64,000 nt of DNA from Brevundimonas naejangsanensis (GTDB lineage Bacteria; Pseudomonadota; Alphaproteobacteria; Caulobacterales; Caulobacteraceae). The translations under genes were made by a program, and so were the position numbers. Position 1 is the stretch's first letter; each line of letters opens with the position of its first letter. Location: positions 1,285,501 to 1,349,500 of the forward strand of contig NZ_CP015614.1 of assembly GCF_000635915.2 (NCBI RefSeq), written 5' to 3'. The notes below the pieces were generated by a model, which had not been told where the DNA came from, searched no databases, and saw only the letters and a list, made by a program, of their open reading frames with translations. Positions 1-64,000 of this stretch are shown one piece after another.

Positions 1-1051
1 GTTCGGGTTCGCCCAACAAGGGCTTGCCATTCAGGAACGTCGAAACACCGAGGTTCACGCACCCCGCTTCACCACCAGAGGGCCGCCATGCGCCGCTGCC
101 CACGTTAGTCAGGGCGGCTTTGATCGCACTACCGCCCTCGATCGGTCGGGCAACAGCCGAGATTGAGGCGGCGAAGGCCTGGAGATACCGGCTGTCCTGA
201 GCCTCTTCGCCCGGCTTCACCATCACGAAGACCCGACGATTGACGCAACCCTCCGCCACAGCCTTTCCGAGATGGTTCATGATGATGTCCGAGCGCTGCT
301 CGATAGCTAAGTCGTGGTCCTCCAAGGACACCATCACTGGCACGTCCTGGAACAGCGCCATCTTCATGTCGGTGAAGCCGAGGGCGTAGGCGGTGTCTCG
401 GATTTCCGACGCGACAATGTTATTCTCGATCACGCCAAACTGGCGCATTTCGTGTTGGGAGGTGTCGCTTTCCGCATGGTTCGGCCCCGGCTCGTTGAAA
501 GCCGCGCGACCGCCCGGCTTCAGCACCCTGTAGAACTCGCTGAGCCAAACGGCCTGATCCGCCACATGGTGGAAGCTGTCGAAGCAGACGAGGCGGTCAA
601 CGCTCTCGTCTTCAAGCGGGATCTTCCCGTCGCCGATCCTTAGGAAGGTGACCGGCCGGTCGCGGAGATAAGGATGCGCCGCCGTCGCATCTCGGGCGAT
701 ATTCAAAGCGGCTTCTGAAATGTCGAGGCCGATCGCGCGGCACCCCATAAGCGCCATGGCGTGAGACAGCCAGCCAGTCCCGCACCCGAAATCAACGACA
801 ACCTGATCAGGGCGAGGCTGAAGCATTTGCAGCACGACGCCGTAGCTCGCCAGCATGGCCGGTGTCTCATGCAGGCTGGAAAAGGGCTTGCGCAGGTGGT
901 GGGTCCATGGATCGGACACGCTAGCGAAATAGGCGTCGGCGCGCAGAGCGTGCTCTTCGTGACCATATGCCTTGATCAGCTTTTGGACATCAACACGCCC
1001 GTCCGGCCCAACATATTGGCTGGATTTGTCCTCAAGAATAATGTCGCTCAT
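1..1051 (-). CDS. SAM-dependent methyltransferase, 3' end outside window
   Basis: The reading frame starts at the ATG at 1051 (MSDIILEDKSS...) and runs off the left edge without a stop, so at least 350 residues exist. A class I methyltransferase fold is visible: motif I is VVDFGCGTGWLSHA near residue 85, followed by an acidic GLDIS strand, then RLVCFDSFHHV and FYRVLKPGGR, the usual motif IV and post-motif pattern. Residues from about 300 onward (ALTNVGSGAWRPSGG, then VNLGVSTF) resemble a small beta-sandwich module often attached to glycan-biosynthesis enzymes; that is my inference. The substrate is unknown. The gene may belong to a polysaccharide locus lying to the left of the window. No start competes seriously with 1051. 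Confidence 0.8.
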   Translation of the reverse strand, partial: MSDIILEDKSSQYVGPDGRVDVQKLIKAYGHEEHALRADAYFASVSDPWTHHLRKPFSSLHETPAMLASYGVVLQMLQPRPDQVVVDFGCGTGWLSHAMALMGCRAIGLDISEAALNIARDATAAHPYLRDRPVTFLRIGDGKIPLEDESVDRLVCFDSFHHVADQAVWLSEFYRVLKPGGRAAFNEPGPNHAESDTSQHEMRQFGVIENNIVASEIRDTAYALGFTDMKMALFQDVPVMVSLEDHDLAIEQRSDIIMNHLGKAVAEGCVNRRVFVMVKPGEEAQDSRYLQAFAASISAVARPIEGGSAIKAALTNVGSGAWRPSGGEAGCVNLGVSTFLNGKPLLGEPE

Positions 1052-1595
1052 CAAGTTCTCCGTTCGGTGAACTATGGGCGAGGTAACGCGCGAAAAACAA
1101 GGGCGGCTTCCCCACGAAAGTCGGCGCGCTTTGTTGAGCACCCTTCCCTGCCGGATGGTGCGGCATCTCCGAAGCCCATCCGCAGAAGCTGGATCTGATC
1201 GCTGGCGTCGCCCCGCGATTGGGCAAGTCACAAAGGACAGAACCGATGCCGACCGCGCCGTTCGTCAAGCCAACGCTGCGTGCGTCGATGCTGCTGTTAG
1301 AGAGGGCGACCCTGAGCGCCTACGGGCATCTGACGGGTTTCGGCGGGACTTAGCCGGTGCGGGGGCGACAGCCATGAGCGCGAGACGGAGGCCATCAAGA
1401 GGGCCATCCGAACGGCCTTGGGATGCTAGCCGCCATCGTCGTCAGCCTGATCGCGTGGCTGGGCTCTCAGCTCTATGGATATGTGCAGCGAGACATCGCG
1501 GCGGCGCGTCCTGCCGCGGTCGCACACAGCGCTGGAGCCGTCAGACTCGCGCAGTCCGCCCCTTGAGCTATGAGCGCCAAGGGCCGCGGCGGACC
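1052..1595. other. 544-base stretch without a convincing gene
   Basis: Between the methyltransferase start and the complex I subunit there is no long supported gene. Two short plus-strand frames stand out. One runs 1246-1353 (35 codons, MPTAPFVKPT...), preceded by AAAGGA at 1231-1236. The other runs 1423-1566 (47 codons) and encodes a hydrophobic segment. A third short frame (about 1358-1429) ends with ETEAIKRAIRTALG just where the hydrophobic frame starts, as if one small membrane protein had been split by a frame change. This may be a decayed gene or two microproteins; nothing in it is recognised. Confidence 0.4.
1423..1566 (+). CDS. possible small membrane protein or gene remnant
   Basis: A 47-codon frame begins MLAAIVVSLIAWLGSQLYG and then becomes polar and alanine-rich. 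The first 20 residues would make one transmembrane helix. There is no strong Shine-Dalgarno sequence. The overlapping frame just upstream encodes an amphipathic stretch that reads naturally into this one, so a frameshifted remnant is as likely as a real gene. Function is not known. Confidence 0.25.
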   Translation: MLAAIVVSLIAWLGSQLYGYVQRDIAAARPAAVAHSAGAVRLAQSAP

Positions 1596-1901
1596 TTAGT
1601 GGGTCCAGGACTGCTTGCGATCGGTCGCGAAGTTGTCGGCGTAGGCCTTGATGATGACCGGCACCTCGTTCGGCTCATGCAGGCGGAAGGCGATGCCGTG
1701 GCGTTCGGCGTATTCGATCGCCTCTTCCTTGGTGTCGAAGCTCAGGCGGACCTGGCCGTTCATGTCGGTCGAGCTGGTCCAGCCCATCAGCGGGTCGATC
1801 GTGCGCGCCGAGGCGGGCTCGAACTCCAGGCGCCAGTCGCGCGTCTTGGCCTTGCCGGACTGCATCGCGGTCTTGGCCGGGCGATAGATGCGAGCGAGCA
1901 T
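1596..1901 (-). CDS. NADH dehydrogenase accessory subunit, NDUFS4-like
   Basis: This 101-residue protein matches the ETC complex I subunit conserved region (18 kDa / NDUFS4 family). The visible signature is ARIYRPAKTAMQSGKAKTRDW at the N-terminus, then LMGWTSSTDMNGQVRLSF and a C-terminal EEAIEYAERHGIAF segment. In alphaproteobacteria this small soluble subunit sits on the matrix-facing (here cytoplasmic) arm of respiratory complex I and stabilises it; it has no catalytic site. The length is full for bacterial members. It stands apart from any nuo operon in this window. AAGGAT lies a suitable distance before the ATG at 1901. Confidence 0.9.
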   Translation of the reverse strand: MLARIYRPAKTAMQSGKAKTRDWRLEFEPASARTIDPLMGWTSSTDMNGQVRLSFDTKEEAIEYAERHGIAFRLHEPNEVPVIIKAYADNFATDRKQSWTH

Positions 1902-1993
1902 GGACGGAATCCTTCGGACGGGGAACTTGCCGGGTGCATACCCCGCCGCCGCCGCCCGGTCCAGACGCCGAAGCCGTCTCGGTCAGCTCGAGA

Positions 1994-2296
1994 TCAGGCC
2001 GCCAGAGACGATGAACCGGCGTCGATCCAACGACGCGCGGCGCGCTGGGCCTCGGCGATCTCGTCGTGTTCCATCTCCTGGCTGAGGTCGCGGCGATACC
2101 CTTTCGCATCAAGCGAACCCTTCATGGCCGCCAAGTTGAAGATCATATGGGCCGACACCCGGTCGATCGGGCATCCGTCCAGGCCGGACGAATAGGCCAG
2201 ACCCAACCGGAACAGCGCATCGCCGTCCATATCCGGCGTGGGCAGGGGCAAGGGCGCGTAGTCGGTCTGTTGGCGCGCCGTATCATGGGCGTTCAT
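1994..2296 (-). CDS. Sel1-like conserved protein, unknown function
   Basis: I place the start at the ATG at 2296 (MNAHDTARQQ...), which follows a strong AGGAGGA ribosome site; a longer frame to 2350 lacks one. The 100-residue product has one helix-turn-helix pair resembling a Sel1/TPR-like repeat: ALFRLGLAYSSGLDGCPIDR followed by AHMIFNLAAMKGSLDAKGYR. Proteins with this pattern are common in Caulobacterales and other alphaproteobacteria and are uncharacterised. No signal peptide is seen, so it is probably cytoplasmic. The role may be protein-protein interaction, by analogy with Sel1 repeats only. Confidence 0.75.
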   Translation of the reverse strand: MNAHDTARQQTDYAPLPLPTPDMDGDALFRLGLAYSSGLDGCPIDRVSAHMIFNLAAMKGSLDAKGYRRDLSQEMEHDEIAEAQRAARRWIDAGSSSLAA

Positions 2297-2414
2297 CGCT
2301 AGTTTCCTCCTGAGAAGCACGTTCTGCGCCGCTCTCGGACCCGCATTCAAATACCGGCGGTTTGAAATTAGAGTTAACGCGCCATGCGCCCGCGGACGCG
2401 AGGCTGACAGACCG

Positions 2415-2430
2415 GTTCAGCCGCGGTTCA
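2415..2430 (+). promoter_or_regulatory. GTTCA-N6-GTTCA direct repeat upstream of RcnB-like gene
   Basis: GTTCA occurs at 2415-2419 and again at 2426-2430, an 11-base period that places both copies on one face of the helix. The second copy ends 59 bases before the start codon at 2489. The same arrangement precedes the genes at 3200 and 24301. Direct repeats spaced 10-11 bases are typical of OmpR/PhoB-type regulators; which regulator binds here is not known. Confidence 0.5.
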
Positions 2431-2488
2431 TTCGCCGCCGCCGAAGCTGGCTCATGACAGGGTTTCGCCGCTTTGCATGGAGTTTAAC

Positions 2489-3046
2489 ATGAACCGCCTG
2501 ACCAAGGCCGCCGTCATCGCCCTGGCGCTGGCGACCACGGCCGCTCCCATGATGGCGCAGGCCCAGGATCGCCACGACCGCCGCGAATGGCGCCAGGATC
2601 GCCGGGATGATCGCCGCGAGTGGCGTCAGGATCGACGAGACGACCGTCGCGAATGGCGCCAAGATCGTCGCGAGTGGCGTCACGACCGCCGCTCTGACCA
2701 GCGCGAGTGGCGCCAGGAGCAGCGCCGCTACGACCGCTGGAGCCGCGACAACCGCGACTGGTGGCGCGGACGCCCCGAATTCCGCGACTATCGCGGCGCG
2801 CGCAACGGCTATTGGTATGCGCCGGGCCACGGCTACTATCGGGTCGAGCCGCGTTATTATGGTTATCGCTGGCGCACGGGCGGGTACCTGCCGCCAGCGT
2901 ATCGCAGCTACTATGTCAGCGACCCCTATTTCTATGGCCTGCGCCCTGCGCCGCGCGGTTACCGCTACGTCCACGCCGGCAATGACATCTTGATGATCGC
3001 GGTCGCCACGGGCCTGATCGCCAGCGTGATGAACAACGTCTACTAA
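2489..3046 (+). CDS. RcnB-like secreted protein
   Basis: The start at 2489 is preceded by GGAG at 2479-2482; an ATG at 2477 in the same frame has no such site. The 185-residue product has a signal peptide (MNRLTKAAVIALALATTAAP..., cleavage after about AQA24). A highly basic and acidic repeat block follows, in which REWRQDRRDD occurs about four times. The C-terminal third is aromatic-rich (RYYGYRWRTGGYLPPAYR) with the SDPYFYGLRPAPRGYRYV pattern of the RcnB family. RcnB proper is a periplasmic protein of nickel and cobalt homeostasis in enterobacteria; alphaproteobacterial members are mostly untested, so metal binding is only inferred. A similar gene follows at 3200. Confidence 0.8.
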   Translation: MNRLTKAAVIALALATTAAPMMAQAQDRHDRREWRQDRRDDRREWRQDRRDDRREWRQDRREWRHDRRSDQREWRQEQRRYDRWSRDNRDWWRGRPEFRDYRGARNGYWYAPGHGYYRVEPRYYGYRWRTGGYLPPAYRSYYVSDPYFYGLRPAPRGYRYVHAGNDILMIAVATGLIASVMNNVY

Positions 3047-3069
3047 ACCCGCACCTGCGCAGTCTGTCA

Positions 3070-3101
3070 GCCCCGCAAGCATTTGTCTTGCGGGGCTTTT
3101 T
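3070..3101 (+). terminator. Rho-independent terminator
   Basis: GCCCCGCAAG (3070-3079) pairs perfectly with CTTGCGGGGC (3087-3096) around a seven-base loop and is followed by five T residues. It lies 24 bases after the RcnB-like gene and ends its transcript before the next gene. Confidence 0.9.
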
Positions 3102-3124
3102 CATGACGACGCTCTGTGACCGCC

Positions 3125-3140
3125 GTTCAGCCGCAGTTCA
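3125..3140 (+). promoter_or_regulatory. GTTCA-N6-GTTCA direct repeat upstream of second RcnB-like gene
   Basis: GTTCA lies at 3125-3129 and 3136-3140, with the six bases between them (GCCGCA) nearly the same as at 2420-2425 (GCCGCG). The second copy ends 60 bases before the start codon at 3200, almost the same distance as for the gene at 2489. The shared sequence and spacing point to a common regulator of the two paralogous genes. Confidence 0.5.
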
Positions 3141-3199
3141 TGCTCAGCCGTCTATTTTCCGTTCAAGCCGCCCAATCTGGGCGTGCGAGGACTTTGACC

Positions 3200-4180
3200 A
3201 TGAAACGTTCTCTTCTCATGTTCGCGGCGGTTTCCGCCTTCCTCGTGCCCGCCGCAGCCCCCCTGTCGGCCCTGGCCCAGGAGCGCCCTGAACGCGCCCA
3301 GACCCGCGAGGACGGTCCCCGCCGCTCTGAACGCCGCGCCGCGCCGCAGCGCGATCGCGGCGATATGGCCATGCGGCCGCGCGAGCGTCACGAAACCCCG
3401 CGCCAGAGCGTGCAACCTCGTCCCGATCAGCCTCGCCCCCAAACGCCGGACGGCCCGCGCCCGCAGCGGCCCGAAGGCGAACGCCCCTCGGGCCAACGCC
3501 CTGATCATCAACGGCCCAACCGCCCGGATCGTCCAGAAGGACAGCGGCCCGAGCGTCCCAACCGTCCCGACTGGAATCAGCCGAACCAGCCTGGCCGCCC
3601 CGATCGTCCTGACCGTCCGCAACGGCCGGAAAGACCGGACCGTCCTGATCGACCGGGGGCGACGCGTCCCGACCGTCCCGATCGGCCCGACTGGAACCGT
3701 CCGAATCGTCCAGACGCCAACCGCCCGAACCGTCCTGACTGGAACCGCCCCGGCCGCCCTGACGTCAATCGCCCGCACCGGCCGGATCGTCCAGGTTGGA
3801 ACCGGGATCGGGACTATCGCGAGTTCCACAATCGCTGGAACCGCGACCAGTGGCGCCGTGACTGGGACCGTCGTCATCGCAGCGATTGGTGGCGCTACGA
3901 CAGCCGCTTCCGGGGCTGGAGCGGCGTGCGCGTCGGCTTCTATTTCGCACCGGGCTACGGCTACTACAGCGTGCCGCGCACCTATTGGAACCGGCAGTAC
4001 TCCGTCGGTCAGTACCTGCCGGACGTCTTCTGGCGCTATCAGGTGAATGACTGGCGCACCTATGGCCTGGGCTATCCGCCTCCCGGCACGCGGTGGGTCT
4101 ACGTCGACAATGCGATCTATCTGATCGACGACTACGACGGCTACATCATCGAAGTCGTCCGCGACGCCTGGAGCTGGTAA
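3200..4180 (+). CDS. RcnB-like protein with long Pro/Arg/Asp-rich repeat region
   Basis: The start at 3200 (MKRSLLMFAAVSAF...) follows GAGGAC and gives a clear signal peptide, cleaved near ALA-QE around residue 26. Residues 30-230 or so are low-complexity and disordered, built from short tandem units such as RPDRPDRP, RPNRPDWN and RPERPDRP. Residues from about 240 form an aromatic C-terminal domain (VRVGFYFAPGYGYYSVPRTYW, then YRYQ-like and YGLGYPPPGTRWVYVDN) of the RcnB type, related to the gene at 2489. The product of 326 residues is probably periplasmic or envelope-associated. The repeat block is DNA-level repetitive too, so its length is likely to vary between strains. Function is not established. 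Confidence 0.8.
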   Translation: MKRSLLMFAAVSAFLVPAAAPLSALAQERPERAQTREDGPRRSERRAAPQRDRGDMAMRPRERHETPRQSVQPRPDQPRPQTPDGPRPQRPEGERPSGQRPDHQRPNRPDRPEGQRPERPNRPDWNQPNQPGRPDRPDRPQRPERPDRPDRPGATRPDRPDRPDWNRPNRPDANRPNRPDWNRPGRPDVNRPHRPDRPGWNRDRDYREFHNRWNRDQWRRDWDRRHRSDWWRYDSRFRGWSGVRVGFYFAPGYGYYSVPRTYWNRQYSVGQYLPDVFWRYQVNDWRTYGLGYPPPGTRWVYVDNAIYLIDDYDGYIIEVVRDAWSW

Positions 4181-4200
4181 GCGGACGGACCCTAGCAAGA

Positions 4201-4236
4201 GACCCCGGAGAGCGATCTCCGGGGTCTTTCTTTTTT
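4201..4236 (+). terminator. Rho-independent terminator
   Basis: GACCCCGGAGA (4201-4211) pairs with TCTCCGGGGTC (4216-4226) around GCGA and is followed by TTTCTTTTTT. It ends the transcript of the RcnB-like gene 20 bases upstream. Confidence 0.92.
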
Positions 4237-4276
4237 CCACGCTGACAGATGCAGCCGGCGCAGGCAGACTATCCCC

Positions 4277-4540
4277 ATGATCACGCGCTTACCTACCCTC
4301 GCCCTCTGCCTGACCACCGCCCTGATGCTTCAGGGCTGCGTCGCGGGCGCCGTCGTCGGCGCCGGGGCCGCTGTGGTCGGCGGCGCGGCCAAGGTGACCG
4401 GCGCAGCCGTAGGTGCAGGCTTCGACGCCGTCACCACCTCGGATGAGGAAACCAAGGCCAAACGCGAACGCGAACAGCGCGCCTGGGAGCGTGAGCAACG
4501 CCGCTGCGAACAGAGACAGAAGCGCGGCAAGGACTGCTGA
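4277..4540 (+). CDS. small lipoprotein, unknown function
   Basis: The 87-residue product begins with a lipoprotein signal (MITRLPTLALCLTTALMLQGC) whose lipobox LQGC puts the acylated cysteine at residue 21. A glycine/alanine-rich hydrophobic stretch follows (AGAVVGAGAAVVGGAAKVTG), resembling a glycine-zipper segment that could insert in or pack on a membrane. The last 40 residues are highly charged (REREQRAWEREQRRCEQRQK), probably one helix. It is likely an outer-membrane-attached structural lipoprotein. I do not recognise a named family. Confidence 0.8.
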   Translation: MITRLPTLALCLTTALMLQGCVAGAVVGAGAAVVGGAAKVTGAAVGAGFDAVTTSDEETKAKREREQRAWEREQRRCEQRQKRGKDC

Positions 4541-4544
4541 GGGC

Positions 4545-5180
4545 CTACCGCACCCCGATATATTTGTGCGTCTGGACGCTGAGACGCCATTTCGGATGGG
4601 TCAGGCAGTATTCAATGGCGGCGGCCGTGTTGGCGGCCTGGTCCGGTCCATCCATCGGCTGAAGCCAGAAATGCTCGAAATCGAGGTGTTCGAACCGGTC
4701 GGGCATGGCCAGCGGCTGAGGAAAGACCAGCTTCAGTTCCTGACCCGAGGTCTGAACCACAGGGGCGTCGGCCTTGGGGCTGATGCAGATCCAGTCGATC
4801 CCTACGGGCGCCGCCATGGTGCCGTTGCTTTCGATGGCGATCTGGAAACCGCGCGCATGCAGGGCGTCGATCAGCGGCGCGTCCAACTGCATCAAGGGCT
4901 CGCCGCCGGTGCAGACCACCAGCTTGGGGTCGCCGTGGCGACCGCGCCACATCCCGGCGACATGATCGGCCATCAGATCGGCGGTCTTGAACTTGCCGCC
5001 GCCATCGCCGTCCACGCCGACGAAATCGGTGTCGCAGAAGGTGCAGACGGCGGCAGCGCGATCCCGCTCCAGCCCGCTCCACAGATTGCATCCGGCAAAG
5101 CGCAGGAAGACCGCCGGGCGGCCCGCCTGCCCGCCCTCGCCCTGCACCGTCAGAAAGACTTCCTTGGCCGAATAGGTCAT
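4545..5180 (-). CDS. queE: 7-carboxy-7-deazaguanine synthase
   Basis: QueE is the radical SAM enzyme that converts 6-carboxytetrahydropterin to 7-carboxy-7-deazaguanine in preQ0 and queuosine synthesis. The start at 5180 ([20 protein letters not shown]) overlaps the queC stop in an ATGA. The cluster motif is [19 protein letters not shown], the longer C-x14-C-x2-C variant known from proteobacterial QueE rather than C-x3-C-x2-[12 protein letters not shown] is the GGE motif that binds SAM, and ISPKAD lies further on. The 211-residue length is normal. A longer frame upstream is out of register with conserved homology. It is co-transcribed with queC. Confidence 0.95.
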
Positions 5181-5893
5181 GCGGCCGCCCATTCGGCATA
5201 GCCCGCCGCGCGCAGTTCGCAGGCCGGGCACGTCCCGCAGCCATAGCCCCAGGCGTGGCGGCGGGTCCGGTCGCCCAGATAGCAGGTATGGCTGAACTCG
5301 ATGATCGCTTCGACCAGGGCGCGGCCGCCGATCCGCTCGGCCAGTTCCCACGTCTGCGCCTTGGTCAGGAACATCAGCGGAGTCTCGACCGGCACGGGCT
5401 TGTCCAGGCCCAGCGACAGGGCGCGGGCCGTGGCTTGAATGGTGTCGTTGCGGCAGTCGGGATAGCCGGAATAGTCCGTCTCGCACATGCCGCCGATCAA
5501 GGCTTCCAGCCCCCGCCGGTCAGCCAAAGCCGCCGCGGCGACCAGGAAGATCAGATTCCGCCCCGGAACAAAGGTGTTGGGTAGGCCGCGCGCGTCGGCC
5601 TCAATGGCGCGCTCGGTGGTCATGGCCGTCTCGCCGATGGCGCCGAAGCCTGTCAGATCGACCACATGATCGTCGCCCAGCCTGCCCGCCCATTGCGGCA
5701 GGGCCTTAGTCACTTCGCGCCGGACCGCCTGGCGCGCCTCCATCTCGACCGCGTGGCGCTGGCCGTAATCAAAGCCGACAGTCTCCACCCGCTCAAACCT
5801 CTCCAGCGCCCAGGCCAGACAGGTGGCGCTGTCCTGTCCTCCGGAAAAGAGGATCAGGGCGGAGGCAGCGGGGTGAAGGTCGATTTCGCTCAT
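5177..5893 (-). CDS. queC: 7-cyano-7-deazaguanine synthase
   Basis: QueC uses ATP and ammonia to convert 7-carboxy-7-deazaguanine to preQ0. The PP-loop motif [13 protein letters not shown] is at residues 17-29, and the C-terminal zinc site has the pattern [22 protein letters not shown]. The protein has 238 residues, as usual. It is the first gene of a two-gene unit with queE, with a 4-base overlap. The later steps, QueA and Tgt, are encoded at 14456-17191. queD and queF are not in the window. I see no recognisable preQ1 riboswitch in the 198 bases upstream. Confidence 0.96.
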
Positions 5894-6091
5894 GACAAAT
5901 CTGCGGTCGGCCGGTCGGCCGCGCGCATCCAGAGGACGTTCCAGGATCAGGAAGATGGGTGGTCAAGACCCATAGACCAGACCTGTCCGCGTCGCAAAAG
6001 AAACCGGCCGCCGTCATTTGCGGGGCTGGCTTAACGGTTCAGCAAACAATCATAAGCGAATGTAAAATAGCCTCAGTAGGAGTCCGGCCGA

Positions 6092-7678
6092 ATGCCGACC
6101 ATCGAAGTGCTGACCGACAGGGCGGAGCCCGTACTCCCTTCTGCCAAGACAGGAGAGGTGTTTGCACGTTTCGAGCGGGAGCCGGACACCCTGGCGATTG
6201 CAGTCGTGGACGGAGATCGCCCGGTCGGCCTGATCGAACGCAGCGACTTCCTGATGAAGCTGGCCGGTCCGCTGGGCGTCAGCCTGTACGGCGGGCGCGA
6301 GGTCTCTCACCTGATGGACGCGGAACCGGCGGTGGTCGAAGCGGGCGTTCGCATTGACGCTTTCGCCGACATCATCCTGAAAAGCGGTCCCGGCGCGCTG
6401 ATGCGAGGCTTCATCGTCACCCGCAACGGCGCCTATCGCGGAGTCGGCACGGCCGTGGCCCTGCTTCGCGCCGTCAACGAACAGCAGAGGCATGAAAACC
6501 AGCGGCTGGCAGAGCAGGCCCGCGCCGCCGTTGACGCCGATCACGCCATGCAGACCGCCGCCCGTGAGAAGAGCCGTTTCATGGGCCTGCTCAATCGCGA
6601 GCTGAGCACCTCCATGAACGGCGTGCTGGCCGTCGCGGAGCTCCTGCATCGACAGCCGCTGAATGAAGCGGCCAAGGCGCACGCGCGCACCATCATGGAA
6701 TCGGCCGAAGACCTCTTAGGCAATCTGCACGATGCCCTAGACCTGGCTCGGGCCGAGGCGGGCGAGTTGCAGCTGTCCCCGGCGCCTACGCCGCTACGCA
6801 CCTTGATGGACCAGCTTCAGACCCACTGGTCTCCGCGCGCCGCCCAGGACGGCGTGACCCTGATGGTCGGCTATGAGGGCGACACCGAACTGGCGGCCAT
6901 TCTGGACGCCGAGCGCCTGAAACAGGTGTTCAACAACCTGATCGGCGCCGCCTTGGGCAATGCGCGTCACGGCATGGTCGAAGCCAGCCTGAAGGCTCAC
7001 GCTCGAGGCGATCAGGTGGTGATCGAGGCCCGCGTCCGCGACGACGGCGCGGCCGACCCGGCCCGGTTCGACGACGCGGCCGAACAGGGCGGCGACCTGG
7101 GACTGATGGTCAGCCGCCGTCTGGTTCAATACATGGCCGGCGAGTTGCGCGCGGAGCACAATGCCGGTCGGGGCGCCACCTTCGCCTTTGAAATCGAAGC
7201 CCCCATCGCCTTGATGGAGCAGGAAACGCCATCCAACGTCGCGGACCTGGAACATCTGCACCTGCAGGCCCAGCCGCACATCCTTATCGCCGACGACAAT
7301 GCGACCAACCGCGTCGTGGCCCAGGCCCTGTGCGAAATGTTCGGCTGCACCTCGGAAACCGTCGAGGACGGCCAGGAAGCTGTCGAAGCCGTGCAGTCAC
7401 GGCCGTTCGATCTGATCCTGATGGACATCAAGATGCCGCGCCTGGACGGCGTCGGCGCCACGCGCGCAATCCGCGCCCTTTCGGGACCCGCCGGCCAAAT
7501 CCCCATCATCGCCCTCACCGCCAACGCCGATCCGGACGACGCCAAGGGCTATCTGGCCGCAGGCATGGCCGCCGTGGTCGAAAAGCCCATCAAGCCTGAA
7601 CGGCTGCGCCTGGCGATGAACACGGCTCTGGATCCTGCAGAAGAGAGTGTTGCACACAAGGATCGCGGAGCCGCCTGA
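6092..7678 (+). CDS. CBS-like hybrid histidine kinase with degenerate kinase core
   Basis: This 528-residue protein has an N-terminal CBS-like region (about 1-130, with GLIERSDFLMKLAGPLG), a short coiled coil, a HisKA-like dimerisation helix (about 155-225), an HATPase-like domain (about 255-370) and a C-terminal receiver (about 395-515). The receiver is intact: ADDN, phospho-acceptor Asp445 in LMDIKMP and Lys498. The kinase core is not. Where the H-box normally reads SHELRTPLN it reads NRELSTSMN, so the phosphorylated His is Asn168. The N-box reads NNLIGAALGNA with the second Asn replaced by Ala, and the G1 box reads DDGAADPA. It therefore probably cannot autophosphorylate. AGGAG (6077-6081) precedes the start. 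It stands alone, divergent from queC. Confidence 0.85.
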   Translation: MPTIEVLTDRAEPVLPSAKTGEVFARFEREPDTLAIAVVDGDRPVGLIERSDFLMKLAGPLGVSLYGGREVSHLMDAEPAVVEAGVRIDAFADIILKSGPGALMRGFIVTRNGAYRGVGTAVALLRAVNEQQRHENQRLAEQARAAVDADHAMQTAAREKSRFMGLLNRELSTSMNGVLAVAELLHRQPLNEAAKAHARTIMESAEDLLGNLHDALDLARAEAGELQLSPAPTPLRTLMDQLQTHWSPRAAQDGVTLMVGYEGDTELAAILDAERLKQVFNNLIGAALGNARHGMVEASLKAHARGDQVVIEARVRDDGAADPARFDDAAEQGGDLGLMVSRRLVQYMAGELRAEHNAGRGATFAFEIEAPIALMEQETPSNVADLEHLHLQAQPHILIADDNATNRVVAQALCEMFGCTSETVEDGQEAVEAVQSRPFDLILMDIKMPRLDGVGATRAIRALSGPAGQIPIIALTANADPDDAKGYLAAGMAAVVEKPIKPERLRLAMNTALDPAEESVAHKDRGAA

Positions 7679-7685
7679 CCTCGGC

Positions 7686-8723
7686 TCAACCTGAGTCCTC
7701 CAGCACGTTCTGCTCGTCCTCGCCTTCTTCGTCATAGCCGACAAGACGCAAGGCGCGCGCCCGCATTCCCTTCAGTTCGCACCAACGCAGCAGGCCTTCC
7801 TCCCGGCCGTGGGTGATCCAAACTTCTTCCGGCGTGATCTCTTCGAACGTCTGCGTCAGTTCCGGCCAGTCGGCATGGTCGGAAATCACCAGCGGCAGTT
7901 CCACCCCGCGCTGACGCGCGCGCGCGCGCACGCCCATCCAGCCCGAGGCAAACGCCGCGATCGGCTCGGCGAACCTGCGCGCCCAGCGATCCTGAATGGC
8001 CGACGGCGGCGCAATGACCACCTCCCCGCCCAAGGCTCCGGCCTTCAGCCCCGTCGCAGGCGCCAGCGGACCGAGCGGGACGCCTGACGCCTGATAGAGG
8101 TCGTTCAGCCGCTCCAGCGCGCCGTGGACATAGATGGGCCGCTCCCAACCCGCTTCACGCAACAGCCGTATGATTCGCTGCGCCTTGCCCAGCGCATAGG
8201 CGCCGACCAGGTGCGCCCGCTCGGGAAACTGCGCCAGAGACGACACAAGCCGCTGGATTTCTTCTGTGTCCGGCGGATGAACGAAGACCGGCAAGCCGAA
8301 CGTCGCCTCCGAAATGAAGACATGACACGGCGCCGCCTCGAAAGCAGCGCAGGTCGGATCGCGGCGGCGTTTATAATCGCCTGACACCGTCATGATCAGG
8401 CCGCTCTGACTGACGACCGCCTGCGCCGAGCCCAGAACGTGTCCCGCCGGGATCAGCCGCACCTCGACGCCGCCGATGGATATAGTCTCGCCATAGCCCG
8501 CCGCCTGCGTGCGCCCTGCGAAATCCGCGCCGTAGCGAACCGTCATGATCGCCAGGGTCTCGGGCGTCGCCAGCACCGTCCCATGTCCGGCGCGCGCATG
8601 GTCCGAATGACCATGCGTGATCACCGCCCGGTCCACCGGCCGCACCGGATCGACATAGAAATCTCCCGGCGGGCAATAAAGGCCTGCGGGCGTAGGTCGC
8701 AAAAGATCCTGAGGACGCATCAT
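7686..8723 (-). CDS. DNA ligase-associated exonuclease, metallo-beta-lactamase fold
   Basis: The start at 8723 (MMRPQDLLRPTPAG) gives 345 residues. HGHSDHA near residue 38 is the metallo-beta-lactamase metal site; IPAGHVLGSAQ and VSGDYKRRRDP follow as in the mRNA 3'-end processing (CPSF/beta-CASP-like) branch. The ending ISDHADWPEL and WITHGREEGLLRW completes the metal and beta-CASP-like pattern. Proteins of this type are normally encoded beside an ATP-dependent DNA ligase and a helicase and are annotated as ligase-associated exonucleases, thought to act in DNA repair. Neither partner lies in this window. It ends 7 bases from the convergent kinase gene. Confidence 0.85.
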   Translation of the reverse strand: MMRPQDLLRPTPAGLYCPPGDFYVDPVRPVDRAVITHGHSDHARAGHGTVLATPETLAIMTVRYGADFAGRTQAAGYGETISIGGVEVRLIPAGHVLGSAQAVVSQSGLIMTVSGDYKRRRDPTCAAFEAAPCHVFISEATFGLPVFVHPPDTEEIQRLVSSLAQFPERAHLVGAYALGKAQRIIRLLREAGWERPIYVHGALERLNDLYQASGVPLGPLAPATGLKAGALGGEVVIAPPSAIQDRWARRFAEPIAAFASGWMGVRARARQRGVELPLVISDHADWPELTQTFEEITPEEVWITHGREEGLLRWCELKGMRARALRLVGYDEEGEDEQNVLEDSG

Positions 8724-8795
8724 CGGTTTACAGTGTGGCTGGACAAGACAACCTCGGGCAGGCGACCAAAGGCGACGCTTATACAGGACGCCTTG

Positions 8796-9275
8796 ATGAC
8801 GGAATCGTTCCTCACCACCCTGCTGCCGCAACTGGCTTCGGGGGCCGCTCACACCCACGCCCTGGGCTTTGCCTATGAAGGGCTGGAGGGCGATCGGGTG
8901 CGGATGCGCGTGCCCTATCGCCACGATCTGGTCGGCGATCCCGAGACGGGCGTGCTGGCGGGCGGGCTGGTCACCACCCTGCTGGACCATGCGGGCGGTC
9001 TGGCGGTCTGGGTGGCGCTGGACGCCTTCCGGCCTATCGCGACGCTGGACCTGCGGGTCGACTACATGCGCGCCGCCCAGCCGGGGCGCGACCTGTTGGC
9101 CGAGGCCCGCTGCTATCGCCTGACGCGCAATCTGGCTTTCGTGCGGGCCTGGGCGTTCGAGGATGATCCTGCCGACCCCGTCGCGGCCGCCCAGTCCGCC
9201 TATATGGTCAGCGCCGAAGGCGACAGCCGCACCGGCGCCAATCTTAAGCCCCGCAGAGCCAAGGACCCCGCATGA
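8796..9275 (+). CDS. PaaI-family hotdog thioesterase
   Basis: The start at 8796 follows AGGA at 8784-8787; the frame remains open further upstream, but that part overlaps the opposite-strand exonuclease gene. The 159-residue product is a single hotdog domain of the PaaI/4-hydroxybenzoyl-CoA type, with GVLAGGLVTTLLDHAGGLAV forming the central helix entry and DLRVDYMRAAQPG the following strand. Such enzymes hydrolyse acyl-CoA or aryl-CoA thioesters. The substrate is not evident. It overlaps the next gene, another thioesterase, by 4 bases (ATGA), so the two are co-translated and may form a heteromer. Confidence 0.85.
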   Translation: MTESFLTTLLPQLASGAAHTHALGFAYEGLEGDRVRMRVPYRHDLVGDPETGVLAGGLVTTLLDHAGGLAVWVALDAFRPIATLDLRVDYMRAAQPGRDLLAEARCYRLTRNLAFVRAWAFEDDPADPVAAAQSAYMVSAEGDSRTGANLKPRRAKDPA

Positions 9276-9676
9276 CCGCCGCCCTGCTGGACTCCCTGCC
9301 CTACGCCCAATTTCTCGGCCTCCAGACACAGGTGAACGGCGATGAAGTCACCGTCACCATGCCGTTTGACGACAAGCTGATCGGCAACCCGCTTCTGCCT
9401 GCCCTGCATGGAGGGTCCACCGCCGCTCTGTTGGAGATGACGGCCATGGCCCAGGTCTCTCTGACCTATCCCGGCCTGCGCCTGCCGCGCCCGATCAACG
9501 TAACGGTGGCCTATCTGCGCTCGGGCAAGCCCGTCGACGTATTCGCCCGCGCCCGCATCAACCGCGCCGGACGCCGCGTCGCCTATGTCATCGCCGAGGC
9601 CTGGCAGGAGAACCACGCCCAGCCGATCGCCAGTTTGACGGCGCATTTCCTGCTGGATGAAGCGGCCTCAGCCTGA
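9272..9676 (+). CDS. PaaI-family hotdog thioesterase, second copy
   Basis: This 134-residue hotdog protein starts inside the stop of the preceding thioesterase gene. The family pattern is PALHGGSTAALLEMTAMAQ for the hotdog helix and INVTVAYLRSGKPVDVFARA for the strands after it. It is shorter than, and clearly diverged from, its neighbour, so the pair is an old duplication rather than a recent one. It probably acts on acyl-CoA thioesters in the cytoplasm. The physiological substrate is unknown. Confidence 0.85.
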   Translation: MTAALLDSLPYAQFLGLQTQVNGDEVTVTMPFDDKLIGNPLLPALHGGSTAALLEMTAMAQVSLTYPGLRLPRPINVTVAYLRSGKPVDVFARARINRAGRRVAYVIAEAWQENHAQPIASLTAHFLLDEAASA

Positions 9677-9742
9677 GGAGCCGCGTCGTCTGACAGCCGG
9701 TCGCAACGTAAAGAATGGTAAACAAAACACTACCGAAGATCG

Positions 9743-9757
9743 TTAATGCATGTTAAC
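9743..9757 (+). promoter_or_regulatory. CtrA-like box
   Basis: TTAA (9743-9746) and TTAAC (9753-9757) are separated by six bases, in an AT-rich stretch 36 bases before the start at 9793. The cell-cycle regulator CtrA of Caulobacterales recognises TTAA-N7-TTAA and variants including N6. The spacing here is the less common form, so the call is tentative. Confidence 0.45.
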
Positions 9758-9792
9758 TATTGCCCATTCGTTCTTTAGATGAGGGGTAAGCT

Positions 9793-10128
9793 ATGCAACG
9801 TAACGAAGTCATCGCCGCAGTCGCCGGTGATCTGCACTCTGCTGAGAAGGCGATCGACGACGCGATCGTGCAGGCGACCGCCCTCGTGCAGTCGATGATC
9901 GGCGCCCGCTCCGCGCTCAACGTGTCAGCCGTGGCCGGAACGGTGTCGCAGGCCAAGGCGATGGAAGCCATCGCCGCCCTGAGCGCCGCGCGCGAAGCCA
10001 TCGTCGCCAGCCATAACGAAATGGCCAAGGATCACCGCCGCATGGGCTACGGCGTCTACGCCGCAGGCCCGGTGGCCAAGCCCGACGAGTGGGATGACCG
10101 CCCGATGGGTCACCTGCGGGTTGCGTGA
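9793..10128 (+). CDS. conserved helical protein of Caulobacterales, unknown function
   Basis: The 111-residue product starts MQRNEVIAAVAGDLHSAEKA and is almost entirely predicted helix, rich in Ala and without signal or membrane segments. The N-terminal sequence is of a kind I associate with short conserved hypothetical proteins in Caulobacter and Brevundimonas. The protein is acidic to neutral, with a less conserved C-terminal tail (GYGVYAAGPVAKPDEW). GAGGGG lies 7-12 bases before the start. A CtrA-like box upstream suggests cell-cycle control. A terminator-like hairpin follows at 10186. Function is unknown. Confidence 0.75.
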   Translation: MQRNEVIAAVAGDLHSAEKAIDDAIVQATALVQSMIGARSALNVSAVAGTVSQAKAMEAIAALSAAREAIVASHNEMAKDHRRMGYGVYAAGPVAKPDEWDDRPMGHLRVA

Positions 10129-10185
10129 ATTTAATCTAATCCAGCCATAGTGTTGGATGCGTTTCCTGCGCTTTGGTGACATGAT

Positions 10186-10216
10186 ACCCCCTTCGCTCAC
10201 GGCGGAGGGGGTTTTT
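10186..10216 (+). terminator. terminator-like hairpin that contains the next gene's Shine-Dalgarno
   Basis: ACCCCCTTCG (10186-10195) pairs with CGGAGGGGGT (10203-10212), with one G-T pair, and five T residues follow (10212-10216). It can end the transcript of the gene at 9793. The right arm holds GGAGGGGG, the only ribosome site for the ATG at 10218, one base after the T run. The same hairpin could therefore mask translation of the membrane protein downstream. Confidence 0.7.
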
Positions 10217-10217
10217 C

Positions 10218-10652
10218 ATGTTCAGCTTCATGTCCGAGTACGTCGGCATGACGATCATGCTCGCGATAGGGCTGTTCGCACTCGCCAAGGGCGGGCGCCC
10301 CGAGAGGATCGGCGCTGCGACCATGCTGTTTGCTTGGTTTTTATCGATCCTGACCCAGAACTACATCGGCTATGCCGGCGTCCAGTGGCCGATGTTCGTG
10401 ATTGATCTGGTGGTTCTGGGCGTTTTCGTCGCCTTGGTGTGGAAGTCGCCTCGTTCCTGGCCCGTTTGGGCCAGTGCGCTTCAACTGTTGACCGTGGCCA
10501 GCCACGTCATGGTTTTCATGAAGATGAAACCGACGGTTTCCGCCTTCTACACCGTGCTGAACATGACGGCCTATGGCATCATGATCGCAATCGCTGTCGG
10601 CGCCTTTTTGGCCTGGCAGGAGCGTCGAGCCGTCGGCCAGGATACCGAATAG
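10218..10652 (+). CDS. small four-helix membrane protein
   Basis: The 144-residue product has four hydrophobic segments at roughly residues 6-24 (MTIMLAIGLFALA), 33-50, 58-80 (MFVIDLVVLGVFVALVW) and 112-132 (MTAYGIMIAIAVGAFLAWQ). No enzyme motif is visible. The start codon lies immediately behind a stable hairpin whose right arm carries the ribosome site; an internal ATG at 10230 has no better one. It could be a prophage- or stress-type membrane protein of the kind often found in Sphingomonadales and Caulobacterales. I cannot assign a role. Confidence 0.7.
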   Translation: MFSFMSEYVGMTIMLAIGLFALAKGGRPERIGAATMLFAWFLSILTQNYIGYAGVQWPMFVIDLVVLGVFVALVWKSPRSWPVWASALQLLTVASHVMVFMKMKPTVSAFYTVLNMTAYGIMIAIAVGAFLAWQERRAVGQDTE

Positions 10653-10693
10653 GCTAATATTCCTATACACCGCCTGGCATGATAGGGTTGCAT

Positions 10694-11329
10694 ATGCCCC
10701 TGTCACACACGCAGATTTGGAACGCGATTGATGCGCTGGCGCGCCGCGAGGGCCTGTCGGCCTCGGGACTGGCGCGCCGGGCGGGCCTGGATCCCACCAG
10801 CTTCAATCCTTCAAAGCGGTTTGGCGCCGGGACCCCGACGCGGCCCAGATGGCCCTCCAGCGAAAGCCTGATGCGCGTCTTGCAGGCGACAGGCCTCAGC
10901 CTGGGCGAGTTCGCGGATCTGGCAGACGACGCTGGCCCTCGCGCCCTGCCGATTCCCTTGCTCGGCCTGGCGCGCGCTGGCGACGAAGGCTTCTTCGACG
11001 ACGCGGGCCTGCCCCTGGCCGAAGGCTGGGAGCAGACGGCTCTGCCCACGCGCAAGGACAGCCTGTTCAGCCTGCGGATCGAGGGCGACTCGATGGCGCC
11101 CCTGTATCGCCCCGGCGACCGGGTGATTGTCGATCTGGACGCCACGGACGTTCGGCGAGGCGACCGCGTGGCGTTGCGGACGCGAAGCGGAGAAACGCTG
11201 GCGAAAGAAGCGGCTGTATTGGGCGCGCGAGAGATCGTGCTGGCCTCGATCAACCCCGAATATCCTCCACGCACCATTGCGCGCGATCAGATTCTCTGGA
11301 TGGCGCGCATCCTCTGGGTCAGCCAATAA
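10694..11329 (+). CDS. XRE-type repressor with S24 peptidase domain
   Basis: The 211-residue protein starts at 10694 (MPLSHTQIWNAIDALARREG). Residues 5-70 form a helix-turn-helix DNA-binding domain (LSASGLARRAGLDPTSF). Residues 85-205 are a LexA-like S24 domain. A cleavable Ala95-Gly96 bond (GLARAGDEG) is followed by the nucleophile Ser133 (EGDSMAPLYRPGD) and general base Lys171 (ETLAKEA), with spacing like that of LexA and UmuD. The protein probably represses transcription and inactivates itself by self-cleavage when stimulated. The target is not evident; phage repressors look alike, but no phage genes are nearby. Confidence 0.85.
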   Translation: MPLSHTQIWNAIDALARREGLSASGLARRAGLDPTSFNPSKRFGAGTPTRPRWPSSESLMRVLQATGLSLGEFADLADDAGPRALPIPLLGLARAGDEGFFDDAGLPLAEGWEQTALPTRKDSLFSLRIEGDSMAPLYRPGDRVIVDLDATDVRRGDRVALRTRSGETLAKEAAVLGAREIVLASINPEYPPRTIARDQILWMARILWVSQ

Positions 11330-11335
11330 GGCGTA

Positions 11336-11361
11336 AAGGCCGCCCCTTTCGGGACGGCCTT
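11336..11361. terminator. hairpin between convergent genes
   Basis: AAGGCCG (11336 onward) pairs with CGGCCTT ending at 11361, extended by CCC/GGG with one mismatch. It lies between the ends of the repressor gene and the convergent SH3b gene and may serve both. No good T run follows on the plus strand, so the strength is uncertain. Confidence 0.6.
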
Positions 11362-11391
11362 CGCTCTGATCGATGCGGGGGAGAAAATCGA

Positions 11392-11871
11392 TCAGTTCGG
11401 CGCGACGTAGTGGGCGTTCACCCAACCGCCGCCGGCGATCTGGACCCACTCGCCCTGCGAGCCGATGGCGGTGAACGGCTGACCGGCCGACAGGCTGCCG
11501 GTCTGGCGATAGTTGGCGCCCGGGCCCGTGCGAATGCGCAGATTGGAGGTCGCGCGGTAGGAGTTGGCGCCCGCCTGATTGGCCGACCGCGCACGTTGCT
11601 GGTTACAGCCGATGTAGGAGCCCGCCGCGGCGCCGGCGCCGGCGCCGACCACCGCGCCAAGCGCGCGCTCATTCTTGGAAACCTGGCTGCCGGCCAGGCC
11701 GCCCAGAACGGCGCCGATCGCGGCGCCTGCCTGCTGGCGACCGCCGGGCGCGTCGCAGTTGGTGATGCCGTTGGCCTGAGGCATGGCGGCGGCGCTCATC
11801 GGCACGGCGGCGGAACCCAGGGCGGCGAACATTGCGGTGGCGGCCAAACCCGCCTTGAACATCTTCGACAT
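11392..11871 (-). CDS. secreted glycine-zipper protein with SH3b domain
   Basis: The 159-residue product has a signal peptide (MSKMFKAGLAATAMFAALGSAAVP..., cleavage near residue 28). Residues 46-88 form a 2TM glycine-zipper segment (AGAAIGAVLGGLAGSQVSK and ALGAVVGAGAGAAAGSYIG). Residues 103-157 form a bacterial SH3 domain (TSNLRIRTGPGANYRQTGSL, then GEWVQIAGGGWVNAHYV). SH3b domains often bind cell-wall peptides, and glycine zippers associate with membranes, so it is probably an envelope protein. AGGAGAGA upstream supports the start. The gene stands alone. Confidence 0.88.
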   Translation of the reverse strand: MSKMFKAGLAATAMFAALGSAAVPMSAAAMPQANGITNCDAPGGRQQAGAAIGAVLGGLAGSQVSKNERALGAVVGAGAGAAAGSYIGCNQQRARSANQAGANSYRATSNLRIRTGPGANYRQTGSLSAGQPFTAIGSQGEWVQIAGGGWVNAHYVAPN

Positions 11872-11965
11872 ATGTCTCTCCTGTCATCGAGTTGTCGATG
11901 GAGGGACAATGCACCGGCGAAGCTGAAGGCTCCCCCAGCCTCGCCGTTATGTTGTGTTCATGTTT

Positions 11966-12039
11966 AGTGGGCCTACCGCGCTTCGCGCTACTTGAGGCCC
12001 TGTTGAGTGGGCCTACCCCCTTCGCGGGTACTTGAGGCC
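11966..12039. repeat. two tandem copies of a 34-base palindromic unit
   Basis: Copies at 11966-12000 and 12006-12039 share the ends AGTGGGCCTACC and TACTTGAGGCC and differ in the middle (CGCGCTTCGCG versus CCCTTCGCGGG). The differences are compensatory: each middle still folds, so each copy is a hairpin with GGCCT/AGGCC at the base. This looks like a REP-type extragenic palindrome. It lies between the divergent starts of the SH3b gene and the end of lysK. Confidence 0.75.
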
Positions 12040-12044
12040 ATAAG

Positions 12045-12155
12045 CCCCGTCATCCTGGCAACGGCAAAGCCGTTATCCGGGACCACAGGAGGCGCTGCCC
12101 GTCCAGCTCTGGGCGGTCCCGGCTCTACGCCTTGCGGCTTCGGCCGGGATGACGG
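12045..12155. repeat. long imperfect inverted intergenic repeat
   Basis: CCGTCATCCTGGC at the left end mirrors GCCGGGATGACGG at 12143-12155, and GTTATCCGGGACC inside mirrors GGTCCCGGCTC. Elements with CGTCATCC arms are widespread between genes of Caulobacter and related bacteria. The element ends 5 bases from the stop of lysK and may act in transcript ending or mRNA stability. Confidence 0.65.
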
Positions 12156-12160
12156 TCAGG

Positions 12161-13831
12161 TCAGGCGGCCAGTTCGCCGTTGGCGCCCGCCTCGAGCAGG
12201 GAGATCGTCTGCGGCAGGCCGTAGATGGCCGCAAACGACCCGAAGCGCGGCCCCTGCGACGCGCCCAGCAGCACCTCGTAAAGCGCCTGGAACCAGGCCC
12301 GCAGCGGCTCGAACCCATGAGCCTTGCCCACGGCGTAGACCTCGCCCTGGATGATCTCGCCGTCGGTCGTATCGGCCGGCAGAGCCTTCAGCCGTTCGGC
12401 CAGATCCAGCAGCGCCGCCTTCTCCTTGTCGTCGGGCAGACGATAGGTCTTCGAGGGCTTCACGAAGTCCTCGTAATAGTTCAGCGCATAGCCCATCAGC
12501 CGGTCCAGCACGGGCTCGCTCTCAGGCGTGGCGTCAGGCAGGTATTTGGCGAAATAGGCCCACAGCTGGTCCTTGGTCGAGGCGTTGGCCACGCCCACCA
12601 GATTCAGCAGCAGGGCGAAGGAGACTGGCGAGGCGCTTTCAGGCGGCTGGCCCGAGTGGATGTGCCAGACGGCGTTGTCCATCCGCTTGGCCGGTTCCTG
12701 CGTCTTGTACTGCTCGATGAAGGACAGATAGTCGTCCGTCGCGCGCGGAATGACGTTGAAGTGCAGGCTCTTGGCCGACTTCGGCGACTGGAACATGTAC
12801 CAGCTCAGGCTCTCGGGCGTGCCGTAGCGCAGCCAATCCTCCATCGTCAGGCCGTTGCCCTTTGATTTAGAAATCTTGCGGCCTTCGATGTCGAGGAAGA
12901 GCTCGTAGTTGAAGCCTTCCGGCGGGACGCCGCCGATGGCGCGGCACAGCTTGGACGACTCGCGCACGCTCTCGATCAGGTCCTTGCCCGACATCTCATA
13001 GTCGACGTCCAGCGCCGTCCAGCGCATGGCCCAGTCGGGCTTCCACTGCAGCTTCACATGGCCGCCGGTGACGGGAACCTCGGTGCGGCCGCCCGCAGGG
13101 TCGTCAAAGACGATCGTGCCCTTCTCGACGTTACGCTCGAGCGTCGGCACCTGCAGCACATGGCCGGTGATCGGGCTGATCGGCAGAAAGGGCGAATAGG
13201 TCGCCCGGCGCTCTTCGCCCAGGGTCGGCAGCATGATCCCCATGACCTTGTCGAAGCGCTCCAGCATGGTCAGCAGGGCCGCGTCGAACCGACCCGACCG
13301 ATAGGTCTCGGTCGAGGACATGAACTCATACTCGAAGCCGAAGCTATCGAGGAAGGCGCGCAGGCGGGCGTTGTTGTGCGCGCCGAAGCTGTCGTGCGTG
13401 CCGAACGGATCGCGCACCTTGGTCAGCGGCAGATGCAGGTCTTCGCGCAGCATCTCCGGGTTGGGGATGCCCTCGGGCACCTTGCGCAGGCCGTCCATGT
13501 CATCGCTGAAGGCGATCAGGCGCGTGGCCCAGTGATCGCCGGTCAGGGCGCGAAACGCGTTCCGCACCATGGTCGTGCGCGCCACCTCGCCGAAGGTGCC
13601 CATGTGCGGCAGCCCCGACGGGCCGTAACCTGTCTCCAGGATCACCGGCTTGTTCAGCGCCTCAAAGGCGGCCAGAGCCTCGTCCGTCTTGCCCGCGTCG
13701 ATCAGCAGCTTGGCCGCATCGCGCTCCGCGTCCGACAGCCGTTTTTTGAGCACGTGGGCCAGCAGGTTGCGCGCTTGCTCAAACGGCCACGAACGGGCCT
13801 CACGGGACAGGGTTTCGAGGTTCTGTAGCAT
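12161..13831 (-). CDS. lysK: lysyl-tRNA synthetase, class I
   Basis: This is the class I form of LysRS, found in archaea and alphaproteobacteria instead of the class II enzyme. The start at 13831 (MLQNLETLSREARSWP) gives 556 residues; the frame is open further but loses homology. The HIGH-equivalent is GPSGLPHMGTFGE near residue 70 and the KMSKS-equivalent is KISKSKGNG near residue 310. The enzyme charges tRNA-Lys in the cytoplasm. A tRNA-Lys gene lies 10 kb away at 23983. The gene is monocistronic, with a repeat just after the stop. Confidence 0.96.
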   Translation of the reverse strand: MLQNLETLSREARSWPFEQARNLLAHVLKKRLSDAERDAAKLLIDAGKTDEALAAFEALNKPVILETGYGPSGLPHMGTFGEVARTTMVRNAFRALTGDHWATRLIAFSDDMDGLRKVPEGIPNPEMLREDLHLPLTKVRDPFGTHDSFGAHNNARLRAFLDSFGFEYEFMSSTETYRSGRFDAALLTMLERFDKVMGIMLPTLGEERRATYSPFLPISPITGHVLQVPTLERNVEKGTIVFDDPAGGRTEVPVTGGHVKLQWKPDWAMRWTALDVDYEMSGKDLIESVRESSKLCRAIGGVPPEGFNYELFLDIEGRKISKSKGNGLTMEDWLRYGTPESLSWYMFQSPKSAKSLHFNVIPRATDDYLSFIEQYKTQEPAKRMDNAVWHIHSGQPPESASPVSFALLLNLVGVANASTKDQLWAYFAKYLPDATPESEPVLDRLMGYALNYYEDFVKPSKTYRLPDDKEKAALLDLAERLKALPADTTDGEIIQGEVYAVGKAHGFEPLRAWFQALYEVLLGASQGPRFGSFAAIYGLPQTISLLEAGANGELAA

Positions 13832-13880
13832 GCACCGGGCTTTGACGCCTTGAAGGCCCGGGGTCAACAGCGGCCGCGTT

Positions 13881-14339
13881 TTACAGCTGCGCTTCGGCGT
13901 TCCGCGGCAGTTGCATCTGGTTCTCAAAGCTCATGGCCAGGTCGCCGTCCTGATTGGTCACGGTCGTCTTGGTGCGGACGACCCCGCGATCAGGCTGGCT
14001 CTTGGACGGACGGATCTCGATGATCTCGCGCCGCACCGTCAGGGTGTCGCCGGGCCGCACGGGCCGCACCCACCACAGGGCGTCGACATTCATGCCCAGC
14101 AGCGGAGTGTCGCCGAAATAGGCTTCATCCACGAACTGACGCATCACGCGCGAACAGACGTGCCAGCCGCTGGCGATCAGGCCGCCGAACCGTCCCGCCT
14201 CGGCCGCCGCCTTGTCGATGTGCATGGGTTGGGGATCGAACTCGGTCGCGAACGCGATGATCTCATCCTCCGTGATCGTGAAGGGTTCGCTGGTCCAGCT
14301 TTCGCCGACGGTCAGGTCGTCCAGATAGCGATCGGTCAT
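13881..14339 (-). CDS. MaoC-like hydratase
   Basis: The 152-residue product is a single hotdog MaoC/R-specific enoyl hydratase domain. The catalytic pair sits in FATEFDPQPMHIDKAAAEAG (Asp and His), followed by GGLIASGWHVCSRVMRQ, the hydratase helix. LWWVRPVRPGDTLTV gives the usual second strand. Enzymes of this type hydrate trans-2-enoyl-CoA or dehydrate hydroxyacyl thioesters. The substrate is open. It is divergent from queA with 116 bases between the starts, and separated from lysK by 49 bases. Confidence 0.88.
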   Translation of the reverse strand: MTDRYLDDLTVGESWTSEPFTITEDEIIAFATEFDPQPMHIDKAAAEAGRFGGLIASGWHVCSRVMRQFVDEAYFGDTPLLGMNVDALWWVRPVRPGDTLTVRREIIEIRPSKSQPDRGVVRTKTTVTNQDGDLAMSFENQMQLPRNAEAQL

Positions 14340-14455
14340 GCACTCAAACTCCCATTGGCTGCGCCTGACATAGCGGCTGGAACAGTTTTCGCCAGACCGA
14401 CTTTCCGCCGGGCCTCGCTTGACCGCAAAGGCGCGGCGTGAGCATTCCCCGCCCC

Positions 14456-15550
14456 ATGCGGACCTCCGATTTCGACTTCGACCTGCCCGAGGCGTGCATC
14501 GCCCTGCGCCCCGCCGACCCGCGCGACTCGGCGCGCCTGCTGGTGGTGAAGGGCGGCGAGCTTCAGGATCGGGTCATCCGCGACCTGCCGGACTTTCTGC
14601 AGCCCGGCGACGCGCTGGTCTTCAACGACACCCGCGTGATCCCCGCCCGTCTGTCCGGCGTGCGCCACCGCACCGGACCAGAAGGCGAGCTTCTGTCCGT
14701 ACCGGTCGAGGCCACCCTTCACCACCGCGACGCGCCCGATGTCTGGAGCGCCTTCATGAAGCCCGGCAAGCGGCTGAAGGTCGGCGACCGGGTGCGCTTC
14801 GGGCGCGAGGAAGACACCGCCTGCTTCCTGGGCCAGGTCGACGCCGAGATCACCGCCAAGGGCGAGGACGGCTTGGTCACCCTGCGCTTCGATCTGGCGG
14901 GCCCGGTGTTGGACGACGCCATCCGCGAGGTCGGGGTCATGCCTCTGCCCCCCTATATCGCGGCCAAACGAGCCGAGGACGATCAGGACCTGAAGGACTA
15001 TCAGACCGTCTTCGCCGAGCATGACGGCTCGGTCGCGGCGCCGACGGCGGGCCTCCACTTCACCCCTGCCCTGCTGGACGCCATCCGGGCGCGCGGCGTG
15101 ACGACCCATGCGGTGACCCTGCACGTCGGGGCCGGCACCTTCTTGCCGGTCAAGGCCGACGACACCGCCGATCACAAGATGCATTCCGAGTGGGGCGAGG
15201 TCTCAGCCGACACCGCCGCCGCCCTGAACGCCGTGCGCGCCGCGGGAGGGCGCATCGTCTGCGTCGGCACCACCTCGCTTCGCCTGCTGGAGAGCGCCAC
15301 AAGCGAGGACGGCGTGGTCCAGCCCTTCCACGGCGACACGGCCATCTTCATCACGCCGGGCTATCGCTTCCGTGCCTGCGACGTGCTGATGACCAACTTC
15401 CACCTGCCGAAATCGACGCTGTTCATGCTGGTCAGCGCCTTCGCGGGACTGGAGACGATGCGCGCCGCCTACGCCCACGCCATCGACAGGGGTTACCGCT
15501 TCTATTCTTATGGGGACGGAAGCCTGCTGTTTCGGGAAGACGCCCAATGA
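14456..15550 (+). CDS. queA: tRNA preQ1 34 S-adenosylmethionine ribosyltransferase-isomerase
   Basis: QueA transfers and isomerises the ribose of SAM onto preQ1 at position 34 of tRNA, giving epoxyqueuosine. I take the ATG at 14456 ([19 protein letters not shown]); a GTG at 14438 would add six residues. Family motifs are visible in order: [12 protein letters not shown], the [11 protein letters not shown] segment, [34 protein letters not shown] and [19 protein letters not shown]. The length of 364 is normal. The gene overlaps the next one by 4 bases, and tgt follows, which forms a queuosine unit. Confidence 0.96.
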
Positions 15551-16023
15551 GCCACATCGACCAACTGCCCGAAAACCTGGCCGCCACCTTTGACATCCTG
15601 GCGTCTGCGGCGAGCGAGCTTCAGGATCCCTGGTGGGTGTTCGGGGGCGCAGGCATGGCGCTGTCGGGCCTGTCGGAATGGCATGTGCCGGACGTCGATG
15701 TCATGACCAGCCCGCGCGACGCCCGCCGCCTGATAGAGACCCTGCACGGCGAGGCCGTGGAAGACCCCGGCGAGGGCCTGTTCCGCTCTCAGGTCTTCGG
15801 CCAAATCCTGACCACGCCCGTCCCGGTCGAGGTGATGGCGCAGATGGATGTGCGCGCAGGCGCCGACTGGACGCCGGTCATTTTCACCACGCGCCAGCCG
15901 ATCGCCCTGGACGGCGGGACGCTCTATGTTCCCACGGTCGCCGAACAGATCGAGAAATGCCGCCTGTTTGGCCGCCCCAAGGATCTGCAACGCGCAGAGC
16001 GGCTGGCGACGCTGCTGCGCTGA
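15547..16023 (+). CDS. nucleotidyltransferase-like protein between queA and tgt
   Basis: The 158-residue product starts in the queA stop codon (ATGA). The segment [18 protein letters not shown] followed by VPDVDVMTS matches the minimal nucleotidyltransferase fold: a Gly-Gly loop and a D-x-D metal pair. The C-terminal part ([20 protein letters not shown]) is like that of small NTases that pair with kinases or act as toxin-antitoxin parts. It lies between two queuosine genes and is translationally coupled to queA. No partner toxin is adjacent. Its substrate is unknown, and a role in tRNA modification is only a guess from context. Confidence 0.7.
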
Positions 16024-16078
16024 CTGGCGGTTCAGAAACAGAGGGCCTAAGACGCGGCTCCGCTGCAAGGAACGCTTA

Positions 16079-17191
16079 ATGCCTTTCCCGTTTGAAATTT
16101 CCGCTGCCGAAGGCCGCGCCCGCACCGGCGTGCTGAAAACGCCGCGCGGCGACATCCGCACCCCCGCCTTCATGCCCGTCGGCACCGCCGCCACGGTCAA
16201 GGCCATGACCTTGGATCAGGTCAAGCAGACGGGCGCGGACATCATTCTGGGCAACACCTATCACCTGATGCTGCGGCCGGGGCCGGAGCGGATGGAGCGT
16301 CTGGGCGGCCTGCATAACTTCATGCGCTGGGACAAGCCGATCCTGACGGACTCGGGCGGCTTTCAGGTCATGAGCCTGTCGGGCATTTCCAAGTTGACCG
16401 AGGAGGCCGTGACCTTCTCCAGCCACATCGATGGCTCCAAACACGTCCTGACGCCCGAACGCTCGATTCAGATTCAGGCCGACCGCCTCGGCTCCGACAT
16501 CGTCATGCAGTTGGACGAATGCGTCGCCTGGCCCGCCGAGGAAAAGCGCGCCCGCGAGGGCATGGAGCTGTCGGCGCGCTGGGCCCAGCGATCCAAGAAC
16601 GCCTTCGGCACGCGCGATGCGCAGGCCTTGTTCGGCATCCAGCAGGGTTCGACCTATGAAAACCTGCGCCGCGAATCCTCGGAACGCCTGCAGGAGATCG
16701 GCTTCGACGGCTACGCCATCGGCGGTCTGGCCGTCGGCGAAGGCCATGAGGCCATGTGCGAGGTGCTGGATTATGCGCCCGAGTTCCTGCCCAAGGACCG
16801 ACCGCGCTATCTGATGGGCGTCGGCAAGCCCATCGACCTGGTCGAGGCGGTCTATCGTGGCGTCGACATGTTCGACTGCGTCCTGCCGACCCGCGCCGGG
16901 CGTCACGGCCAGGCCTGGACCTGGGACGGCCCGCTGAACCTCAAGAACGCCCGCTTCGCCGAGGATCAGGACCCGCTGGATCCTGAGGTTCCCTGCCCCG
17001 CGTCGCAGGACTATTCAAAGGCTTACCTGCATCACCTGATCCGCGCCGATGAGATCCTCGGCAAGATCCTGCTCAGCTGGCACAACATCGCCTTCTTCCA
17101 GGCGCTGACGGCCGCCATGCGCGCCGCCATAGCCGAGGGCCGGTTTGAACAGTTCCGCCGCGATTTCCGCGCGCGGCACCTGAAAGCCTAG
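16079..17191 (+). CDS. tgt: tRNA-guanine transglycosylase with reduced zinc site
   Basis: Tgt exchanges guanine 34 for preQ1 in tRNAs with GUN anticodons. The start at 16079 follows AAGGA and gives 370 residues. Catalytic features are intact: [13 protein letters not shown], the [12 protein letters not shown] segment, [12 protein letters not shown] and [15 protein letters not shown] with the nucleophilic Asp. The zinc site is unusual. The family has C-x-C-x2-C-x25-H; here positions 304, 306, 309 and 335 read Val, Cys, Ser and His, so two of three cysteines are gone although the spacing to His335 is exact. Its stop overlaps the stop of the convergent lipoprotein gene. Confidence 0.93.
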
Positions 17192-17736
17192 CCTCGACGG
17201 GGGACGAAGCCGGCAGGCGCGGCCGGCGGCGCGCAGTTCCGCTGCATCCCCACGCCCTTCAGGAAAGAGCGGCGACGCAGGCCCGCCTGAATCGCCGACT
17301 GCACGTGCTTGCTGTGCGCGTCGGCGCCGGTCAGACGACGAACCCAGCTGCGCGCCGGGATAAAATCGGTGACTGTCCCGCGAACGGCGTCAAGCGTCGC
17401 CCCAGCCGCAGCATCGGCCGCCCGCTCGCTCATATAGGAGCCGTCCTGCGACGGCGGTCCATCCGTGTCAGGCCCCAGCGCCTCGTCCAGCCGGGCGATC
17501 TCGGCCCCGATGGTGCGGCAGCTATTCAAGTTGCGCAGGTCATAGGGATTGGCTTCAGCTTGCAGAAGAATGGTCGGGATTTCATCGCGGCGCAGGTTCA
17601 GGTCTTCCAGCGGCGCGGTGACGGCGTCGCCCAGCCCAGCTCCGACCTTCTGCGCGCCCCCGCGCGCAGAAGCGCCCGCGTTACAGCCGCAAAGAGCAAG
17701 GGAAACGGCGACGGCGGGCAAAATGAGAGATCGCAT
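17188..17736 (-). CDS. lipoprotein, unknown function
   Basis: The 182-residue product has a lipoprotein signal ([18 protein letters not shown]) with acylation at Cys18. A conserved-looking middle segment reads [35 protein letters not shown], then a helix with [25 protein letters not shown] and a basic tail. Alphaproteobacteria carry similar uncharacterised lipoproteins. It is probably anchored in the outer membrane, facing the periplasm. Its stop codon overlaps that of tgt in CTAG. Confidence 0.8.
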
Positions 17737-17928
17737 GGCCCGCGTTAAATCACGACACCCTCAGGCACGCCAGGCAGCTGCCTCTGATCATTCGGCGCCC
17801 TACTTTTTGACAGCGCGCAGCCGCGCAAGTGCATCGAGTACTGTGCGTCGAATCCATCCTAGGATATGGCTGCGTCGGTGACGCGCCCGGATGGGGCTCG
17901 AGCACGGTCGTCACAGAGGCTCTTCGTA

Positions 17929-20900
17929 ATGAAATCACCAAGCCGTCCGTCCGCAGGGTCGAAGATGGAAAAACTGGCGACGCTCGGAATGGCGCTCGTC
18001 CTGGCCTTTTTCCTCGCTACCGGCCTTGTCGCGTGGCGCAATGTCGATGTTCTGCGCGCAAACAACCGGCAGATCATTCACACCCACGAGGTGATCGTCG
18101 CCGTCGACGCGCTGCTGTCGGCGGCGCAAAACGCCGAAACCGGGCAGCGGGGCTATCTGCTGACCGGCGATGTGCAATATCTGGAGCCATACGAGGCGGC
18201 GTCGCGCGACCTGACGCACCAGCTGGAAAAGTTGACGGGTTTAACCCGCGACAACCCGACGCAGCAGGCGCACCTGAATGAGCTGCGCCGTCATCTCGCC
18301 GCCAAGATGAGCGAGCTGGACGCCACGCTTCAAGCCCGCCGCGCCGAAGGCGTTCAGGGGGCGATCTCACGCATGTCCTCTGGTCACGGCCTTCGTGAGA
18401 TGGACGCCATTCGCGACCAGATCGCGTTGATGCGTCAGGAAGAACAGCGCGTCCGGCGCCTGCGCCTGAACGAAATGGACGGTGCTTATCGCACGGCGTT
18501 GATCAGCGGCCTGTTGTCCGGGCTGTTGGGAGCGGTGCTGAGCGTAAGCGTTTTCACCCTGATCCGCCGTTCGGCACGCAGCCGCGCGCGGCAGGAGTGG
18601 TTGCATGAAGGCCAGGTGGGTCTGGCCGCGGCCATGATGGGCGACCAGTCGCTTGAGATGCTCGCCGACAACATTCTGGCCTATCTCGGTCGCTATACCG
18701 GGGTCCAGGCGGCGGCGCTTTTCAAGGGCGAGGGCGGCCTTTACCGGCGAGTCGCAGCGCTCGGCGTTCCCTCCGACGCTTCCGTCCCCCAGCGATTTGG
18801 TCAGCGGGAAGGCCTGCTGGGCCAAGTGGCCTCAGAGGGCGAAATCCTGACCATAACCGATGTGCCGGACGGCTATCTGACAATCGGCTCGGCGCTCGGG
18901 CGCGATAAGCCCCGCCATCTGGTTATCGCCCCGGCGCGGGCTGACGGCGCCGTAAACGCGGTGATGGAGCTAGGCTTCCTCCATGCGCCGGATGACCGAC
19001 TGGTCTCCCTGCTCGAAGAGGTCGGCCCCGCCATCGGAACCGCCCTGCGCTCGGCCCGCTATCGCGCCCAGTTGCAGAATATGCTGGAGGAAACCCAGCG
19101 CCAATCCGAGGAGCTCCAGGTTCAAAGCGAGGAGCTCCGCGTCTCTAACGAAGAGCTGGAAGAACAGGGTCGGGCGCTCAAGGAATCCCAGTTCCGCCTC
19201 GAACAGCAGCAGGCTGAATTGGAACAGACCAACAGCCAGCTGGAGGAACAGGCTCAGATACTGGAAACCCAGCGCGACGACCTGGAGCGCGGCGCCGCCG
19301 CCCTCACGCTCAAGGCCCGCGAACTGGAGCAAGCCAGCCAGTACAAGTCCGACTTCCTGGCCAACATGTCCCACGAGTTGCGGACGCCGCTGAATTCTCT
19401 GCTGATCCTGTCCAAGTTGCTGGCGGACAATCCCGAGGGGAGCCTGTCGGAGGAACAGGTCAACTACGCCCGCACCATTCAGTCGTCGGGGAACGATCTT
19501 CTGGCCCTGATCAACGACATCTTGGACCTGTCCAAGATCGAGGCCGGCCACATCCAGGCGCACCCGGAAGCCGTCTCGATGCAGCGGCTGACCGAGGACC
19601 TCCGTCAGACCTTCCAGCCCATCGCCGATGATCGCGGCCTGCCGTTCGAGATTGAGGTGGATGCGAGCGTCGATCTGATGGAGACGGACCGTCAGCGGCT
19701 TGAGCAGATTCTCAAGAACCTGTTGTCCAACGCCTTCAAATTTACCGAAAGCGGCTTGATTAAACTGGGCATATCCGCCCTGCTAGGCGACGAGATCGCC
19801 TTCGCGGTCTCAGACACCGGCATCGGCATTTCACCCGAGCAGCAGAAGGGCGTTTTCGAGGCCTTCCAGCAGGCGGACGGCACCATCAGCCGCAAATACG
19901 GCGGAACAGGGCTGGGGCTCTCAATCTCGCGCGAACTGGCGCGTCTTCTGGGCGGCCGAATCGAGCTGAAAAGCCGCGTCGGCGAAGGCAGCGTCTTCAC
20001 CCTTGTTCTCCCGCGGACCTATGACGCCGGACGGGTGGCTTCGCGTCAGGCTGCGTCCGCGGCCGCGCCCCCGCCGCCTTCTCCGGCGGCGTCAAACCCC
20101 AGGCCCGCCGCCCCTCGCCCTCTGTCCGCGAGCGTTGAGGACGACCGGGACAACCTCGCCGGAAACCGACGGCTGCTGCTGGTGGTCGAAGACGACGGCC
20201 GGTTCGCCGCCATCGTGCGCGATCTGTCCCGCGAACTGGGCTTCAAATGCATCGTCGCCGGTACGGCGGAAGAAGCGCTGAAGCTGGCGAAACGCCACCG
20301 CCCCAGCGCGGTCGTGCTGGATATTGGCCTGCCCGACCAGTCCGGCCTGACCGTTCTGGACGAACTCAAGCGCGACGACGACACTCGCCACATCCCCATC
20401 CACGTCGTCTCGGGCGAGGATCACAGCCAGACCGCCCTTTCGCTGGGAGCGATCGGCTATCTGATCAAACCGGTAAAGCGGGAGGACCTCGCCGAGGTCC
20501 TGCGCAACCTGGAGGAAAAGCTGACCCGCACCGTGCGGCGCGTCCTGATCGTCGAGGACGACCTGGTTCAGCGCGATGCGGTCAGCCGCCTGCTGAGTTC
20601 CGGCGACGTCGAGACGGTCGGCGTCGGCACCGCCGCAGAGTGTCTGGAGCAACTCAAGACCCAGACTTTCGACTGCATGGTGCTGGACCTGACGCTGCCG
20701 GACGCCTCGGGCTTCTCTCTTCTGGAGACCCTCAGCCGCGACACCGGCCACAGCTTCCCGCCGGTCATCGTCTACACCGGCCGAGATCTGTCGCCTGATC
20801 ACGAGCAACAGCTGCGCCGCTACTCCAGCTCCATCATCATCAAGGGCGCCAAGTCGCCGGAACGGCTTCTGGACGAGGTCTCCCTGTTCCTGCACCAGGT

Positions 20901-21354
20901 CGTTTCGGAACTGCCGCCCGAGCAGCAGAAGATGATCCGCAAGGCCCGCAACCGCGACGCTGTTCTCGAGGGCCGCCGCATTCTGATCGTCGAGGACGAC
21001 GTGCGGAACGTCTATTCCTTGACCAATGTGCTGGAACCGCGCGGCGCCCTGGTCGAGATCGCCCGCAACGGCAAGGAGGCGCTGGAGGCGCTGGAGCGCT
21101 CATCCACCGACCCGTCCCAGGCGGTCGATCTGGTTCTGATGGATGTGATGATGCCGGTCATGGACGGTCTGACGGCGACCCGCGAGCTGAGAAAAGATCC
21201 GCGCTGGAAGACTTTGCCGGTGCTGATGCTTACGGCCAAGGCCATGCCGGACGATCAGGAACGCTGCATGGCGGCCGGCGCCAATGACTACATGGCCAAG
21301 CCGCTGGACGTGGACAAGCTGCTGTCCCTCGTGCGCGTCTGGATGCCGCGCTGA
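17929..21354 (+). CDS. CHASE3-GAF hybrid histidine kinase with three receivers
   Basis: This is the first gene of a four-gene signalling operon. From the start at 17929 (1141 residues) the order is transmembrane helix about 18-38, CHASE3 periplasmic sensor about 40-180 (NAETGQRGYLLTGDVQYLEPY), second helix about 190-213, GAF about 235-370, a long Gln/Glu coiled coil about 375-470, HisKA with His482 (ANMSHELRTPLN), HATPase about 585-700 (NLLSNAFKFT and GTGLGLSIS), then receivers with phospho-acceptors Asp798, Asp920 and Asp1072. All catalytic residues look intact. It probably senses an envelope or extracellular signal. AGAGG precedes the chosen start; Met at 17965 is an alternative. Confidence 0.9.
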   Translation: MKSPSRPSAGSKMEKLATLGMALVLAFFLATGLVAWRNVDVLRANNRQIIHTHEVIVAVDALLSAAQNAETGQRGYLLTGDVQYLEPYEAASRDLTHQLEKLTGLTRDNPTQQAHLNELRRHLAAKMSELDATLQARRAEGVQGAISRMSSGHGLREMDAIRDQIALMRQEEQRVRRLRLNEMDGAYRTALISGLLSGLLGAVLSVSVFTLIRRSARSRARQEWLHEGQVGLAAAMMGDQSLEMLADNILAYLGRYTGVQAAALFKGEGGLYRRVAALGVPSDASVPQRFGQREGLLGQVASEGEILTITDVPDGYLTIGSALGRDKPRHLVIAPARADGAVNAVMELGFLHAPDDRLVSLLEEVGPAIGTALRSARYRAQLQNMLEETQRQSEELQVQSEELRVSNEELEEQGRALKESQFRLEQQQAELEQTNSQLEEQAQILETQRDDLERGAAALTLKARELEQASQYKSDFLANMSHELRTPLNSLLILSKLLADNPEGSLSEEQVNYARTIQSSGNDLLALINDILDLSKIEAGHIQAHPEAVSMQRLTEDLRQTFQPIADDRGLPFEIEVDASVDLMETDRQRLEQILKNLLSNAFKFTESGLIKLGISALLGDEIAFAVSDTGIGISPEQQKGVFEAFQQADGTISRKYGGTGLGLSISRELARLLGGRIELKSRVGEGSVFTLVLPRTYDAGRVASRQAASAAAPPPPSPAASNPRPAAPRPLSASVEDDRDNLAGNRRLLLVVEDDGRFAAIVRDLSRELGFKCIVAGTAEEALKLAKRHRPSAVVLDIGLPDQSGLTVLDELKRDDDTRHIPIHVVSGEDHSQTALSLGAIGYLIKPVKREDLAEVLRNLEEKLTRTVRRVLIVEDDLVQRDAVSRLLSSGDVETVGVGTAAECLEQLKTQTFDCMVLDLTLPDASGFSLLETLSRDTGHSFPPVIVYTGRDLSPDHEQQLRRYSSSIIIKGAKSPERLLDEVSLFLHQVVSELPPEQQKMIRKARNRDAVLEGRRILIVEDDVRNVYSLTNVLEPRGALVEIARNGKEALEALERSSTDPSQAVDLVLMDVMMPVMDGLTATRELRKDPRWKTLPVLMLTAKAMPDDQERCMAAGANDYMAKPLDVDKLLSLVRVWMPR

Positions 21355-21362
21355 GCCCGTTC

Positions 21363-22187
21363 ATGCCCCACCAGACCGAAGACATCGAGATCGGCCTGCT
21401 GCTGGAAGCGTTATACCAGCGCTACCATTACGACTTCCGCCACTACGCGCGGGCGTCCATCAAACGCCGTCTGTTGCAGGCGCGCAGCCATTTCAACATG
21501 CCCAGCCTGACGGCCCTTCAGGAACGCGTGCTGCACGATCCCGAAATGCTGCCGCGTCTTCTCGCATTCCTGACCGTTCAGGTCAGCGAGATGTTCCGCG
21601 ATCCCGGCTATTTCCGGGCCCTGCGCGAACAGGTGCTGCCTCACCTGCGCACCTATCCGTCGCTGAAGGTCTGGATCGCGGGCTGCAGCGCCGGCGAAGA
21701 GCTCTATTCCATGGCCATTCTGTTTCGCGAAGAAGGCCTGTTCGACCGTACGCTGTTCTACGCCACGGACATCAATCCTGAGGCCCTGAGGGCCGCCGAG
21801 GCCGGGATATATCCGCTCGACCGCATCCGCAAATTCACTGAAAACCATCAAAATTCAGGCGGGCGATCATCCCTCTCCGACTACTACACGGCGGACTATG
21901 GGCGGGCCGTCTTCGACAAGTCGCTGCGCGCCAATGTCGTCTTCTCGGATCACAGCCTGGTCACGGACGCCGTTTTTGCGGAGATGCAGTTGATCTCCTG
22001 CCGCAACGTGATGATCTATTTCGATCGAGGTCTTCAGGACCGGGCCGTCGGGCTGTTCAAGGATTCTCTGGCGCGACAAGGGTTCCTGGGCGTGGGGTCT
22101 AAGGAAAGCCTGCGCTTTTCGAAGCACGCAGCCGCCTTCACCGAGTTTGTGCCCGAAGAAAAAATCTACAGGAAACGCGAGCCATGA
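21363..22187 (+). CDS. CheR-type protein-glutamate methyltransferase
   Basis: The 274-residue product has the CheR N-terminal helical domain (about 1-90, with YDFRHYARASIKRRLLQA) and the SAM-binding domain (WIAGCSAGEELYSMAIL, then YATDINPEAL and LISCRNVMIYFD). CheR methylates glutamates in chemoreceptor signalling helices. No receptor is encoded here, so its target may be the long coiled coil of the upstream kinase; that is inference. The start lies 8 bases after the kinase stop, and its own end overlaps the CheB gene by 4 bases. Confidence 0.9.
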   Translation: MPHQTEDIEIGLLLEALYQRYHYDFRHYARASIKRRLLQARSHFNMPSLTALQERVLHDPEMLPRLLAFLTVQVSEMFRDPGYFRALREQVLPHLRTYPSLKVWIAGCSAGEELYSMAILFREEGLFDRTLFYATDINPEALRAAEAGIYPLDRIRKFTENHQNSGGRSSLSDYYTADYGRAVFDKSLRANVVFSDHSLVTDAVFAEMQLISCRNVMIYFDRGLQDRAVGLFKDSLARQGFLGVGSKESLRFSKHAAAFTEFVPEEKIYRKREP

Positions 22188-22759
22188 GCCGCGCCTCGGA
22201 CCGGGCCGTGGTGATCGGCGCCTCCGCCGGGGGCGTCCAGGCTCTGCTCGCCCTGCTGCCCGCCTTGCCTGCGGACTTTCCCTGGCCGATCTTCGTCGTC
22301 CTTCACGTCCCGGCCGACCGCAGCAATGTTCTGGCGCCTCTTTTCGAGGCCAAATGCGGGCTCAAGGTGAAGGAGGCCGAGGACAAGGAAACGGCCCGTC
22401 CTGGAGTGGTCTACTTCGCCCCCTCCGATTACCATCTCCTGGTTGAAGAAAACGGCGACCTGGCCCTGTCATCCGACGAAGCGATCAACTATTCACGCCC
22501 CTCCATTGACGTGCTGTTCGAGAGCGCGGCGGACGCCTATGGCGAGGGCTTGATCGGCATCATCCTGACCGGCGCTAACAATGACGGAGCAGCCGGGCTC
22601 AAGGCGGTGCACGCTGCGGGCGGCGTCGCCCTGGTGCAGGACCCGGCGGCCGCCTATGCCCGGGCCATGCCTCAGGCTGCTTATCAGGCCTGTAACGCCG
22701 CGCTCGTGCTGCCGCTCGAACGCATCGCCGACTATCTGAAAGGTCTCGACAGAGAATGA
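22184..22759 (+). CDS. CheB-type methylesterase without receiver domain
   Basis: The 191-residue product is the catalytic domain of CheB alone. The triad is Ser14 (GASAGGVQ), His41 (VLHVPAD) and Asp134 (LTGANNDGAAG). CheB removes methyl groups from glutamyl residues or deamidates glutamine. Classical CheB has an N-terminal receiver that restrains it; here that part is absent, so activity must be controlled otherwise, perhaps through the receivers of the operon's two kinases. It overlaps both neighbours by 4 bases. Confidence 0.9.
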   Translation: MSRASDRAVVIGASAGGVQALLALLPALPADFPWPIFVVLHVPADRSNVLAPLFEAKCGLKVKEAEDKETARPGVVYFAPSDYHLLVEENGDLALSSDEAINYSRPSIDVLFESAADAYGEGLIGIILTGANNDGAAGLKAVHAAGGVALVQDPAAAYARAMPQAAYQACNAALVLPLERIADYLKGLDRE

Positions 22760-23895
22760 CCAGCACGGAACAGCCGATTCATCTCCTGCTGGTCGACGAT
22801 CTGGAGGAAAACCTGCTGGCGCTGGAAGCTCTGCTGAAAAGCGAGGGCGTCGTCTGCCTGAAGGCCCGTTCGGGCGACGAAGCGCTGGAACTTTTGCTGG
22901 TTCATGATGTCGCCCTGGCCCTGCTCGACGTGCAGATGCCTGGCATGGACGGTTTTCAGTTGGCCGAGTTCATGCGCGGCAATGTGAACGTCCGCCATAT
23001 CCCTATCATCTTCGTCACGGCTGGGAGCGCCGACCTTCAGCGCCGCTTCAGGGGCTATGAAGCGGGCGCGGTGGACTTCATCCAAAAACCGATCGAGGCG
23101 GACATACTGCGCAGCAAGGCCAAGGTCTTCATCGACCTGTATCGCCAGCGCATGGAAAGCCTCGCCCAGCGCGACGAACTAAAGGCCTACGCCAACGCCC
23201 TGCGCGAGGCGGATCGGCGCAAGAACGATTTCATCGCCATGCTGGGCCATGAACTGCGCAATCCCATCATGGCTATTCACGCCGGACTTCAGCTGCTGCA
23301 ACGCCAGTCGGACGAAGAGCGCAAGGCGGTGATTCACGCCCGCATGGAGGTCCAGGCTCATCACCTTTCGCGTCTGATCGAAGACCTTCTGGACGTCGCC
23401 CGCATCGACCAAGGCAAAATTTCGCTCAAACGCGAACGGATAAGCCTGCAAAGCGTCATCGACTCCGCCATCGACACCAGCCGCCCGAAAATCGAGGCGG
23501 CGTCGCACGAGCTAACGGTCTCCGTGCCGCCCGAACCGGTGTGGTTGCACGGCGACTTCACGCGCCTGTCCCAGGTGATCAGCAACCTGCTCGCCAACGC
23601 CGCCAAATACACCCCGTGCAAAGGCCGCATCCACCTGTCCGTCGACAGCGAGGAAGACCAGATCCGAATTAATGTCGCCGACAACGGCATCGGCGTCTCG
23701 CCTGAGCTGAAAGGCCGAATCTTTGAACTGTTCGCCCAGTCCAAAGGCCCCGACGACCGCTCCCGCGACGGCCTGGGCATCGGCCTGGCTCTGGTCAAGC
23801 AGTTGGTCGAACTGCACGAAGGCACGATCGATCTCGTCAGCGAAGGCCCTGGCCGGGGCAGCTGCTTCACGGTGCGTTTGCCGCTCAGCGCGTGA
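22756..23895 (+). CDS. receiver-histidine kinase
   Basis: The 379-residue cytoplasmic protein has an N-terminal receiver (phospho-acceptor Asp58 in LLDVQMPGMDG, Lys in FIQKPIE), a short linker, HisKA with His165 (AMLGHELRNPI) and HATPase (NLLANAAKYT, VADNGIGVS, GLGIGLALVKQLVELH). Kinase residues look functional. A receiver placed before a kinase usually gates kinase activity according to its own phosphorylation, so it may accept phosphate from the upstream hybrid kinase. It is the last gene of the operon and overlaps cheB by 4 bases. No output DNA-binding regulator is encoded here. Confidence 0.9.
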   Translation: MTSTEQPIHLLLVDDLEENLLALEALLKSEGVVCLKARSGDEALELLLVHDVALALLDVQMPGMDGFQLAEFMRGNVNVRHIPIIFVTAGSADLQRRFRGYEAGAVDFIQKPIEADILRSKAKVFIDLYRQRMESLAQRDELKAYANALREADRRKNDFIAMLGHELRNPIMAIHAGLQLLQRQSDEERKAVIHARMEVQAHHLSRLIEDLLDVARIDQGKISLKRERISLQSVIDSAIDTSRPKIEAASHELTVSVPPEPVWLHGDFTRLSQVISNLLANAAKYTPCKGRIHLSVDSEEDQIRINVADNGIGVSPELKGRIFELFAQSKGPDDRSRDGLGIGLALVKQLVELHEGTIDLVSEGPGRGSCFTVRLPLSA

Positions 23896-23982
23896 CATTG
23901 GGACCAGCGTCTCGCCAAGGCGCTGTTTCAGGTCACGAGGCCAACAGGCCGCCTCGCCATGCAATGATTTCTGGGTGGGAAG

Positions 23983-24059
23983 TGGTACGCCCCCCCGGGC
24001 TCGAACCGGGGACCCTCTGATTAAAAGTCAGATGCTCTAACCAACTGAGCTAGGGGCGC
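23983..24059 (-). tRNA. tRNA-Lys (TTT)
   Basis: The minus strand folds into a 77-base cloverleaf. The acceptor arm GCGCCCC pairs with GGGGCGT, a D arm has AGCTCAGTTGGTTAGAGC, the anticodon loop is CTTTTAA with anticodon TTT, and the T arm has GGTTCGAGCC. CCA is encoded. It lies alone between the signalling operon and the lipoprotein gene. Confidence 0.96.
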
Positions 24060-24204
24060 ACATCGCGTCTGCGAAGAGGCGCGGAACATACGGTCGAGTT
24101 TCTGATCCGGCAAGCCGATATTTCGGAAAATTTGTGGGAAAACAAACACCCCGGATATGCCAGGCCGGAAAGGGTCTGGAAGAGGCGCCGCAACACTCGT
24201 TCAG

Positions 24205-24220
24205 GTTCAGATTGCGTTCA
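24205..24220 (+). promoter_or_regulatory. GTTCA-N6-GTTCA direct repeat upstream of lipoprotein gene
   Basis: GTTCA occurs at 24205-24209 and 24216-24220, the same 11-base period as at 2415 and 3125, and a further GTTCA lies at 24199-24203. The last copy ends 80 bases before the start of the lipoprotein gene at 24301. The tRNA-Lys gene is divergent. Confidence 0.45.
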
Positions 24221-24300
24221 GAGAGTCGGAGCCACACCGTGTCGAGCGGGAACCTCCGCGCCCTTTTTCACGTTTCCAGCCCCTGAAAGGGGGAATCTCC

Positions 24301-24573
24301 ATGAGCCAATTCATTCCGAAGCGTCTGCTGCTCGGCGCCGTCGCCCTAGGCGCCGTGACTGCGTTGGCGGCCTGCGAGGAGCCTAGCCGGGAACCGGCCC
24401 CTGCCCCCGCGCCGGTCGTCGAACCCGAAACCCCCGCCGCCGAGGACGCCGCCGCGCCGACAGCAGCAGAAGCCCCCGACACGCCGCCGACCGCGCCTGT
24501 CGAGGCCCTGCCGCCCGACCAGCGGTCGTCCGAGGAGACGGTGCAGCCTGAAAGCGATACGCTGTTTTACTGA
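24301..24573 (+). CDS. small Pro/Ala/Glu-rich lipoprotein
   Basis: The 90-residue product starts at 24301 behind GGGGGAA. The lipoprotein signal ends in LAAC with acylation at Cys25. The mature part is low-complexity and acidic (EPAPAPAPVVEPETPAAEDAA...), with a short ending ESDTLFY. Such small disordered lipoproteins are common in Caulobacterales and may act as spacers in the envelope. No family is recognised. It lies 56 bases before tamA, probably in its own or a shared transcript. Confidence 0.8.
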   Translation: MSQFIPKRLLLGAVALGAVTALAACEEPSREPAPAPAPVVEPETPAAEDAAAPTAAEAPDTPPTAPVEALPPDQRSSEETVQPESDTLFY

Positions 24574-24629
24574 TTCCATCGGCGTAGACGGCTAAGTGCG
24601 GCGCGTTCACCACTACACAGGGTTCAGAT

Positions 24630-26417
24630 TTGACGTCGAGGCTCCCCCTCCTTCTCGCCACCGCGGCCCTGTGCGCCTTCGCCACACAGGCGGCTGCCGA
24701 GCCGAGGGCCCAGATTCGCGGCGAGATCGACGCCGATCTGAAACGACAGCTGGAACAGGCGGTGGGCCAGGTCGACGGCGCGCCGGCCAATCGCTTTGAA
24801 GCCCGTCGTCGCGCGCGGGCGGCGCTGGAATCGGCGCAGGCCCTGCTGCGGTCTGAAGGCTATTATCAGGCCACGGTCCAGGATCAGGTCGAAGGCGAGG
24901 AAACGCCTGTCGCCATCGTCGAGGTCACGCCCGGCCGCCGGTTCCTTCTGGGGGAAGCCAAGGTCAACTGGAGCGCGCCTGCCCCGGACGCAGACACCAG
25001 CGCGGCGGTGATAGAGAACATCAAGCTGAAGCCCGGCGAGCCCGGCCGGGCGGCCGACGTGCTGGCGGCTGAGGGACGCTTGATCGCCGATCTGACCCGT
25101 CGCGGCTATGCCGACGCCGTCGCCCAGCCCCGCCGCGTCGTCGTGGATCATGCGACTTTTCTGGTGGAGCCCGGCTTCAATGTGGCGTCGGGCGAACTGG
25201 TGCGGCTGGACGGCATCCAGTTGCGCACGCGCGGGCCGACCAAGCCCGATTGGGTCCAGAGCCTTGTCCCCTGGCGTGAAGGCGACCGCTACGATCCAGA
25301 AGACGTCGCCGAGCTTGAGCGCCGCCTGCTGGACACCGGGGTCTACGACGGCGTGGGCGTCGCCCTGTCGTCTCTGGACGATACGCGCCCGGACGGCTTG
25401 AGGCCGGTTGTCGTGACCCTGGCGGATCGGCCGGTCAGCCTGCTTGAGGCGGGCGCCAGCTATTCGACCTACGAAGGCGTCGGCGTCGATGTCTTCCGCA
25501 CCCGCTACAACCGCTTCGGCCGCGCCGACACGCTGCGGTACGGCGCGCGGATCGCCAGCATCGACAGTCGTATCGGCGGCGAGTGGTCGCAGCCCCACTG
25601 GCGGCGGGCGGGTCGGACGCTGAAACTGTCGTCCTTCATCGTCAACGAACAGACCGACGCCTATGACCGCAGCGCCCTGACCATGGCCGCGGACCTGTCG
25701 CAGCGGCTCGGCAAGACGTCCTGGTTCAGCTACGGCGTCGGCGTGGACGCCGGGCGATACACGGAATACCGCTTCGATCCCGAAACGCAGACACCGATCA
25801 CCCTGGACCGGGATCTGGCCATCGTCACCCTGCGGGGCAGCGCCTATATGGATCGCTCCAACGACCCGCTGAACCCGACGACCGGCTACCGCCTGTCCGT
25901 TTCGGCCCAGCCGACCGCCGTGACGGGCGAGGATACGGTCATGTTCCTGCGCACCGAGGGTCAGGCCAGCGCCTATCTGCCGCTGCAGGACGGCGCCAAG
26001 ACGGTTCTGGCCGGGCGCGCCCGTATCGGCTCGATCATCGGCGGCGAAGAGCTGACGGTGCCCTCTGACCGCCTGTTCTATTCCGGCGGCGGCGGCTCGG
26101 TGCGCGGCTATTCCTATCAGAGCATCAACCCGCGCCTGCCGGACAACCGTCCGCGCGGTGGCCTGTCGCTGTTTGAAACCTCGCTGGAGGTGCGGCGCGA
26201 TATCGGCGAGAAGTTCCAGGCTGTCGCCTTTGTCGACGGCGGCGCCGTCGGCTTTCAGGAAACGCCGAACTTCAGCAACATGCGTTACGGCGCAGGGGTC
26301 GGCGTCCGCTACAAGCTGCCGTTCGGTCCCGTCCGCGCCGACATCGCCTTCCCGCTGAACAAGCGCGAAGGCGATTCCGGATTCCAGCTCTACATCAGCA
26401 TCGGCCAGGCGTTTTGA
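24630..26417 (+). CDS. tamA: outer-membrane assembly protein of the TamA family
   Basis: TamA is an Omp85-family outer-membrane barrel that works with TamB. The start appears to be a TTG at 24630 (read as MTSRLPLLLATAALCAFATQ), giving a signal peptide cleaved near residue 23. POTRA-type repeats occupy about 30-270 (RRARAALESAQALLRSEGYYQATV, and a second at LERRLLDTGVYDGVGVAL). The C-terminal half is a 16-strand barrel with the Omp85 signature LFYSGGGGSVRGYSYQSI and a terminal strand QLYISIGQAF ending in Phe. The length of 595 is normal. tamB overlaps its stop by 4 bases (TTGA). Confidence 0.92.
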   Translation: MTSRLPLLLATAALCAFATQAAAEPRAQIRGEIDADLKRQLEQAVGQVDGAPANRFEARRRARAALESAQALLRSEGYYQATVQDQVEGEETPVAIVEVTPGRRFLLGEAKVNWSAPAPDADTSAAVIENIKLKPGEPGRAADVLAAEGRLIADLTRRGYADAVAQPRRVVVDHATFLVEPGFNVASGELVRLDGIQLRTRGPTKPDWVQSLVPWREGDRYDPEDVAELERRLLDTGVYDGVGVALSSLDDTRPDGLRPVVVTLADRPVSLLEAGASYSTYEGVGVDVFRTRYNRFGRADTLRYGARIASIDSRIGGEWSQPHWRRAGRTLKLSSFIVNEQTDAYDRSALTMAADLSQRLGKTSWFSYGVGVDAGRYTEYRFDPETQTPITLDRDLAIVTLRGSAYMDRSNDPLNPTTGYRLSVSAQPTAVTGEDTVMFLRTEGQASAYLPLQDGAKTVLAGRARIGSIIGGEELTVPSDRLFYSGGGGSVRGYSYQSINPRLPDNRPRGGLSLFETSLEVRRDIGEKFQAVAFVDGGAVGFQETPNFSNMRYGAGVGVRYKLPFGPVRADIAFPLNKREGDSGFQLYISIGQAF

Positions 26418-29400
26418 CCGACACTCCTCCGCCTCACGAAACGGGCGCAGACGTCGCCGACACGCCCGCTGAAAAGGCGAAGCGCAAACGCACCCGGCTT
26501 CAACTGGCCGCCTTCATCGCTGGGATCGTTTCGGCTGGCGTTCTGGCGCTGGTCATCGTCGCCCTGGTCGGCGGGCGGATGTATCTGGTTTCCGATCCGG
26601 GCCGCGAGCTGATCACGAGCTTCGTCGCCGGCAAGAAGATCAGCCGCTACGGACGCATCAACGTCGAAGGCCTGCAGGGCGACCTGTTCAACGATTTCCG
26701 CCTGAGACGCATCACCGTGACCGACGAAAAGGGCGTCTGGCTCGAAGCGACCGACGTGCGCGTCGACTGGTCCTATTGGCCGCTTCTGGCGCGGCGGTTT
26801 CACGCCACCGAAATCAGCGCGGGTCAGATCCGTCTGCTGCGTCGCCCGGAGCTGGAGGCGCCCACCGAGCCGGGCGGCCCGCAAGCCATCTCTATCGACA
26901 TCGACCGCTTCAGCGCCAACGTCGAATTGATGGAGGATTTCTCCAAGGAATACGGCCGCTGGACGCTGAGCGGCGACGCCGCCATTCCGCGCAAGGGCGT
27001 CAAGACCGCCAACGTCAACGCCTATAGCCTGAACCGCAAAGGCGACTACCTGCGCCTGGCCGCCGCCTTCGGCGACAAGCCCGAAGACCTGCGCGTCAAC
27101 CTGCGCGCCAATGAGGCCCAGGGCGGGCCGATCGCAGGTTCGCTGGGCTATTCTCCCGATCAGCCCTTCTCGGCCGTCGCCGTGGTGAACGGCGAGGTCA
27201 TCGACGTGACCGTGCAGACCGGCCAATTCCGCCCCCTGCTGGTCAAGGGGACCTATGGCGACAACGGCGCCAAGGTCTCGGGCTATGCCGACTTCTCGGG
27301 CTCCGACCTGCTGCAGCCGTTCGTCGAGCGCATCGGCCGGACCGCCCGCTTCGGCTTCGCCATGACGCCGGACGCCGAACGTGAGGGCTATCAGGGCGTG
27401 GCCTGGCGCCTGTACGCCGACAACATCGAATCCAGCGCGCGCGGCCTGATCCGCACGACGGACAACACCGCGCCGGAAGGCATCAACCTGGAAGTGACGA
27501 CACCGTCGCTCAGCCGTCTGGTCGGCAGCCCGGTCGCCGGTCCGGCCGCCTATAACGGCGTGTTCAAGGGCGACGCTCAGGCATGGAGCCTGCAGGGCTC
27601 CGCTAGCCTGCTCAACGCTGACATCGCCTCCTATCGCGCCACGCGCATCTCCGGCCCGGTCAATATCGCCGCCAACAAGGGCCGCATCGACGTGACGACA
27701 GACGTTCGCGCTGTCGGCGGTTCGTCAGCAGGCATCATCGGGGCGCTCCTGGGCTCGACGCCGCGGATCCAGATGGAGGGTGCCCGCATGGCCGATGGCG
27801 CCATGCTGCTGAAGAAGGTCGATGCGCGCGGCCAGGGCCTGACCCTGACCGGCTCGGGCGGACGCAGCCTGAACGGCGGCCTGAACTTTACGGGTCGCGC
27901 TGAACTGACAGACCTGTCGCGCATCCGAAACGGCGCTAGGGGCGCCTTCGGCGGACCGATCCGCGCTTCCTCGGCAAGACCCGGCGCGCCCTGGGTCCTC
28001 AGCTTCGACGGGCGCGGCTCGCGCATGGCCATCGGCATGGAAGAGCTGGATCGTCTGCTGGGCGCCCAACCGCGCCTGCAACTGGCCGGGTCGCTCAACG
28101 ACGGCGTCGTCTCCATCAACACCGGCGAACTGACCGGCGCCGCCGGACGCGCAGGCGCCAAGGGGCGTATCGAGGGCTCCAAACTGCGCCTCGCCCTGGA
28201 CTGGGACGCACGCGGTCCCTTCGGCGTCGGCCCGGTCGCCATCGACGGCACCATGTGGGGCGACGGCGCCCTGACCGGCACCCTGGCCCAGCCGCGCGCC
28301 GACCTGCGCGCCGCCTTCGACAAGGTGGCTGCGGGCGGGCTGATCCTGACCAACGCTGACTTGATCCTCAGCTTCCGCAAGGGCGCCGACGCCTCTGACG
28401 GCCGCATCTTACTGACCTCCGGCTCGAACTACGGACCGGCGCGCGCCTCGGGCAACTTCTATCTGGGCGGGGCGCGACTGCGCCTGTCGGATGTCGACGT
28501 GAACGCCGGCGGGGTCACGGCCCAGGGCGACGTGGCCCTGTCGAACAACTTCCCCTCCAGCGCCGATCTGACCTTCACCGCGCGCCAGGGCGCTTTCCTG
28601 GCCTCGGGCGAGGCCAACGGCCGCGTGCGCCTGACCGAGGGCGCGGGCGATCAGACCGCCGTGCTGGACGTGACCGGCCGCAACGTGCGCCTGACGGGTC
28701 AGGACTGGACCCTGCGCAACCTGTCGCTGAAGGGCCAGGGCACGCTGGACCGCCTGCCCTTCACCGTGGCCGCCGACGTGGGCGGCGCCAATCCGGTCCA
28801 GTTCAACGGCGCGGGCGAATATTCCCGCCAGGGCCCGGCGCAGAGCCTGACGCTGCGGGGCGGCGGCCGCGTCCGCGACATCGCCTTCACCACCCGCGCC
28901 CCCGCTGTCTTCGCCATCAACGGCGACGGCCGCGTGGCGCGCCTGGATCTGGGCGTCGGCGGCGGCGTCCTGACCGGCGAACTGAAGCAGGACAAGCAGG
29001 GTGCGGCTATTCAAGCCGACATGACCAATGTCGAAATGGGTTCGCTCCTCCCCGATCTTCGCGGTCAGGTCACCGGCCGCATTTCGATGCAAGGCCAAGG
29101 CGACGCTCTGCGCGGCTCGGCCAATGTGGACCTTAAACAGCTGCGCAGCATCGACGCGCCGCGCGGTCTGGCGGTCGACGGCACACTGAACGCCGACCTG
29201 ACCGGCGATGTCCTGCGCCTGCGCGCCCAGGCCCATGACGGAACCGCTGTCCAGGCGACAGCCGACGTCAGCCTGCCGGTCGAAACCTCGGCCGCCCCCT
29301 TGCGTCTGGCCATCGCCCGGACCCGGGACATGTCAGGCCAGGTGGCTATTCGTGGGCAGATCCAGCCGATCTGGGACCTGTTCCTGGGCGGCGCCCAATC

Positions 29401-30652
29401 CCTGTCCGGTCAGGTGAACGGTCAGGCCACGCTGGCGGGCACGCTGAACGCGCCGCGCCTGAACGGCCGACTGGACATGACGCAAGGCGCCTTCCGCGAC
29501 AGCGCCTCGGGCCTGCGCCTGGAGAATGTGACCCTCGCCAGCCGCTTCAACGACAGCCAGGCCGTCATCGAGCGGTTCCAGGCTACCGACGGGCTGAAAG
29601 GCGAGGTGTCCGGCAATGGCGATCTGGGCCTGCGTCAAGGATCGCCCTCGACCCTGCGCCTGGAACTGACGCGCTTCCGCATCATCGACAACGACATCGC
29701 CCAGGCCCGCGCCAACGGCCGCTTGACCGCCGTGCGCGGCGCCGACGGCAACATCCAGCTGACCGGCGACCTGAACATCGACGAGGCCGAGATCTCGCCG
29801 AACCTGCCCGGCTCCAACGGCATCGTCAAAATGGACGTGGTCGAGATCAACCGCCCCGGCGGCGACCCTGTCGAAGCCGAGGAGAAGGCGCGGGGCGGTC
29901 CCAGGATCGGCCTGAACCTCAACCTGACCGGACGGGAAATTCACGTGCGCGGACGCGGGCTGAACGTCGAACTGTCCGCCAATGCGCGCGTGCGCGGCAC
30001 TATCGCCGATCCCCAGTTGTCCGGCACGGCCAACGTCGTGCGCGGCGACTATGAGTTCGCAGGCAAGCGCTTTGTCTTTGATGATCGCGGCTCCGTCACC
30101 TTGTCGACCGACCTGGCGCGGATTCGTCTGAACCTTGAGGCTGTCCGCGAAGACCCGGCGCTCACCGCCGTGATCAAGGTCACCGGGACCGCGGCCGAAC
30201 CCAAGATCCAGCTGACCTCCACCCCTGCCCTGCCCCAGGATGAAATCCTGTCCCAGGTGCTCTTCGGCCGATCGGCGGCGCAACTGTCGCCGTTCGAGGC
30301 GGCCCAGCTCGCATCGGCGGTGGCGTCCTTGGCCGGCGGCGGGGGCTTCGACGTGATCGGCAACCTGCGCGAACTGGCCGGGCTGGACCGCCTGTCCTTC
30401 AGCGGCGAGGCCTCCAGCCTCACCGTCGCGGGCGGCCGCTACATCACCGACGACGTCTACCTGGAAGTCATCGGCGGCGGAGAACGCGGTGCTGCGGTCA
30501 GCGTCGAGTGGCAGGTGCGCCGCAACCTTGCCGTGGCCTCTAAGTTCGGCGGCGAAGGCGACACCTCCCTGTCCGTCCGCTGGCGGCGCGAAGGCCCCCG
30601 CCCCGGCGGCGAACGCCGCGACCGCAGGCCTAACGCCTCCGCTCGACGCTGA
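26414..30652 (+). CDS. tamB: translocation/assembly module protein TamB (AsmA-like/DUF490)
   Basis: TamB is a long periplasmic beta-groove protein anchored in the inner membrane. It partners TamA and is implicated in outer-membrane protein insertion and phospholipid transport. The TTG start at 26414 overlaps the tamA stop. One transmembrane helix is at about 33-56 (LAAFIAGIVSAGVLALVIVALVGG), then about 1100 residues of repetitive amphipathic beta-strands. The C-terminal DUF490 region ends with PALPQDEILSQVLFGRSAAQLSPFE and a beta-rich tail. The length of 1412 is within the family range. No internal break is seen. Confidence 0.92.
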   Translation: MTDTPPPHETGADVADTPAEKAKRKRTRLQLAAFIAGIVSAGVLALVIVALVGGRMYLVSDPGRELITSFVAGKKISRYGRINVEGLQGDLFNDFRLRRITVTDEKGVWLEATDVRVDWSYWPLLARRFHATEISAGQIRLLRRPELEAPTEPGGPQAISIDIDRFSANVELMEDFSKEYGRWTLSGDAAIPRKGVKTANVNAYSLNRKGDYLRLAAAFGDKPEDLRVNLRANEAQGGPIAGSLGYSPDQPFSAVAVVNGEVIDVTVQTGQFRPLLVKGTYGDNGAKVSGYADFSGSDLLQPFVERIGRTARFGFAMTPDAEREGYQGVAWRLYADNIESSARGLIRTTDNTAPEGINLEVTTPSLSRLVGSPVAGPAAYNGVFKGDAQAWSLQGSASLLNADIASYRATRISGPVNIAANKGRIDVTTDVRAVGGSSAGIIGALLGSTPRIQMEGARMADGAMLLKKVDARGQGLTLTGSGGRSLNGGLNFTGRAELTDLSRIRNGARGAFGGPIRASSARPGAPWVLSFDGRGSRMAIGMEELDRLLGAQPRLQLAGSLNDGVVSINTGELTGAAGRAGAKGRIEGSKLRLALDWDARGPFGVGPVAIDGTMWGDGALTGTLAQPRADLRAAFDKVAAGGLILTNADLILSFRKGADASDGRILLTSGSNYGPARASGNFYLGGARLRLSDVDVNAGGVTAQGDVALSNNFPSSADLTFTARQGAFLASGEANGRVRLTEGAGDQTAVLDVTGRNVRLTGQDWTLRNLSLKGQGTLDRLPFTVAADVGGANPVQFNGAGEYSRQGPAQSLTLRGGGRVRDIAFTTRAPAVFAINGDGRVARLDLGVGGGVLTGELKQDKQGAAIQADMTNVEMGSLLPDLRGQVTGRISMQGQGDALRGSANVDLKQLRSIDAPRGLAVDGTLNADLTGDVLRLRAQAHDGTAVQATADVSLPVETSAAPLRLAIARTRDMSGQVAIRGQIQPIWDLFLGGAQSLSGQVNGQATLAGTLNAPRLNGRLDMTQGAFRDSASGLRLENVTLASRFNDSQAVIERFQATDGLKGEVSGNGDLGLRQGSPSTLRLELTRFRIIDNDIAQARANGRLTAVRGADGNIQLTGDLNIDEAEISPNLPGSNGIVKMDVVEINRPGGDPVEAEEKARGGPRIGLNLNLTGREIHVRGRGLNVELSANARVRGTIADPQLSGTANVVRGDYEFAGKRFVFDDRGSVTLSTDLARIRLNLEAVREDPALTAVIKVTGTAAEPKIQLTSTPALPQDEILSQVLFGRSAAQLSPFEAAQLASAVASLAGGGGFDVIGNLRELAGLDRLSFSGEASSLTVAGGRYITDDVYLEVIGGGERGAAVSVEWQVRRNLAVASKFGGEGDTSLSVRWRREGPRPGGERRDRRPNASARR

Positions 30653-30732
30653 TCCGAGGCAGATCGGCGCGCCTTTCGCCCGTCGCGCTATTTGTTCTTG
30701 CTTTGTTCTGTGTCGTCCTGCATCCTGCAGTC

Positions 30733-31809
30733 ATGAGTAAGGCGATTAACGGACGCGGCGCACGCTCCAACGCCTCGGGTCGGTACGAAGCCGACCGACG
30801 CGAGGCCTATGACGACGGCTGGACGGATCAGGACGAGGCGGCGGCCCCGCTTCGCACCACCCTGTCCTCGGAACGCGCTCGCACCATCATCGCCAAGAAC
30901 ACGAGTCCCGATATCGGCTTCGATCGCTCCATCAACCCCTACAAGGGCTGCGAACATGGCTGCATCTACTGCTACGCCCGTCCGTCCCATGCCTGGATGG
31001 GCCTATCCCCGGGTCTGGATTTCGAGAGCCGGATCTTCTTCAAGCCCGACGCCGCGCGTCTGCTGGAACAAGAGCTCTCAAAGCCCCGGTACGTCTGTCG
31101 GCGTATCCACATAGGGGGCAATACCGACCCCTATCAGCCGGTCGAGCGCGAGACAGCTTCCACGCGCTCGATCCTTGAGGTGATGCAGCGGTTCAACCAC
31201 CCCTTCAGCATCATCACCAAGTCGGTGCTGATCGCGCGCGACGCCGACATTCTGGGCGACATGGGACGAAAGGGCCTGGCCTCCGCCTTCGTCTCCATCA
31301 CCACCCTGGACCGCAAGCTGGCGCGGGCGATGGAGCCGCGCGCCTCAACCCCCGCCAAGCGGCTGGAGGCGATCAGCCGCCTCGCTGACGCCGGCTGCCC
31401 GGTCGGCGTCGGCTTCGCCCCCGTCATCCCTGGCCTGAACGACCATGAGCTGGAAGCGGTGCTGGAGGCGGCTCAGAAGGCCGGAGCGACCTCGGCCATG
31501 TATGTGACCTTGCGCCTGCCGCTAGAGATCAAGGACCTGTTCCGCGAATGGCTGGCCGACGCCCGCCCCGACCGGGCGGCGCGCGTCATGTCCCTGATCC
31601 GCCAGACGCGCGGCGGCAAAGACTATGATCCCGACTGGTCGCAACGGATGAAGGGAACCGGCCCCGTCGCCGAACTGATCGCTGCGCGCTTCAAGGCGGC
31701 GGTCAAACGCTATGGGCTGGATGGACCCCGTCATGCGCTCGACATGACCCAGTTCCGCGTCCCGGCAGACGCCCGACCGCAACTGGACCTGTTCGATCTG
31801 GCGTCCTGA
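30733..31809 (+). CDS. PA0069-type radical SAM protein
   Basis: The 358-residue protein starts at 30733 (MSKAINGRGARSN). The cluster motif CEHGCIYCYARPSH is C-x3-C-x2-C near residue 80. The segments HIGGNTDPYQPVERE and FSIITKSVLIARD match the SplB-like branch to which the PA0069 family belongs. Its chemistry is unknown, although sequence relations to spore photoproduct lyase suggest action on nucleic acid; that is inference. The gene ends directly against the convergent RNA methyltransferase with no gap. Confidence 0.88.
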   Translation: MSKAINGRGARSNASGRYEADRREAYDDGWTDQDEAAAPLRTTLSSERARTIIAKNTSPDIGFDRSINPYKGCEHGCIYCYARPSHAWMGLSPGLDFESRIFFKPDAARLLEQELSKPRYVCRRIHIGGNTDPYQPVERETASTRSILEVMQRFNHPFSIITKSVLIARDADILGDMGRKGLASAFVSITTLDRKLARAMEPRASTPAKRLEAISRLADAGCPVGVGFAPVIPGLNDHELEAVLEAAQKAGATSAMYVTLRLPLEIKDLFREWLADARPDRAARVMSLIRQTRGGKDYDPDWSQRMKGTGPVAELIAARFKAAVKRYGLDGPRHALDMTQFRVPADARPQLDLFDLAS

Positions 31810-33054
31810 TCAGCGCCGGAACACGCCGACCAGTTCGATATGGGTCGACCAGATGAACTGATCGATCGGCGTGACCTTCTCCAGCCGGAAACCGGCGTCG
31901 ACCAGCACCCGCGCGTCCCGAGCGAAGGTCTGAGGATTGCACGACACGCCAACGATGACCGACGCCTTCGTGCCGGGCAGTTGCTGCGTCTGCTCCAACG
32001 CGCCCGCGCGCGGCGGGTCCAGAACGATGGCTTCGCAGCCCTTGAGATCATAGGGCGACAAGGGACGGCGAAACAGATCGCGCGCCTGGGCCTCAATACC
32101 CTTCAAGCCTTGGGCCGTGCTCACGCCCGCCTTCAGGGCCGCGATGGAGGCGGCGGCGGAATCGGCGGCCATGACGCTGGCCACCTCCGCCAGCGGGAAG
32201 GTGAAGGTTCCGGCCCCACAGAACAGATCGGCGACCTTCTTGGCCCCCTTCACCGCCGCGACCGCGCGCGCGACCATGGCTGCTTCGGCGGCAGGCGACG
32301 CCTGAAGAAAAGCGCCCGGCGGCAAAGGCACTGACGCACGCCCGAACCGTACGCGCGGCTGGCGCGCCATGACCAGCGTCTCGCCATCCAGACTGAGCCG
32401 CGCCAGATCGGCCTCCGCCGCCGCCGCGATGGCCAGCGCCAGTTGATCTCCATTGAGGCCGCCTGACCGCTTTTCGACGCCGGTCACATCGACGTCCAGA
32501 CCGCTGTCGGTCAGGGTGACGTGCAGCGTCGGCGCCGATTTGGGATGCCCCAGCAAAGGCGCGGCGATCTTGGCCAGCGCAGGCAGAGCCGCCGTCAGTT
32601 GCGGATCCGACAATGGACAGTCGGTCAGTTCGACCACCCGCCACGACTTGCGCGCCTTGAACCCCAGAATGACCCGCCCGTCCGGCAGCTTGCGCGCGTG
32701 CAGCGCCAGACGACGGCGGCTGCCCAGCGGCGTGGCCACGGCCGCCTCGACCTCAGTCTCCAAGCCTTCGCGCGCCAGCGTCTGGATCACCACCTCTCGC
32801 TTCCACGCCAGATAGGGTTCCTCGGCCCAGTGCTGCAGCGGGGCGACGCCGCATTCGGCATAGGTCTGCGAGTGGATCGGGCGCCGATCAGGGCTGGCCT
32901 CGATCAGGTCGAAGCGCTCGGCCCGGCCGTCCTTGACCTCGGCGGCGACGACCTCGCCCGGCAAGGCGCCGGGCACGAAGACCGGGCCGTCGGCGGTGTC
33001 GGCGATCCCGTCGCCCTGATGGCCCATGCGGGCGATGGTCAGCGTCTGCATCAT
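31810..33054 (-). CDS. TrmA/RlmD-family 5-methyluridine RNA methyltransferase, cluster site degenerate
   Basis: The 414-residue protein has a short TRAM-like N-terminus (MMQTLTIARMGHQGDGIA), a central domain and a class I SAM domain (ADLFCGAGTFTFPLAEVA, VLDPPRAG). Near the C-terminus VGVSCNPQTFARD holds the catalytic Cys that attacks uridine. Enzymes of this family methylate uridine C5 in tRNA or 23S rRNA. The iron-sulfur motif, normally C-x5-C-x2-C before LQH, reads ECGVAPLQH here. Only Cys68 and the distant cysteine in TDCPLSD remain, so the cluster is probably absent. The specific target is uncertain. Confidence 0.85.
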   Translation of the reverse strand: MMQTLTIARMGHQGDGIADTADGPVFVPGALPGEVVAAEVKDGRAERFDLIEASPDRRPIHSQTYAECGVAPLQHWAEEPYLAWKREVVIQTLAREGLETEVEAAVATPLGSRRRLALHARKLPDGRVILGFKARKSWRVVELTDCPLSDPQLTAALPALAKIAAPLLGHPKSAPTLHVTLTDSGLDVDVTGVEKRSGGLNGDQLALAIAAAAEADLARLSLDGETLVMARQPRVRFGRASVPLPPGAFLQASPAAEAAMVARAVAAVKGAKKVADLFCGAGTFTFPLAEVASVMAADSAAASIAALKAGVSTAQGLKGIEAQARDLFRRPLSPYDLKGCEAIVLDPPRAGALEQTQQLPGTKASVIVGVSCNPQTFARDARVLVDAGFRLEKVTPIDQFIWSTHIELVGVFRR

Positions 33055-33208
33055 GAGGCGGCTTCTAGCGGCTTCCGCGCGAAAATCGAAACATGAACGA
33101 AGATGAACGACGCGCTCAAAAGCCGTTCAGCTTCGCCGCCCTATCAATGGCTGCAACAGACGGCGACCTGATCCGTTCAGGTGCGGCCTCCGTCGAAGGA
33201 AAAGAACG

Positions 33209-33862
33209 ATGATCGCTCTCATCTCGAAAAAAGCCTCGGCCGCCGCCATCGCCGCCCTGGCCTGCGCCTCGGCCGTCGCCCTGCCTGGCGTCGCCTCGGC
33301 CCAGAGCTATGGCTACGACTATCCGCCTGCCTATGGTTACGGCAACAGCGGCTACAGCCAGGGAACCTATTACGACCCCTGCGTCCGCGATCAACGTCAG
33401 CGCGCCACGACCGGCGGCGTTCTGGGCGCCGCCATAGGCGCCATCGCCGGTTCGCAAATGGCCGCGCGCGGCCGCCGTACCGAGGGCAGCGCCCTGGGCG
33501 GCGTTCTGGGCGCCGCGATCGGCGCGGGCGTGGGCAACAGCTCGGCCGCCTGCGACAGCCGCTACCGCCGCGACGCCGACTACGGCTATCAGGGGACGTA
33601 TGTCCCGCCGGCCTATGGTTATGACAACCGGGGCTACGACAGCCGCAGCCATGACAATCGCGCCTATGACCGTCGTTATGACGACCGCCGCGACAGCTAC
33701 GACTATTACCGGGACTACCCCGACACCTACGCCTCTGCGCCCCGCGACGCCGATCAGTGCCGCCTGGCCGAGAGCAACATCCGTCTTCCCGACGGTCGCA
33801 TGGAGACGCGCTACGTGCGCACCTGCATGGACCAATCGGGCCGTTATCGCGTCGTCGATTAA
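33209..33862 (+). CDS. secreted glycine-zipper protein
   Basis: The 217-residue product has a signal peptide (residues 1-32, ending PGVASA-QS). A Tyr/Gly-rich segment follows, then a 2TM glycine-zipper domain at about 68-115 (GGVLGAAIGAIAGSQMAARG and GGVLGAAIGAGVGNSSAAC), a low-complexity Tyr/Asp/Arg stretch (YDNRGYDSRSHDNRAYDRRY) and a C-terminal domain RLAESNIRLPDGRMETRYVR with paired cysteines. Family members are envelope or outer-membrane associated in alphaproteobacteria; function is unknown. GAAGGAAAAG precedes the start. Confidence 0.82.
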   Translation: MIALISKKASAAAIAALACASAVALPGVASAQSYGYDYPPAYGYGNSGYSQGTYYDPCVRDQRQRATTGGVLGAAIGAIAGSQMAARGRRTEGSALGGVLGAAIGAGVGNSSAACDSRYRRDADYGYQGTYVPPAYGYDNRGYDSRSHDNRAYDRRYDDRRDSYDYYRDYPDTYASAPRDADQCRLAESNIRLPDGRMETRYVRTCMDQSGRYRVVD

Positions 33863-33894
33863 GTTTCAGCCCCCCTGTCAATCGACGATGTGAA

Positions 33895-33922
33895 GAGGGC
33901 CGCCGGCGATCCGGCGGCCCTC
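33895..33922. terminator. bidirectional hairpin between convergent genes
   Basis: GAGGGCCGCCGG (33895-33906) pairs perfectly with CCGGCGGCCCTC (33911-33922) around CGAT. It lies between the ends of the glycine-zipper gene and tlyA. T-rich flanks are short on both strands, so it may act mainly as an mRNA 3' end stabiliser. Confidence 0.75.
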
Positions 33923-33935
33923 AAATCATTTGGCA

Positions 33936-34661
33936 TCAGGCTTTCTGGGCCCAGAGCAGAAACTCGACGTTGCCGTCGCCGCCGGTGATGGGACTGTCGG
34001 CGACCTCGCGCACGGTCCAGCCGCATTCCTCCAGCCAGTCGCGCACCCGGGCCACGGCTGCGGCGTGGGCCTCGGGGTCCTTGACCACGCCCTTCTTGCC
34101 GACCGCCCTGGGGCCCTCCGCCTCGAATTGAGGCTTCACCAAGGTGATCAGGTCCGCCTCCGGCGCCGCTAGTTCGAGGGCAGCAGGCAGCACCTTTAAC
34201 AGACTGATGAAGCTGGCGTCGCAGACGATCAGGGACGGCGCCTCGGTGATGAGCTCAGGCGTCAGGTCGCGGGCGTCGGTCTTTTCCAGATTGATCACGC
34301 GGGGATCGTCGGCGACCGAGGGATGCAGTTGCCCCGTGCCGACGTCCACGGCGAAGATCCGGGCCGCGCCGCGATCCAGACAAACCTCGGTGAAGCCGCC
34401 AGTCGAGGCGCCGACATCCAGAACAACACGCCCATCGACCGCCACCGGCCACAGGTCCAGCGCCCGCTCCAGCTTCAGCGCACCGCGCCCGACCCAGCGA
34501 TGGGCGGCCTCGGCCTCGATGAACGCGTCCTCCGCGACCTTTTCCGACGGCTTTGCGATCATGCGGCCGTCGGCTTTCACCAACCCGGCCTCGATGGCGG
34601 CGCGGGCGCGGGCGCGGCTGTCGAAGACGCCCCGCGCGACGAGCAGTTGGTCGATCCTCAT
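33936..34661 (-). CDS. tlyA: TlyA-family rRNA 2'-O-methyltransferase
   Basis: The 241-residue protein has an N-terminal S4 RNA-binding domain (MRIDQLLVARGVFDSRARARAAIEAGLV) and an FtsJ-like methyltransferase domain with VVLDVGASTGGFTEVCLDRGA, the Asp in FAVDVGTGQLHP, the Lys in LVKPQFEAE and the Glu in GNVEFLLW. This is the K-D-K-E catalytic set of ribose methyltransferases. TlyA methylates cytidine 2'-hydroxyls in 16S and/or 23S rRNA; some homologues were annotated as haemolysins. It lies 5 bases after valS on the same strand, so the two are probably co-transcribed. Confidence 0.93.
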   Translation of the reverse strand: MRIDQLLVARGVFDSRARARAAIEAGLVKADGRMIAKPSEKVAEDAFIEAEAAHRWVGRGALKLERALDLWPVAVDGRVVLDVGASTGGFTEVCLDRGAARIFAVDVGTGQLHPSVADDPRVINLEKTDARDLTPELITEAPSLIVCDASFISLLKVLPAALELAAPEADLITLVKPQFEAEGPRAVGKKGVVKDPEAHAAAVARVRDWLEECGWTVREVADSPITGGDGNVEFLLWAQKA

Positions 34662-34666
34662 GCCCT

Positions 34667-37414
34667 TTACAGGGCTTCCAGCCGCTTCAACGCGGCCTGC
34701 AGGCGGGCCTTGCCCTCCTCCGCTTCGGCCAGCTTGGCGCGCTGCTCCTCGACCACTTCGGCGGCGGCGCGGGCGACGAAGTTCGGGTTGCCCAGCTTCT
34801 TGTTCACATGGCCGATGTCGCTGTCGAAGGCGGCGATTTCTTTCTCGAGGCGCGCGCGCTCGGCGGCCAGATCGATGATCCCGGCCAGCGACAGGGCGAC
34901 TGTCGCCCCGCCCGAGACGAAGGTCACGGCCCCGGCCGGCGCGGCCTCGGCCACGGCGACCTCGGACACGCGGCCCAGCGTCAGGATCGAGTCGCGGTGG
35001 CGCGCGATGCGCTCAGCCGTGGCTGCGTCCGGCGCAACGAAGGCCAGCGGCGGCTTGGCCGACGGCGGCACGTTCATCTCGGCCCGCAAGGCGCGGATTT
35101 CGCCGATCAGGTCGACCAGCCAGCCGATCTCGGCCTCAGCGCCGGCATCGACGAAGGCGTCCGGCAGCACCGGCCAGGTTTCGCCCATCAGCAGGCCGTC
35201 GCGGGCGGGGCCTTCCTTGCCCAGTTCCGCCCACAGCTCCTCGGTGATGTAGGGCATGACCGGGTGCAGCAGCTTCAGCGTCTGGTCGATGGTCCAGGCC
35301 GTCATGGCGCGAGTCTCGGCCTTGGCGGCTTCGTCCGAGCCGTTGAACACCGGCTTGGCCAGTTCCAGATACCAATCGCAGAACACGTTCCAGATGAAGC
35401 GGTACAGGGCGCCCGCCGCATCGTCGAAACGCCCGCCCTCGATGGCGTCCGATACCTGGCGCTCGGCCTTGGTCAGTTCGCCGCGAATCCAGCGGTTGAT
35501 CGTCTGCTGCACGCCGGCGGGGTCGAAGCCCTCGACACGGCGCGCCTCGTTCATCTGGCTGAAGCGAGCCGCGTTCCACAGTTTGGTGCCGAAATTGCGA
35601 TAACCTTCAATGCGCTGCTTCGACAACTTGATGTCGCGCGTGCCCGACAGAATCGCCATCGTAAAGCGCAGCGGATCGGCGCCCAGTTCGTCGATGATGT
35701 TCAGCGGGTCGATGACGTTGCCCTTGGACTTCGACATCTTCTGGCCCTTCTCGTCGCGGACCAGACCGTTGATGATGACGCGCTTGAAGGGGACTTCGCC
35801 GTCCATGAAATGCAGGCCCATCATCATCATCCGGGCGACCCAGAAGAAGATGATGTCCGCCGCCGTGACCAGGTCGCTGGTCGGATAGAAGCGCTGCAGA
35901 TCCTCGGTCTTTTCCGGCCAGCCCATCGTCGAGAAGGGCCACAGGGCGGACGAGAACCAGGTGTCCAGAACGTCCTCGTCCTGGGTCAGCACGACCTCGG
36001 AATCATAGTCGGACAGCGCCTGCTCGCGGGCGTCCTCTTCCGTCTCGGCGACATAGATTTCGCCGTTCGGGCCGTACCAAGCCGGGATGCGGTGCCCCCA
36101 CCACAGCTGGCGCGAGATGCACCACGGCTCGATGTTGCGCAGCCATTCGAAATAGATTTTCTCGTAGGACTTCGGCTCGAACACGGTCGCGCCGTCCTCG
36201 ACCGCCTTCAGGGCGGGCTGGGCCATGACCTTGGCGTCGACGTACCACTGGTCCGTCATCCACGGCTCGATGACGACGCCTGAGCGGTCGCCGTGCGGGA
36301 CCATGTGCTTGGTCTTCTCGATCTCGCGCAGCCAGCCTTCTTCCTCGGCGCGGGCGACGATAGCCTTGCGCGCAGCGAAGCGGTCCATGCCCTCGTACTC
36401 GGCGGGCACGTCCGGCGTGTCGGCGGCGGTGATGCGACCGAAGGCGTCCATGACGTTCAGGGCTTCAAGTCCTGCACGCTTTCCGACCCCGAAGTCGTTG
36501 AAATCGTGTGCAGGCGTGATCTTCACCGCGCCCGAGCCCTTGGTCGGATCGGCGTAGTCGTCGGCGACGATCGGCACGCGACGGCCGGTGATCGGCAGGG
36601 TCACGAACTTGCCCACCAGACCCTTGTAGCGCTCATCCTCCGGGTGAACGGCCACGCCGGTGTCGCCCAGCATGGTCTCCGGTCGGGTCGTCGCCACGAC
36701 GATGAAGCCGCGCGTCTCGAACTCGGTCGCCTTGCCGTCCTCGTCGAAGGCGACCGGGTGCTGATAGGTCACGCCGTCGGCCAGCGGATAGGCGAAGTGC
36801 CAATAGGCGCCGTCGACCTCCTTCTGCTCGACCTCGAGATCCGAGATGGCCGTCTGGAAGTGCGGGTCCCAGTTCACCAGACGCTTGTCGCGATAGATCA
36901 GGCCGTCCTTGTGCAACTGCACGAAAACCTTGCGGACGGCGGCGTTCAGCCCTTCGTCCAGGGTGAAGCGTTCGCGGCTCCAGTCGCACGACGCGCCCAG
37001 GCGACGCAGCTGGCGCACGATGGTCCCGCCGGATTCGGCCTTCCATTCCCACACCTTCTCGATGAAGGCGTCGCGGCCCATGTCGCGCCGCCCCGGCGCG
37101 CGCTCAGCCGCCAGTTTGCGCTCGACCACCATCTGTGTGGCGATGCCCGCGTGGTCGGTGCCCGGCAGCCACAGCACGGCCTTGCCCTTCATGCGGTGAT
37201 AGCGGGCAAGGATGTCCTGCAGCGTGTTGTTCAGGGCGTGGCCGATATGCAGGCTGCCCGTTACGTTCGGCGGCGGAATGACGATCGAATAGGCGTCGGC
37301 GGCGCCGTCAGTGAGCTTTGCCGCGCGCGGGGCGAACAGGCCGCTGTCCTCCCACTGGGCGTAGATGCGCGGCTCGGCGGCCTTGGGTTCGAACGTCTTC
37401 TCAAGCATGGTCAT
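34667..37414 (-). CDS. valS: valyl-tRNA synthetase
   Basis: ValRS charges tRNA-Val. The 915-residue protein has the HIGH motif in PPPNVTGSLHIGHALN near residue 47, WLPGTDHAGIATQ after it, the editing domain in the middle, and KMSKSKGNVIDP near residue 555. The anticodon-binding domain and a C-terminal coiled-coil (about 850-915, LEKEIAAFDSDIGHVNKKLGN) are complete. The start is either Met1 at 37414 or the Met three codons on. tlyA follows 5 bases after the stop. Confidence 0.97.
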   Translation of the reverse strand: MTMLEKTFEPKAAEPRIYAQWEDSGLFAPRAAKLTDGAADAYSIVIPPPNVTGSLHIGHALNNTLQDILARYHRMKGKAVLWLPGTDHAGIATQMVVERKLAAERAPGRRDMGRDAFIEKVWEWKAESGGTIVRQLRRLGASCDWSRERFTLDEGLNAAVRKVFVQLHKDGLIYRDKRLVNWDPHFQTAISDLEVEQKEVDGAYWHFAYPLADGVTYQHPVAFDEDGKATEFETRGFIVVATTRPETMLGDTGVAVHPEDERYKGLVGKFVTLPITGRRVPIVADDYADPTKGSGAVKITPAHDFNDFGVGKRAGLEALNVMDAFGRITAADTPDVPAEYEGMDRFAARKAIVARAEEEGWLREIEKTKHMVPHGDRSGVVIEPWMTDQWYVDAKVMAQPALKAVEDGATVFEPKSYEKIYFEWLRNIEPWCISRQLWWGHRIPAWYGPNGEIYVAETEEDAREQALSDYDSEVVLTQDEDVLDTWFSSALWPFSTMGWPEKTEDLQRFYPTSDLVTAADIIFFWVARMMMMGLHFMDGEVPFKRVIINGLVRDEKGQKMSKSKGNVIDPLNIIDELGADPLRFTMAILSGTRDIKLSKQRIEGYRNFGTKLWNAARFSQMNEARRVEGFDPAGVQQTINRWIRGELTKAERQVSDAIEGGRFDDAAGALYRFIWNVFCDWYLELAKPVFNGSDEAAKAETRAMTAWTIDQTLKLLHPVMPYITEELWAELGKEGPARDGLLMGETWPVLPDAFVDAGAEAEIGWLVDLIGEIRALRAEMNVPPSAKPPLAFVAPDAATAERIARHRDSILTLGRVSEVAVAEAAPAGAVTFVSGGATVALSLAGIIDLAAERARLEKEIAAFDSDIGHVNKKLGNPNFVARAAAEVVEEQRAKLAEAEEGKARLQAALKRLEAL

Positions 37415-37478
37415 CTCGTTTCCCCGCGGCGCAGCGCGAATGCGCCGCCGATCGAGGCTGGAATTCTTCGGTAAAGCA

Positions 37479-37505
37479 AAGGGCGGCCCCGCCGGAACCG
37501 CCCTT
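37479..37505 (-). terminator. terminator after the restriction-modification gene
   Basis: On the minus strand AAGGGCGG pairs with CCGCCCTT (37498-37505 with 37479-37486) and is followed by TGCTTT. It lies 40 bases beyond the end of the restriction-modification gene and 65 bases before the valS start, which insulates the two. Confidence 0.75.
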
Positions 37506-37545
37506 AAGTGACTTAATGATCGTCGCAGCCCACGGCTAGGTCAAA

Positions 37546-40500
37546 TCAGAAGCCGCGCGCCGAGAACCAACCTTCTCCCGCGCGCTGAACCGACCCCACT
37601 GCGGCCAGGATCGCCAGCATCTGTTCCAAGCGATCCATCTTGCGGCGGCCATTCGGCCCGGCGAAACGGCTCGACAGTTCACCCAGCGACAGCGGCCCGT
37701 CCTCGAGCCGCAGAACATCCAGAACCTCTGCGGCCAGTTCTTCCGGAGCCTCTGGCAGGGGTTTAACATCGGCCACACGCGAGCGCGGCGCCTGCGCCTG
37801 CGCCGCGCGGCCCCGTCGCGCCGGCTTCACACGATCCTGCTGATAATCCGGACGCAGAAAGAGGACATGCCCCTTCCCCTCCTGATCGGCGCGAACCTTG
37901 TTCAGCTCCAGCAGAGCGGTCAGCGTATCCTCATCCGTCATCGCGGAGGGCCAGCCGTATGCCCGCTGGACCTCGGCGTCCAAGCGCCGGTGCAAGTGGT
38001 CAAGAACGCCGAAGCGAGGTGAATCTCGCCGATTGTAGAGTTCCGTCATCGTCAGCGAGCGATCCTGAACCATCAACTCATTTCGCAAGGCGTCGATCTC
38101 ATCTGCGATCACGCCGATCTCGTGCCCCACGGCGCCGTCCAGCGGAGGGAAAGGAAAGGCGTCGAAGCAAACCTTCTTGTTATAGACCGGACGATCTTCC
38201 AGACGCCCGCCCATCGCCAGCGCCCAAACGCCGTGCGCCCGCGAGGACAGCACGCCCAGAATGCGCGGATCATCCGACGCGACCGCCACCACCGTGTTGT
38301 CGGGCAGAACATCCGCATCCAGAAAGCGGAACCAGCGGTGCTTGGATTTCTCGACTGTGGCGATGTAGCGGGGCAGCCCGCGCAAGGCGTCGCGGAAGGC
38401 GCCTCGCGGCTCGCCGAACACCCACCATTTGTCGCGATAGGCAGCCCGACTGTTCCGGTCACGCTCGACCTTCACTGTGTCCGCCAGGCGCCGAAAAAGC
38501 TGTGGCCAGGAGCGCCGGACTTCGACCTCCTCCAGGCCGTACAGGTCGATCACCTTCACGCCTCGGGGGCTGGCGGCCAGATCGCGCCCGTTCCGATAGG
38601 CGCGGATCGGCGGCGCATCCACGCCATCGCGCGCCAGTTCGTCGGCCTCGGCTTCCGAGACGATAAAGCCCGCGCCGTGCAGCTTGACGCCCGGCGAACA
38701 CAGGAGTGCGTTCGCCCTCAATGGCTGCGCGAAGGACACCCCGCCGCCTATGGTCAGATCGGCGCCGATATCGCCGCGCTGTTCATCGAACTGAGGGACG
38801 ATCTCGCCCCCGGCATCCGGACGCTCCTCACGGATCGTCAGCCGACGCCCCTGTCCGTTCGGGCCTCCCCGCTCGGCCACCGTCATGGCGATGCGCACCT
38901 CAGCGCCGCGCTCCTCGCGCTTGCTCCAGGGATGGTCAGGAATGGCGAAGGTCAGCCGCATCGGCGGCTCACCGTTCAGATGATGCTCCAGCACGCGGCG
39001 CGAGAAATCCTGGGTGATGGAGTTGGTGGTGATGAAGCCGAACCGACGCAACTGGCTATTCGGCGCCGTCAGAATCTCAGCCGCCCGATCCCACCACGCC
39101 ATGACCAGGTCGGCCGAGCGGAACCGCCCCTGCCGCACCCGCCACAGGGCGTCGACATACCCGTCGCCCAGCTCCCGCCGCAGATTCTTGGCCGCAATAA
39201 AGGGCGGATTGCCGATGATGAAGTGCGCCACAGGCCATTGGGTCGGCTGGGGCTGACGATATTGCACGACCTCTGTTTCCTGGTTGAACCGCCACAGACT
39301 GATCGGGCGACCGCGCGCATCGCGACGCAGGTCTTCGCCCGCCGATACCAGCAGAGCGTCGGCCCGGATAATACGGTCGCGCCCCTGTCTTGGCGCCAGT
39401 AGGCCGGCAGCGGCCAGTTGGGACGGCGCCTCGCCGTTGCGGATGCGCCATTGCAGGTATCCGATCCACATAACGACCTCGGCGATCGAGGCCGCGTGAT
39501 CGGATTTCTCAATGCCCCAGAACTGGGCCGGGCTGATCTTGCGGCGCACAGCCCCGTCGGTCGTCTCGCCCCCGAGCCGCTGCAAGACGCTGAGGACCTC
39601 CCGCTCCAGGTCCTTCATCATGGTCATGGCGACATAGAGGAAGTTGCCTGTTCCGCAGGCGGGGTCCAGCACCCGGATCGCGCAGAGGCGCCGCTGGAAC
39701 CGCCGGACCGCCGCTCGAGCAGCCACGGCTTCGCCCCGCGCGTAATCGCTGACTGCACAGGCTCGCACCGCCTCCCAGTCCGCCCGCAGAGGTTCTATGA
39801 TCGTGGCATCCACCAGCCGCTGCACATAGGCTCTTGGCGTGTAATGCGCGCCGAGTTCGGTGCGGTCACCGGGTTCCAGCGCGCGCTCCAGAAAGCTTCC
39901 GAAAACAGCAGGCTCTACGGCCGACCAGTCGCAGGCAGCGGCGCGTATCAATACCTCCAGATCAGCCTCGCTGAGCGGCAGCGCCACCTCCTCGCGGAAC
40001 AGGCCGCTGCCGAATGCCGGCACATCCTGACGCAAAGCGGCGCAGTGGCCTCCGCGCGCCAGATTGCGGAATACGGTCGCCGCGCTCAGGTGAAAGCGAG
40101 CCGCATTTCCGCGATAGCTTTCCAGCAACGTCAGAAAACCCTTGTGGCGGATCAGACCGACGCTGTCGGCGTACATCGCCAGAATGCACTGCATCACGAA
40201 CATGAAGATGCGGCGATCCGTGATCGGCTGAAACGCCTGCGATGGATCCTGCAACGCCCGATCCCGCATTGAACGAACTAATTGCCCAAGCAGGCCCGAA
40301 ATCTCGTGCGTCGCCGCGTTCACCGGGCGTTGCGGATCAAGGCTGTGCGGGTCGTCCCATACCCGTCGCAGACGTTCCCTGATCGACGGATCACGCAAAT
40401 CCGTCAGATCGATGCGGCTGCTCTTCACATCTGGAAACGGCGCATAGCCCCTCCCCGCCCGCTCGAAGTCAGCCCACAGGTGAATGGCCGCGCCGACATC

Positions 40501-40929
40501 GACCATCATCAAAAACGGCGGACATTCCGGCAGGGCCGCCGCATAGTTTTCGGCTTGAGCGTGCGCCTTGCCCATCAAGCGATTCAAGGCCTCCACGCCG
40601 CCTTTCGGCGCCTTTCGTCCCGGGCCATTCAACAAGGCCGCCAACTGACGCAGGTCCATATCCTCGCCCGTAGCCTGTTGGGGCGACAGCTTGAGCTCCA
40701 TCACGAAAGAACCGTGCTTGAAGCAGTCGATGGATTTGTTGCTGATGCGCCCCTCGCCGAGAGGGAATTTTACCGTGCGCTCGAAACAGTAGTCACGGTC
40801 CCCAACCGCCTGCTGCCCCGGCGCCGCGACGCCCAGGATGGCACAGAGTTCGATGATGAAGCTCTGGCCGTTCGCCCTTTCGCTGATCGTCGCTTCGCTC
40901 CAGCGCGCAATAAAAGCCTCGACGTCCAT
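37546..40929 (-). CDS. MmeI-like single-chain restriction-modification enzyme (type IIL)
   Basis: The 1127-residue protein starts at 40929 behind GGGAGGGAC. Residues 1-150 form an N-terminal nuclease: Asp68, then nine residues, Glu78-Leu-Lys80, the D-x9-E-x-K arrangement of MmeI. A helical spacer follows to about 370. The amino-methyltransferase core is about 380-660, with motif I DPACGTGNF (from Asp422) and motif IV NPPF (574-577). Residues 680-900 include the target-recognition region, and the last 65 residues look like a winged helix (DGPLSLGELSSRFAG). In this class one chain cuts at a fixed distance from, and methylates adenine in, an asymmetric site, so no separate partner is needed. It sits between housekeeping genes with its own terminator, as expected of an acquired defence gene. 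Confidence 0.88.
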   Translation of the reverse strand: MDVEAFIARWSEATISERANGQSFIIELCAILGVAAPGQQAVGDRDYCFERTVKFPLGEGRISNKSIDCFKHGSFVMELKLSPQQATGEDMDLRQLAALLNGPGRKAPKGGVEALNRLMGKAHAQAENYAAALPECPPFLMMVDVGAAIHLWADFERAGRGYAPFPDVKSSRIDLTDLRDPSIRERLRRVWDDPHSLDPQRPVNAATHEISGLLGQLVRSMRDRALQDPSQAFQPITDRRIFMFVMQCILAMYADSVGLIRHKGFLTLLESYRGNAARFHLSAATVFRNLARGGHCAALRQDVPAFGSGLFREEVALPLSEADLEVLIRAAACDWSAVEPAVFGSFLERALEPGDRTELGAHYTPRAYVQRLVDATIIEPLRADWEAVRACAVSDYARGEAVAARAAVRRFQRRLCAIRVLDPACGTGNFLYVAMTMMKDLEREVLSVLQRLGGETTDGAVRRKISPAQFWGIEKSDHAASIAEVVMWIGYLQWRIRNGEAPSQLAAAGLLAPRQGRDRIIRADALLVSAGEDLRRDARGRPISLWRFNQETEVVQYRQPQPTQWPVAHFIIGNPPFIAAKNLRRELGDGYVDALWRVRQGRFRSADLVMAWWDRAAEILTAPNSQLRRFGFITTNSITQDFSRRVLEHHLNGEPPMRLTFAIPDHPWSKREERGAEVRIAMTVAERGGPNGQGRRLTIREERPDAGGEIVPQFDEQRGDIGADLTIGGGVSFAQPLRANALLCSPGVKLHGAGFIVSEAEADELARDGVDAPPIRAYRNGRDLAASPRGVKVIDLYGLEEVEVRRSWPQLFRRLADTVKVERDRNSRAAYRDKWWVFGEPRGAFRDALRGLPRYIATVEKSKHRWFRFLDADVLPDNTVVAVASDDPRILGVLSSRAHGVWALAMGGRLEDRPVYNKKVCFDAFPFPPLDGAVGHEIGVIADEIDALRNELMVQDRSLTMTELYNRRDSPRFGVLDHLHRRLDAEVQRAYGWPSAMTDEDTLTALLELNKVRADQEGKGHVLFLRPDYQQDRVKPARRGRAAQAQAPRSRVADVKPLPEAPEELAAEVLDVLRLEDGPLSLGELSSRFAGPNGRRKMDRLEQMLAILAAVGSVQRAGEGWFSARGF

Positions 40930-41091
40930 AGATTGTCCCTCCCACGAACACGACCTTAACGCGAGCATGTCAATTGTAACAACTTAACATTGTATTACAG
41001 GCGTGTTTGACCGTTCCGGCGGTCTGCCGGGGCTGAGGGCTGGAAAGATGATGGCTTTTGGGCTGCGGTTAGCGCCGCGTCGTCTTCGGCC

Positions 41092-42312
41092 TCAGGCCCG
41101 GGACGAGACTCCGGCCAGATAGCGGCTGTGAAGCAGGGGCTTGCCCAGCCAATAGGCCAGTTCGGCCGGGCGGCTGATGTCCCAGACGGCCAGATCGGCG
41201 GCCTTGCCCGCCTCCACCGTGCCGATCTCATCGTGCAACCCTAACGCGCGGGCTGCATTGCGCGTGGCGCCCGCCAGCGCCTCTTCCGGCGTCAGGCGGA
41301 ACTGGACGCAGGCCAAGTTGATCGCCGCCGTCATTGAGGCGACCGGCGAGGTGCCGGGGTTGCAGTCCGTCGCCACCGCCATGCGCGCGCCATGCTGGCG
41401 CAGCAGGGCGATCGGCGGGACCTGCGTCTCGCGCAGCATCAGGAAGGCGCCGGGCAGCAGCACCGCCACCACGCCCGCCTCGGCCATCGCCTTTACGCCC
41501 GCCTCGGTCGTGTGCTCGATATGGTCGGCGGACAGGGCGTGATAGCGGGCGGCCAGAGCCGCGCCGCCGCCATCCGACAGCTGGTCGGCGTGCAGCTTGA
41601 CCGGCAGGCCCAGTTCCTCAGCCTTGTCGAACAGGCGGCCGACCTCCTCGACCGAGAAGGCGATGGGTTCGCAATAGGCGTCCACCGCATCGACCAACCC
41701 CTCGGCGTGGGCGGCGGGCAGGATTTCACCCACAGCCTTGTCCACATAGGCGGCGCGGTCGGCCTTATGCTCCGGCGGCACGGCGTGAAGGCCAAGATAG
41801 GAGGTGCGCACCCGCACCCCTGCCTCGCGCCCGATGCGGCGGGCGACGCGCAGCATCTTCAGCTCGCTGTCGTGATCCAGACCATATCCGGACTTGATCT
41901 CGACCGTGGTGACGCCGGTGGCCTTGAGTCCCTCCAGCCGCGCCAGGGCCGAGGCGTAGAGCTGGTCCTCGCTCTCCTCGCGCGTGGCGCGCACGGACGA
42001 TACGATGCCGCCCCCGGCGCGCGCGATCTCCTCATAGGTCGCGCCCTCCAGCCGCCGCTCGAACTCGCCCGAGCGGTCGCCGCCGAAGACCAGATGGGTG
42101 TGGCAGTCGATTAGCCCAGGCGTGACCCAGCGCCCGCCCAGACGGTCGGTTTCCACAGCCTTGTGCACAGGCAGATCCGCGCGCGGCCCGACCCAGGCGA
42201 TGCGCCCGTCCTTGATCAGGATGGCGGCGTCCTCGATCGCGCCATAGGGCTCGCCGCCCTCGGTCATCGCGGCGACGTGGCAGTCGGTGATCAACAGGTC
42301 GGCGTCGATCAT
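41092..42312 (-). CDS. hutI: imidazolonepropionase
   Basis: HutI hydrolyses 4-imidazolone-5-propionate to formiminoglutamate, the third step of histidine breakdown. The 406-residue amidohydrolase has the metal motif [16 protein letters not shown] near residue 70, then [20 protein letters not shown], the ligand His in [10 protein letters not shown] and the Asp in [12 protein letters not shown]. Its start at 42312 overlaps the hutG stop by 4 bases, so hutC-hutG-hutI form a minus-strand operon. Confidence 0.96.
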
Positions 42313-43208
42313 CGCGCGGCCACTCCGCTGAGGATTTCACAGAACCAACGACCCGCCGTCAGGGAGCCGAGGTCGCCGACTTCCAGCGACGGGTCGTATT
42401 CGGTCAGGTCGACGGCGCGCACCTTGGCATGGGCGCCGATGGCGCGGGCGGCGTCGAAAAAGTCATGCACCGACACGCCGCCTGGCCGCGCGCCGGGGCT
42501 GGCAGGCCACTGGCTGCGGTCGATCACGTCGATGTCGAAATCGACGTAGATGACCTCGCACAGAGACGACAGGCGCTCCAGTTCCTCGACCACGATATTG
42601 GCCAGACCGCGCTGACGGCACTCGCGGGCGGTGCGGACGCTTATGCCGGCCGCCTCGGCCTTTTCGTGGGCGCGACGGGTATTGGCGAAGGGGGCGAGGC
42701 CCACTTGGCTGATGCGATGGCCGTCCATCCCGTCATCCAGCAGCGCCTGAATAGGATTGCCGTTGGTCAGGCCCTGATCCGTGTCGCGCAGGTCAAAATG
42801 GGCGTCGAGCGTCAGGACGCCGACGCGGTCGAGACCGAAAGCATGAGCGCTCGGCCGAGTGATGGCGTTGTTGCCCCCGACCAGAATGGTCAGGTCGCGA
42901 TGGGCCTGCGCCGCCACCGCGTCGCGCACCGGCTCGAAAGCATCGAAGGGCGAGACGGCCTTCAGCGCCACATCACCGGCGTCATGGACCAGCACGTCCA
43001 GCTCGAGCCCCGTTTCGACATCATAGGTCGACAGGCGCGGCAGCACGCCTCGCAGCGCCTTCGGCCCGAGATCACAGCGGCCTGGCGTCAGCGACCGCTC
43101 GTTCAGCGGCGCGCCTATCAGGGCGACGGGGGCGTCGGGATAATGGCCCACCAGATCGCCGACAGAACGCCACCCCAGGGCTTCAGAAGGTTGGCTCATC
43201 GGGGTCAT
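42309..43208 (-). CDS. hutG: formimidoylglutamase, arginase family
   Basis: This is the last step of the pathway: formiminoglutamate to glutamate and formamide. The 299-residue ureohydrolase has DAHFD at residues 135-139 and [18 protein letters not shown] for the second metal site. The first motif, normally GGDH, reads GGNN at 111-114, so the His that would bind manganese A is Asn114. The residue change may define a subfamily with one altered metal site. Its neighbours fix its role in histidine use. It overlaps both hutC and hutI by 4 bases. No hutF is in the cluster, which supports the direct one-step route. Confidence 0.88.
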
Positions 43209-43903
43209 CCTTTGGTCGGAGAAAAGCGTGCGACCAGATCATAGGCCGCGCCGGGGAAGGTCTGCCACGCCCAGGTCACGCCCTGACCGTCGCGCCAGGT
43301 GCGGCGTTCCAGTCGCAGGCAGGCCGCGCCGTCGGCCAGACCCAGATGGGTCGCCGTCTCGGGGTCGGCGCCGACGGCGGAGATGCGATGCTCGGCCTCG
43401 GTCCAGGGCATGTGGGCCAGCAGCCAGCCGCCAGGCGGCTGGGCGGCGAAGTCGGCGGCCTCGGCCTCGGAGGCGGCGCTCAGCGAAATCAGGCGGCGCT
43501 CGAAGACGAAGGGCAGGTCGTCGGCCAGATGCAGGGTTTCCAACTCGATCACTCGCTCGCCCAGACCTTCGTCAGGGCGCGCCGGGCGGACGATGCGGCC
43601 CAGCAGGCGGTGGGCATAGGCCAGCCCCCTGCCCTCGACCTCGGACTGAATGTCGGGGATGGCGACCAGGGCGGAGGAATGCACCGGCGGATGGGCCACG
43701 ACCGTCCCGGCGCGGCGCCGCCGCACCACCAGAGCTCGCGCCGACAGGTCCGACATGGCGCGCGACACCGTCATCCGCGCGCAGCCGTATTCGGCCATCA
43801 GCTCGGCCTCGGTCGGGATGCGGAAACCGGGCCGCCACTCGCCCGAGGCGATGCGGCGCTCGATGTCGCCGGCGATCCGTCGATGAAGCGGCTCCTGATC
43901 CAT
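43205..43903 (-). CDS. hutC: GntR-family repressor of histidine utilisation
   Basis: The start at 43903 (MDQEPLHRRIAGDIERRIASGE) gives 232 residues. Residues 5-70 are the GntR winged helix (FRIPTEAELMAEYGCARMTVSRAM), and residues 85-230 are a UTRA ligand domain (RLERRTWRDGQGVTWAWQTFPG). HutC represses hut genes and is released by urocanate. It is the first gene of the minus-strand hut operon, so it is probably autoregulated through the palindrome at 43932, which lies between it and the divergent hutU. Confidence 0.94.
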   Translation of the reverse strand: MDQEPLHRRIAGDIERRIASGEWRPGFRIPTEAELMAEYGCARMTVSRAMSDLSARALVVRRRRAGTVVAHPPVHSSALVAIPDIQSEVEGRGLAYAHRLLGRIVRPARPDEGLGERVIELETLHLADDLPFVFERRLISLSAASEAEAADFAAQPPGGWLLAHMPWTEAEHRISAVGADPETATHLGLADGAACLRLERRTWRDGQGVTWAWQTFPGAAYDLVARFSPTKG

Positions 43904-43931
43904 GAATCGAAACTGCCCCTTGCACGCGATA

Positions 43932-43943
43932 ATGTCTAGACAT
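43932..43943. promoter_or_regulatory. candidate HutC operator
   Basis: ATGTCTAGACAT is a perfect 12-base palindrome 28 bases before the hutC start and 50 bases before the hutU start, in the shared divergent promoter region. GntR/HutC regulators bind short palindromes in such places. The inner sequence GTCTAGACATAA recurs at 62284-62295. Confidence 0.65.
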
Positions 43944-43992
43944 AACACTGAGCCCAACGCACGACGGCAGCCGACGCCGCATGGAGGATTCA

Positions 43993-45666
<1,674 letters not shown>

Positions 45667-45670
45667 AATC

Positions 45671-45819
45671 CCTTCTCCCCTCGGGGGAGAAGGTGGCTCG
45701 CGCAGCGAGGCGGATGAGGGGGCTGCGTCCTCATGCTCATCGTCGGCTGGCGAGCCTGCTGAACCCTACCCCTCATCCGAGCGGCTCCGCCGCCCACCTT
45801 CTCCCCCAAGGGGAGAAGG
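45671..45819. repeat. inverted-repeat element between hutU and hutH
   Basis: The left arm CCTTCTCCCCTCGGGGGAG mirrors CTCCCCCAAGGGGAGAAGG at the right end, and GGTGGC plus CGGATGAGGGG mirror CCCCTCATCCG plus GCCGCCCACC. Each outer arm also folds on itself. Palindromic elements with CCTTCTCCCC arms are widespread between alphaproteobacterial genes. Here it separates two co-oriented genes of one pathway, so it may tune their relative expression. Confidence 0.75.
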
Positions 45820-45832
45820 CAAAGGACTACCA

Positions 45833-47362
45833 ATGACTCAGATCATTATCGGCCAAGACCCGCTCACCCTCGCCCAGCTTCGCACGGTCCTCGACGGCCC
45901 CGTCACGGTCAGTCTGACCGACGCCGCCTGGGCCAATGTCGAGAAGGGCGCGGCGGTCGTCGCCGCCATCCTGGCCGAGGGGCGCACGGTCTATGGCATC
46001 AACACCGGCTTCGGCCTGCTGGCTAACACCAGCATCGCGGCGGAAGACCTTGAAACCCTTCAAAAGAACCTGGTGCTCAGCCACGCCTGCGGCGTCGGCG
46101 AACCGCTTAGCGAGAACGTCACCCGCCTGCTGATGGTGCTGAAGATCGCCAGCCTGTCGAAGGGCGCCTCGGGCGTTCGGCGTCACACGCTGGAGACCCT
46201 GATCGGCATGGTCAACGCCGAAATCCTGCCGCTGATCCCGTCCAAGGGCTCGGTCGGCGCGTCGGGCGATCTGGCGCCGCTGGCCCATATGTCGTGCGTC
46301 CTGATCGGCGTCAGCGAGGCCCGCTATCAGGGTCAGACGCTGGACGCCGTGACGGCCCTCGCCAAGGCCGGGCTGAAGCCGGTCGTCCTGGGCCCCAAGG
46401 AAGGTCTGGCCCTGCTGAACGGCACCCAGTGCTCGACGGCCCTGGCCCTGACCGGCCTGTTCGCGGCCGAAGACGTCTTCGCCGCCGCCGTCGCCGCCGG
46501 CGCCCTGTCGGTCGATGCGCTTCTGGGTTCGGACGCGCCGTTCGATCATCGCATCCACGCCCTGCGCGGCCAGCCGGGCCAGATCGACGTGGCGCGCCGC
46601 CTGCGTGAACTGCTGAGCGGCAGCGCCATCCGCGACAGCCACCGCCACGACTGCGCCAAGGTGCAGGACCCCTACTCCCTGCGCTGCCAGCCGCAGGTCA
46701 TGGGCGCGACGCTAGACGTGCTGCGCAACGCCGCCGCCATGCTGGAGCGTGAAGCCAACGCCGTGACCGACAACCCCCTGGTCTTCATCGAAGACGGCGA
46801 CGTCATCTCGGGCGGCAACTTCCACGCGGAACCTGTGGCCTATGCAGCCGATCAGATCGCCATGGTCCTGTGTGAGATCGGCAATATCAGTGAGCGCCGC
46901 ACCTCCATCCTGGTCGATCCCAAGATGACCGACCTGCCCGCCTTCCTGGTCAAGGACAGCGGCGTCAACTCGGGTTTCATGATCGCCCAGGTGACAGCGG
47001 CGGCCCTGGTGGCCGAGAACCGCATGGTCGCCCACCCCTGCGTCATCGACACCGTGCCGACCAGCGCCAACCAGGAAGACCACGTGTCGATGGCCACCCA
47101 CGGCGCGCGCCGCCTGCTGGACATGGCCGAGAACACGGCGACCGTGGTCGGCATCGAACTGCTGGCCGCGGCGCAAGGCATCGAGTTCCGCCGTCCGCTG
47201 ACCTCCTCGCCGGAGTTGGAGCAGACCTACGCCATCGTGCGCGAGGCATGCGGCGCCTATACCGAAGACCGCTATTTTGCGCCGGACATCGCCCGTGCAA
47301 CCGAGGGCGTCCGTGCTGGCCGCTATCGCCCCTTCGCCGGCGATCTGCTGCCTTCGGCTTGA
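45833..47362 (+). CDS. hutH: histidine ammonia-lyase
   Basis: HutH removes ammonia from histidine to give urocanate. The 509-residue protein carries the self-forming MIO cofactor triad Ala143-Ser144-Gly145 in [16 protein letters not shown], the active-site YGINTGFG near residue 53, and [14 protein letters not shown] and [11 protein letters not shown] further on. The length is standard. It is the second gene of the divergent hut half. With HutU, HutI and HutG it completes the route to glutamate. Confidence 0.97.
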
Positions 47363-47418
47363 ACCAGACGGCGGTTGAGCGCTTTCGTAATCAGCACGAA
47401 CGCAGGATGCCGCCGATC

Positions 47419-47919
47419 ATGAGCAGAAGCGCCGTCATTTTGGTCTCCGCCGCCCTGGTTCTGACCGGACTGGGGGCGGCGTGCTGGGCCGTCTGGAACT
47501 CCACCTCGGCCGCGCACGGCGAGGGGGCGCCCGACTCCGGCGTGACGGTCGAGGTCGTGCCTCCGATTGAGCCCGACCTGCCGCCCGGCTCCATCATGGC
47601 CGTGGGCGAGTTGCGCGACGGATATGAACACGATGCCGAGCGCGTCGCGGCCCTTTCCAGCGAGGACGCGCCCTATGTCGAAAGCGCATGGCTGGAACTG
47701 ACGCCGGAACCGTCGCAGCCGCCCTACTATGACACGCTGGCCGATTATGGCCCGCCTCTCTCGTCCCGACCGGCGCCGGAGCTGGCGCGCGACGACTACG
47801 GCTTCGGCTTCGATACGCCACAGCCGGACTACGCCGCCGAACGCGCCGCCCGTCAGTCGGCGCTGCGGGAGCGGCCTCAGCCCCAAAACAGGCCGAGGGC
47901 CGAAGAGATGTTCTATTGA
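47419..47919 (+). CDS. membrane-anchored protein, unknown function
   Basis: I take the ATG at 47419 (MSRSAVILVSAALVLTGLGAA), 11 bases after GCAGGA; an in-frame ATG at 47407 is possible. The 166-residue product has a single N-terminal hydrophobic helix or uncleaved signal. A disordered, Pro/Glu/Asp-rich region follows (VEVVPPIEPDLPPGSIMAVG) and a charged tail (ERAARQSALRERPQPQ). No family is recognised. It follows hutH by 56 bases but shows no link to histidine use. A terminator follows. Confidence 0.7.
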   Translation: MSRSAVILVSAALVLTGLGAACWAVWNSTSAAHGEGAPDSGVTVEVVPPIEPDLPPGSIMAVGELRDGYEHDAERVAALSSEDAPYVESAWLELTPEPSQPPYYDTLADYGPPLSSRPAPELARDDYGFGFDTPQPDYAAERAARQSALRERPQPQNRPRAEEMFY

Positions 47920-47948
47920 AAAAGGCCCCGGTTTCGCCGGGGCCTTTT
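47919..47948. terminator. bidirectional terminator
   Basis: AAGGCCCCGG (47922-47931) pairs with CCGGGGCCTT (47937-47946), with A residues before and T residues after, so it works on both strands. It separates the convergent genes ending at 47919 and 47954. Confidence 0.9.
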
Positions 47949-47953
47949 GCGCA

Positions 47954-48715
47954 TCACCGCATCGTGGTGACGGAAACGGTGTAGTCGCCTTCCTGCGCCG
48001 AGCTGAGGCTGTTGGCGCGGAAAGAATAGGAACCGGGGCGCAGGGTCTCTGTGATCATGGCGCTGGTCCCGCCGCCGCTGTCGTCGTCGGCGGCCAGGCT
48101 CTCGCCATCGCACTGCGGCCCTTCGTGCAGCGACAGGTAGGCGTCGAACTGCGCCGAATCCATCCGGATCGACACATTGCCCCGGGCGCCGATGTTCAGG
48201 GCATAGCAGTCGTAGAAGGAGCCGTCGTCGGCCTGACGGTCGCTGAACTCCAGACGACCCTGGCGGCTCTCACCAACCGAGATCGGCACGATCTGGGTGG
48301 TCGGACGCAGGCGCTGGCCTTCCGAAACAGTGAGGCGGAACGACCCGGTCTCGCCTTCGCTCAGGGTGTTGGCTCGGATGATCCAGTTCCCGCCGTTCGA
48401 GATGAAGCGCAGTTGCGAGTCGGTGCCCATGTCCGGCCCGTCGTCGTTCGTCACCGAGGTCTCGTCGCAGTCGGTCCCGGCGCCGGCCATCAGATAGGTG
48501 TCGAAATCGGACGAGCGCAGAGTCACCGTATAGGCCTGACCGGCTTCCGTCTGGATCACGTAGCAGCGATAGTGCGAACCATCGTCCATGCGCGCGTCCT
48601 TGGCGCTGAAGTTCCCGTTCACGGTCTGCCCCGGCCGGATGGAGCTCTGGGCAGCCGCAGCGCCGGCCAAAATCAGCGAGGACGCCAGAACCGACGTCAT
48701 CAACACAGCGCGCAT
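47954..48715 (-). CDS. secreted protein with two PPC domains
   Basis: The 253-residue product has a signal peptide (MRAVLMTSVLASSLILAGAAAAQ). Two copies of a pre-peptidase C-terminal (PPC) beta-sandwich follow, at about 28-130 (GSHYRCYVIQTEAGQAYTVTLRSS, then SDFDTYLMAG) and 145-250 (GSFYDCYALNIGARGNVSIRM, then AQFDAYLSLHEG). PPC domains usually sit at the ends of secreted proteases and help with export or binding; here there is no enzyme domain. Paired cysteines in each copy suggest periplasmic or extracellular folding. A five-copy relative lies nearby at 49814. Confidence 0.85.
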   Translation of the reverse strand: MRAVLMTSVLASSLILAGAAAAQSSIRPGQTVNGNFSAKDARMDDGSHYRCYVIQTEAGQAYTVTLRSSDFDTYLMAGAGTDCDETSVTNDDGPDMGTDSQLRFISNGGNWIIRANTLSEGETGSFRLTVSEGQRLRPTTQIVPISVGESRQGRLEFSDRQADDGSFYDCYALNIGARGNVSIRMDSAQFDAYLSLHEGPQCDGESLAADDDSGGGTSAMITETLRPGSYSFRANSLSSAQEGDYTVSVTTMR

Positions 48716-48764
48716 GGGAATCTCCTTGGGTGCGACGCAAAAATACAGGGCGGGAATGCCCCGC

Positions 48765-49817
48765 TCAGGCGACAGGAAGCAACGGAACTCGTTTCAGCGC
48801 CGCTAAATTTGAAGCGTTTACGCAGAAACACACGCTACGCAGCTGCCTTATGACCAGTTGGAACTGGTCAATGACGGCCTCGGTCGAGACGGTCGCGGCC
48901 TGAATCACGCCTGAGGCCATGCCCACCATGTCGGCGCCCAGGCGGATCGCCTTGGCCGCGTCCACCCCGTCCCGGACCCCGCCCGACCCGATCAGCAGAG
49001 CGTCCGGCAGGGCGTTGCGCGCCTCGGCCAGGGCGCGGGCCGTCGGTATCCCCCAACCGGCGAAGGCCAGGGCATGAGCCTTATCCGCGGGATCGGTCGC
49101 CCGTTCGCCTTCGATCAGGCCCCAATTTGCGCCTCCCGCTCCGGCGACATCCACGCCCGCCGCCCCCATGGCGATCAGGCGCTGGGCCGCAACGGCGGAG
49201 ATCCCGGCCCCCGTCTCCTTGACGATGACCGGCGCGTCCAGATCGCGGATCAGGGCCTGGAGCGCCGCGCCCACGCCCCACCAGTCGCGGTCTCCCTCGG
49301 GCTGGCAGGCCTCCTGAAGAGGGTTCAGGTGAACGACCAGGGCGTCGGCGCCGATCATGTCCAGCGCCCGGCGCGCCTCGTCCCGGCCGAAGCCGCGCGT
49401 CAGCTGGGCCGCGCCGATATTGGCCAGGATCGGCGTGTCCGGCGCCTTGAGCCTGAGCGCGAAATCCAACCCGCCGGCCGCGCCGCCTTCCAGCGCCGCC
49501 CGCTGCGAGCCGACGGCCAGGGCGATGCCCAAATGCTGGGCCGCTTCGGCCAGGCGCGCGTTGATCGCCTCAGCCCTGGCAGGCCCGCCGGTCATGGCGC
49601 TGATCAGCAGGGGCGCCTTCAGCCGCCGCCCCAGAAAATCGACGCCCAGATCGATGCGGGCGTGATCTACGTCCGGCAGGGCTTCGTGCACGAAGCGCCA
49701 GTCGTCGAACCCCGCCGAGACAGCGTGACGCCCTCCGCCCGCCAGCACCACGTCCAGATGCTGATCCTTGCGGCCCAGGATCAGGGCCGAGGCGGCGGTG
49801 TCGCTGGCGTCGGTCAG
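48765..49817 (-). CDS. fni: type 2 isopentenyl-diphosphate isomerase
   Basis: This FMN-dependent enzyme interconverts IPP and DMAPP. The frame has ISAMTGGPARAEAINARLAEAA, an FMN-site VKETGAGIS, GVDVAGAGGANWGLIE and IGSGGVRDGVDAAKAIRLGAD. The conserved N-terminal GRKDQHLDVVLAGGG lies upstream of the first GTG (49751) and in frame, with no ATG, GTG or TTG before it. The only sensible start is the CTG at 49817 (LTDASDTAASAL...), which overlaps the TGA of the PPC gene in CTGA. That gives 350 residues, the family norm. Expression is therefore coupled to the upstream gene. Confidence 0.88.
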   Translation of the reverse strand: MTDASDTAASALILGRKDQHLDVVLAGGGRHAVSAGFDDWRFVHEALPDVDHARIDLGVDFLGRRLKAPLLISAMTGGPARAEAINARLAEAAQHLGIALAVGSQRAALEGGAAGGLDFALRLKAPDTPILANIGAAQLTRGFGRDEARRALDMIGADALVVHLNPLQEACQPEGDRDWWGVGAALQALIRDLDAPVIVKETGAGISAVAAQRLIAMGAAGVDVAGAGGANWGLIEGERATDPADKAHALAFAGWGIPTARALAEARNALPDALLIGSGGVRDGVDAAKAIRLGADMVGMASGVIQAATVSTEAVIDQFQLVIRQLRSVCFCVNASNLAALKRVPLLPVA

Positions 49818-51628
49818 GGCTGTCGCTCCGTGATCAGCACATAGTCGCCGGTCGAGTTGGGGCTGAAGCTGCGGGCGCGCAGCACATAGGTCCCGTCGCG
49901 CGGCGCGGTCCAGCTCAGGCGGGCGTGGGTGTCGGACAGGCTGTCGTCATCCGTGTCCAGCTCGAAGTAGTCGCCGTCCTTCTCCTCGCCGACCTCGACC
50001 ACCGCGTCAAAGCTGCTGGCGATCAGGGTGAAGCGCAGTTTCTCGTCGGCCTTGGCCTTGAAGCGATAGGCGTCGAAATAGACGCCTTCCTCGGTGATGC
50101 TGGCGCGCTCGCTCAGCTGTCCGCGGACGGTCGCTCCGATCAACAGGCTGCCCGGCGCAGGCTCGCCGCCCAGATCGGTCAGTTCCAGCGAATAGAGGCC
50201 CTTGGCCTCACGCGACCACGAGCGCGCGCGCAGCACATAGTCGCCGCTCGCAGGCAGCGTGAAGATCAGGCGCGCGTCCGTCCCCTGACCCAGGCCGTCG
50301 TCGTCGCTGGCGAGCTCGCTGAAATCGTCCTCGTCCTGACCCAGTTGCAGATAGGCGTCGAAGTCGCCCGACCGCATGACAGCCTGGATCCGCTGCCCCT
50401 CGGACCCGCTGAATACGAAGGCGTCATACAGGCGTCCGTCGTCGTCGGTGGCGTCGCTGCTCGTCAGTTCGCCCTCGACCGTCTGGCTGAAGGCGATGGC
50501 GGAGGGCGGCGGAGGCGGCGCGATCTCCTCGATCTTGAGCGTATAGGGCCCTTCGCCGCTGGAGAAGGCGCGCGCCTCGATCAGATAGTCGCCGTCCTCG
50601 GCCAGGGTGTGCGTCAGGCGAGAGTTCAGGTCCCCGGCGCTGTCGTCGTCGCTGGCCAGGCTGTTGTGGTTGGCGTCGAACAGTTCAAGGAAGGTGTCGA
50701 ACCCATCCGCCTTCATGGTGGCCGCGATGCGTTGCCCGGCGCGGCCGCTGAACCGGTAGAGATCGGCCGGAGCGCCGGAGTCGCTGCTGGCGCTGTCCGG
50801 CGTCAACCGCCCGCGCGTTTCCTCCCCGACCGCGACGGGCGTAGCGGTCGGTGCTGGCGGCCCCTGTTCCAACGCCAGTCGATACGACCCCTGCGCCGAG
50901 CCGTCATAGGAGGTGGCGCGGACCAGATATTCTCCGTCCTGCGGCGCCGTGAACACCAGTCGCGCGTTCAGGCTGGACCCGCCGTCGTCATTCTCGGCCA
51001 TCTGCACGAAGGCGCCGTTCACAATGCGGCCGACGCGCAGCAAGGCATCGAAGTCATCTGATTCCAGATCGATTTTCACCCGCTCGCCCGCAGAGGCCCG
51101 GAACGTGTAGGCGTCGTAGCGATTGCCGTCGTCATCCTCGGCGCTGTTGGCGCCCAGGCGGCCAGAGGCGTCACGGCCTATGGCGACGCGGCCAGGACGC
51201 GGCAGGCGAGGCGCGGCGCGCTCCTTCAGCGACAGCCGATAATCGCCGGTCTCCATCCCCGAGAAGGTGCGGGCGCGCACGATATAGACCCCGGCCTCCG
51301 GCGCGGTGAAACGCAGGCGCGCATTCATATCGCCTGCGCTGTCGTCGTCGCTGGCCAGCGACTGTCGCATCGAGCCTTCGGCGTAGACTTCCAGATAGGC
51401 GTCGAAATCATCCGCCGTCATCTCGGCTTCCAGCCGCTGTCCCGCGCGCAGATTCAGCCGATAGTCGTCATAGCGATAGGCGTCCCCGCCGCGCGTGCGG
51501 GCGTCCCCCTCTTCCAGCCGCCCCCGGATGTCGTCTCCCAGCCGGGCGTCAGCCGGCGTTTGGGCGCTGGCCCCGCCAGCGACCATGAGAGCGACAGCGC
51601 TGGCCGCGGCGAACAGGGAGTAACGCAT
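49814..51628 (-). CDS. secreted protein with five tandem PPC domains
   Basis: The start at 51628 follows AGAGGTG and gives 604 residues with a signal peptide (MRYSLFAAASAVALMVAGGASAQ). The rest is five PPC-type beta-sandwich repeats of about 115 residues. Each has a variant of YDAYTFRASAGERVKIDLES, then DFDAYLxL, a DDDS acidic turn, ARLRFTAP and a YxVRARS strand. Linkers are short and Pro-rich (APPPPPSAIAF). The acidic DDD turns could bind calcium; that is inference. No catalytic domain is present. It probably acts at the cell surface as an adhesive or scaffold protein. It overlaps fni by 4 bases. Confidence 0.85.
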   Translation of the reverse strand: MRYSLFAAASAVALMVAGGASAQTPADARLGDDIRGRLEEGDARTRGGDAYRYDDYRLNLRAGQRLEAEMTADDFDAYLEVYAEGSMRQSLASDDDSAGDMNARLRFTAPEAGVYIVRARTFSGMETGDYRLSLKERAAPRLPRPGRVAIGRDASGRLGANSAEDDDGNRYDAYTFRASAGERVKIDLESDDFDALLRVGRIVNGAFVQMAENDDGGSSLNARLVFTAPQDGEYLVRATSYDGSAQGSYRLALEQGPPAPTATPVAVGEETRGRLTPDSASSDSGAPADLYRFSGRAGQRIAATMKADGFDTFLELFDANHNSLASDDDSAGDLNSRLTHTLAEDGDYLIEARAFSSGEGPYTLKIEEIAPPPPPSAIAFSQTVEGELTSSDATDDDGRLYDAFVFSGSEGQRIQAVMRSGDFDAYLQLGQDEDDFSELASDDDGLGQGTDARLIFTLPASGDYVLRARSWSREAKGLYSLELTDLGGEPAPGSLLIGATVRGQLSERASITEEGVYFDAYRFKAKADEKLRFTLIASSFDAVVEVGEEKDGDYFELDTDDDSLSDTHARLSWTAPRDGTYVLRARSFSPNSTGDYVLITERQP

Positions 51629-51722
51629 AAACACCTCTTTGCTGGCGTCATCATAGACGCCGAACCGCAGCGCCTGTAAATCGCGGCCCACGCTTTCCAG
51701 TTCCCGACCGATGGAGCCGAAC

Positions 51723-52646
51723 ATGGCTGTCGAACCCGCCCGCGCCTCTGTAATCGACGGCAAGGCCTTCTCACAGACCTTGGTGGAGCGCGTCGCAGCG
51801 GCGGCCGCCCGGCTGGAATCCGCCCACGGCGTCAAGCCCGGTCTGGCTGTCGTCATCGTCGGCGAAGACCCCGCCAGCCAGCTTTATGTCCGCAATAAGG
51901 GCGAGACGACGCTGAAGGCCGGAATGCGATCCGACACCCACCGCCTGCCGGTCGAAACGACTCAAGACGAACTGCTGGCCCTGATCGCCCAGTTGAACGC
52001 CGATGCGGGCATCCACGGCATCCTGGTGCAACTGCCGCTGCCCAAACACATCGATTCGTCCGCCGTGCTGGACGCCATCTCGCCGGACAAGGACGTGGAT
52101 GGCTTCCACGTCGTCAACGCCGGGCGCCTGGCCGTGGGCCTGCCGGGCATGATTCCCTGCACCCCGCTGGGCAGCCTGATGCTGCTGAAGGATCAGTTGG
52201 GCGACCTGTCGGGGCTGAACGCCGTCATCGTCGGCCGCTCCAACATCGTCGGCAAGCCGATGGCGCAACTGCTGCTGGGCGAGAGCTGCACCGTCACCAT
52301 CGCCCACTCGCGCACCCGCGACCTGCCCGCCCTGTGCCGCACCGCCGACATTCTGGTGGCCGCCGTCGGCCGTCCGGAGATGATCAAGGGCGACTGGATC
52401 AAGCCGGGCGCCGCCGTCATCGACGTCGGGATCAACCGCGTCTCTTCGCGCGATCCGGTCAAGGCCGCCGAGGGCAAGACCCGCGTGGTGGGCGACGTGG
52501 ACTTCAACGAGGCGGTCGAGGTCGCCGGACGCATCACCCCTGTCCCCGGCGGCGTCGGCCCCATGACGATCGCCTGCCTGCTGGCCAACACCTACACCGC
52601 CGCCTGTCGCGCGGCGGGGGTCGACCCGGAAGAGTTGAATGGCTGA
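51723..52646 (+). CDS. folD: methylenetetrahydrofolate dehydrogenase/cyclohydrolase
   Basis: FolD interconverts 5,10-methylene-THF, methenyl-THF and 10-formyl-THF, which feeds purine and formyl-Met synthesis. The start at 51723 follows GGAG. The 307-residue protein has [19 protein letters not shown] with the catalytic Lys, [59 protein letters not shown] (NADP site) and [19 protein letters not shown]. It is divergent from the PPC gene. A palindromic repeat follows. Confidence 0.97.
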
Positions 52647-52662
52647 GGGTCGCTCCCTCTTC

Positions 52663-52760
52663 CCGCTCACCCCGGCGGACGCCGGGGTCCAGTGAGAACT
52701 TCACACGCCGCGCGACTAACGGCCAAAGAACTGGATCCCGGCGTCCGCCGGGATGAGCGG
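52663..52760. repeat. intergenic inverted repeat
   Basis: CCGCTCACCCCGGCGGACG at the left end mirrors CGTCCGCCGGGATGAGCGG at the right end (52742-52760). Each arm also carries an inner hairpin (CCCCGGCG with CGCCGGGG). It lies between folD and lemA. Repeats with CCGGCGTCCGCCGGG arms are common between alphaproteobacterial genes; function is unknown. Confidence 0.75.
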
Positions 52761-52856
52761 ATCAAGTTGCAAAAATCCAGCCTTGAAGCGGAGCCTTTCG
52801 GCCCCGATAGTCTTTAGCGATCAGCGGTCATGAGGACCGCCCGCAGGAGCTTCTTC

Positions 52857-53537
52857 ATGGCTGGATTTTCGCCTCGCATCGCGGCCGTCGCCGCTGTCGT
52901 CGTCCTGGCCCCCTCCGTGGGCGCCTGCGGCTACAACACCATTCCGACCAAGCAGGAGCGGGCCGAGGCCGCCTGGGCCGACGTCCAGAGCCAGTATCAG
53001 CGCCGCGCCGATCTGGTCCCGAACCTGGTCGCCACAGTCCAGGGCGCCGCCATTCAGGAACGCACCACCCTGACGCAGGTGATCGAGGCCCGCGCCAAGG
53101 CCACCAGCGTCAACATCGACGCCTCCAACCTCGATAACGCCGCCGCCTTCCAGCAATATCAACAGGCTCAAGGCGAGCTTTCCAGCGCCCTGTCGCGGCT
53201 GCTGGTGACGGTCGAGGCCTACCCCCAGCTGCAGGCCAACCAGAACTTCCTGACCCTGCAGTCTCAGCTGGAAGGCACCGAGAACCGCATCTCCGTAGCC
53301 CGCCGCGACTACAATGAGGCCGTGCGCGACTACAACACCACCCTGCGCACCTTCCCGAGCGTGATCTGGGCCAAGACCCTGCACGCCGGCTCCAAGCCCA
53401 TGCAGCTGTTCACCGCCACGTCCGAGGCCCAGTCCGCGCCCAGCGTGAACTTCGACCTGGGCGCTCAACCCGGCGGCGGCGCACCTGCGACCACGCCCGG
53501 ATCGACGCCGCCCGCGCCCGCCCCGGCGGCGCAGTAA
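52857..53537 (+). CDS. LemA family lipoprotein
   Basis: The start at 52857 follows AGGAG at 52845-52849. The 226-residue product has a lipoprotein signal ending SVGAC with Cys24. The LemA domain follows, a long helical bundle with QSQYQRRADLVPNLVATVQGAA, then LTVEAYPQLQAN (read here as VTVEAYPQLQAN), FLTLQSQLEGTENRISVARRDYNEAVRDYN and FPSVIWAK. The tail is Pro/Ala/Gly-rich. LemA proteins are membrane-attached and of unclear role. They are nearly always beside TPM-domain proteins, as here, where two follow at once. Confidence 0.92.
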   Translation: MAGFSPRIAAVAAVVVLAPSVGACGYNTIPTKQERAEAAWADVQSQYQRRADLVPNLVATVQGAAIQERTTLTQVIEARAKATSVNIDASNLDNAAAFQQYQQAQGELSSALSRLLVTVEAYPQLQANQNFLTLQSQLEGTENRISVARRDYNEAVRDYNTTLRTFPSVIWAKTLHAGSKPMQLFTATSEAQSAPSVNFDLGAQPGGGAPATTPGSTPPAPAPAAQ

Positions 53538-53545
53538 GCTTGGAA

Positions 53546-54400
53546 ATGACTCCTTCCGTCCTCGCCCGCAGGGCCGGCGTCGCGCGCGGCTTGCTCGCTG
53601 CGGTGATGCTGGTCCTCGTCCTGTGGCTGTCGGCCCTGCCCGGCGCCAGTCTGGCCGCCGAAATCAAGTTCCCGACGCTTACCGGGCGGGTGGTCGACGA
53701 TGCCCAGTTGCTGACGCCGCAACAGGAACAGGCGCTGACGGGCAAGCTGGCGACGCTGGAACAGCAGACCGGCGACCAGTTGGTCGTCGTCACCCTGCCC
53801 TCGCTTCAGGATCAGGAGATCGAGGATTTCGGCTATCAGCTCGGCCGTCACTGGGGCATCGGCCAGAAAGAGAACGACGGCGGCGCCCTGCTGATCGTCG
53901 CGCCGAACGAGCGTAAGGTGCGAATCGAGGTCGGCTATGGCCTGGAGGGCGTGCTGACCGACGCCTATTCCTCGCTCATCATCCGCAACGACATCCTGCC
54001 CGCCTTCCGCCAGGGCGACTATGCTGCGGGCATCATCGCTGGCGCCGATTCCATCATCGCCCAGCTGACCGCCGACCCGGCCGAGGCGCAAGCGCGAGCG
54101 GAAGAGGCCAAGAGCGCGGCGACGGCGACCGCCAAGCCCGTGATTCCCGCCGTCGTCATCTTGATGGTGTTCGCCTTCATCTTTTTCAGCATGATCGGCG
54201 CGGCGGCGGGCGGCCGTAAACGGCGCGGCGGGCGCGGAGACGGCCTGACGCCCATCCTCATCTGGGCCGCCAGCGAGGCGCTGAAAGACCGCGATCGCGG
54301 AGGAGGCGGAGGCTGGGGCGGCGGAGGCGGGTTTGGCGGCGGTGGTTTCGGTGGAGGCGGCGGCGGCTTCGGCGGCGGCGGCGCTTCGGGGGGATGGTGA
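53546..54400 (+). CDS. TPM-domain membrane protein with glycine-rich tail
   Basis: The 284-residue product (start at the ATG at 53546) has an N-terminal signal or membrane anchor and a TPM/DUF477 domain at about 45-165 ([20 protein letters not shown], then [32 protein letters not shown]). A transmembrane helix is at about 190-212 ([19 protein letters not shown]). The C-terminal 45 residues are almost all Gly and Phe. This is the YgcG-like family; TPM domains have been linked to photosystem repair in plants, but the bacterial role is unknown. It lies 8 bases after lemA and shares its stop with the next start. Confidence 0.9.
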
Positions 54401-55083
54401 TGCAGTTCACGACAGACGACCACGCGCGGGTGACCCAGGCCATCGCCGAGGCCGAAGCGCGCACCTCTGGCGAGATCTTCTGCGTCGTGGCGCGACAGGT
54501 GTCGTCCTATCGAGACATCAGCCTGGGCTGGGCGGCGGCGGCGGCCCTGCTGCTGCCGCTGGGGCTGATCCCGCTCGGTTTCAATGGCGACTGGCTGTCA
54601 TTCGGCAGGGGCTGGGAAATCGCCCATGCGCCTGCCGCCTCGGTAGAGATCGGCCGCGCGCTGGCGGCGTATGGACTGGTTCAAGCCGGAGTGTTCCTGG
54701 CCGTTTTCCTCCTGTCGCTGATCCCCGCCGTGCGGCGCCTGCTGACGCCAGCCGCCCTGCGCCGCTCGCGCGTTCGCCGCGCCGCCATGCAGCAGTTCCT
54801 GGCCCACGGCCTGCACGTAACCGAGGCGCGCACCGGCGTCCTGATCTTCGCCGCCCTGGCTGATCATCAGGTCGAGGTGGTGGCGGACGAAGGCATCCAT
54901 TCCTGCGTCAGTCCTGAGGTCTGGGCCGACGCCGTCGCCGCCCTGACCGGCGCCCTGCGCCGCAACCGCCCGGTCGAAGGCTTCGAACAGGCCATCAACC
55001 TGTGCGGCGGGGTGCTGGCGGAACGCTTTCCGCCCAAGCCCGCTGATCAGAACGAGATCCCCGACCGACTGGTTGTCATCTAG
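54400..55083 (+). CDS. TPM-domain membrane protein
   Basis: The start at 54400 overlaps the previous stop (TGATG) and follows a GGGGGG ribosome site; an ATG at 54394 is possible. The 227-residue product has a split TPM domain: [24 protein letters not shown] at the start and [21 protein letters not shown] near residue 145. Two transmembrane helices lie between (about 45-65 and 85-108). It completes the LemA-TPM-TPM trio, which is likely one membrane complex; function is unknown. Confidence 0.88.
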
Positions 55084-55153
55084 TCTGGCTATCAGGGCCT
55101 CGCGACCGCCGCATTGAGCCGCGACAGTCGCTGCGATTGCGGGCAAGGAATCC

Positions 55154-55900
55154 ATGCCGAGACTTCTGACCTACAACGTCCATCGCTGCGTCGGCGTCGA
55201 CCGAAAGCTGGACGTGAAACGCATCGCCGATGTCATCGCCGAGTATGAGCCTGACGTCGTCTGCCTGCAGGAACTGGATGTCGGCCGCGCCCGCACAGGC
55301 CATGTCGATCAGGCCAGCGCCATCGCTCAACACCTGGCTATGAGCGTGCAATTCCATCCCGCCATGAAGGTCGAGGCCGAGCTTTATGGCGACGCCATCC
55401 TGACTCATAGGCCAGAGCGGCTGGTGCGCGCCGCCGCTCTGCCCACCCTACGCGGCATCAAGGGGCTGGAGCCGCGCGGCGCCCTGTGGTCTGCCGTCGA
55501 TTTCGACGGGGTGATCGTCAACATCCTGAACACCCACCTGGGGCTCGTTCCCCGCGAGCAGAGGCTTCAAACCGCCGCCCTTATCGGCCGCGACTGGTTG
55601 GGCGATCCGATGTGTCAGGGGCCGACCATCCTGACCGGCGACTTCAACGCCACCTCCATCACCCGCCCCTACCAAGCCTTGGCGCGCCGGCTGGACGACG
55701 CTCAGCGACGCCTGGGGCTGAGGCCTTCGATCAAAACCTTCCCGTCCAGCTTTCCGGCCATTCGCATCGACCACTGCTTCGTCAGCCGAGAGATCCGCGT
55801 GACGGGCGCCAGCACCCCGAACTCGCCTCTGGCCCGAGCGGCGTCAGACCATCTGCCTCTGGTCATCGACTTCGAGATCGAGTCTCAGCCTGGCGCCTGA
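55154..55900 (+). CDS. endonuclease/exonuclease/phosphatase family protein
   Basis: The 248-residue protein has the EEP (DNase I-like) metal motifs in order: LLTYNVHRCVG, VCLQELDVGR, NILNTHLG, LTGDFNATS and SDHLPLVID. The catalytic His, Asp and Asn are all in place. EEP proteins split phosphodiesters or phosphate esters in nucleic acids or lipids. It overlaps by 16 bases the convergent gene for a phospholipase D family protein. In other bacteria these two are often paired, so a lipid or signalling phosphodiester is a fair guess. No signal peptide is seen. Confidence 0.88.
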   Translation: MPRLLTYNVHRCVGVDRKLDVKRIADVIAEYEPDVVCLQELDVGRARTGHVDQASAIAQHLAMSVQFHPAMKVEAELYGDAILTHRPERLVRAAALPTLRGIKGLEPRGALWSAVDFDGVIVNILNTHLGLVPREQRLQTAALIGRDWLGDPMCQGPTILTGDFNATSITRPYQALARRLDDAQRRLGLRPSIKTFPSSFPAIRIDHCFVSREIRVTGASTPNSPLARAASDHLPLVIDFEIESQPGA

Positions 55901-57363
55901 CCGCCCTCGGACTGCGGGCGAGTGCGATGCGAGCGGTTCAACCGCTTCCACGGCCGCCAGGCGTCGGTCGCCGCCATCGGGTCGCCGAACTGCCACTCGG
56001 CGAACATCCGCTCTACGCGCGTCGGCTCAGCGGCGCCCAGCGGCTTCATCCGCTCCTGGCCAAAGGTCTGGATCGCCTTGCCGACCGAGCCCAGCAGGGT
56101 TTCCGCCTCGGCGAAGGCCTCGCCCGAGACGCCGATGAAATGGCCCAGCGAGCGGCGGCGAAAGCGCCGGATCACATCGCGCTGCTGATCCGTCTGCGCC
56201 TCGACGGCTACATCGCATTCCGTATCCAGCCCCATCGAGCGGTTGTTCAGGTTGCTGGAGCCGATCCGCAGCAGTTTGTCGTCTATGATGGTCATCTTGG
56301 CGTGGACGATGATCCGCTCGCCCTCGTCGGTCACGGGGTAAAAGGCGGTGAAGCGGTCGTGACGGTCCGCCTGCTCCAGGCGATACAGCACCTCGGCCCG
56401 CGCCGTATCCATCGTCAGGCCGTCGAACCAGCTGGGGCTGCGCCCGGTGGAGACCAGCACCACCTCAGGGCCGTCCGGCTCGGCCAGACGCTCGGCCAGC
56501 GCCGCCGCCAGCAGGGGCGAGGTGAAATACTGGTTCTCCATATAGATCAGCGACCGCGCTTGCCGGATGGCCTGCAGGTGCAGGGCCTCGTTCTCGCGCA
56601 CCTCAGATCGGCCCCGGACCTGCGGTTCCGTGCGGGATATGGCGACCGGAACATCATGCAGCGTCGGCTCGACGCCATCGGGCCAGGCGTCGCCGTCGCG
56701 CGGCGGGGAGATTTCCAGCACCTCGCCCGTCGCCCGCCGCCAGCGTTCGCGCGCCAGGTCGCCCAGGTTCTGCGCCGCCGGTCCGTCCAGCACGCACATC
56801 ACCTCATGCCTCGGGGCCGGAATGACGCCGGTCGGCTCGCACCGGCGCGGATCGCCCGAGAAATGCTCCTCGGTGTCCCAGCGATCGGTCGAGATGTCGC
56901 CGCCCCCGCAGAAGGCGATCTGATTGTCGATCACCACCACCTTCTGATGATGGCAGGCGCCCAGGATGCCAGGACCGTCGAGCCGGAACTCCACGATCCG
57001 GCGGCGGAACCACCTCTGGGCCTTGTGCGGATAGAAGCCCTGCGACGCGGCGATCAGCAGGGGCGAGCGCCAGATCAGCAGGCGTACGTCCAGGTCCGGT
57101 TTTTGCCGCACCAGGGCCTTTAACTGATGACCGATCTCGGCCCGGCGGTCGGTCAGCGGCCCCTCCGGATCGAGCCGCGTGCGGGGATCGAACTGCCAGC
57201 CCAGAATCAGGATCGACCGTTTCGCCTTGTGCAGCGCCGAGGACAAGGCGTCGAAATAGGCCTTGTTCTCCATCAGCGGCGCGAAACGATGCGCAGGCGC
57301 AGACCGCCACACGCCCGGACCTGGCTCGATCAGACTGGCTTCATAAGAACGATCTGGCCCCAT
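55885..57363 (-). CDS. phospholipase D family protein
   Basis: The 492-residue protein has two HKD motifs: HHQKVVVIDNQIAFCGGGDIS near residue 137 and VHAKMTIIDDKLLRIGSSNLNNRS near residue 350. This makes it a PLD-superfamily phosphatidyltransferase or phospholipase, related to cardiolipin synthases. It starts with MGPDRSYEASLIEPG and shows no transmembrane helix, which is more like a phospholipase than the membrane-bound ClsA. Products would be phosphatidic acid or cardiolipin; which one is open. It is convergent with the EEP gene. Confidence 0.85.
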   Translation of the reverse strand: MGPDRSYEASLIEPGPGVWRSAPAHRFAPLMENKAYFDALSSALHKAKRSILILGWQFDPRTRLDPEGPLTDRRAEIGHQLKALVRQKPDLDVRLLIWRSPLLIAASQGFYPHKAQRWFRRRIVEFRLDGPGILGACHHQKVVVIDNQIAFCGGGDISTDRWDTEEHFSGDPRRCEPTGVIPAPRHEVMCVLDGPAAQNLGDLARERWRRATGEVLEISPPRDGDAWPDGVEPTLHDVPVAISRTEPQVRGRSEVRENEALHLQAIRQARSLIYMENQYFTSPLLAAALAERLAEPDGPEVVLVSTGRSPSWFDGLTMDTARAEVLYRLEQADRHDRFTAFYPVTDEGERIIVHAKMTIIDDKLLRIGSSNLNNRSMGLDTECDVAVEAQTDQQRDVIRRFRRRSLGHFIGVSGEAFAEAETLLGSVGKAIQTFGQERMKPLGAAEPTRVERMFAEWQFGDPMAATDAWRPWKRLNRSHRTRPQSEGGQAPG

Positions 57364-57516
57364 GACCCTCCGATGGCCGATTCGCGTGACGGCTTGATGC
57401 GCGGCCTCTACAGCAGAGGTCGAGCGGCCGCAGATCGTTCCATTTTCGCATCAGCACGGTCAATGGCGACGCTCCTTCACTTCGCCGCATTGTCGCCGGA
57501 ACCGTGATCTGTCATT

Positions 57517-57708
57517 ATGGCCGCCATGCAAGCTCTGATCGAAATGGTGATCGGCCTCATCGCACTGCTCGCCGCAGTCGCGCTGTCGCAGTTCGGCGTC
57601 GATCTCAGCCCGACGAAGAAGTCGGACGGCGAGATCCACCGGGTCGAAAAGAAGTGCGGCGACGCCCCGTCCACCCACATTCAGGTCAACGCCCCGGCCT
57701 CCTGCTGA
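57517..57708 (+). CDS. small membrane-anchored protein
   Basis: The 63-residue frame begins MAAMQALIEMVIGLIALLAAVA; the second ATG at 57526 is an equally good start. There is one N-terminal transmembrane helix and a charged tail (DLSPTKKSDGEIHRVEKKCGD) with a terminal cysteine. No family is recognised. The codon pattern and hydrophobic profile look like a real gene, but the evidence is thin. It lies before the TipN-like gene by 145 bases. Confidence 0.5.
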   Translation: MAAMQALIEMVIGLIALLAAVALSQFGVDLSPTKKSDGEIHRVEKKCGDAPSTHIQVNAPASC

Positions 57709-57853
57709 TCCACAGCTTAGGCTCAGTGAAGCCGCTGCTTCAGACCGGATAATACGCCCTCCAGCCTTTTCGCTTCTCGTTACAGTCGTTAGGGTCGCTC
57801 CGCACACGACCTCGCCCGCGTCTCCAGGCGACCAGTAATCGAGATCGACGCCC

Positions 57854-60406
57854 ATGAAATCCCGCCCTCGGCCGCCGCTCAACCTGACCGACCCCGAGCC
57901 CGCCCTCGAGGACGAGGCTTCCGCCGTCACGCCCGACTCGCTGGCCGATGCGGTCGCACCCGACGCGATGCCTCAGCATGCGGCGGCCCCTCCACGCCCG
58001 ATGTCCGAGCGTCAGCGTCGTCGCCTGGCCGAGCAGCAAGCGATCGCCGAACAGCGCGCCGCTGAGGCGGAAAAAGCAGCGCGCACCCTAGCCATCCTCG
58101 GCGAGTCCGCCGACGCGCCGCCCGCCACCGTCGAATCCACGCCCCTCACCGTGCCAGCGGCCCCTCGCAGCAAACCGGCCAAAAGCGGCGGCAATCACGC
58201 CTATCTGATCGCCGGCCTGGCCTCGGCCCTGTGGGTCGGCGGACTGGCGTCCTGGTTCGCCTATGAACTCGGCTCCGGCATGATGGAGCTGGATCCGCTG
58301 CGCCTGGCGGTCTACGCGCTGATCCTGTTAGCGCCGGTCGGCCTGTCTATCCTGCTGGCCCACGCCGTGCGTCAGGGCGCCGGTCTGGCCCAAGAGACCC
58401 AGCGCGCCCGCGAGATGGCGAACGCCCTGGTCGCGCCGACGGCCCTGGCCGCCAACGAAGCCGGCCAGGTGCTGACCGGTCTGCGCGGCGATATCGAGCT
58501 GGCCGCCCAGGCCGCCGAACGCGCGCGCAACGACATGGCCCTGTTGCGCGAGGCCCTAGCCAAGGAAACCGCCCTGCTGAACGAGGCGGCCGAACGCGCC
58601 GGCGGCACGGCCCGCCAACTGACCGAAAAGATGTCGGCCGAGCGCGAACAGATGCACGGCCTCAGCGGCCGTCTGGAAACCCAGGCCTCAAAGGTGGTCG
58701 AAACGGTCGAACGCCAGTCGCGCATGGTGGCCGACGCCTCTGATCTGGCTCAGACGCAGCTGCGCGAGGCCGAAGCCGCCCTGGCCGCCCGCGCCGCCGA
58801 CCTGGCCGCCGCCGCCAGCGAGGCGCAGGACGCCGCCCGCGCCGCCGCCGACGATCTGGCCCGCCAGACCATCCGGCTGGAAACCGCCGGTACGGGCGTC
58901 GCCGAGCAGATTCAGTCGGTCGAGGAAGGCTTGGGACAGCAGCGCGCCGCCCTGGTCACCGCGGCCTACGCTCTGCGCACCGATCAGGAAGACTTCTCGG
59001 CTCAGGTGGAGAGCCAGCGCGCCCAGCTTCTGGATCACCTGTCCCAGAGCCGCACCGCCGCCGACGAGCTGAACCTGAAGGGCGAAGAAGCCGCCAACGC
59101 CATCAAGGCCCAGGTCGAGGCCGTGGTCGATCAGTTCCAGGCCCTGGTGCAGATGTCCCAGCGCGAGGCCGATGGCTTCGACCACGCCACCAAACTCGCC
59201 CTAGACCGGTTCGAGGCGCTGTCCGCCGACTCCCGCGATCTGCTGGTCGAAGAGACGCGCCGCGCGCTTGAGGCGCTTCAGGCCACAGCCGACGCGCAGC
59301 GTCAGGCGGCCGAGAAAGCCATCGAGCAGGCGCAGATCCGCGCCGACCGCCTGGGGGAATCCCTGTTTGACGCCGCCCAGCAGGCCGACGCCGCCGCCGA
59401 GGCGCGCATCGAAGGCGCACGCCGCATCATCGGCCAGACCGCTGAAATGGTGGACCAAACGGGCGAGCGCCTGATCGATAGCCTTCAGGCCACCCTGACC
59501 CGCGTTACAGAGGCCCTGAGCCAGGTCGAACAGGCCGTGGCCGACATGGACGAGCGCGCCAGCCGCCTGCCGCTGGAGGCGCAAAGCCGCGTGGAATCGG
59601 TTCGGGCGGCCGTCGAGAACGGCCTCACCGCCCTGAGCGCCGCCTCGCGCAAGGCGGCCGAAGACACAGAGGCGTTGGAAAGCGGCTTCCAGGAGCGCGT
59701 GCGTCGCAACTACGACATGCTGACCGAGGCCGTGCGCCTGATGGGCGCCGTGTCCGGCGAAGGCGGCCGACGCCGCCCCTTGAGCCAAGCGGCCATGTCC
59801 GAGCGGTCCCCTGAGCAACCGCAGGACGGCCTGCGCGGTCGCCTGCGCCCCCAAGCCGCGCCTGAAAGAGACATCGAAGCGATCCCGGCCGCGCCGCCCG
59901 TCCGGACCGCGCAGCCGCCCCGGGATACGACGCCCGCAGCGCCGCCCCTCCGGGACGCGCCCGCCGCCGATCTGGACTGGAGCGACCTGACCGCAAGCGG
60001 CCCGGCGCTGGCGGCGACCAGCCCGGCGCCGATCGGCTCGCCCGACGAGATCGACGCCCTGGCTTCGCGCATCACCGACGCCATCCGGCGCATGGGCGTG
60101 GACCCCAACGCCCTGTTGCCGCGGCCCCGCATCGAGGAGACGGCCCAGGCGTTCGCCGCCCGCGATCCCGCGCGCGCGCGCCAGATCGTCCGCCGGGTGG
60201 CGCCCGCCGCCGTCCGCAGCGTCTCGCGCCGTGTGCTGAGCGACGACGGCTTGCGCGCCGACGCCGAAGCCTATGTCCGCGCGTTCGCCCATGGCCTAAA
60301 GCTCCAGGCCGAGCGCGGCGACGCCCATGACATTCAGGCCCGGCTGGCCACGGACGAAGGCCGCGCCTTCATGCTGCTGGACGCCGCCGTCGGCGACTTG
60401 AGCTGA
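57854..60406 (+). CDS. tipN: TipN-like polar localisation protein
   Basis: The 850-residue protein has the layout of TipN, the Caulobacter new-pole marker: a disordered N-terminus with charged helix, two transmembrane helices (about 116-138, AYLIAGLASALWVGGLASW, and about 150-172, LRLAVYALILLAPVGLSIL), then about 480 residues of Ala/Glu/Gln coiled coil. A Pro-rich linker follows, and a C-terminal helical domain (about 740-850, EIDALASRITDAIRRMGVDPN and AFAHGLKLQAERGDAHDIQ). TipN places the flagellum and orients division and chromosome segregation. I recognise it by architecture and the C-terminal domain, not by alignment. Confidence 0.75.
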   Translation: MKSRPRPPLNLTDPEPALEDEASAVTPDSLADAVAPDAMPQHAAAPPRPMSERQRRRLAEQQAIAEQRAAEAEKAARTLAILGESADAPPATVESTPLTVPAAPRSKPAKSGGNHAYLIAGLASALWVGGLASWFAYELGSGMMELDPLRLAVYALILLAPVGLSILLAHAVRQGAGLAQETQRAREMANALVAPTALAANEAGQVLTGLRGDIELAAQAAERARNDMALLREALAKETALLNEAAERAGGTARQLTEKMSAEREQMHGLSGRLETQASKVVETVERQSRMVADASDLAQTQLREAEAALAARAADLAAAASEAQDAARAAADDLARQTIRLETAGTGVAEQIQSVEEGLGQQRAALVTAAYALRTDQEDFSAQVESQRAQLLDHLSQSRTAADELNLKGEEAANAIKAQVEAVVDQFQALVQMSQREADGFDHATKLALDRFEALSADSRDLLVEETRRALEALQATADAQRQAAEKAIEQAQIRADRLGESLFDAAQQADAAAEARIEGARRIIGQTAEMVDQTGERLIDSLQATLTRVTEALSQVEQAVADMDERASRLPLEAQSRVESVRAAVENGLTALSAASRKAAEDTEALESGFQERVRRNYDMLTEAVRLMGAVSGEGGRRRPLSQAAMSERSPEQPQDGLRGRLRPQAAPERDIEAIPAAPPVRTAQPPRDTTPAAPPLRDAPAADLDWSDLTASGPALAATSPAPIGSPDEIDALASRITDAIRRMGVDPNALLPRPRIEETAQAFAARDPARARQIVRRVAPAAVRSVSRRVLSDDGLRADAEAYVRAFAHGLKLQAERGDAHDIQARLATDEGRAFMLLDAAVGDLS

Positions 60407-60493
60407 GAGATCAGCTCAGGCTTGACCTCACAACGATTTTACCGGCACGCTCGCCGGACCTAGCGCCATCCCGACGTACAGGAGCCACGCCCC

Positions 60494-61096
60494 TTGGTGG
60501 ACACGGATTCCCGCGCCCGTCCTGATCGACGCCCCGCCCTCGCCATCTGCGTGTGGAATCCGGATTACCCCACCTGGGATCTGGTCGAGGACCTGTCCGG
60601 CGAGCCTTGGAGCCCGCCGGGCGCCCGCACCCAGCCGATCCGGGGCGACAGGGACGCCCAAGCCCTGGCCGGCCGTCTGATCGTCGCGCTGAAAGACCAG
60701 GACTGCGCCGGCCTGCTGCTGATCGGCCGCACCAGCCATCCCGGGCCTTTCCGCCTGCAGATGCGGGCCGAGAACCGGCGTCTAGAGGGCTCTGGCCGAC
60801 TGGATGAGACCGGCCCAGGCGTGGCGCGCGTCACCGCCCCCGTGGCCGAGATGCTGCGCGATCTGACGGCTACAGGGCTGCCGGCCATCGCCGCCTCCGA
60901 CGCTGAAGAGGACGCGGGCAGCTACATTCTTTACCGCGCCCTCGCCGACCTGCCGGACAGCCTGAACTCGCCCTCCATCGGCCTGCTGCGCGCGCCCGAC
61001 GGCGCGACTGAAGAGGCCATGCGCACCGCCATCAAGGCCGTCGCCTCGGCGATGGCGCGTCACCTCACGCCCCTGCCCCGCTCAAGCGCGGCCTGA
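60494..61096 (+). CDS. pyroglutamyl-peptidase (C15)-like protein, catalytic Cys absent
   Basis: The 200-residue product starts at TTG 60494 or GTG 60497, behind GGAG at 60481-60484. The fold pattern resembles peptidase C15: a first strand RPALAICVWNPDYPTWDLVEDL, then CAGLLLIGRTS, and LPAIAASDAEEDAGSYILYRAL. In true C15 enzymes the last segment has a catalytic Cys where Ile/Leu stand here, and the Glu motif is also missing. SIGLLRAPDG matches the C15 GFIHVP strand. If the relation is right it is an inactive or re-purposed member. It is convergent with the MFS gene, with a 15-base overlap. Confidence 0.55.
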   Translation: MVDTDSRARPDRRPALAICVWNPDYPTWDLVEDLSGEPWSPPGARTQPIRGDRDAQALAGRLIVALKDQDCAGLLLIGRTSHPGPFRLQMRAENRRLEGSGRLDETGPGVARVTAPVAEMLRDLTATGLPAIAASDAEEDAGSYILYRALADLPDSLNSPSIGLLRAPDGATEEAMRTAIKAVASAMARHLTPLPRSSAA

Positions 61097-62251
61097 GCCG
61101 CCCAACCGTCGCGCCAACAGCACTCCCGTCACTCCGCCGACCAGCGCCAGTCCGGCCATGCTGAGATAGGCGCGCGAACCAAAGGCGTCGTACAGCGGCC
61201 CGCTGGCCAGGGTCGCCAGACCGATCAGCACCCCCGCCGACAGGGCCGAGCTCAGAGTCTGCGCCGCCGTATGGCTATCGGGCGGACACAGGCGCTCGAC
61301 GATCTGCACGCCCGCCAGATAGGTGGCCGCAAACGTCAGGGCGTGCAGCGTCTGCAACGGCCACAGCAGCCACAGCGGGGGCGCAAAGGCCATGACAGAC
61401 CAGCGCAGCACCGCCGCCCCCGCGCCCAGCGCCAGCATGAACCAGGGCCCGATACCCCGCCTGCGGCGCCACGGCTCGACCACCCACATGAAGCCGATCT
61501 CGACCAGGACGGAAAAGGCCCACAGCAGGCCCGTCATGCTTTCGGCCACGCCCTGCGCCCGCCACAGGATAGCGGAGAAGCCGTAGTAGAAGGCGTGCGC
61601 CGCCTGCACCGCCCCCACGGCGAAGATGGCGGTCATGAACACCGGGTCCGCCGCCAGACGCCCCAATCCGCGAAACCGCTCGAACCCCGACAGCGGCCCG
61701 TCTTGGCCCACCGGTTCATCGGGCAGGATGCGCCACGCCGCCACGGCGATCAGCAACGACGCCGCCACCGCCCAGACGATCACCACATCCGCCGACATCC
61801 GCGTCAGCAGCCAGCCCATAGCGACATTGGCCACGACAAAGGCCGCCGAGCCGCACCCGCGCGGCAGGGAGAATGCAAAGCCCTCTCGTCCCGCGACCTT
61901 AAGGGTGAGCACGTCGCTGAGCGGGATCAACGCGGCCGCAGCGGTCGCCCCGACCAGCCAGAAGAGCGCCCACGGGATGATCCCCTGCACCAGCCCCGCC
62001 CCGCCGTAACCGACCGCCATCGCCAGCCCCAGCAGGGCGATCGGGGTGCGCCGGCGCCTGAAACCGTCGGCCCAGACGGCGATCAACGGCCCCGTCAGCG
62101 CGCGAGCCAGCATGGGAATGGCCAACAGGACGCCGATCTGCGCTCCGCTCAGTCCCTGGCTGCGAAACCACAGTCCGGCGAACGGCAGCGTCACGCCGCT
62201 GGCGCCGAACAGGAGGATGTATTGCAAGGCCAGGCGCGGGGCGGACGTCAT
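61082..62251 (-). CDS. MFS transporter of the HcaT/PPP type
   Basis: From the ATG at 62251 (MTSAPRLALQYILLFGASGVTLPFAGLWF) the 389-residue protein has about 12 transmembrane helices. Loops with WADGFRRRRTPIALLGL between helices 2 and 3, and GREGFAFSLPRGCGSAAFV, fit the MFS_1_like (phenylpropionate permease) branch. An ATG at 62293 would add 14 residues and would lie inside the GTCTAGACATAA element. GGGGGAAG before 62251 supports the shorter form. The substrate is not evident. A hut-like operator sequence in its promoter suggests that it could move a histidine-pathway compound. Confidence 0.82.
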   Translation of the reverse strand: MTSAPRLALQYILLFGASGVTLPFAGLWFRSQGLSGAQIGVLLAIPMLARALTGPLIAVWADGFRRRRTPIALLGLAMAVGYGGAGLVQGIIPWALFWLVGATAAAALIPLSDVLTLKVAGREGFAFSLPRGCGSAAFVVANVAMGWLLTRMSADVVIVWAVAASLLIAVAAWRILPDEPVGQDGPLSGFERFRGLGRLAADPVFMTAIFAVGAVQAAHAFYYGFSAILWRAQGVAESMTGLLWAFSVLVEIGFMWVVEPWRRRRGIGPWFMLALGAGAAVLRWSVMAFAPPLWLLWPLQTLHALTFAATYLAGVQIVERLCPPDSHTAAQTLSSALSAGVLIGLATLASGPLYDAFGSRAYLSMAGLALVGGVTGVLLARRLGGSGRA

Positions 62252-62283
62252 GGCGCGCCATAGCAGACTTCCCCCATTTTGTG

Positions 62284-62295
62284 GTCTAGACATAA
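62284..62295. promoter_or_regulatory. second copy of the hut-operator 12-mer
   Basis: GTCTAGACATAA is identical to 43934-43945 in the hutC-hutU promoter region. It lies 32 bases before the MFS start and 3 bases before the DUF423 start. The palindromic core GTCTAGAC is kept but the outer base pair is not. It may be bound by HutC. Confidence 0.5.
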
Positions 62296-62298
62296 GTG

Positions 62299-62670
62299 AT
62301 GAGTCCCGACCGCAACCTCCTCGTCTTCGCCGGGTTCAACGGCGCCATGGCTGTGGCGCTGGGCGCCTTCGCAGCCCATGGCGCGGCGCCCGCCGTCAAA
62401 ACCCTGCTGACCACGGGGGGCCAGTATCAGATGGTCCATGCGGTCCTGGCGGTGGCGCTGGCGTTGTGGAGGGGCGGCGGGCGGCTGGCGCGTCTCGCTG
62501 GATGGCTGGCGAGCGCCGGGGGGCTGATCTTCTGTCTCGCCCTGGCCATGATCGGACTGCTCAGCCTGCCCGTCATGGGGGCCGTCGCCCCGATCGGCGG
62601 CGTCATGATGATCGCGGGCTGGTGCCTGGTGGTCGCCGCCGCCCTCAAGTCCGCACCCAACAACGCCTAG
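62299..62670 (+). CDS. DUF423 membrane protein
   Basis: The 123-residue protein matches the DUF423 (YgdD-like) family: FAGFNGAMAVALGAFAAHGA at the start, QYQMVHAVLAVALAL, then LASAGGLIFCLALAMIGL and IGGVMMIAGWCLVVAAAL. It has four transmembrane helices in the inner membrane; function is unknown. No ribosome site precedes the ATG at 62299 (or GTG at 62296), and the gene sits hard against a possible operator, so its mRNA may be leaderless. Confidence 0.9.
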   Translation: MSPDRNLLVFAGFNGAMAVALGAFAAHGAAPAVKTLLTTGGQYQMVHAVLAVALALWRGGGRLARLAGWLASAGGLIFCLALAMIGLLSLPVMGAVAPIGGVMMIAGWCLVVAAALKSAPNNA

Positions 62671-62694
62671 TTACAAGCAGAACAGGGTCCCAGC

Positions 62695-63666
62695 ATGTTT
62701 TCCGTGAACGACACGTCCCGCCGTGACCTCTACCCCGAGATCGAAGCCTACGCCTCGGGCTGGATGCCGACCGACAGCGTCCACGAGATCTACTACGAGG
62801 AAAGCGGCAATCCGCACGGCGTGCCGGTCATTGTCCTGCACGGCGGCCCCGGCGGGGCGGTCAATCCGGGGATGCGTCGCTATTTCGACCCGGCCAAATA
62901 CCGCATCGTCATGTTCGACCAGCGCGGCTGCGGCCTGTCGCGACCCAACGCCTCGCTGGAAAACAACACCACCTGGGACCTGGTCGCCGATATCGAGCGC
63001 CTGCGCGAGAAGCTGGGCATCGACAAATGGGTCGTGTTCGGCGGGTCGTGGGGTTCGACCCTGTCGATGACCTACGCCATCAAACACCCGGATCGCTGTC
63101 TGGCGCTGGTGCTGCGCGGCATTTTCCTGCTGACCAAGAAGGAACTGCACTGGTTCTATCAGGACGGCGCCTCGATGATCTTCCCGGACGCCTGGGAACG
63201 CTTCCTGGCCCCGATCCCCGAGGCTGAGCGCGGCGACCTGATGGCTGCCTATTACAAGCGTCTGACCGGCGACGACATTGAGGAGCGGAACCGCTGCGCC
63301 GTCGCGTGGGCCACCTGGGAAGGCGAAACCGTCAGCATCCAAGGGCCGTCCGGCAAGCCAGACAAGTTCGCCGATCCCGAGTTCGCCGTCGCCTTCGCCC
63401 GGATCGAGAACTGGTACTTCACCAATGGCGGCTTCATGGACAGCGAGAACTGGATCCTCGAAAACATCGGGACCATCCGCCATATCCCGTGCTGGATCGC
63501 ACAGGGGCGCTTTGACGTGGTGACGCCGATCTCGAGCGCCTGGTCTCTCCACCGCGCCTGGCCCGAGGCCAAGCTGGACATCATCGGCGACGCCGGCCAC
63601 GCCTCGTCCGAACCCGGCATCATCGACAGCCTGATCCGCGCCACCGACTGGGCGGCGGCCCTTTAA
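62695..63666 (+). CDS. pip: prolyl aminopeptidase
   Basis: The 323-residue alpha/beta-hydrolase has HGGPGGAVNPGMRRYFDP, the DQRGCGLSRPNAS segment, the nucleophile elbow GGSWGSTLSMTYA and late Asp/His residues in QGRFDVVTP and GDAGHASSEP. Peptidase S33 prolyl iminopeptidases release N-terminal proline in the cytoplasm. Length and motif order are typical. It lies 24 bases after DUF423, so the two may share a transcript. Confidence 0.94.
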   Translation: MFSVNDTSRRDLYPEIEAYASGWMPTDSVHEIYYEESGNPHGVPVIVLHGGPGGAVNPGMRRYFDPAKYRIVMFDQRGCGLSRPNASLENNTTWDLVADIERLREKLGIDKWVVFGGSWGSTLSMTYAIKHPDRCLALVLRGIFLLTKKELHWFYQDGASMIFPDAWERFLAPIPEAERGDLMAAYYKRLTGDDIEERNRCAVAWATWEGETVSIQGPSGKPDKFADPEFAVAFARIENWYFTNGGFMDSENWILENIGTIRHIPCWIAQGRFDVVTPISSAWSLHRAWPEAKLDIIGDAGHASSEPGIIDSLIRATDWAAAL

Positions 63667-63697
63667 GCCCGAAGGACGGCTGCGTCGCGCGACACGA

Positions 63698-64000
63698 TCA
63701 GCCCGCCGGTTTCGGGGTGGTCTTCTGCACCATCTCGTTGAGCTGGAAGCCGATGCGGCGCGCCTCGCGCTCCTCTGGCTTCTTCACCGCGCTGAGCACA
63801 ACGTTGATCTGGCTATAGTGCTGGATCAGACGCACTGGCTTGCCGTCGGCGTTGCGGCCGAAAAACATAATCAGGTCCGGCCCCCAGAAGCCGACGTCCA
63901 CGATCTGCATCGTCCCGTCGCCCGGCAGGCCGACCACGCGCGCGCCGATCTCCTCGTCCTTGTCGAGATTGGCCTCGAATTCCTCGATCAGCTTGGACAG
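63698..64000 (-). CDS. conserved protein, probably DUF6173 family, 5' end outside window
   Basis: The frame is open to the right edge, so only the last 100 residues are present. They read LSKLIEEFEANLDKDEEIGA, then the conserved core VDVGFWGPDLIMFFGRNADG and VRLIQHYSQINVVLSAVKK, ending RRIGFQLNEMVQKTTPKPAG. The GFWGPD and LIQHYSQIN pattern fits a family of short conserved alphaproteobacterial proteins that I associate with DUF6173. Function is unknown. It converges on pip with a gap of 31 bases. Confidence 0.75.
   Translation of the reverse strand: MSKLIEEFEANLDKDEEIGARVVGLPGDGTMQIVDVGFWGPDLIMFFGRNADGKPVRLIQHYSQINVVLSAVKKPEEREARRIGFQLNEMVQKTTPKPAG

What the first reader, a model, noticed from the sequence alone, without database searches (positions are those of the whole stretch)
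48765..49817. IPP isomerase seems to start at a CTG codon overlapping a stop
The conserved N-terminal GRKDQHLDVVL lies upstream of the first usual start codon and in frame, with no ATG, GTG or TTG before it. CTG at 49817 overlaps the TGA of the PPC gene in CTGA, exactly like the ATGA overlaps elsewhere. CTG starts are rare in bacteria, and coupling to a surface protein gene is odd for an essential isoprenoid enzyme.
Basis: partly seen in the sequence, partly recalled or inferred. Interest (0 to 1): 0.5.

Follow-up and report, generated by a model that had tools for sequence, protein, structure and literature searches.

The report
Isomerase gene starting at CTG codon
A gene for an isoprenoid enzyme in a Brevundimonas bacterium very probably begins at the rare start codon CTG, which overlaps the stop codon of the gene before it; nine related genomes share this, so it is a real inherited feature, but CTG starts are already known in this bacterial family.

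Summary
On the minus strand, the type 2 IPP isomerase frame has no ATG, GTG or TTG before the conserved RKDQH. CTG at 49817-49815 overlaps the PPC gene's TGA as CTGA. It is not a sequencing error: this genome and nine others, one Brevundimonas diminuta/naejangsanensis clade, share the CTGA, the register, GGAG 8 nt upstream and the lack of a usual start nearby. The other 65 of 75 distinct rows have ATG, GTG or TTG. In one member, L010, the first usual start lies 81 nt after the start of RKDQH. I conclude that translation starts at CTG, probably by termination-reinitiation, after a deletion joined the PPC stop to an ancestral start (both inferred). The neighbourhood is old: an upstream PPC gene in 52 of 69 loci. 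'Essential' is doubtful: Dxr and IspH are present, and 22 of 131 genus genomes gave no Idi-2 match. CTG starts are rare but known: 0.7% of mapped starts in Caulobacter crescentus, same family (PMC4117421). Ordinary in kind, well conserved, unproven without N-terminal data.

The parts
48765..49817 (-). idi-2 (fni), type 2 isopentenyl-diphosphate isomerase, 350 aa, starting at CTG
   Evidence: TIGR02151 363 bits, residues 16-347; translation
49815..49817 (-). proposed CTG start codon
   Evidence: no ATG/GTG/TTG in frame from 49946 down to 49751; CTG conserved in 10 of 10 clade genomes
49814..49816 (-). TGA stop of the PPC gene, overlapping the CTG (CTGA)
49826..49829 (-). GGAG, Shine-Dalgarno-like, 8 nt before the CTG, inside the PPC coding end
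   Evidence: present in 10 of 10 clade genomes, 1 of 36 other PPC tails
49814..51628 (-). PPC-domain protein with a signal-peptide-like N-terminus (by eye), 604 aa; start ATG 51628 chosen by eye
   Evidence: PF04151 E 3.4e-31, scanned as the longer ORF 49814-51856; translation; sequence AAAGAGGTGTTTATG
49749..49751 (-). GTG, first usual start codon in frame; would remove RKDQHLD
48745..48764 (-). terminator-like stem-loop followed by a T-rich stretch, directly after the idi-2 stop
   Evidence: 3 found in the region, 1.8 expected by chance, so weak

Best explanation
The isomerase is translated from CTG 49817, read by initiator tRNA as methionine, giving a 350-residue protein. Ribosomes that finish the PPC gene at TGA are placed on CTGA, with GGAG 8 nt upstream, and a fraction restart at CTG (termination-reinitiation). 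This makes isomerase output low and dependent on PPC translation. [quoted passage not shown] Shown: sequence, conservation, register, lack of usual starts. Inferred: initiation itself, coupling, low output, the deletion.
For: No usual start in frame before RKDQH. The same CTGA, in register, in 10 of 10 clade genomes, isolates and MAGs; 9 have no ATG/GTG/TTG anywhere in the open frame upstream, and the tenth only one 447 nt upstream, inside PPC. The 10 are one side of one branch (UFBoot 98). The leader, counted from CTG, is 15 codons in nine and 14 in one, so its length change keeps the frame. GGAG 8 nt upstream in 10 of 10, against 1 of 36 other PPC tails. L010 lacks the GTG; its first usual start is 81 nt after the first base of RKDQH. 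Residues 2-3 after CTG are [ST][DE] in 9 of 10, as after the usual starts in 40 of 65 other rows. Arg16, Lys17 and His20 align with Arg7, Lys8 and His11 of chain 2zru; a review lists Arg7 and Lys8 near the substrate (PMC3509576, passages). Caulobacter: 0.7% of mapped starts are CTG (PMC4117421, passages).
Against: All ten genomes probably descend from one event, so the counts are not independent. The leader between CTG and ALILG varies at all three codon positions (4, 3 and 5 of 14 columns in the nine of equal length), so it shows no clear coding periodicity of its own. The constant C of the CCC codon is weak evidence: 50 of 167 fourfold sites of the isomerase are also invariant in the ten. 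GGAG-N8-CTGA is expected 2.8 times per 64 kb by chance. In Caulobacter, Shine-Dalgarno sites precede only 24.6% of starts against 19.2% at random (PMC4117421), so GGAG is a weak sign. Initiation complexes on CUG are less stable than on AUG, GUG or UUG, and E. coli initiator tRNA is said not to start efficiently there (PMC11497404, passages). A second CTG (49784) is also conserved. No protein or ribosome data were available.
Confidence: 0.84

Rival explanations
1. Translation starts at the second conserved CTG (49784) or the neighbouring ATC (49781), giving LILGRKDQ..., still with the active-site residues.
For: CTG ATC is conserved in all ten and in several relatives; it keeps RKDQH. Many Caulobacter genes lack a Shine-Dalgarno.
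Against: Duplex energy upstream is 0.7 to -1.7 kcal/mol for these codons against -5.6 to -6.2 for CTG 49817. In the close relatives L011-L016 the same codons lie inside the protein, after ATG or GTG AGC GA(C/T) GAC. None of the 65 chosen starts of other rows is followed by IL.
Confidence: 0.09
2. The isomerase starts at GTG 49751 and lacks RKDQHLD, perhaps as a reduced or inactive protein.
For: It is the first usual start codon; upstream duplex energy -4.5 in the window.
Against: RKDQHLD stays intact in 10 of 10 clade genomes, which selection would not keep if untranslated. L010 has no GTG there and no usual start until 81 nt after the first base of RKDQH.
Confidence: 0.03
3. A -1 frameshift near the PPC stop makes a PPC-isomerase fusion, with no separate start.
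For: The isomerase frame is open for 32 to 211 codons upstream of RKDQH in the ten, so beyond the leader into PPC, and lies in the -1 frame relative to PPC.
Against: No X_XXY_YYZ heptamer in the last 40 PPC codons in any of the ten. The other rows have their own usual starts. PPC has a signal-peptide-like start, so a fusion would send a cytoplasmic enzyme out of the cell (inference).
Confidence: 0.02
4. Sequencing error: the base is really A, G or T.
For: A single base would make a usual start without changing proline.
Against: The same C in ten genomes, nine of them not this one.
Confidence: 0.01

Closest known systems
CTG-initiated genes of Caulobacter crescentus mapped by ribosome profiling and mass spectrometry (PMC4117421)
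   Same: Same family, Caulobacteraceae; CTG start; 0.7% of the starts identified, 3235 CDSs mapped (passages).
   Different: Those were measured. This one is inferred from sequence. The paper's gene list was not seen, so whether any sits in a CTGA overlap is unknown to me.
Four-base overlapping gene pairs (ATGA, GTGA) coupled by termination-reinitiation (PMC10666635)
   Same: Overlap of -4, the commonest short overlap (passages).
   Different: CTGA in place of ATGA or GTGA; in the passages I saw only those two are named for the -4 overlap. Coupling is not shown here.
Start codon switches to CUG in prokaryotes (PMC5622118)
   Same: A usual start replaced by CUG in evolution.
   Different: There counted as substitutions: 2 of 61,358 AUG, 1 of 5,080 GUG, 1 of 2,468 UUG ancestors (passages). 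Here a deletion is more likely (inference) and the CTG has lasted through a clade.
Type 2 isopentenyl-diphosphate isomerase (Idi-2, Fni; TIGR02151; 2zru, 1vcf, 1p0k)
   Same: Family match over residues 16-347 of 350 and aligned N-terminal substrate-binding residues.
   Different: Only the start codon and a leader longer than the MSDDLILG of relatives such as L011 and L012.

Membership tests
Type 2 IPP isomerase | Full-length match above the curated cut-off | tested here: met
   TIGR02151 363.1 bits, cut-off 281.3, residues 16-347, profile 2-335 of 338
Type 2 IPP isomerase | N-terminal Arg-Lys and His that align with Arg7, Lys8, His11 of a solved structure | tested here: met
   Alignment to 2zru
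Type 2 IPP isomerase | FMN-dependent isomerase activity | not testable with these tools
   Needs purified protein
CTG-initiated bacterial genes | No usual start codon that yields a complete protein | tested here: met
CTG-initiated bacterial genes | Conserved CTG in relatives | tested here: met
   CTG in 10 of 10 rows that lack a usual start near RKDQH; the other 65 of 75 distinct rows have ATG, GTG or TTG
CTG-initiated bacterial genes | Initiation observed at the CTG (N-terminal peptide, ribosome footprint) | not testable with these tools
   No such data held
Termination-reinitiation gene pairs | Short overlap, here -4 | tested here: met
   CTGA
Termination-reinitiation gene pairs | Downstream translation depends on upstream translation | not testable with these tools
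   Needs a reporter

The most novel reading that the evidence does not exclude
The CTGA junction is a selected, coupling-only start: too weak for free ribosomes, it lets the isomerase be made only by ribosomes that have just ended PPC translation, tying isoprenoid balance to an exported protein. It was made in one step by a deletion that joined stop to start, and kept in the whole clade although one silent change in the last proline codon would give ATG, GTG or TTG.
Probability: 0.2. Interest if true: 0.5.

Novelty: new member of a known kind. Interest (0 to 1): 0.33.

Why it matters
It is a clean natural case of a CTG start shared by ten genomes, where a single silent base change would give a stronger start. 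That makes it a good model for asking whether weak starts at gene overlaps are kept by selection. In practice it warns that gene finders limited to ATG, GTG and TTG would cut off the substrate-binding residues of this enzyme in these species.

Tried and rejected
Sequencing error: rejected by ten genomes. Start at GTG 49751: rejected by L010 and by conservation of RKDQH. Frameshift fusion: no slippery heptamer. Codon-position bias of the leader as proof of translation: gave no clear periodicity. Constant proline third base as proof of selection: too weak. RNA folding round the start: unpaired fractions scattered, no pattern. Consensus sigma-70 promoters in 47900-51900: 0 found, 0.2 expected, so nothing was learned about an own promoter of the isomerase.

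Census for other CTG starts: 400 kb of this genome against 400 kb of relative G033. A first pass flagged 307 of 490 ORFs, shadow frames included. The stricter pass left 113 non-shadow ORFs with a match, of which 46 align at least 8 codons before their first usual start; the script printed 40 of these 46, ranked by identity just before that codon. The isomerase is one of three with 8 of 8 identical residues there, and the only printed one in which I saw a conserved protein core before any usual start; the others read, by eye, as upstream sequence, overlapping genes or antisense frames. hemA (name recalled from its sequence), which looked like a second case, starts at TTG. The screen is blind to CTG starts that have an ATG/GTG/TTG upstream in frame and to genes missing from either stretch.

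Whether one of the 10 NUDIX matches of the genome is a type 1 isomerase was not resolved. Paper searches for CTG starts in Brevundimonas: one search listed 10 of 54 papers holding two or more terms, none of those 10 with Brevundimonas; (16 papers on Brevundimonas and the isomerase, 15 listed) shows titles mostly on carotenoids, and I opened none of them.

Full report
What is there. The window lies in a one-contig genome of 2.97 Mb whose nearest named relatives are Brevundimonas. On the minus strand a PPC-domain protein gene (49814-51628, 604 aa, start chosen by eye) is followed by a type 2 isopentenyl-diphosphate isomerase (TIGR02151, 363 bits, cut-off 281). The isomerase frame is open from 49946 to its stop at 48765 and has no ATG, GTG or TTG before GTG 49751. 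That GTG lies within RKDQHLDVVL. CTG 49817-49815 shares CTGA with the PPC stop 49816-49814.

Why the true start must lie upstream of GTG 49751. Arg16, Lys17 and His20 of the CTG-started protein align with Arg7, Lys8 and His11 of the solved chain 2zru; a review lists Arg7 and Lys8 among residues near the substrate (PMC3509576, passages seen). RKDQHLD is unchanged in all ten close genomes. In one of them, L010 (G030), the GTG is gone and the first usual start lies 81 nt after the first base of RKDQH.

Is the CTG shared? I fetched loci from the genus (109 of 131 genomes match, 30 loci taken) and from named genomes (103 related, best 80 kept). Of these 110 loci, 98 had an N-terminus and length that my pattern could read; the unread ones include the ten Stutzerimonas, Pseudomonas and Halomonas loci. 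After removing copies, 75 distinct rows remained. Ten have no usual start within 60 codons upstream of RKDQH, and these ten are one side of a single branch of the protein tree (UFBoot 98, SH-aLRT 87). They are this genome, B. naejangsanensis DSM 23858, B. diminuta 470-4, ATCC 11568 and 3F5N, B. guildfordensis, Brevundimonas sp. 357 and UBA4609, a MAG labelled Bordetella that falls among them, and G030. All ten have CCCTGA with the CTG in register. Nine have no ATG/GTG/TTG anywhere in the open frame upstream; the tenth (ATCC 11568, L005/L033) has one ATG 447 nt upstream, deep inside PPC. The other 65 rows have ATG (39), GTG (17) or TTG (9) as the start chosen by rule near RKDQH.

Signs of initiation. 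GGAG lies 8 nt before the CTG in 10 of 10. Of 36 other PPC tails that fit the pattern, one has GGAG and 35 have CGAG or CGAA. The estimated duplex energy with the anti-Shine-Dalgarno is -5.6 to -6.2 kcal/mol for the CTG, against 0.7 to -1.7 for the CTG and ATC at 49784 and 49781. The two residues after the CTG are [ST][DE] in 9 of 10, like the residues after the chosen starts of 40 of 65 other rows. The ten are probably descendants of one event, so I treat them as one consistent piece of evidence, not as ten.

Limits. The leader of 14-15 codons is poorly conserved apart from its end and shows no clear codon-position bias (4, 3, 5 variable of 14 columns each, nine rows). The constant C of the last PPC codon is not striking, as 50 of 167 fourfold sites in the isomerase are invariant too. 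The bare motif GGAG-N8-CTGA would be expected 2.8 times in such a window. RNA folding gave nothing clear. A start at the second CTG (49784) is therefore not fully excluded.

How it probably arose (inference). In a near relative, L014, the junction reads CCC TGA TC GTG AGC GAC GAC CTG ATC CTG; in L011, L012, L013, L015 and L016 CCC TGA is followed by a spacer and ATG or GTG AGC GA(C/T) GAC. Removing the stretch between the first TGA and the TGA inside GTGAGC or ATGAGC yields exactly CCC TGA GC, the junction seen in eight of the ten (this genome has CCC TGA CC, naejangsanensis CCC TGA AC). [quoted passage not shown] The six or seven extra codons of the leader must then be a separate gain.

Mechanism. 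The four-base overlap is the commonest short overlap in prokaryotes, and short overlaps are linked to termination-reinitiation (PMC10666635, passages). A paper on initiation complexes states that complexes on CUG are less stable than on AUG, GUG or UUG and that E. coli initiator tRNA does not start efficiently on CUG (PMC11497404, passages). I therefore expect weak translation, most of it by ribosomes that have just ended PPC. None of this was measured.

Context. I looked at 81 loci (L031-L110 and L112), of which 69 had a readable isomerase frame. An upstream PPC match within 400 nt was found in 52 of these 69; all 52 also hold a folD match and 46 a hutH match in the fetched stretch. Some of the 17 misses have short upstream sequence. 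So the neighbourhood is old and the pairing not peculiar to this clade. The genome has Dxr and IspH, so it makes isoprenoids by the MEP route, in which IspH yields both IPP and DMAPP (established knowledge). In the genus, 22 of 131 genomes, 19 of 110 of high quality, gave no Idi-2 match at E 0.001; this is a lower bound for absence, since at least one counted match (G109, 23 bits) is a short weak one. A review calls the isomerase reaction essential for bacterial growth (PMC3509576, passage), which I read as a general statement. The enzyme is thus unlikely to be essential here, which fits a weak start.

How unusual. Switches to CUG are very rare in a study of 36 genome groups: 2 of 61,358 from AUG, 1 of 5,080 from GUG, 1 of 2,468 from UUG (PMC5622118, passages). 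Yet in Caulobacter crescentus, same family, 0.7% of the starts identified are CTG, with 3235 CDSs mapped (PMC4117421, passages). In a 400-kb sample of this genome the isomerase was the only clear case that I saw among 113 comparable ORFs (46 flagged, 40 of these inspected). Verdict: a real, inherited CTG start, a new member of a known kind.

Noticed in passing
45833-52646: folD - PPC - idi-2 - hutH is a neighbourhood shared by many Brevundimonas genomes; a second, shorter PPC gene (47954-48715) follows idi-2 here, and a downstream PPC match was found in 17 of 69 loci, among them this clade and its near relatives L038-L041.
   Followed up: partly
49781-49786: A second CCCTGA occurs inside the isomerase leader (GCCCTGATCCTG), its CTG 33 nt downstream of the proposed start, conserved in all ten clade genomes.
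   Followed up: partly
L037 (JAFKFS010000076.1): A MAG contig labelled Bordetella carries the Brevundimonas diminuta-type locus, so it looks mislabelled or contaminated.
   Followed up: no
48745-48764: Terminator-like hairpin directly after the isomerase stop, suggesting that the PPC-idi transcript may end there (weak).
   Followed up: no
G000:C1 near 1147251: hemA of this genome (name recalled) appears to start at TTG (TTGTTCGACTAT), with an ATG lying upstream in the same open frame.
   Followed up: partly
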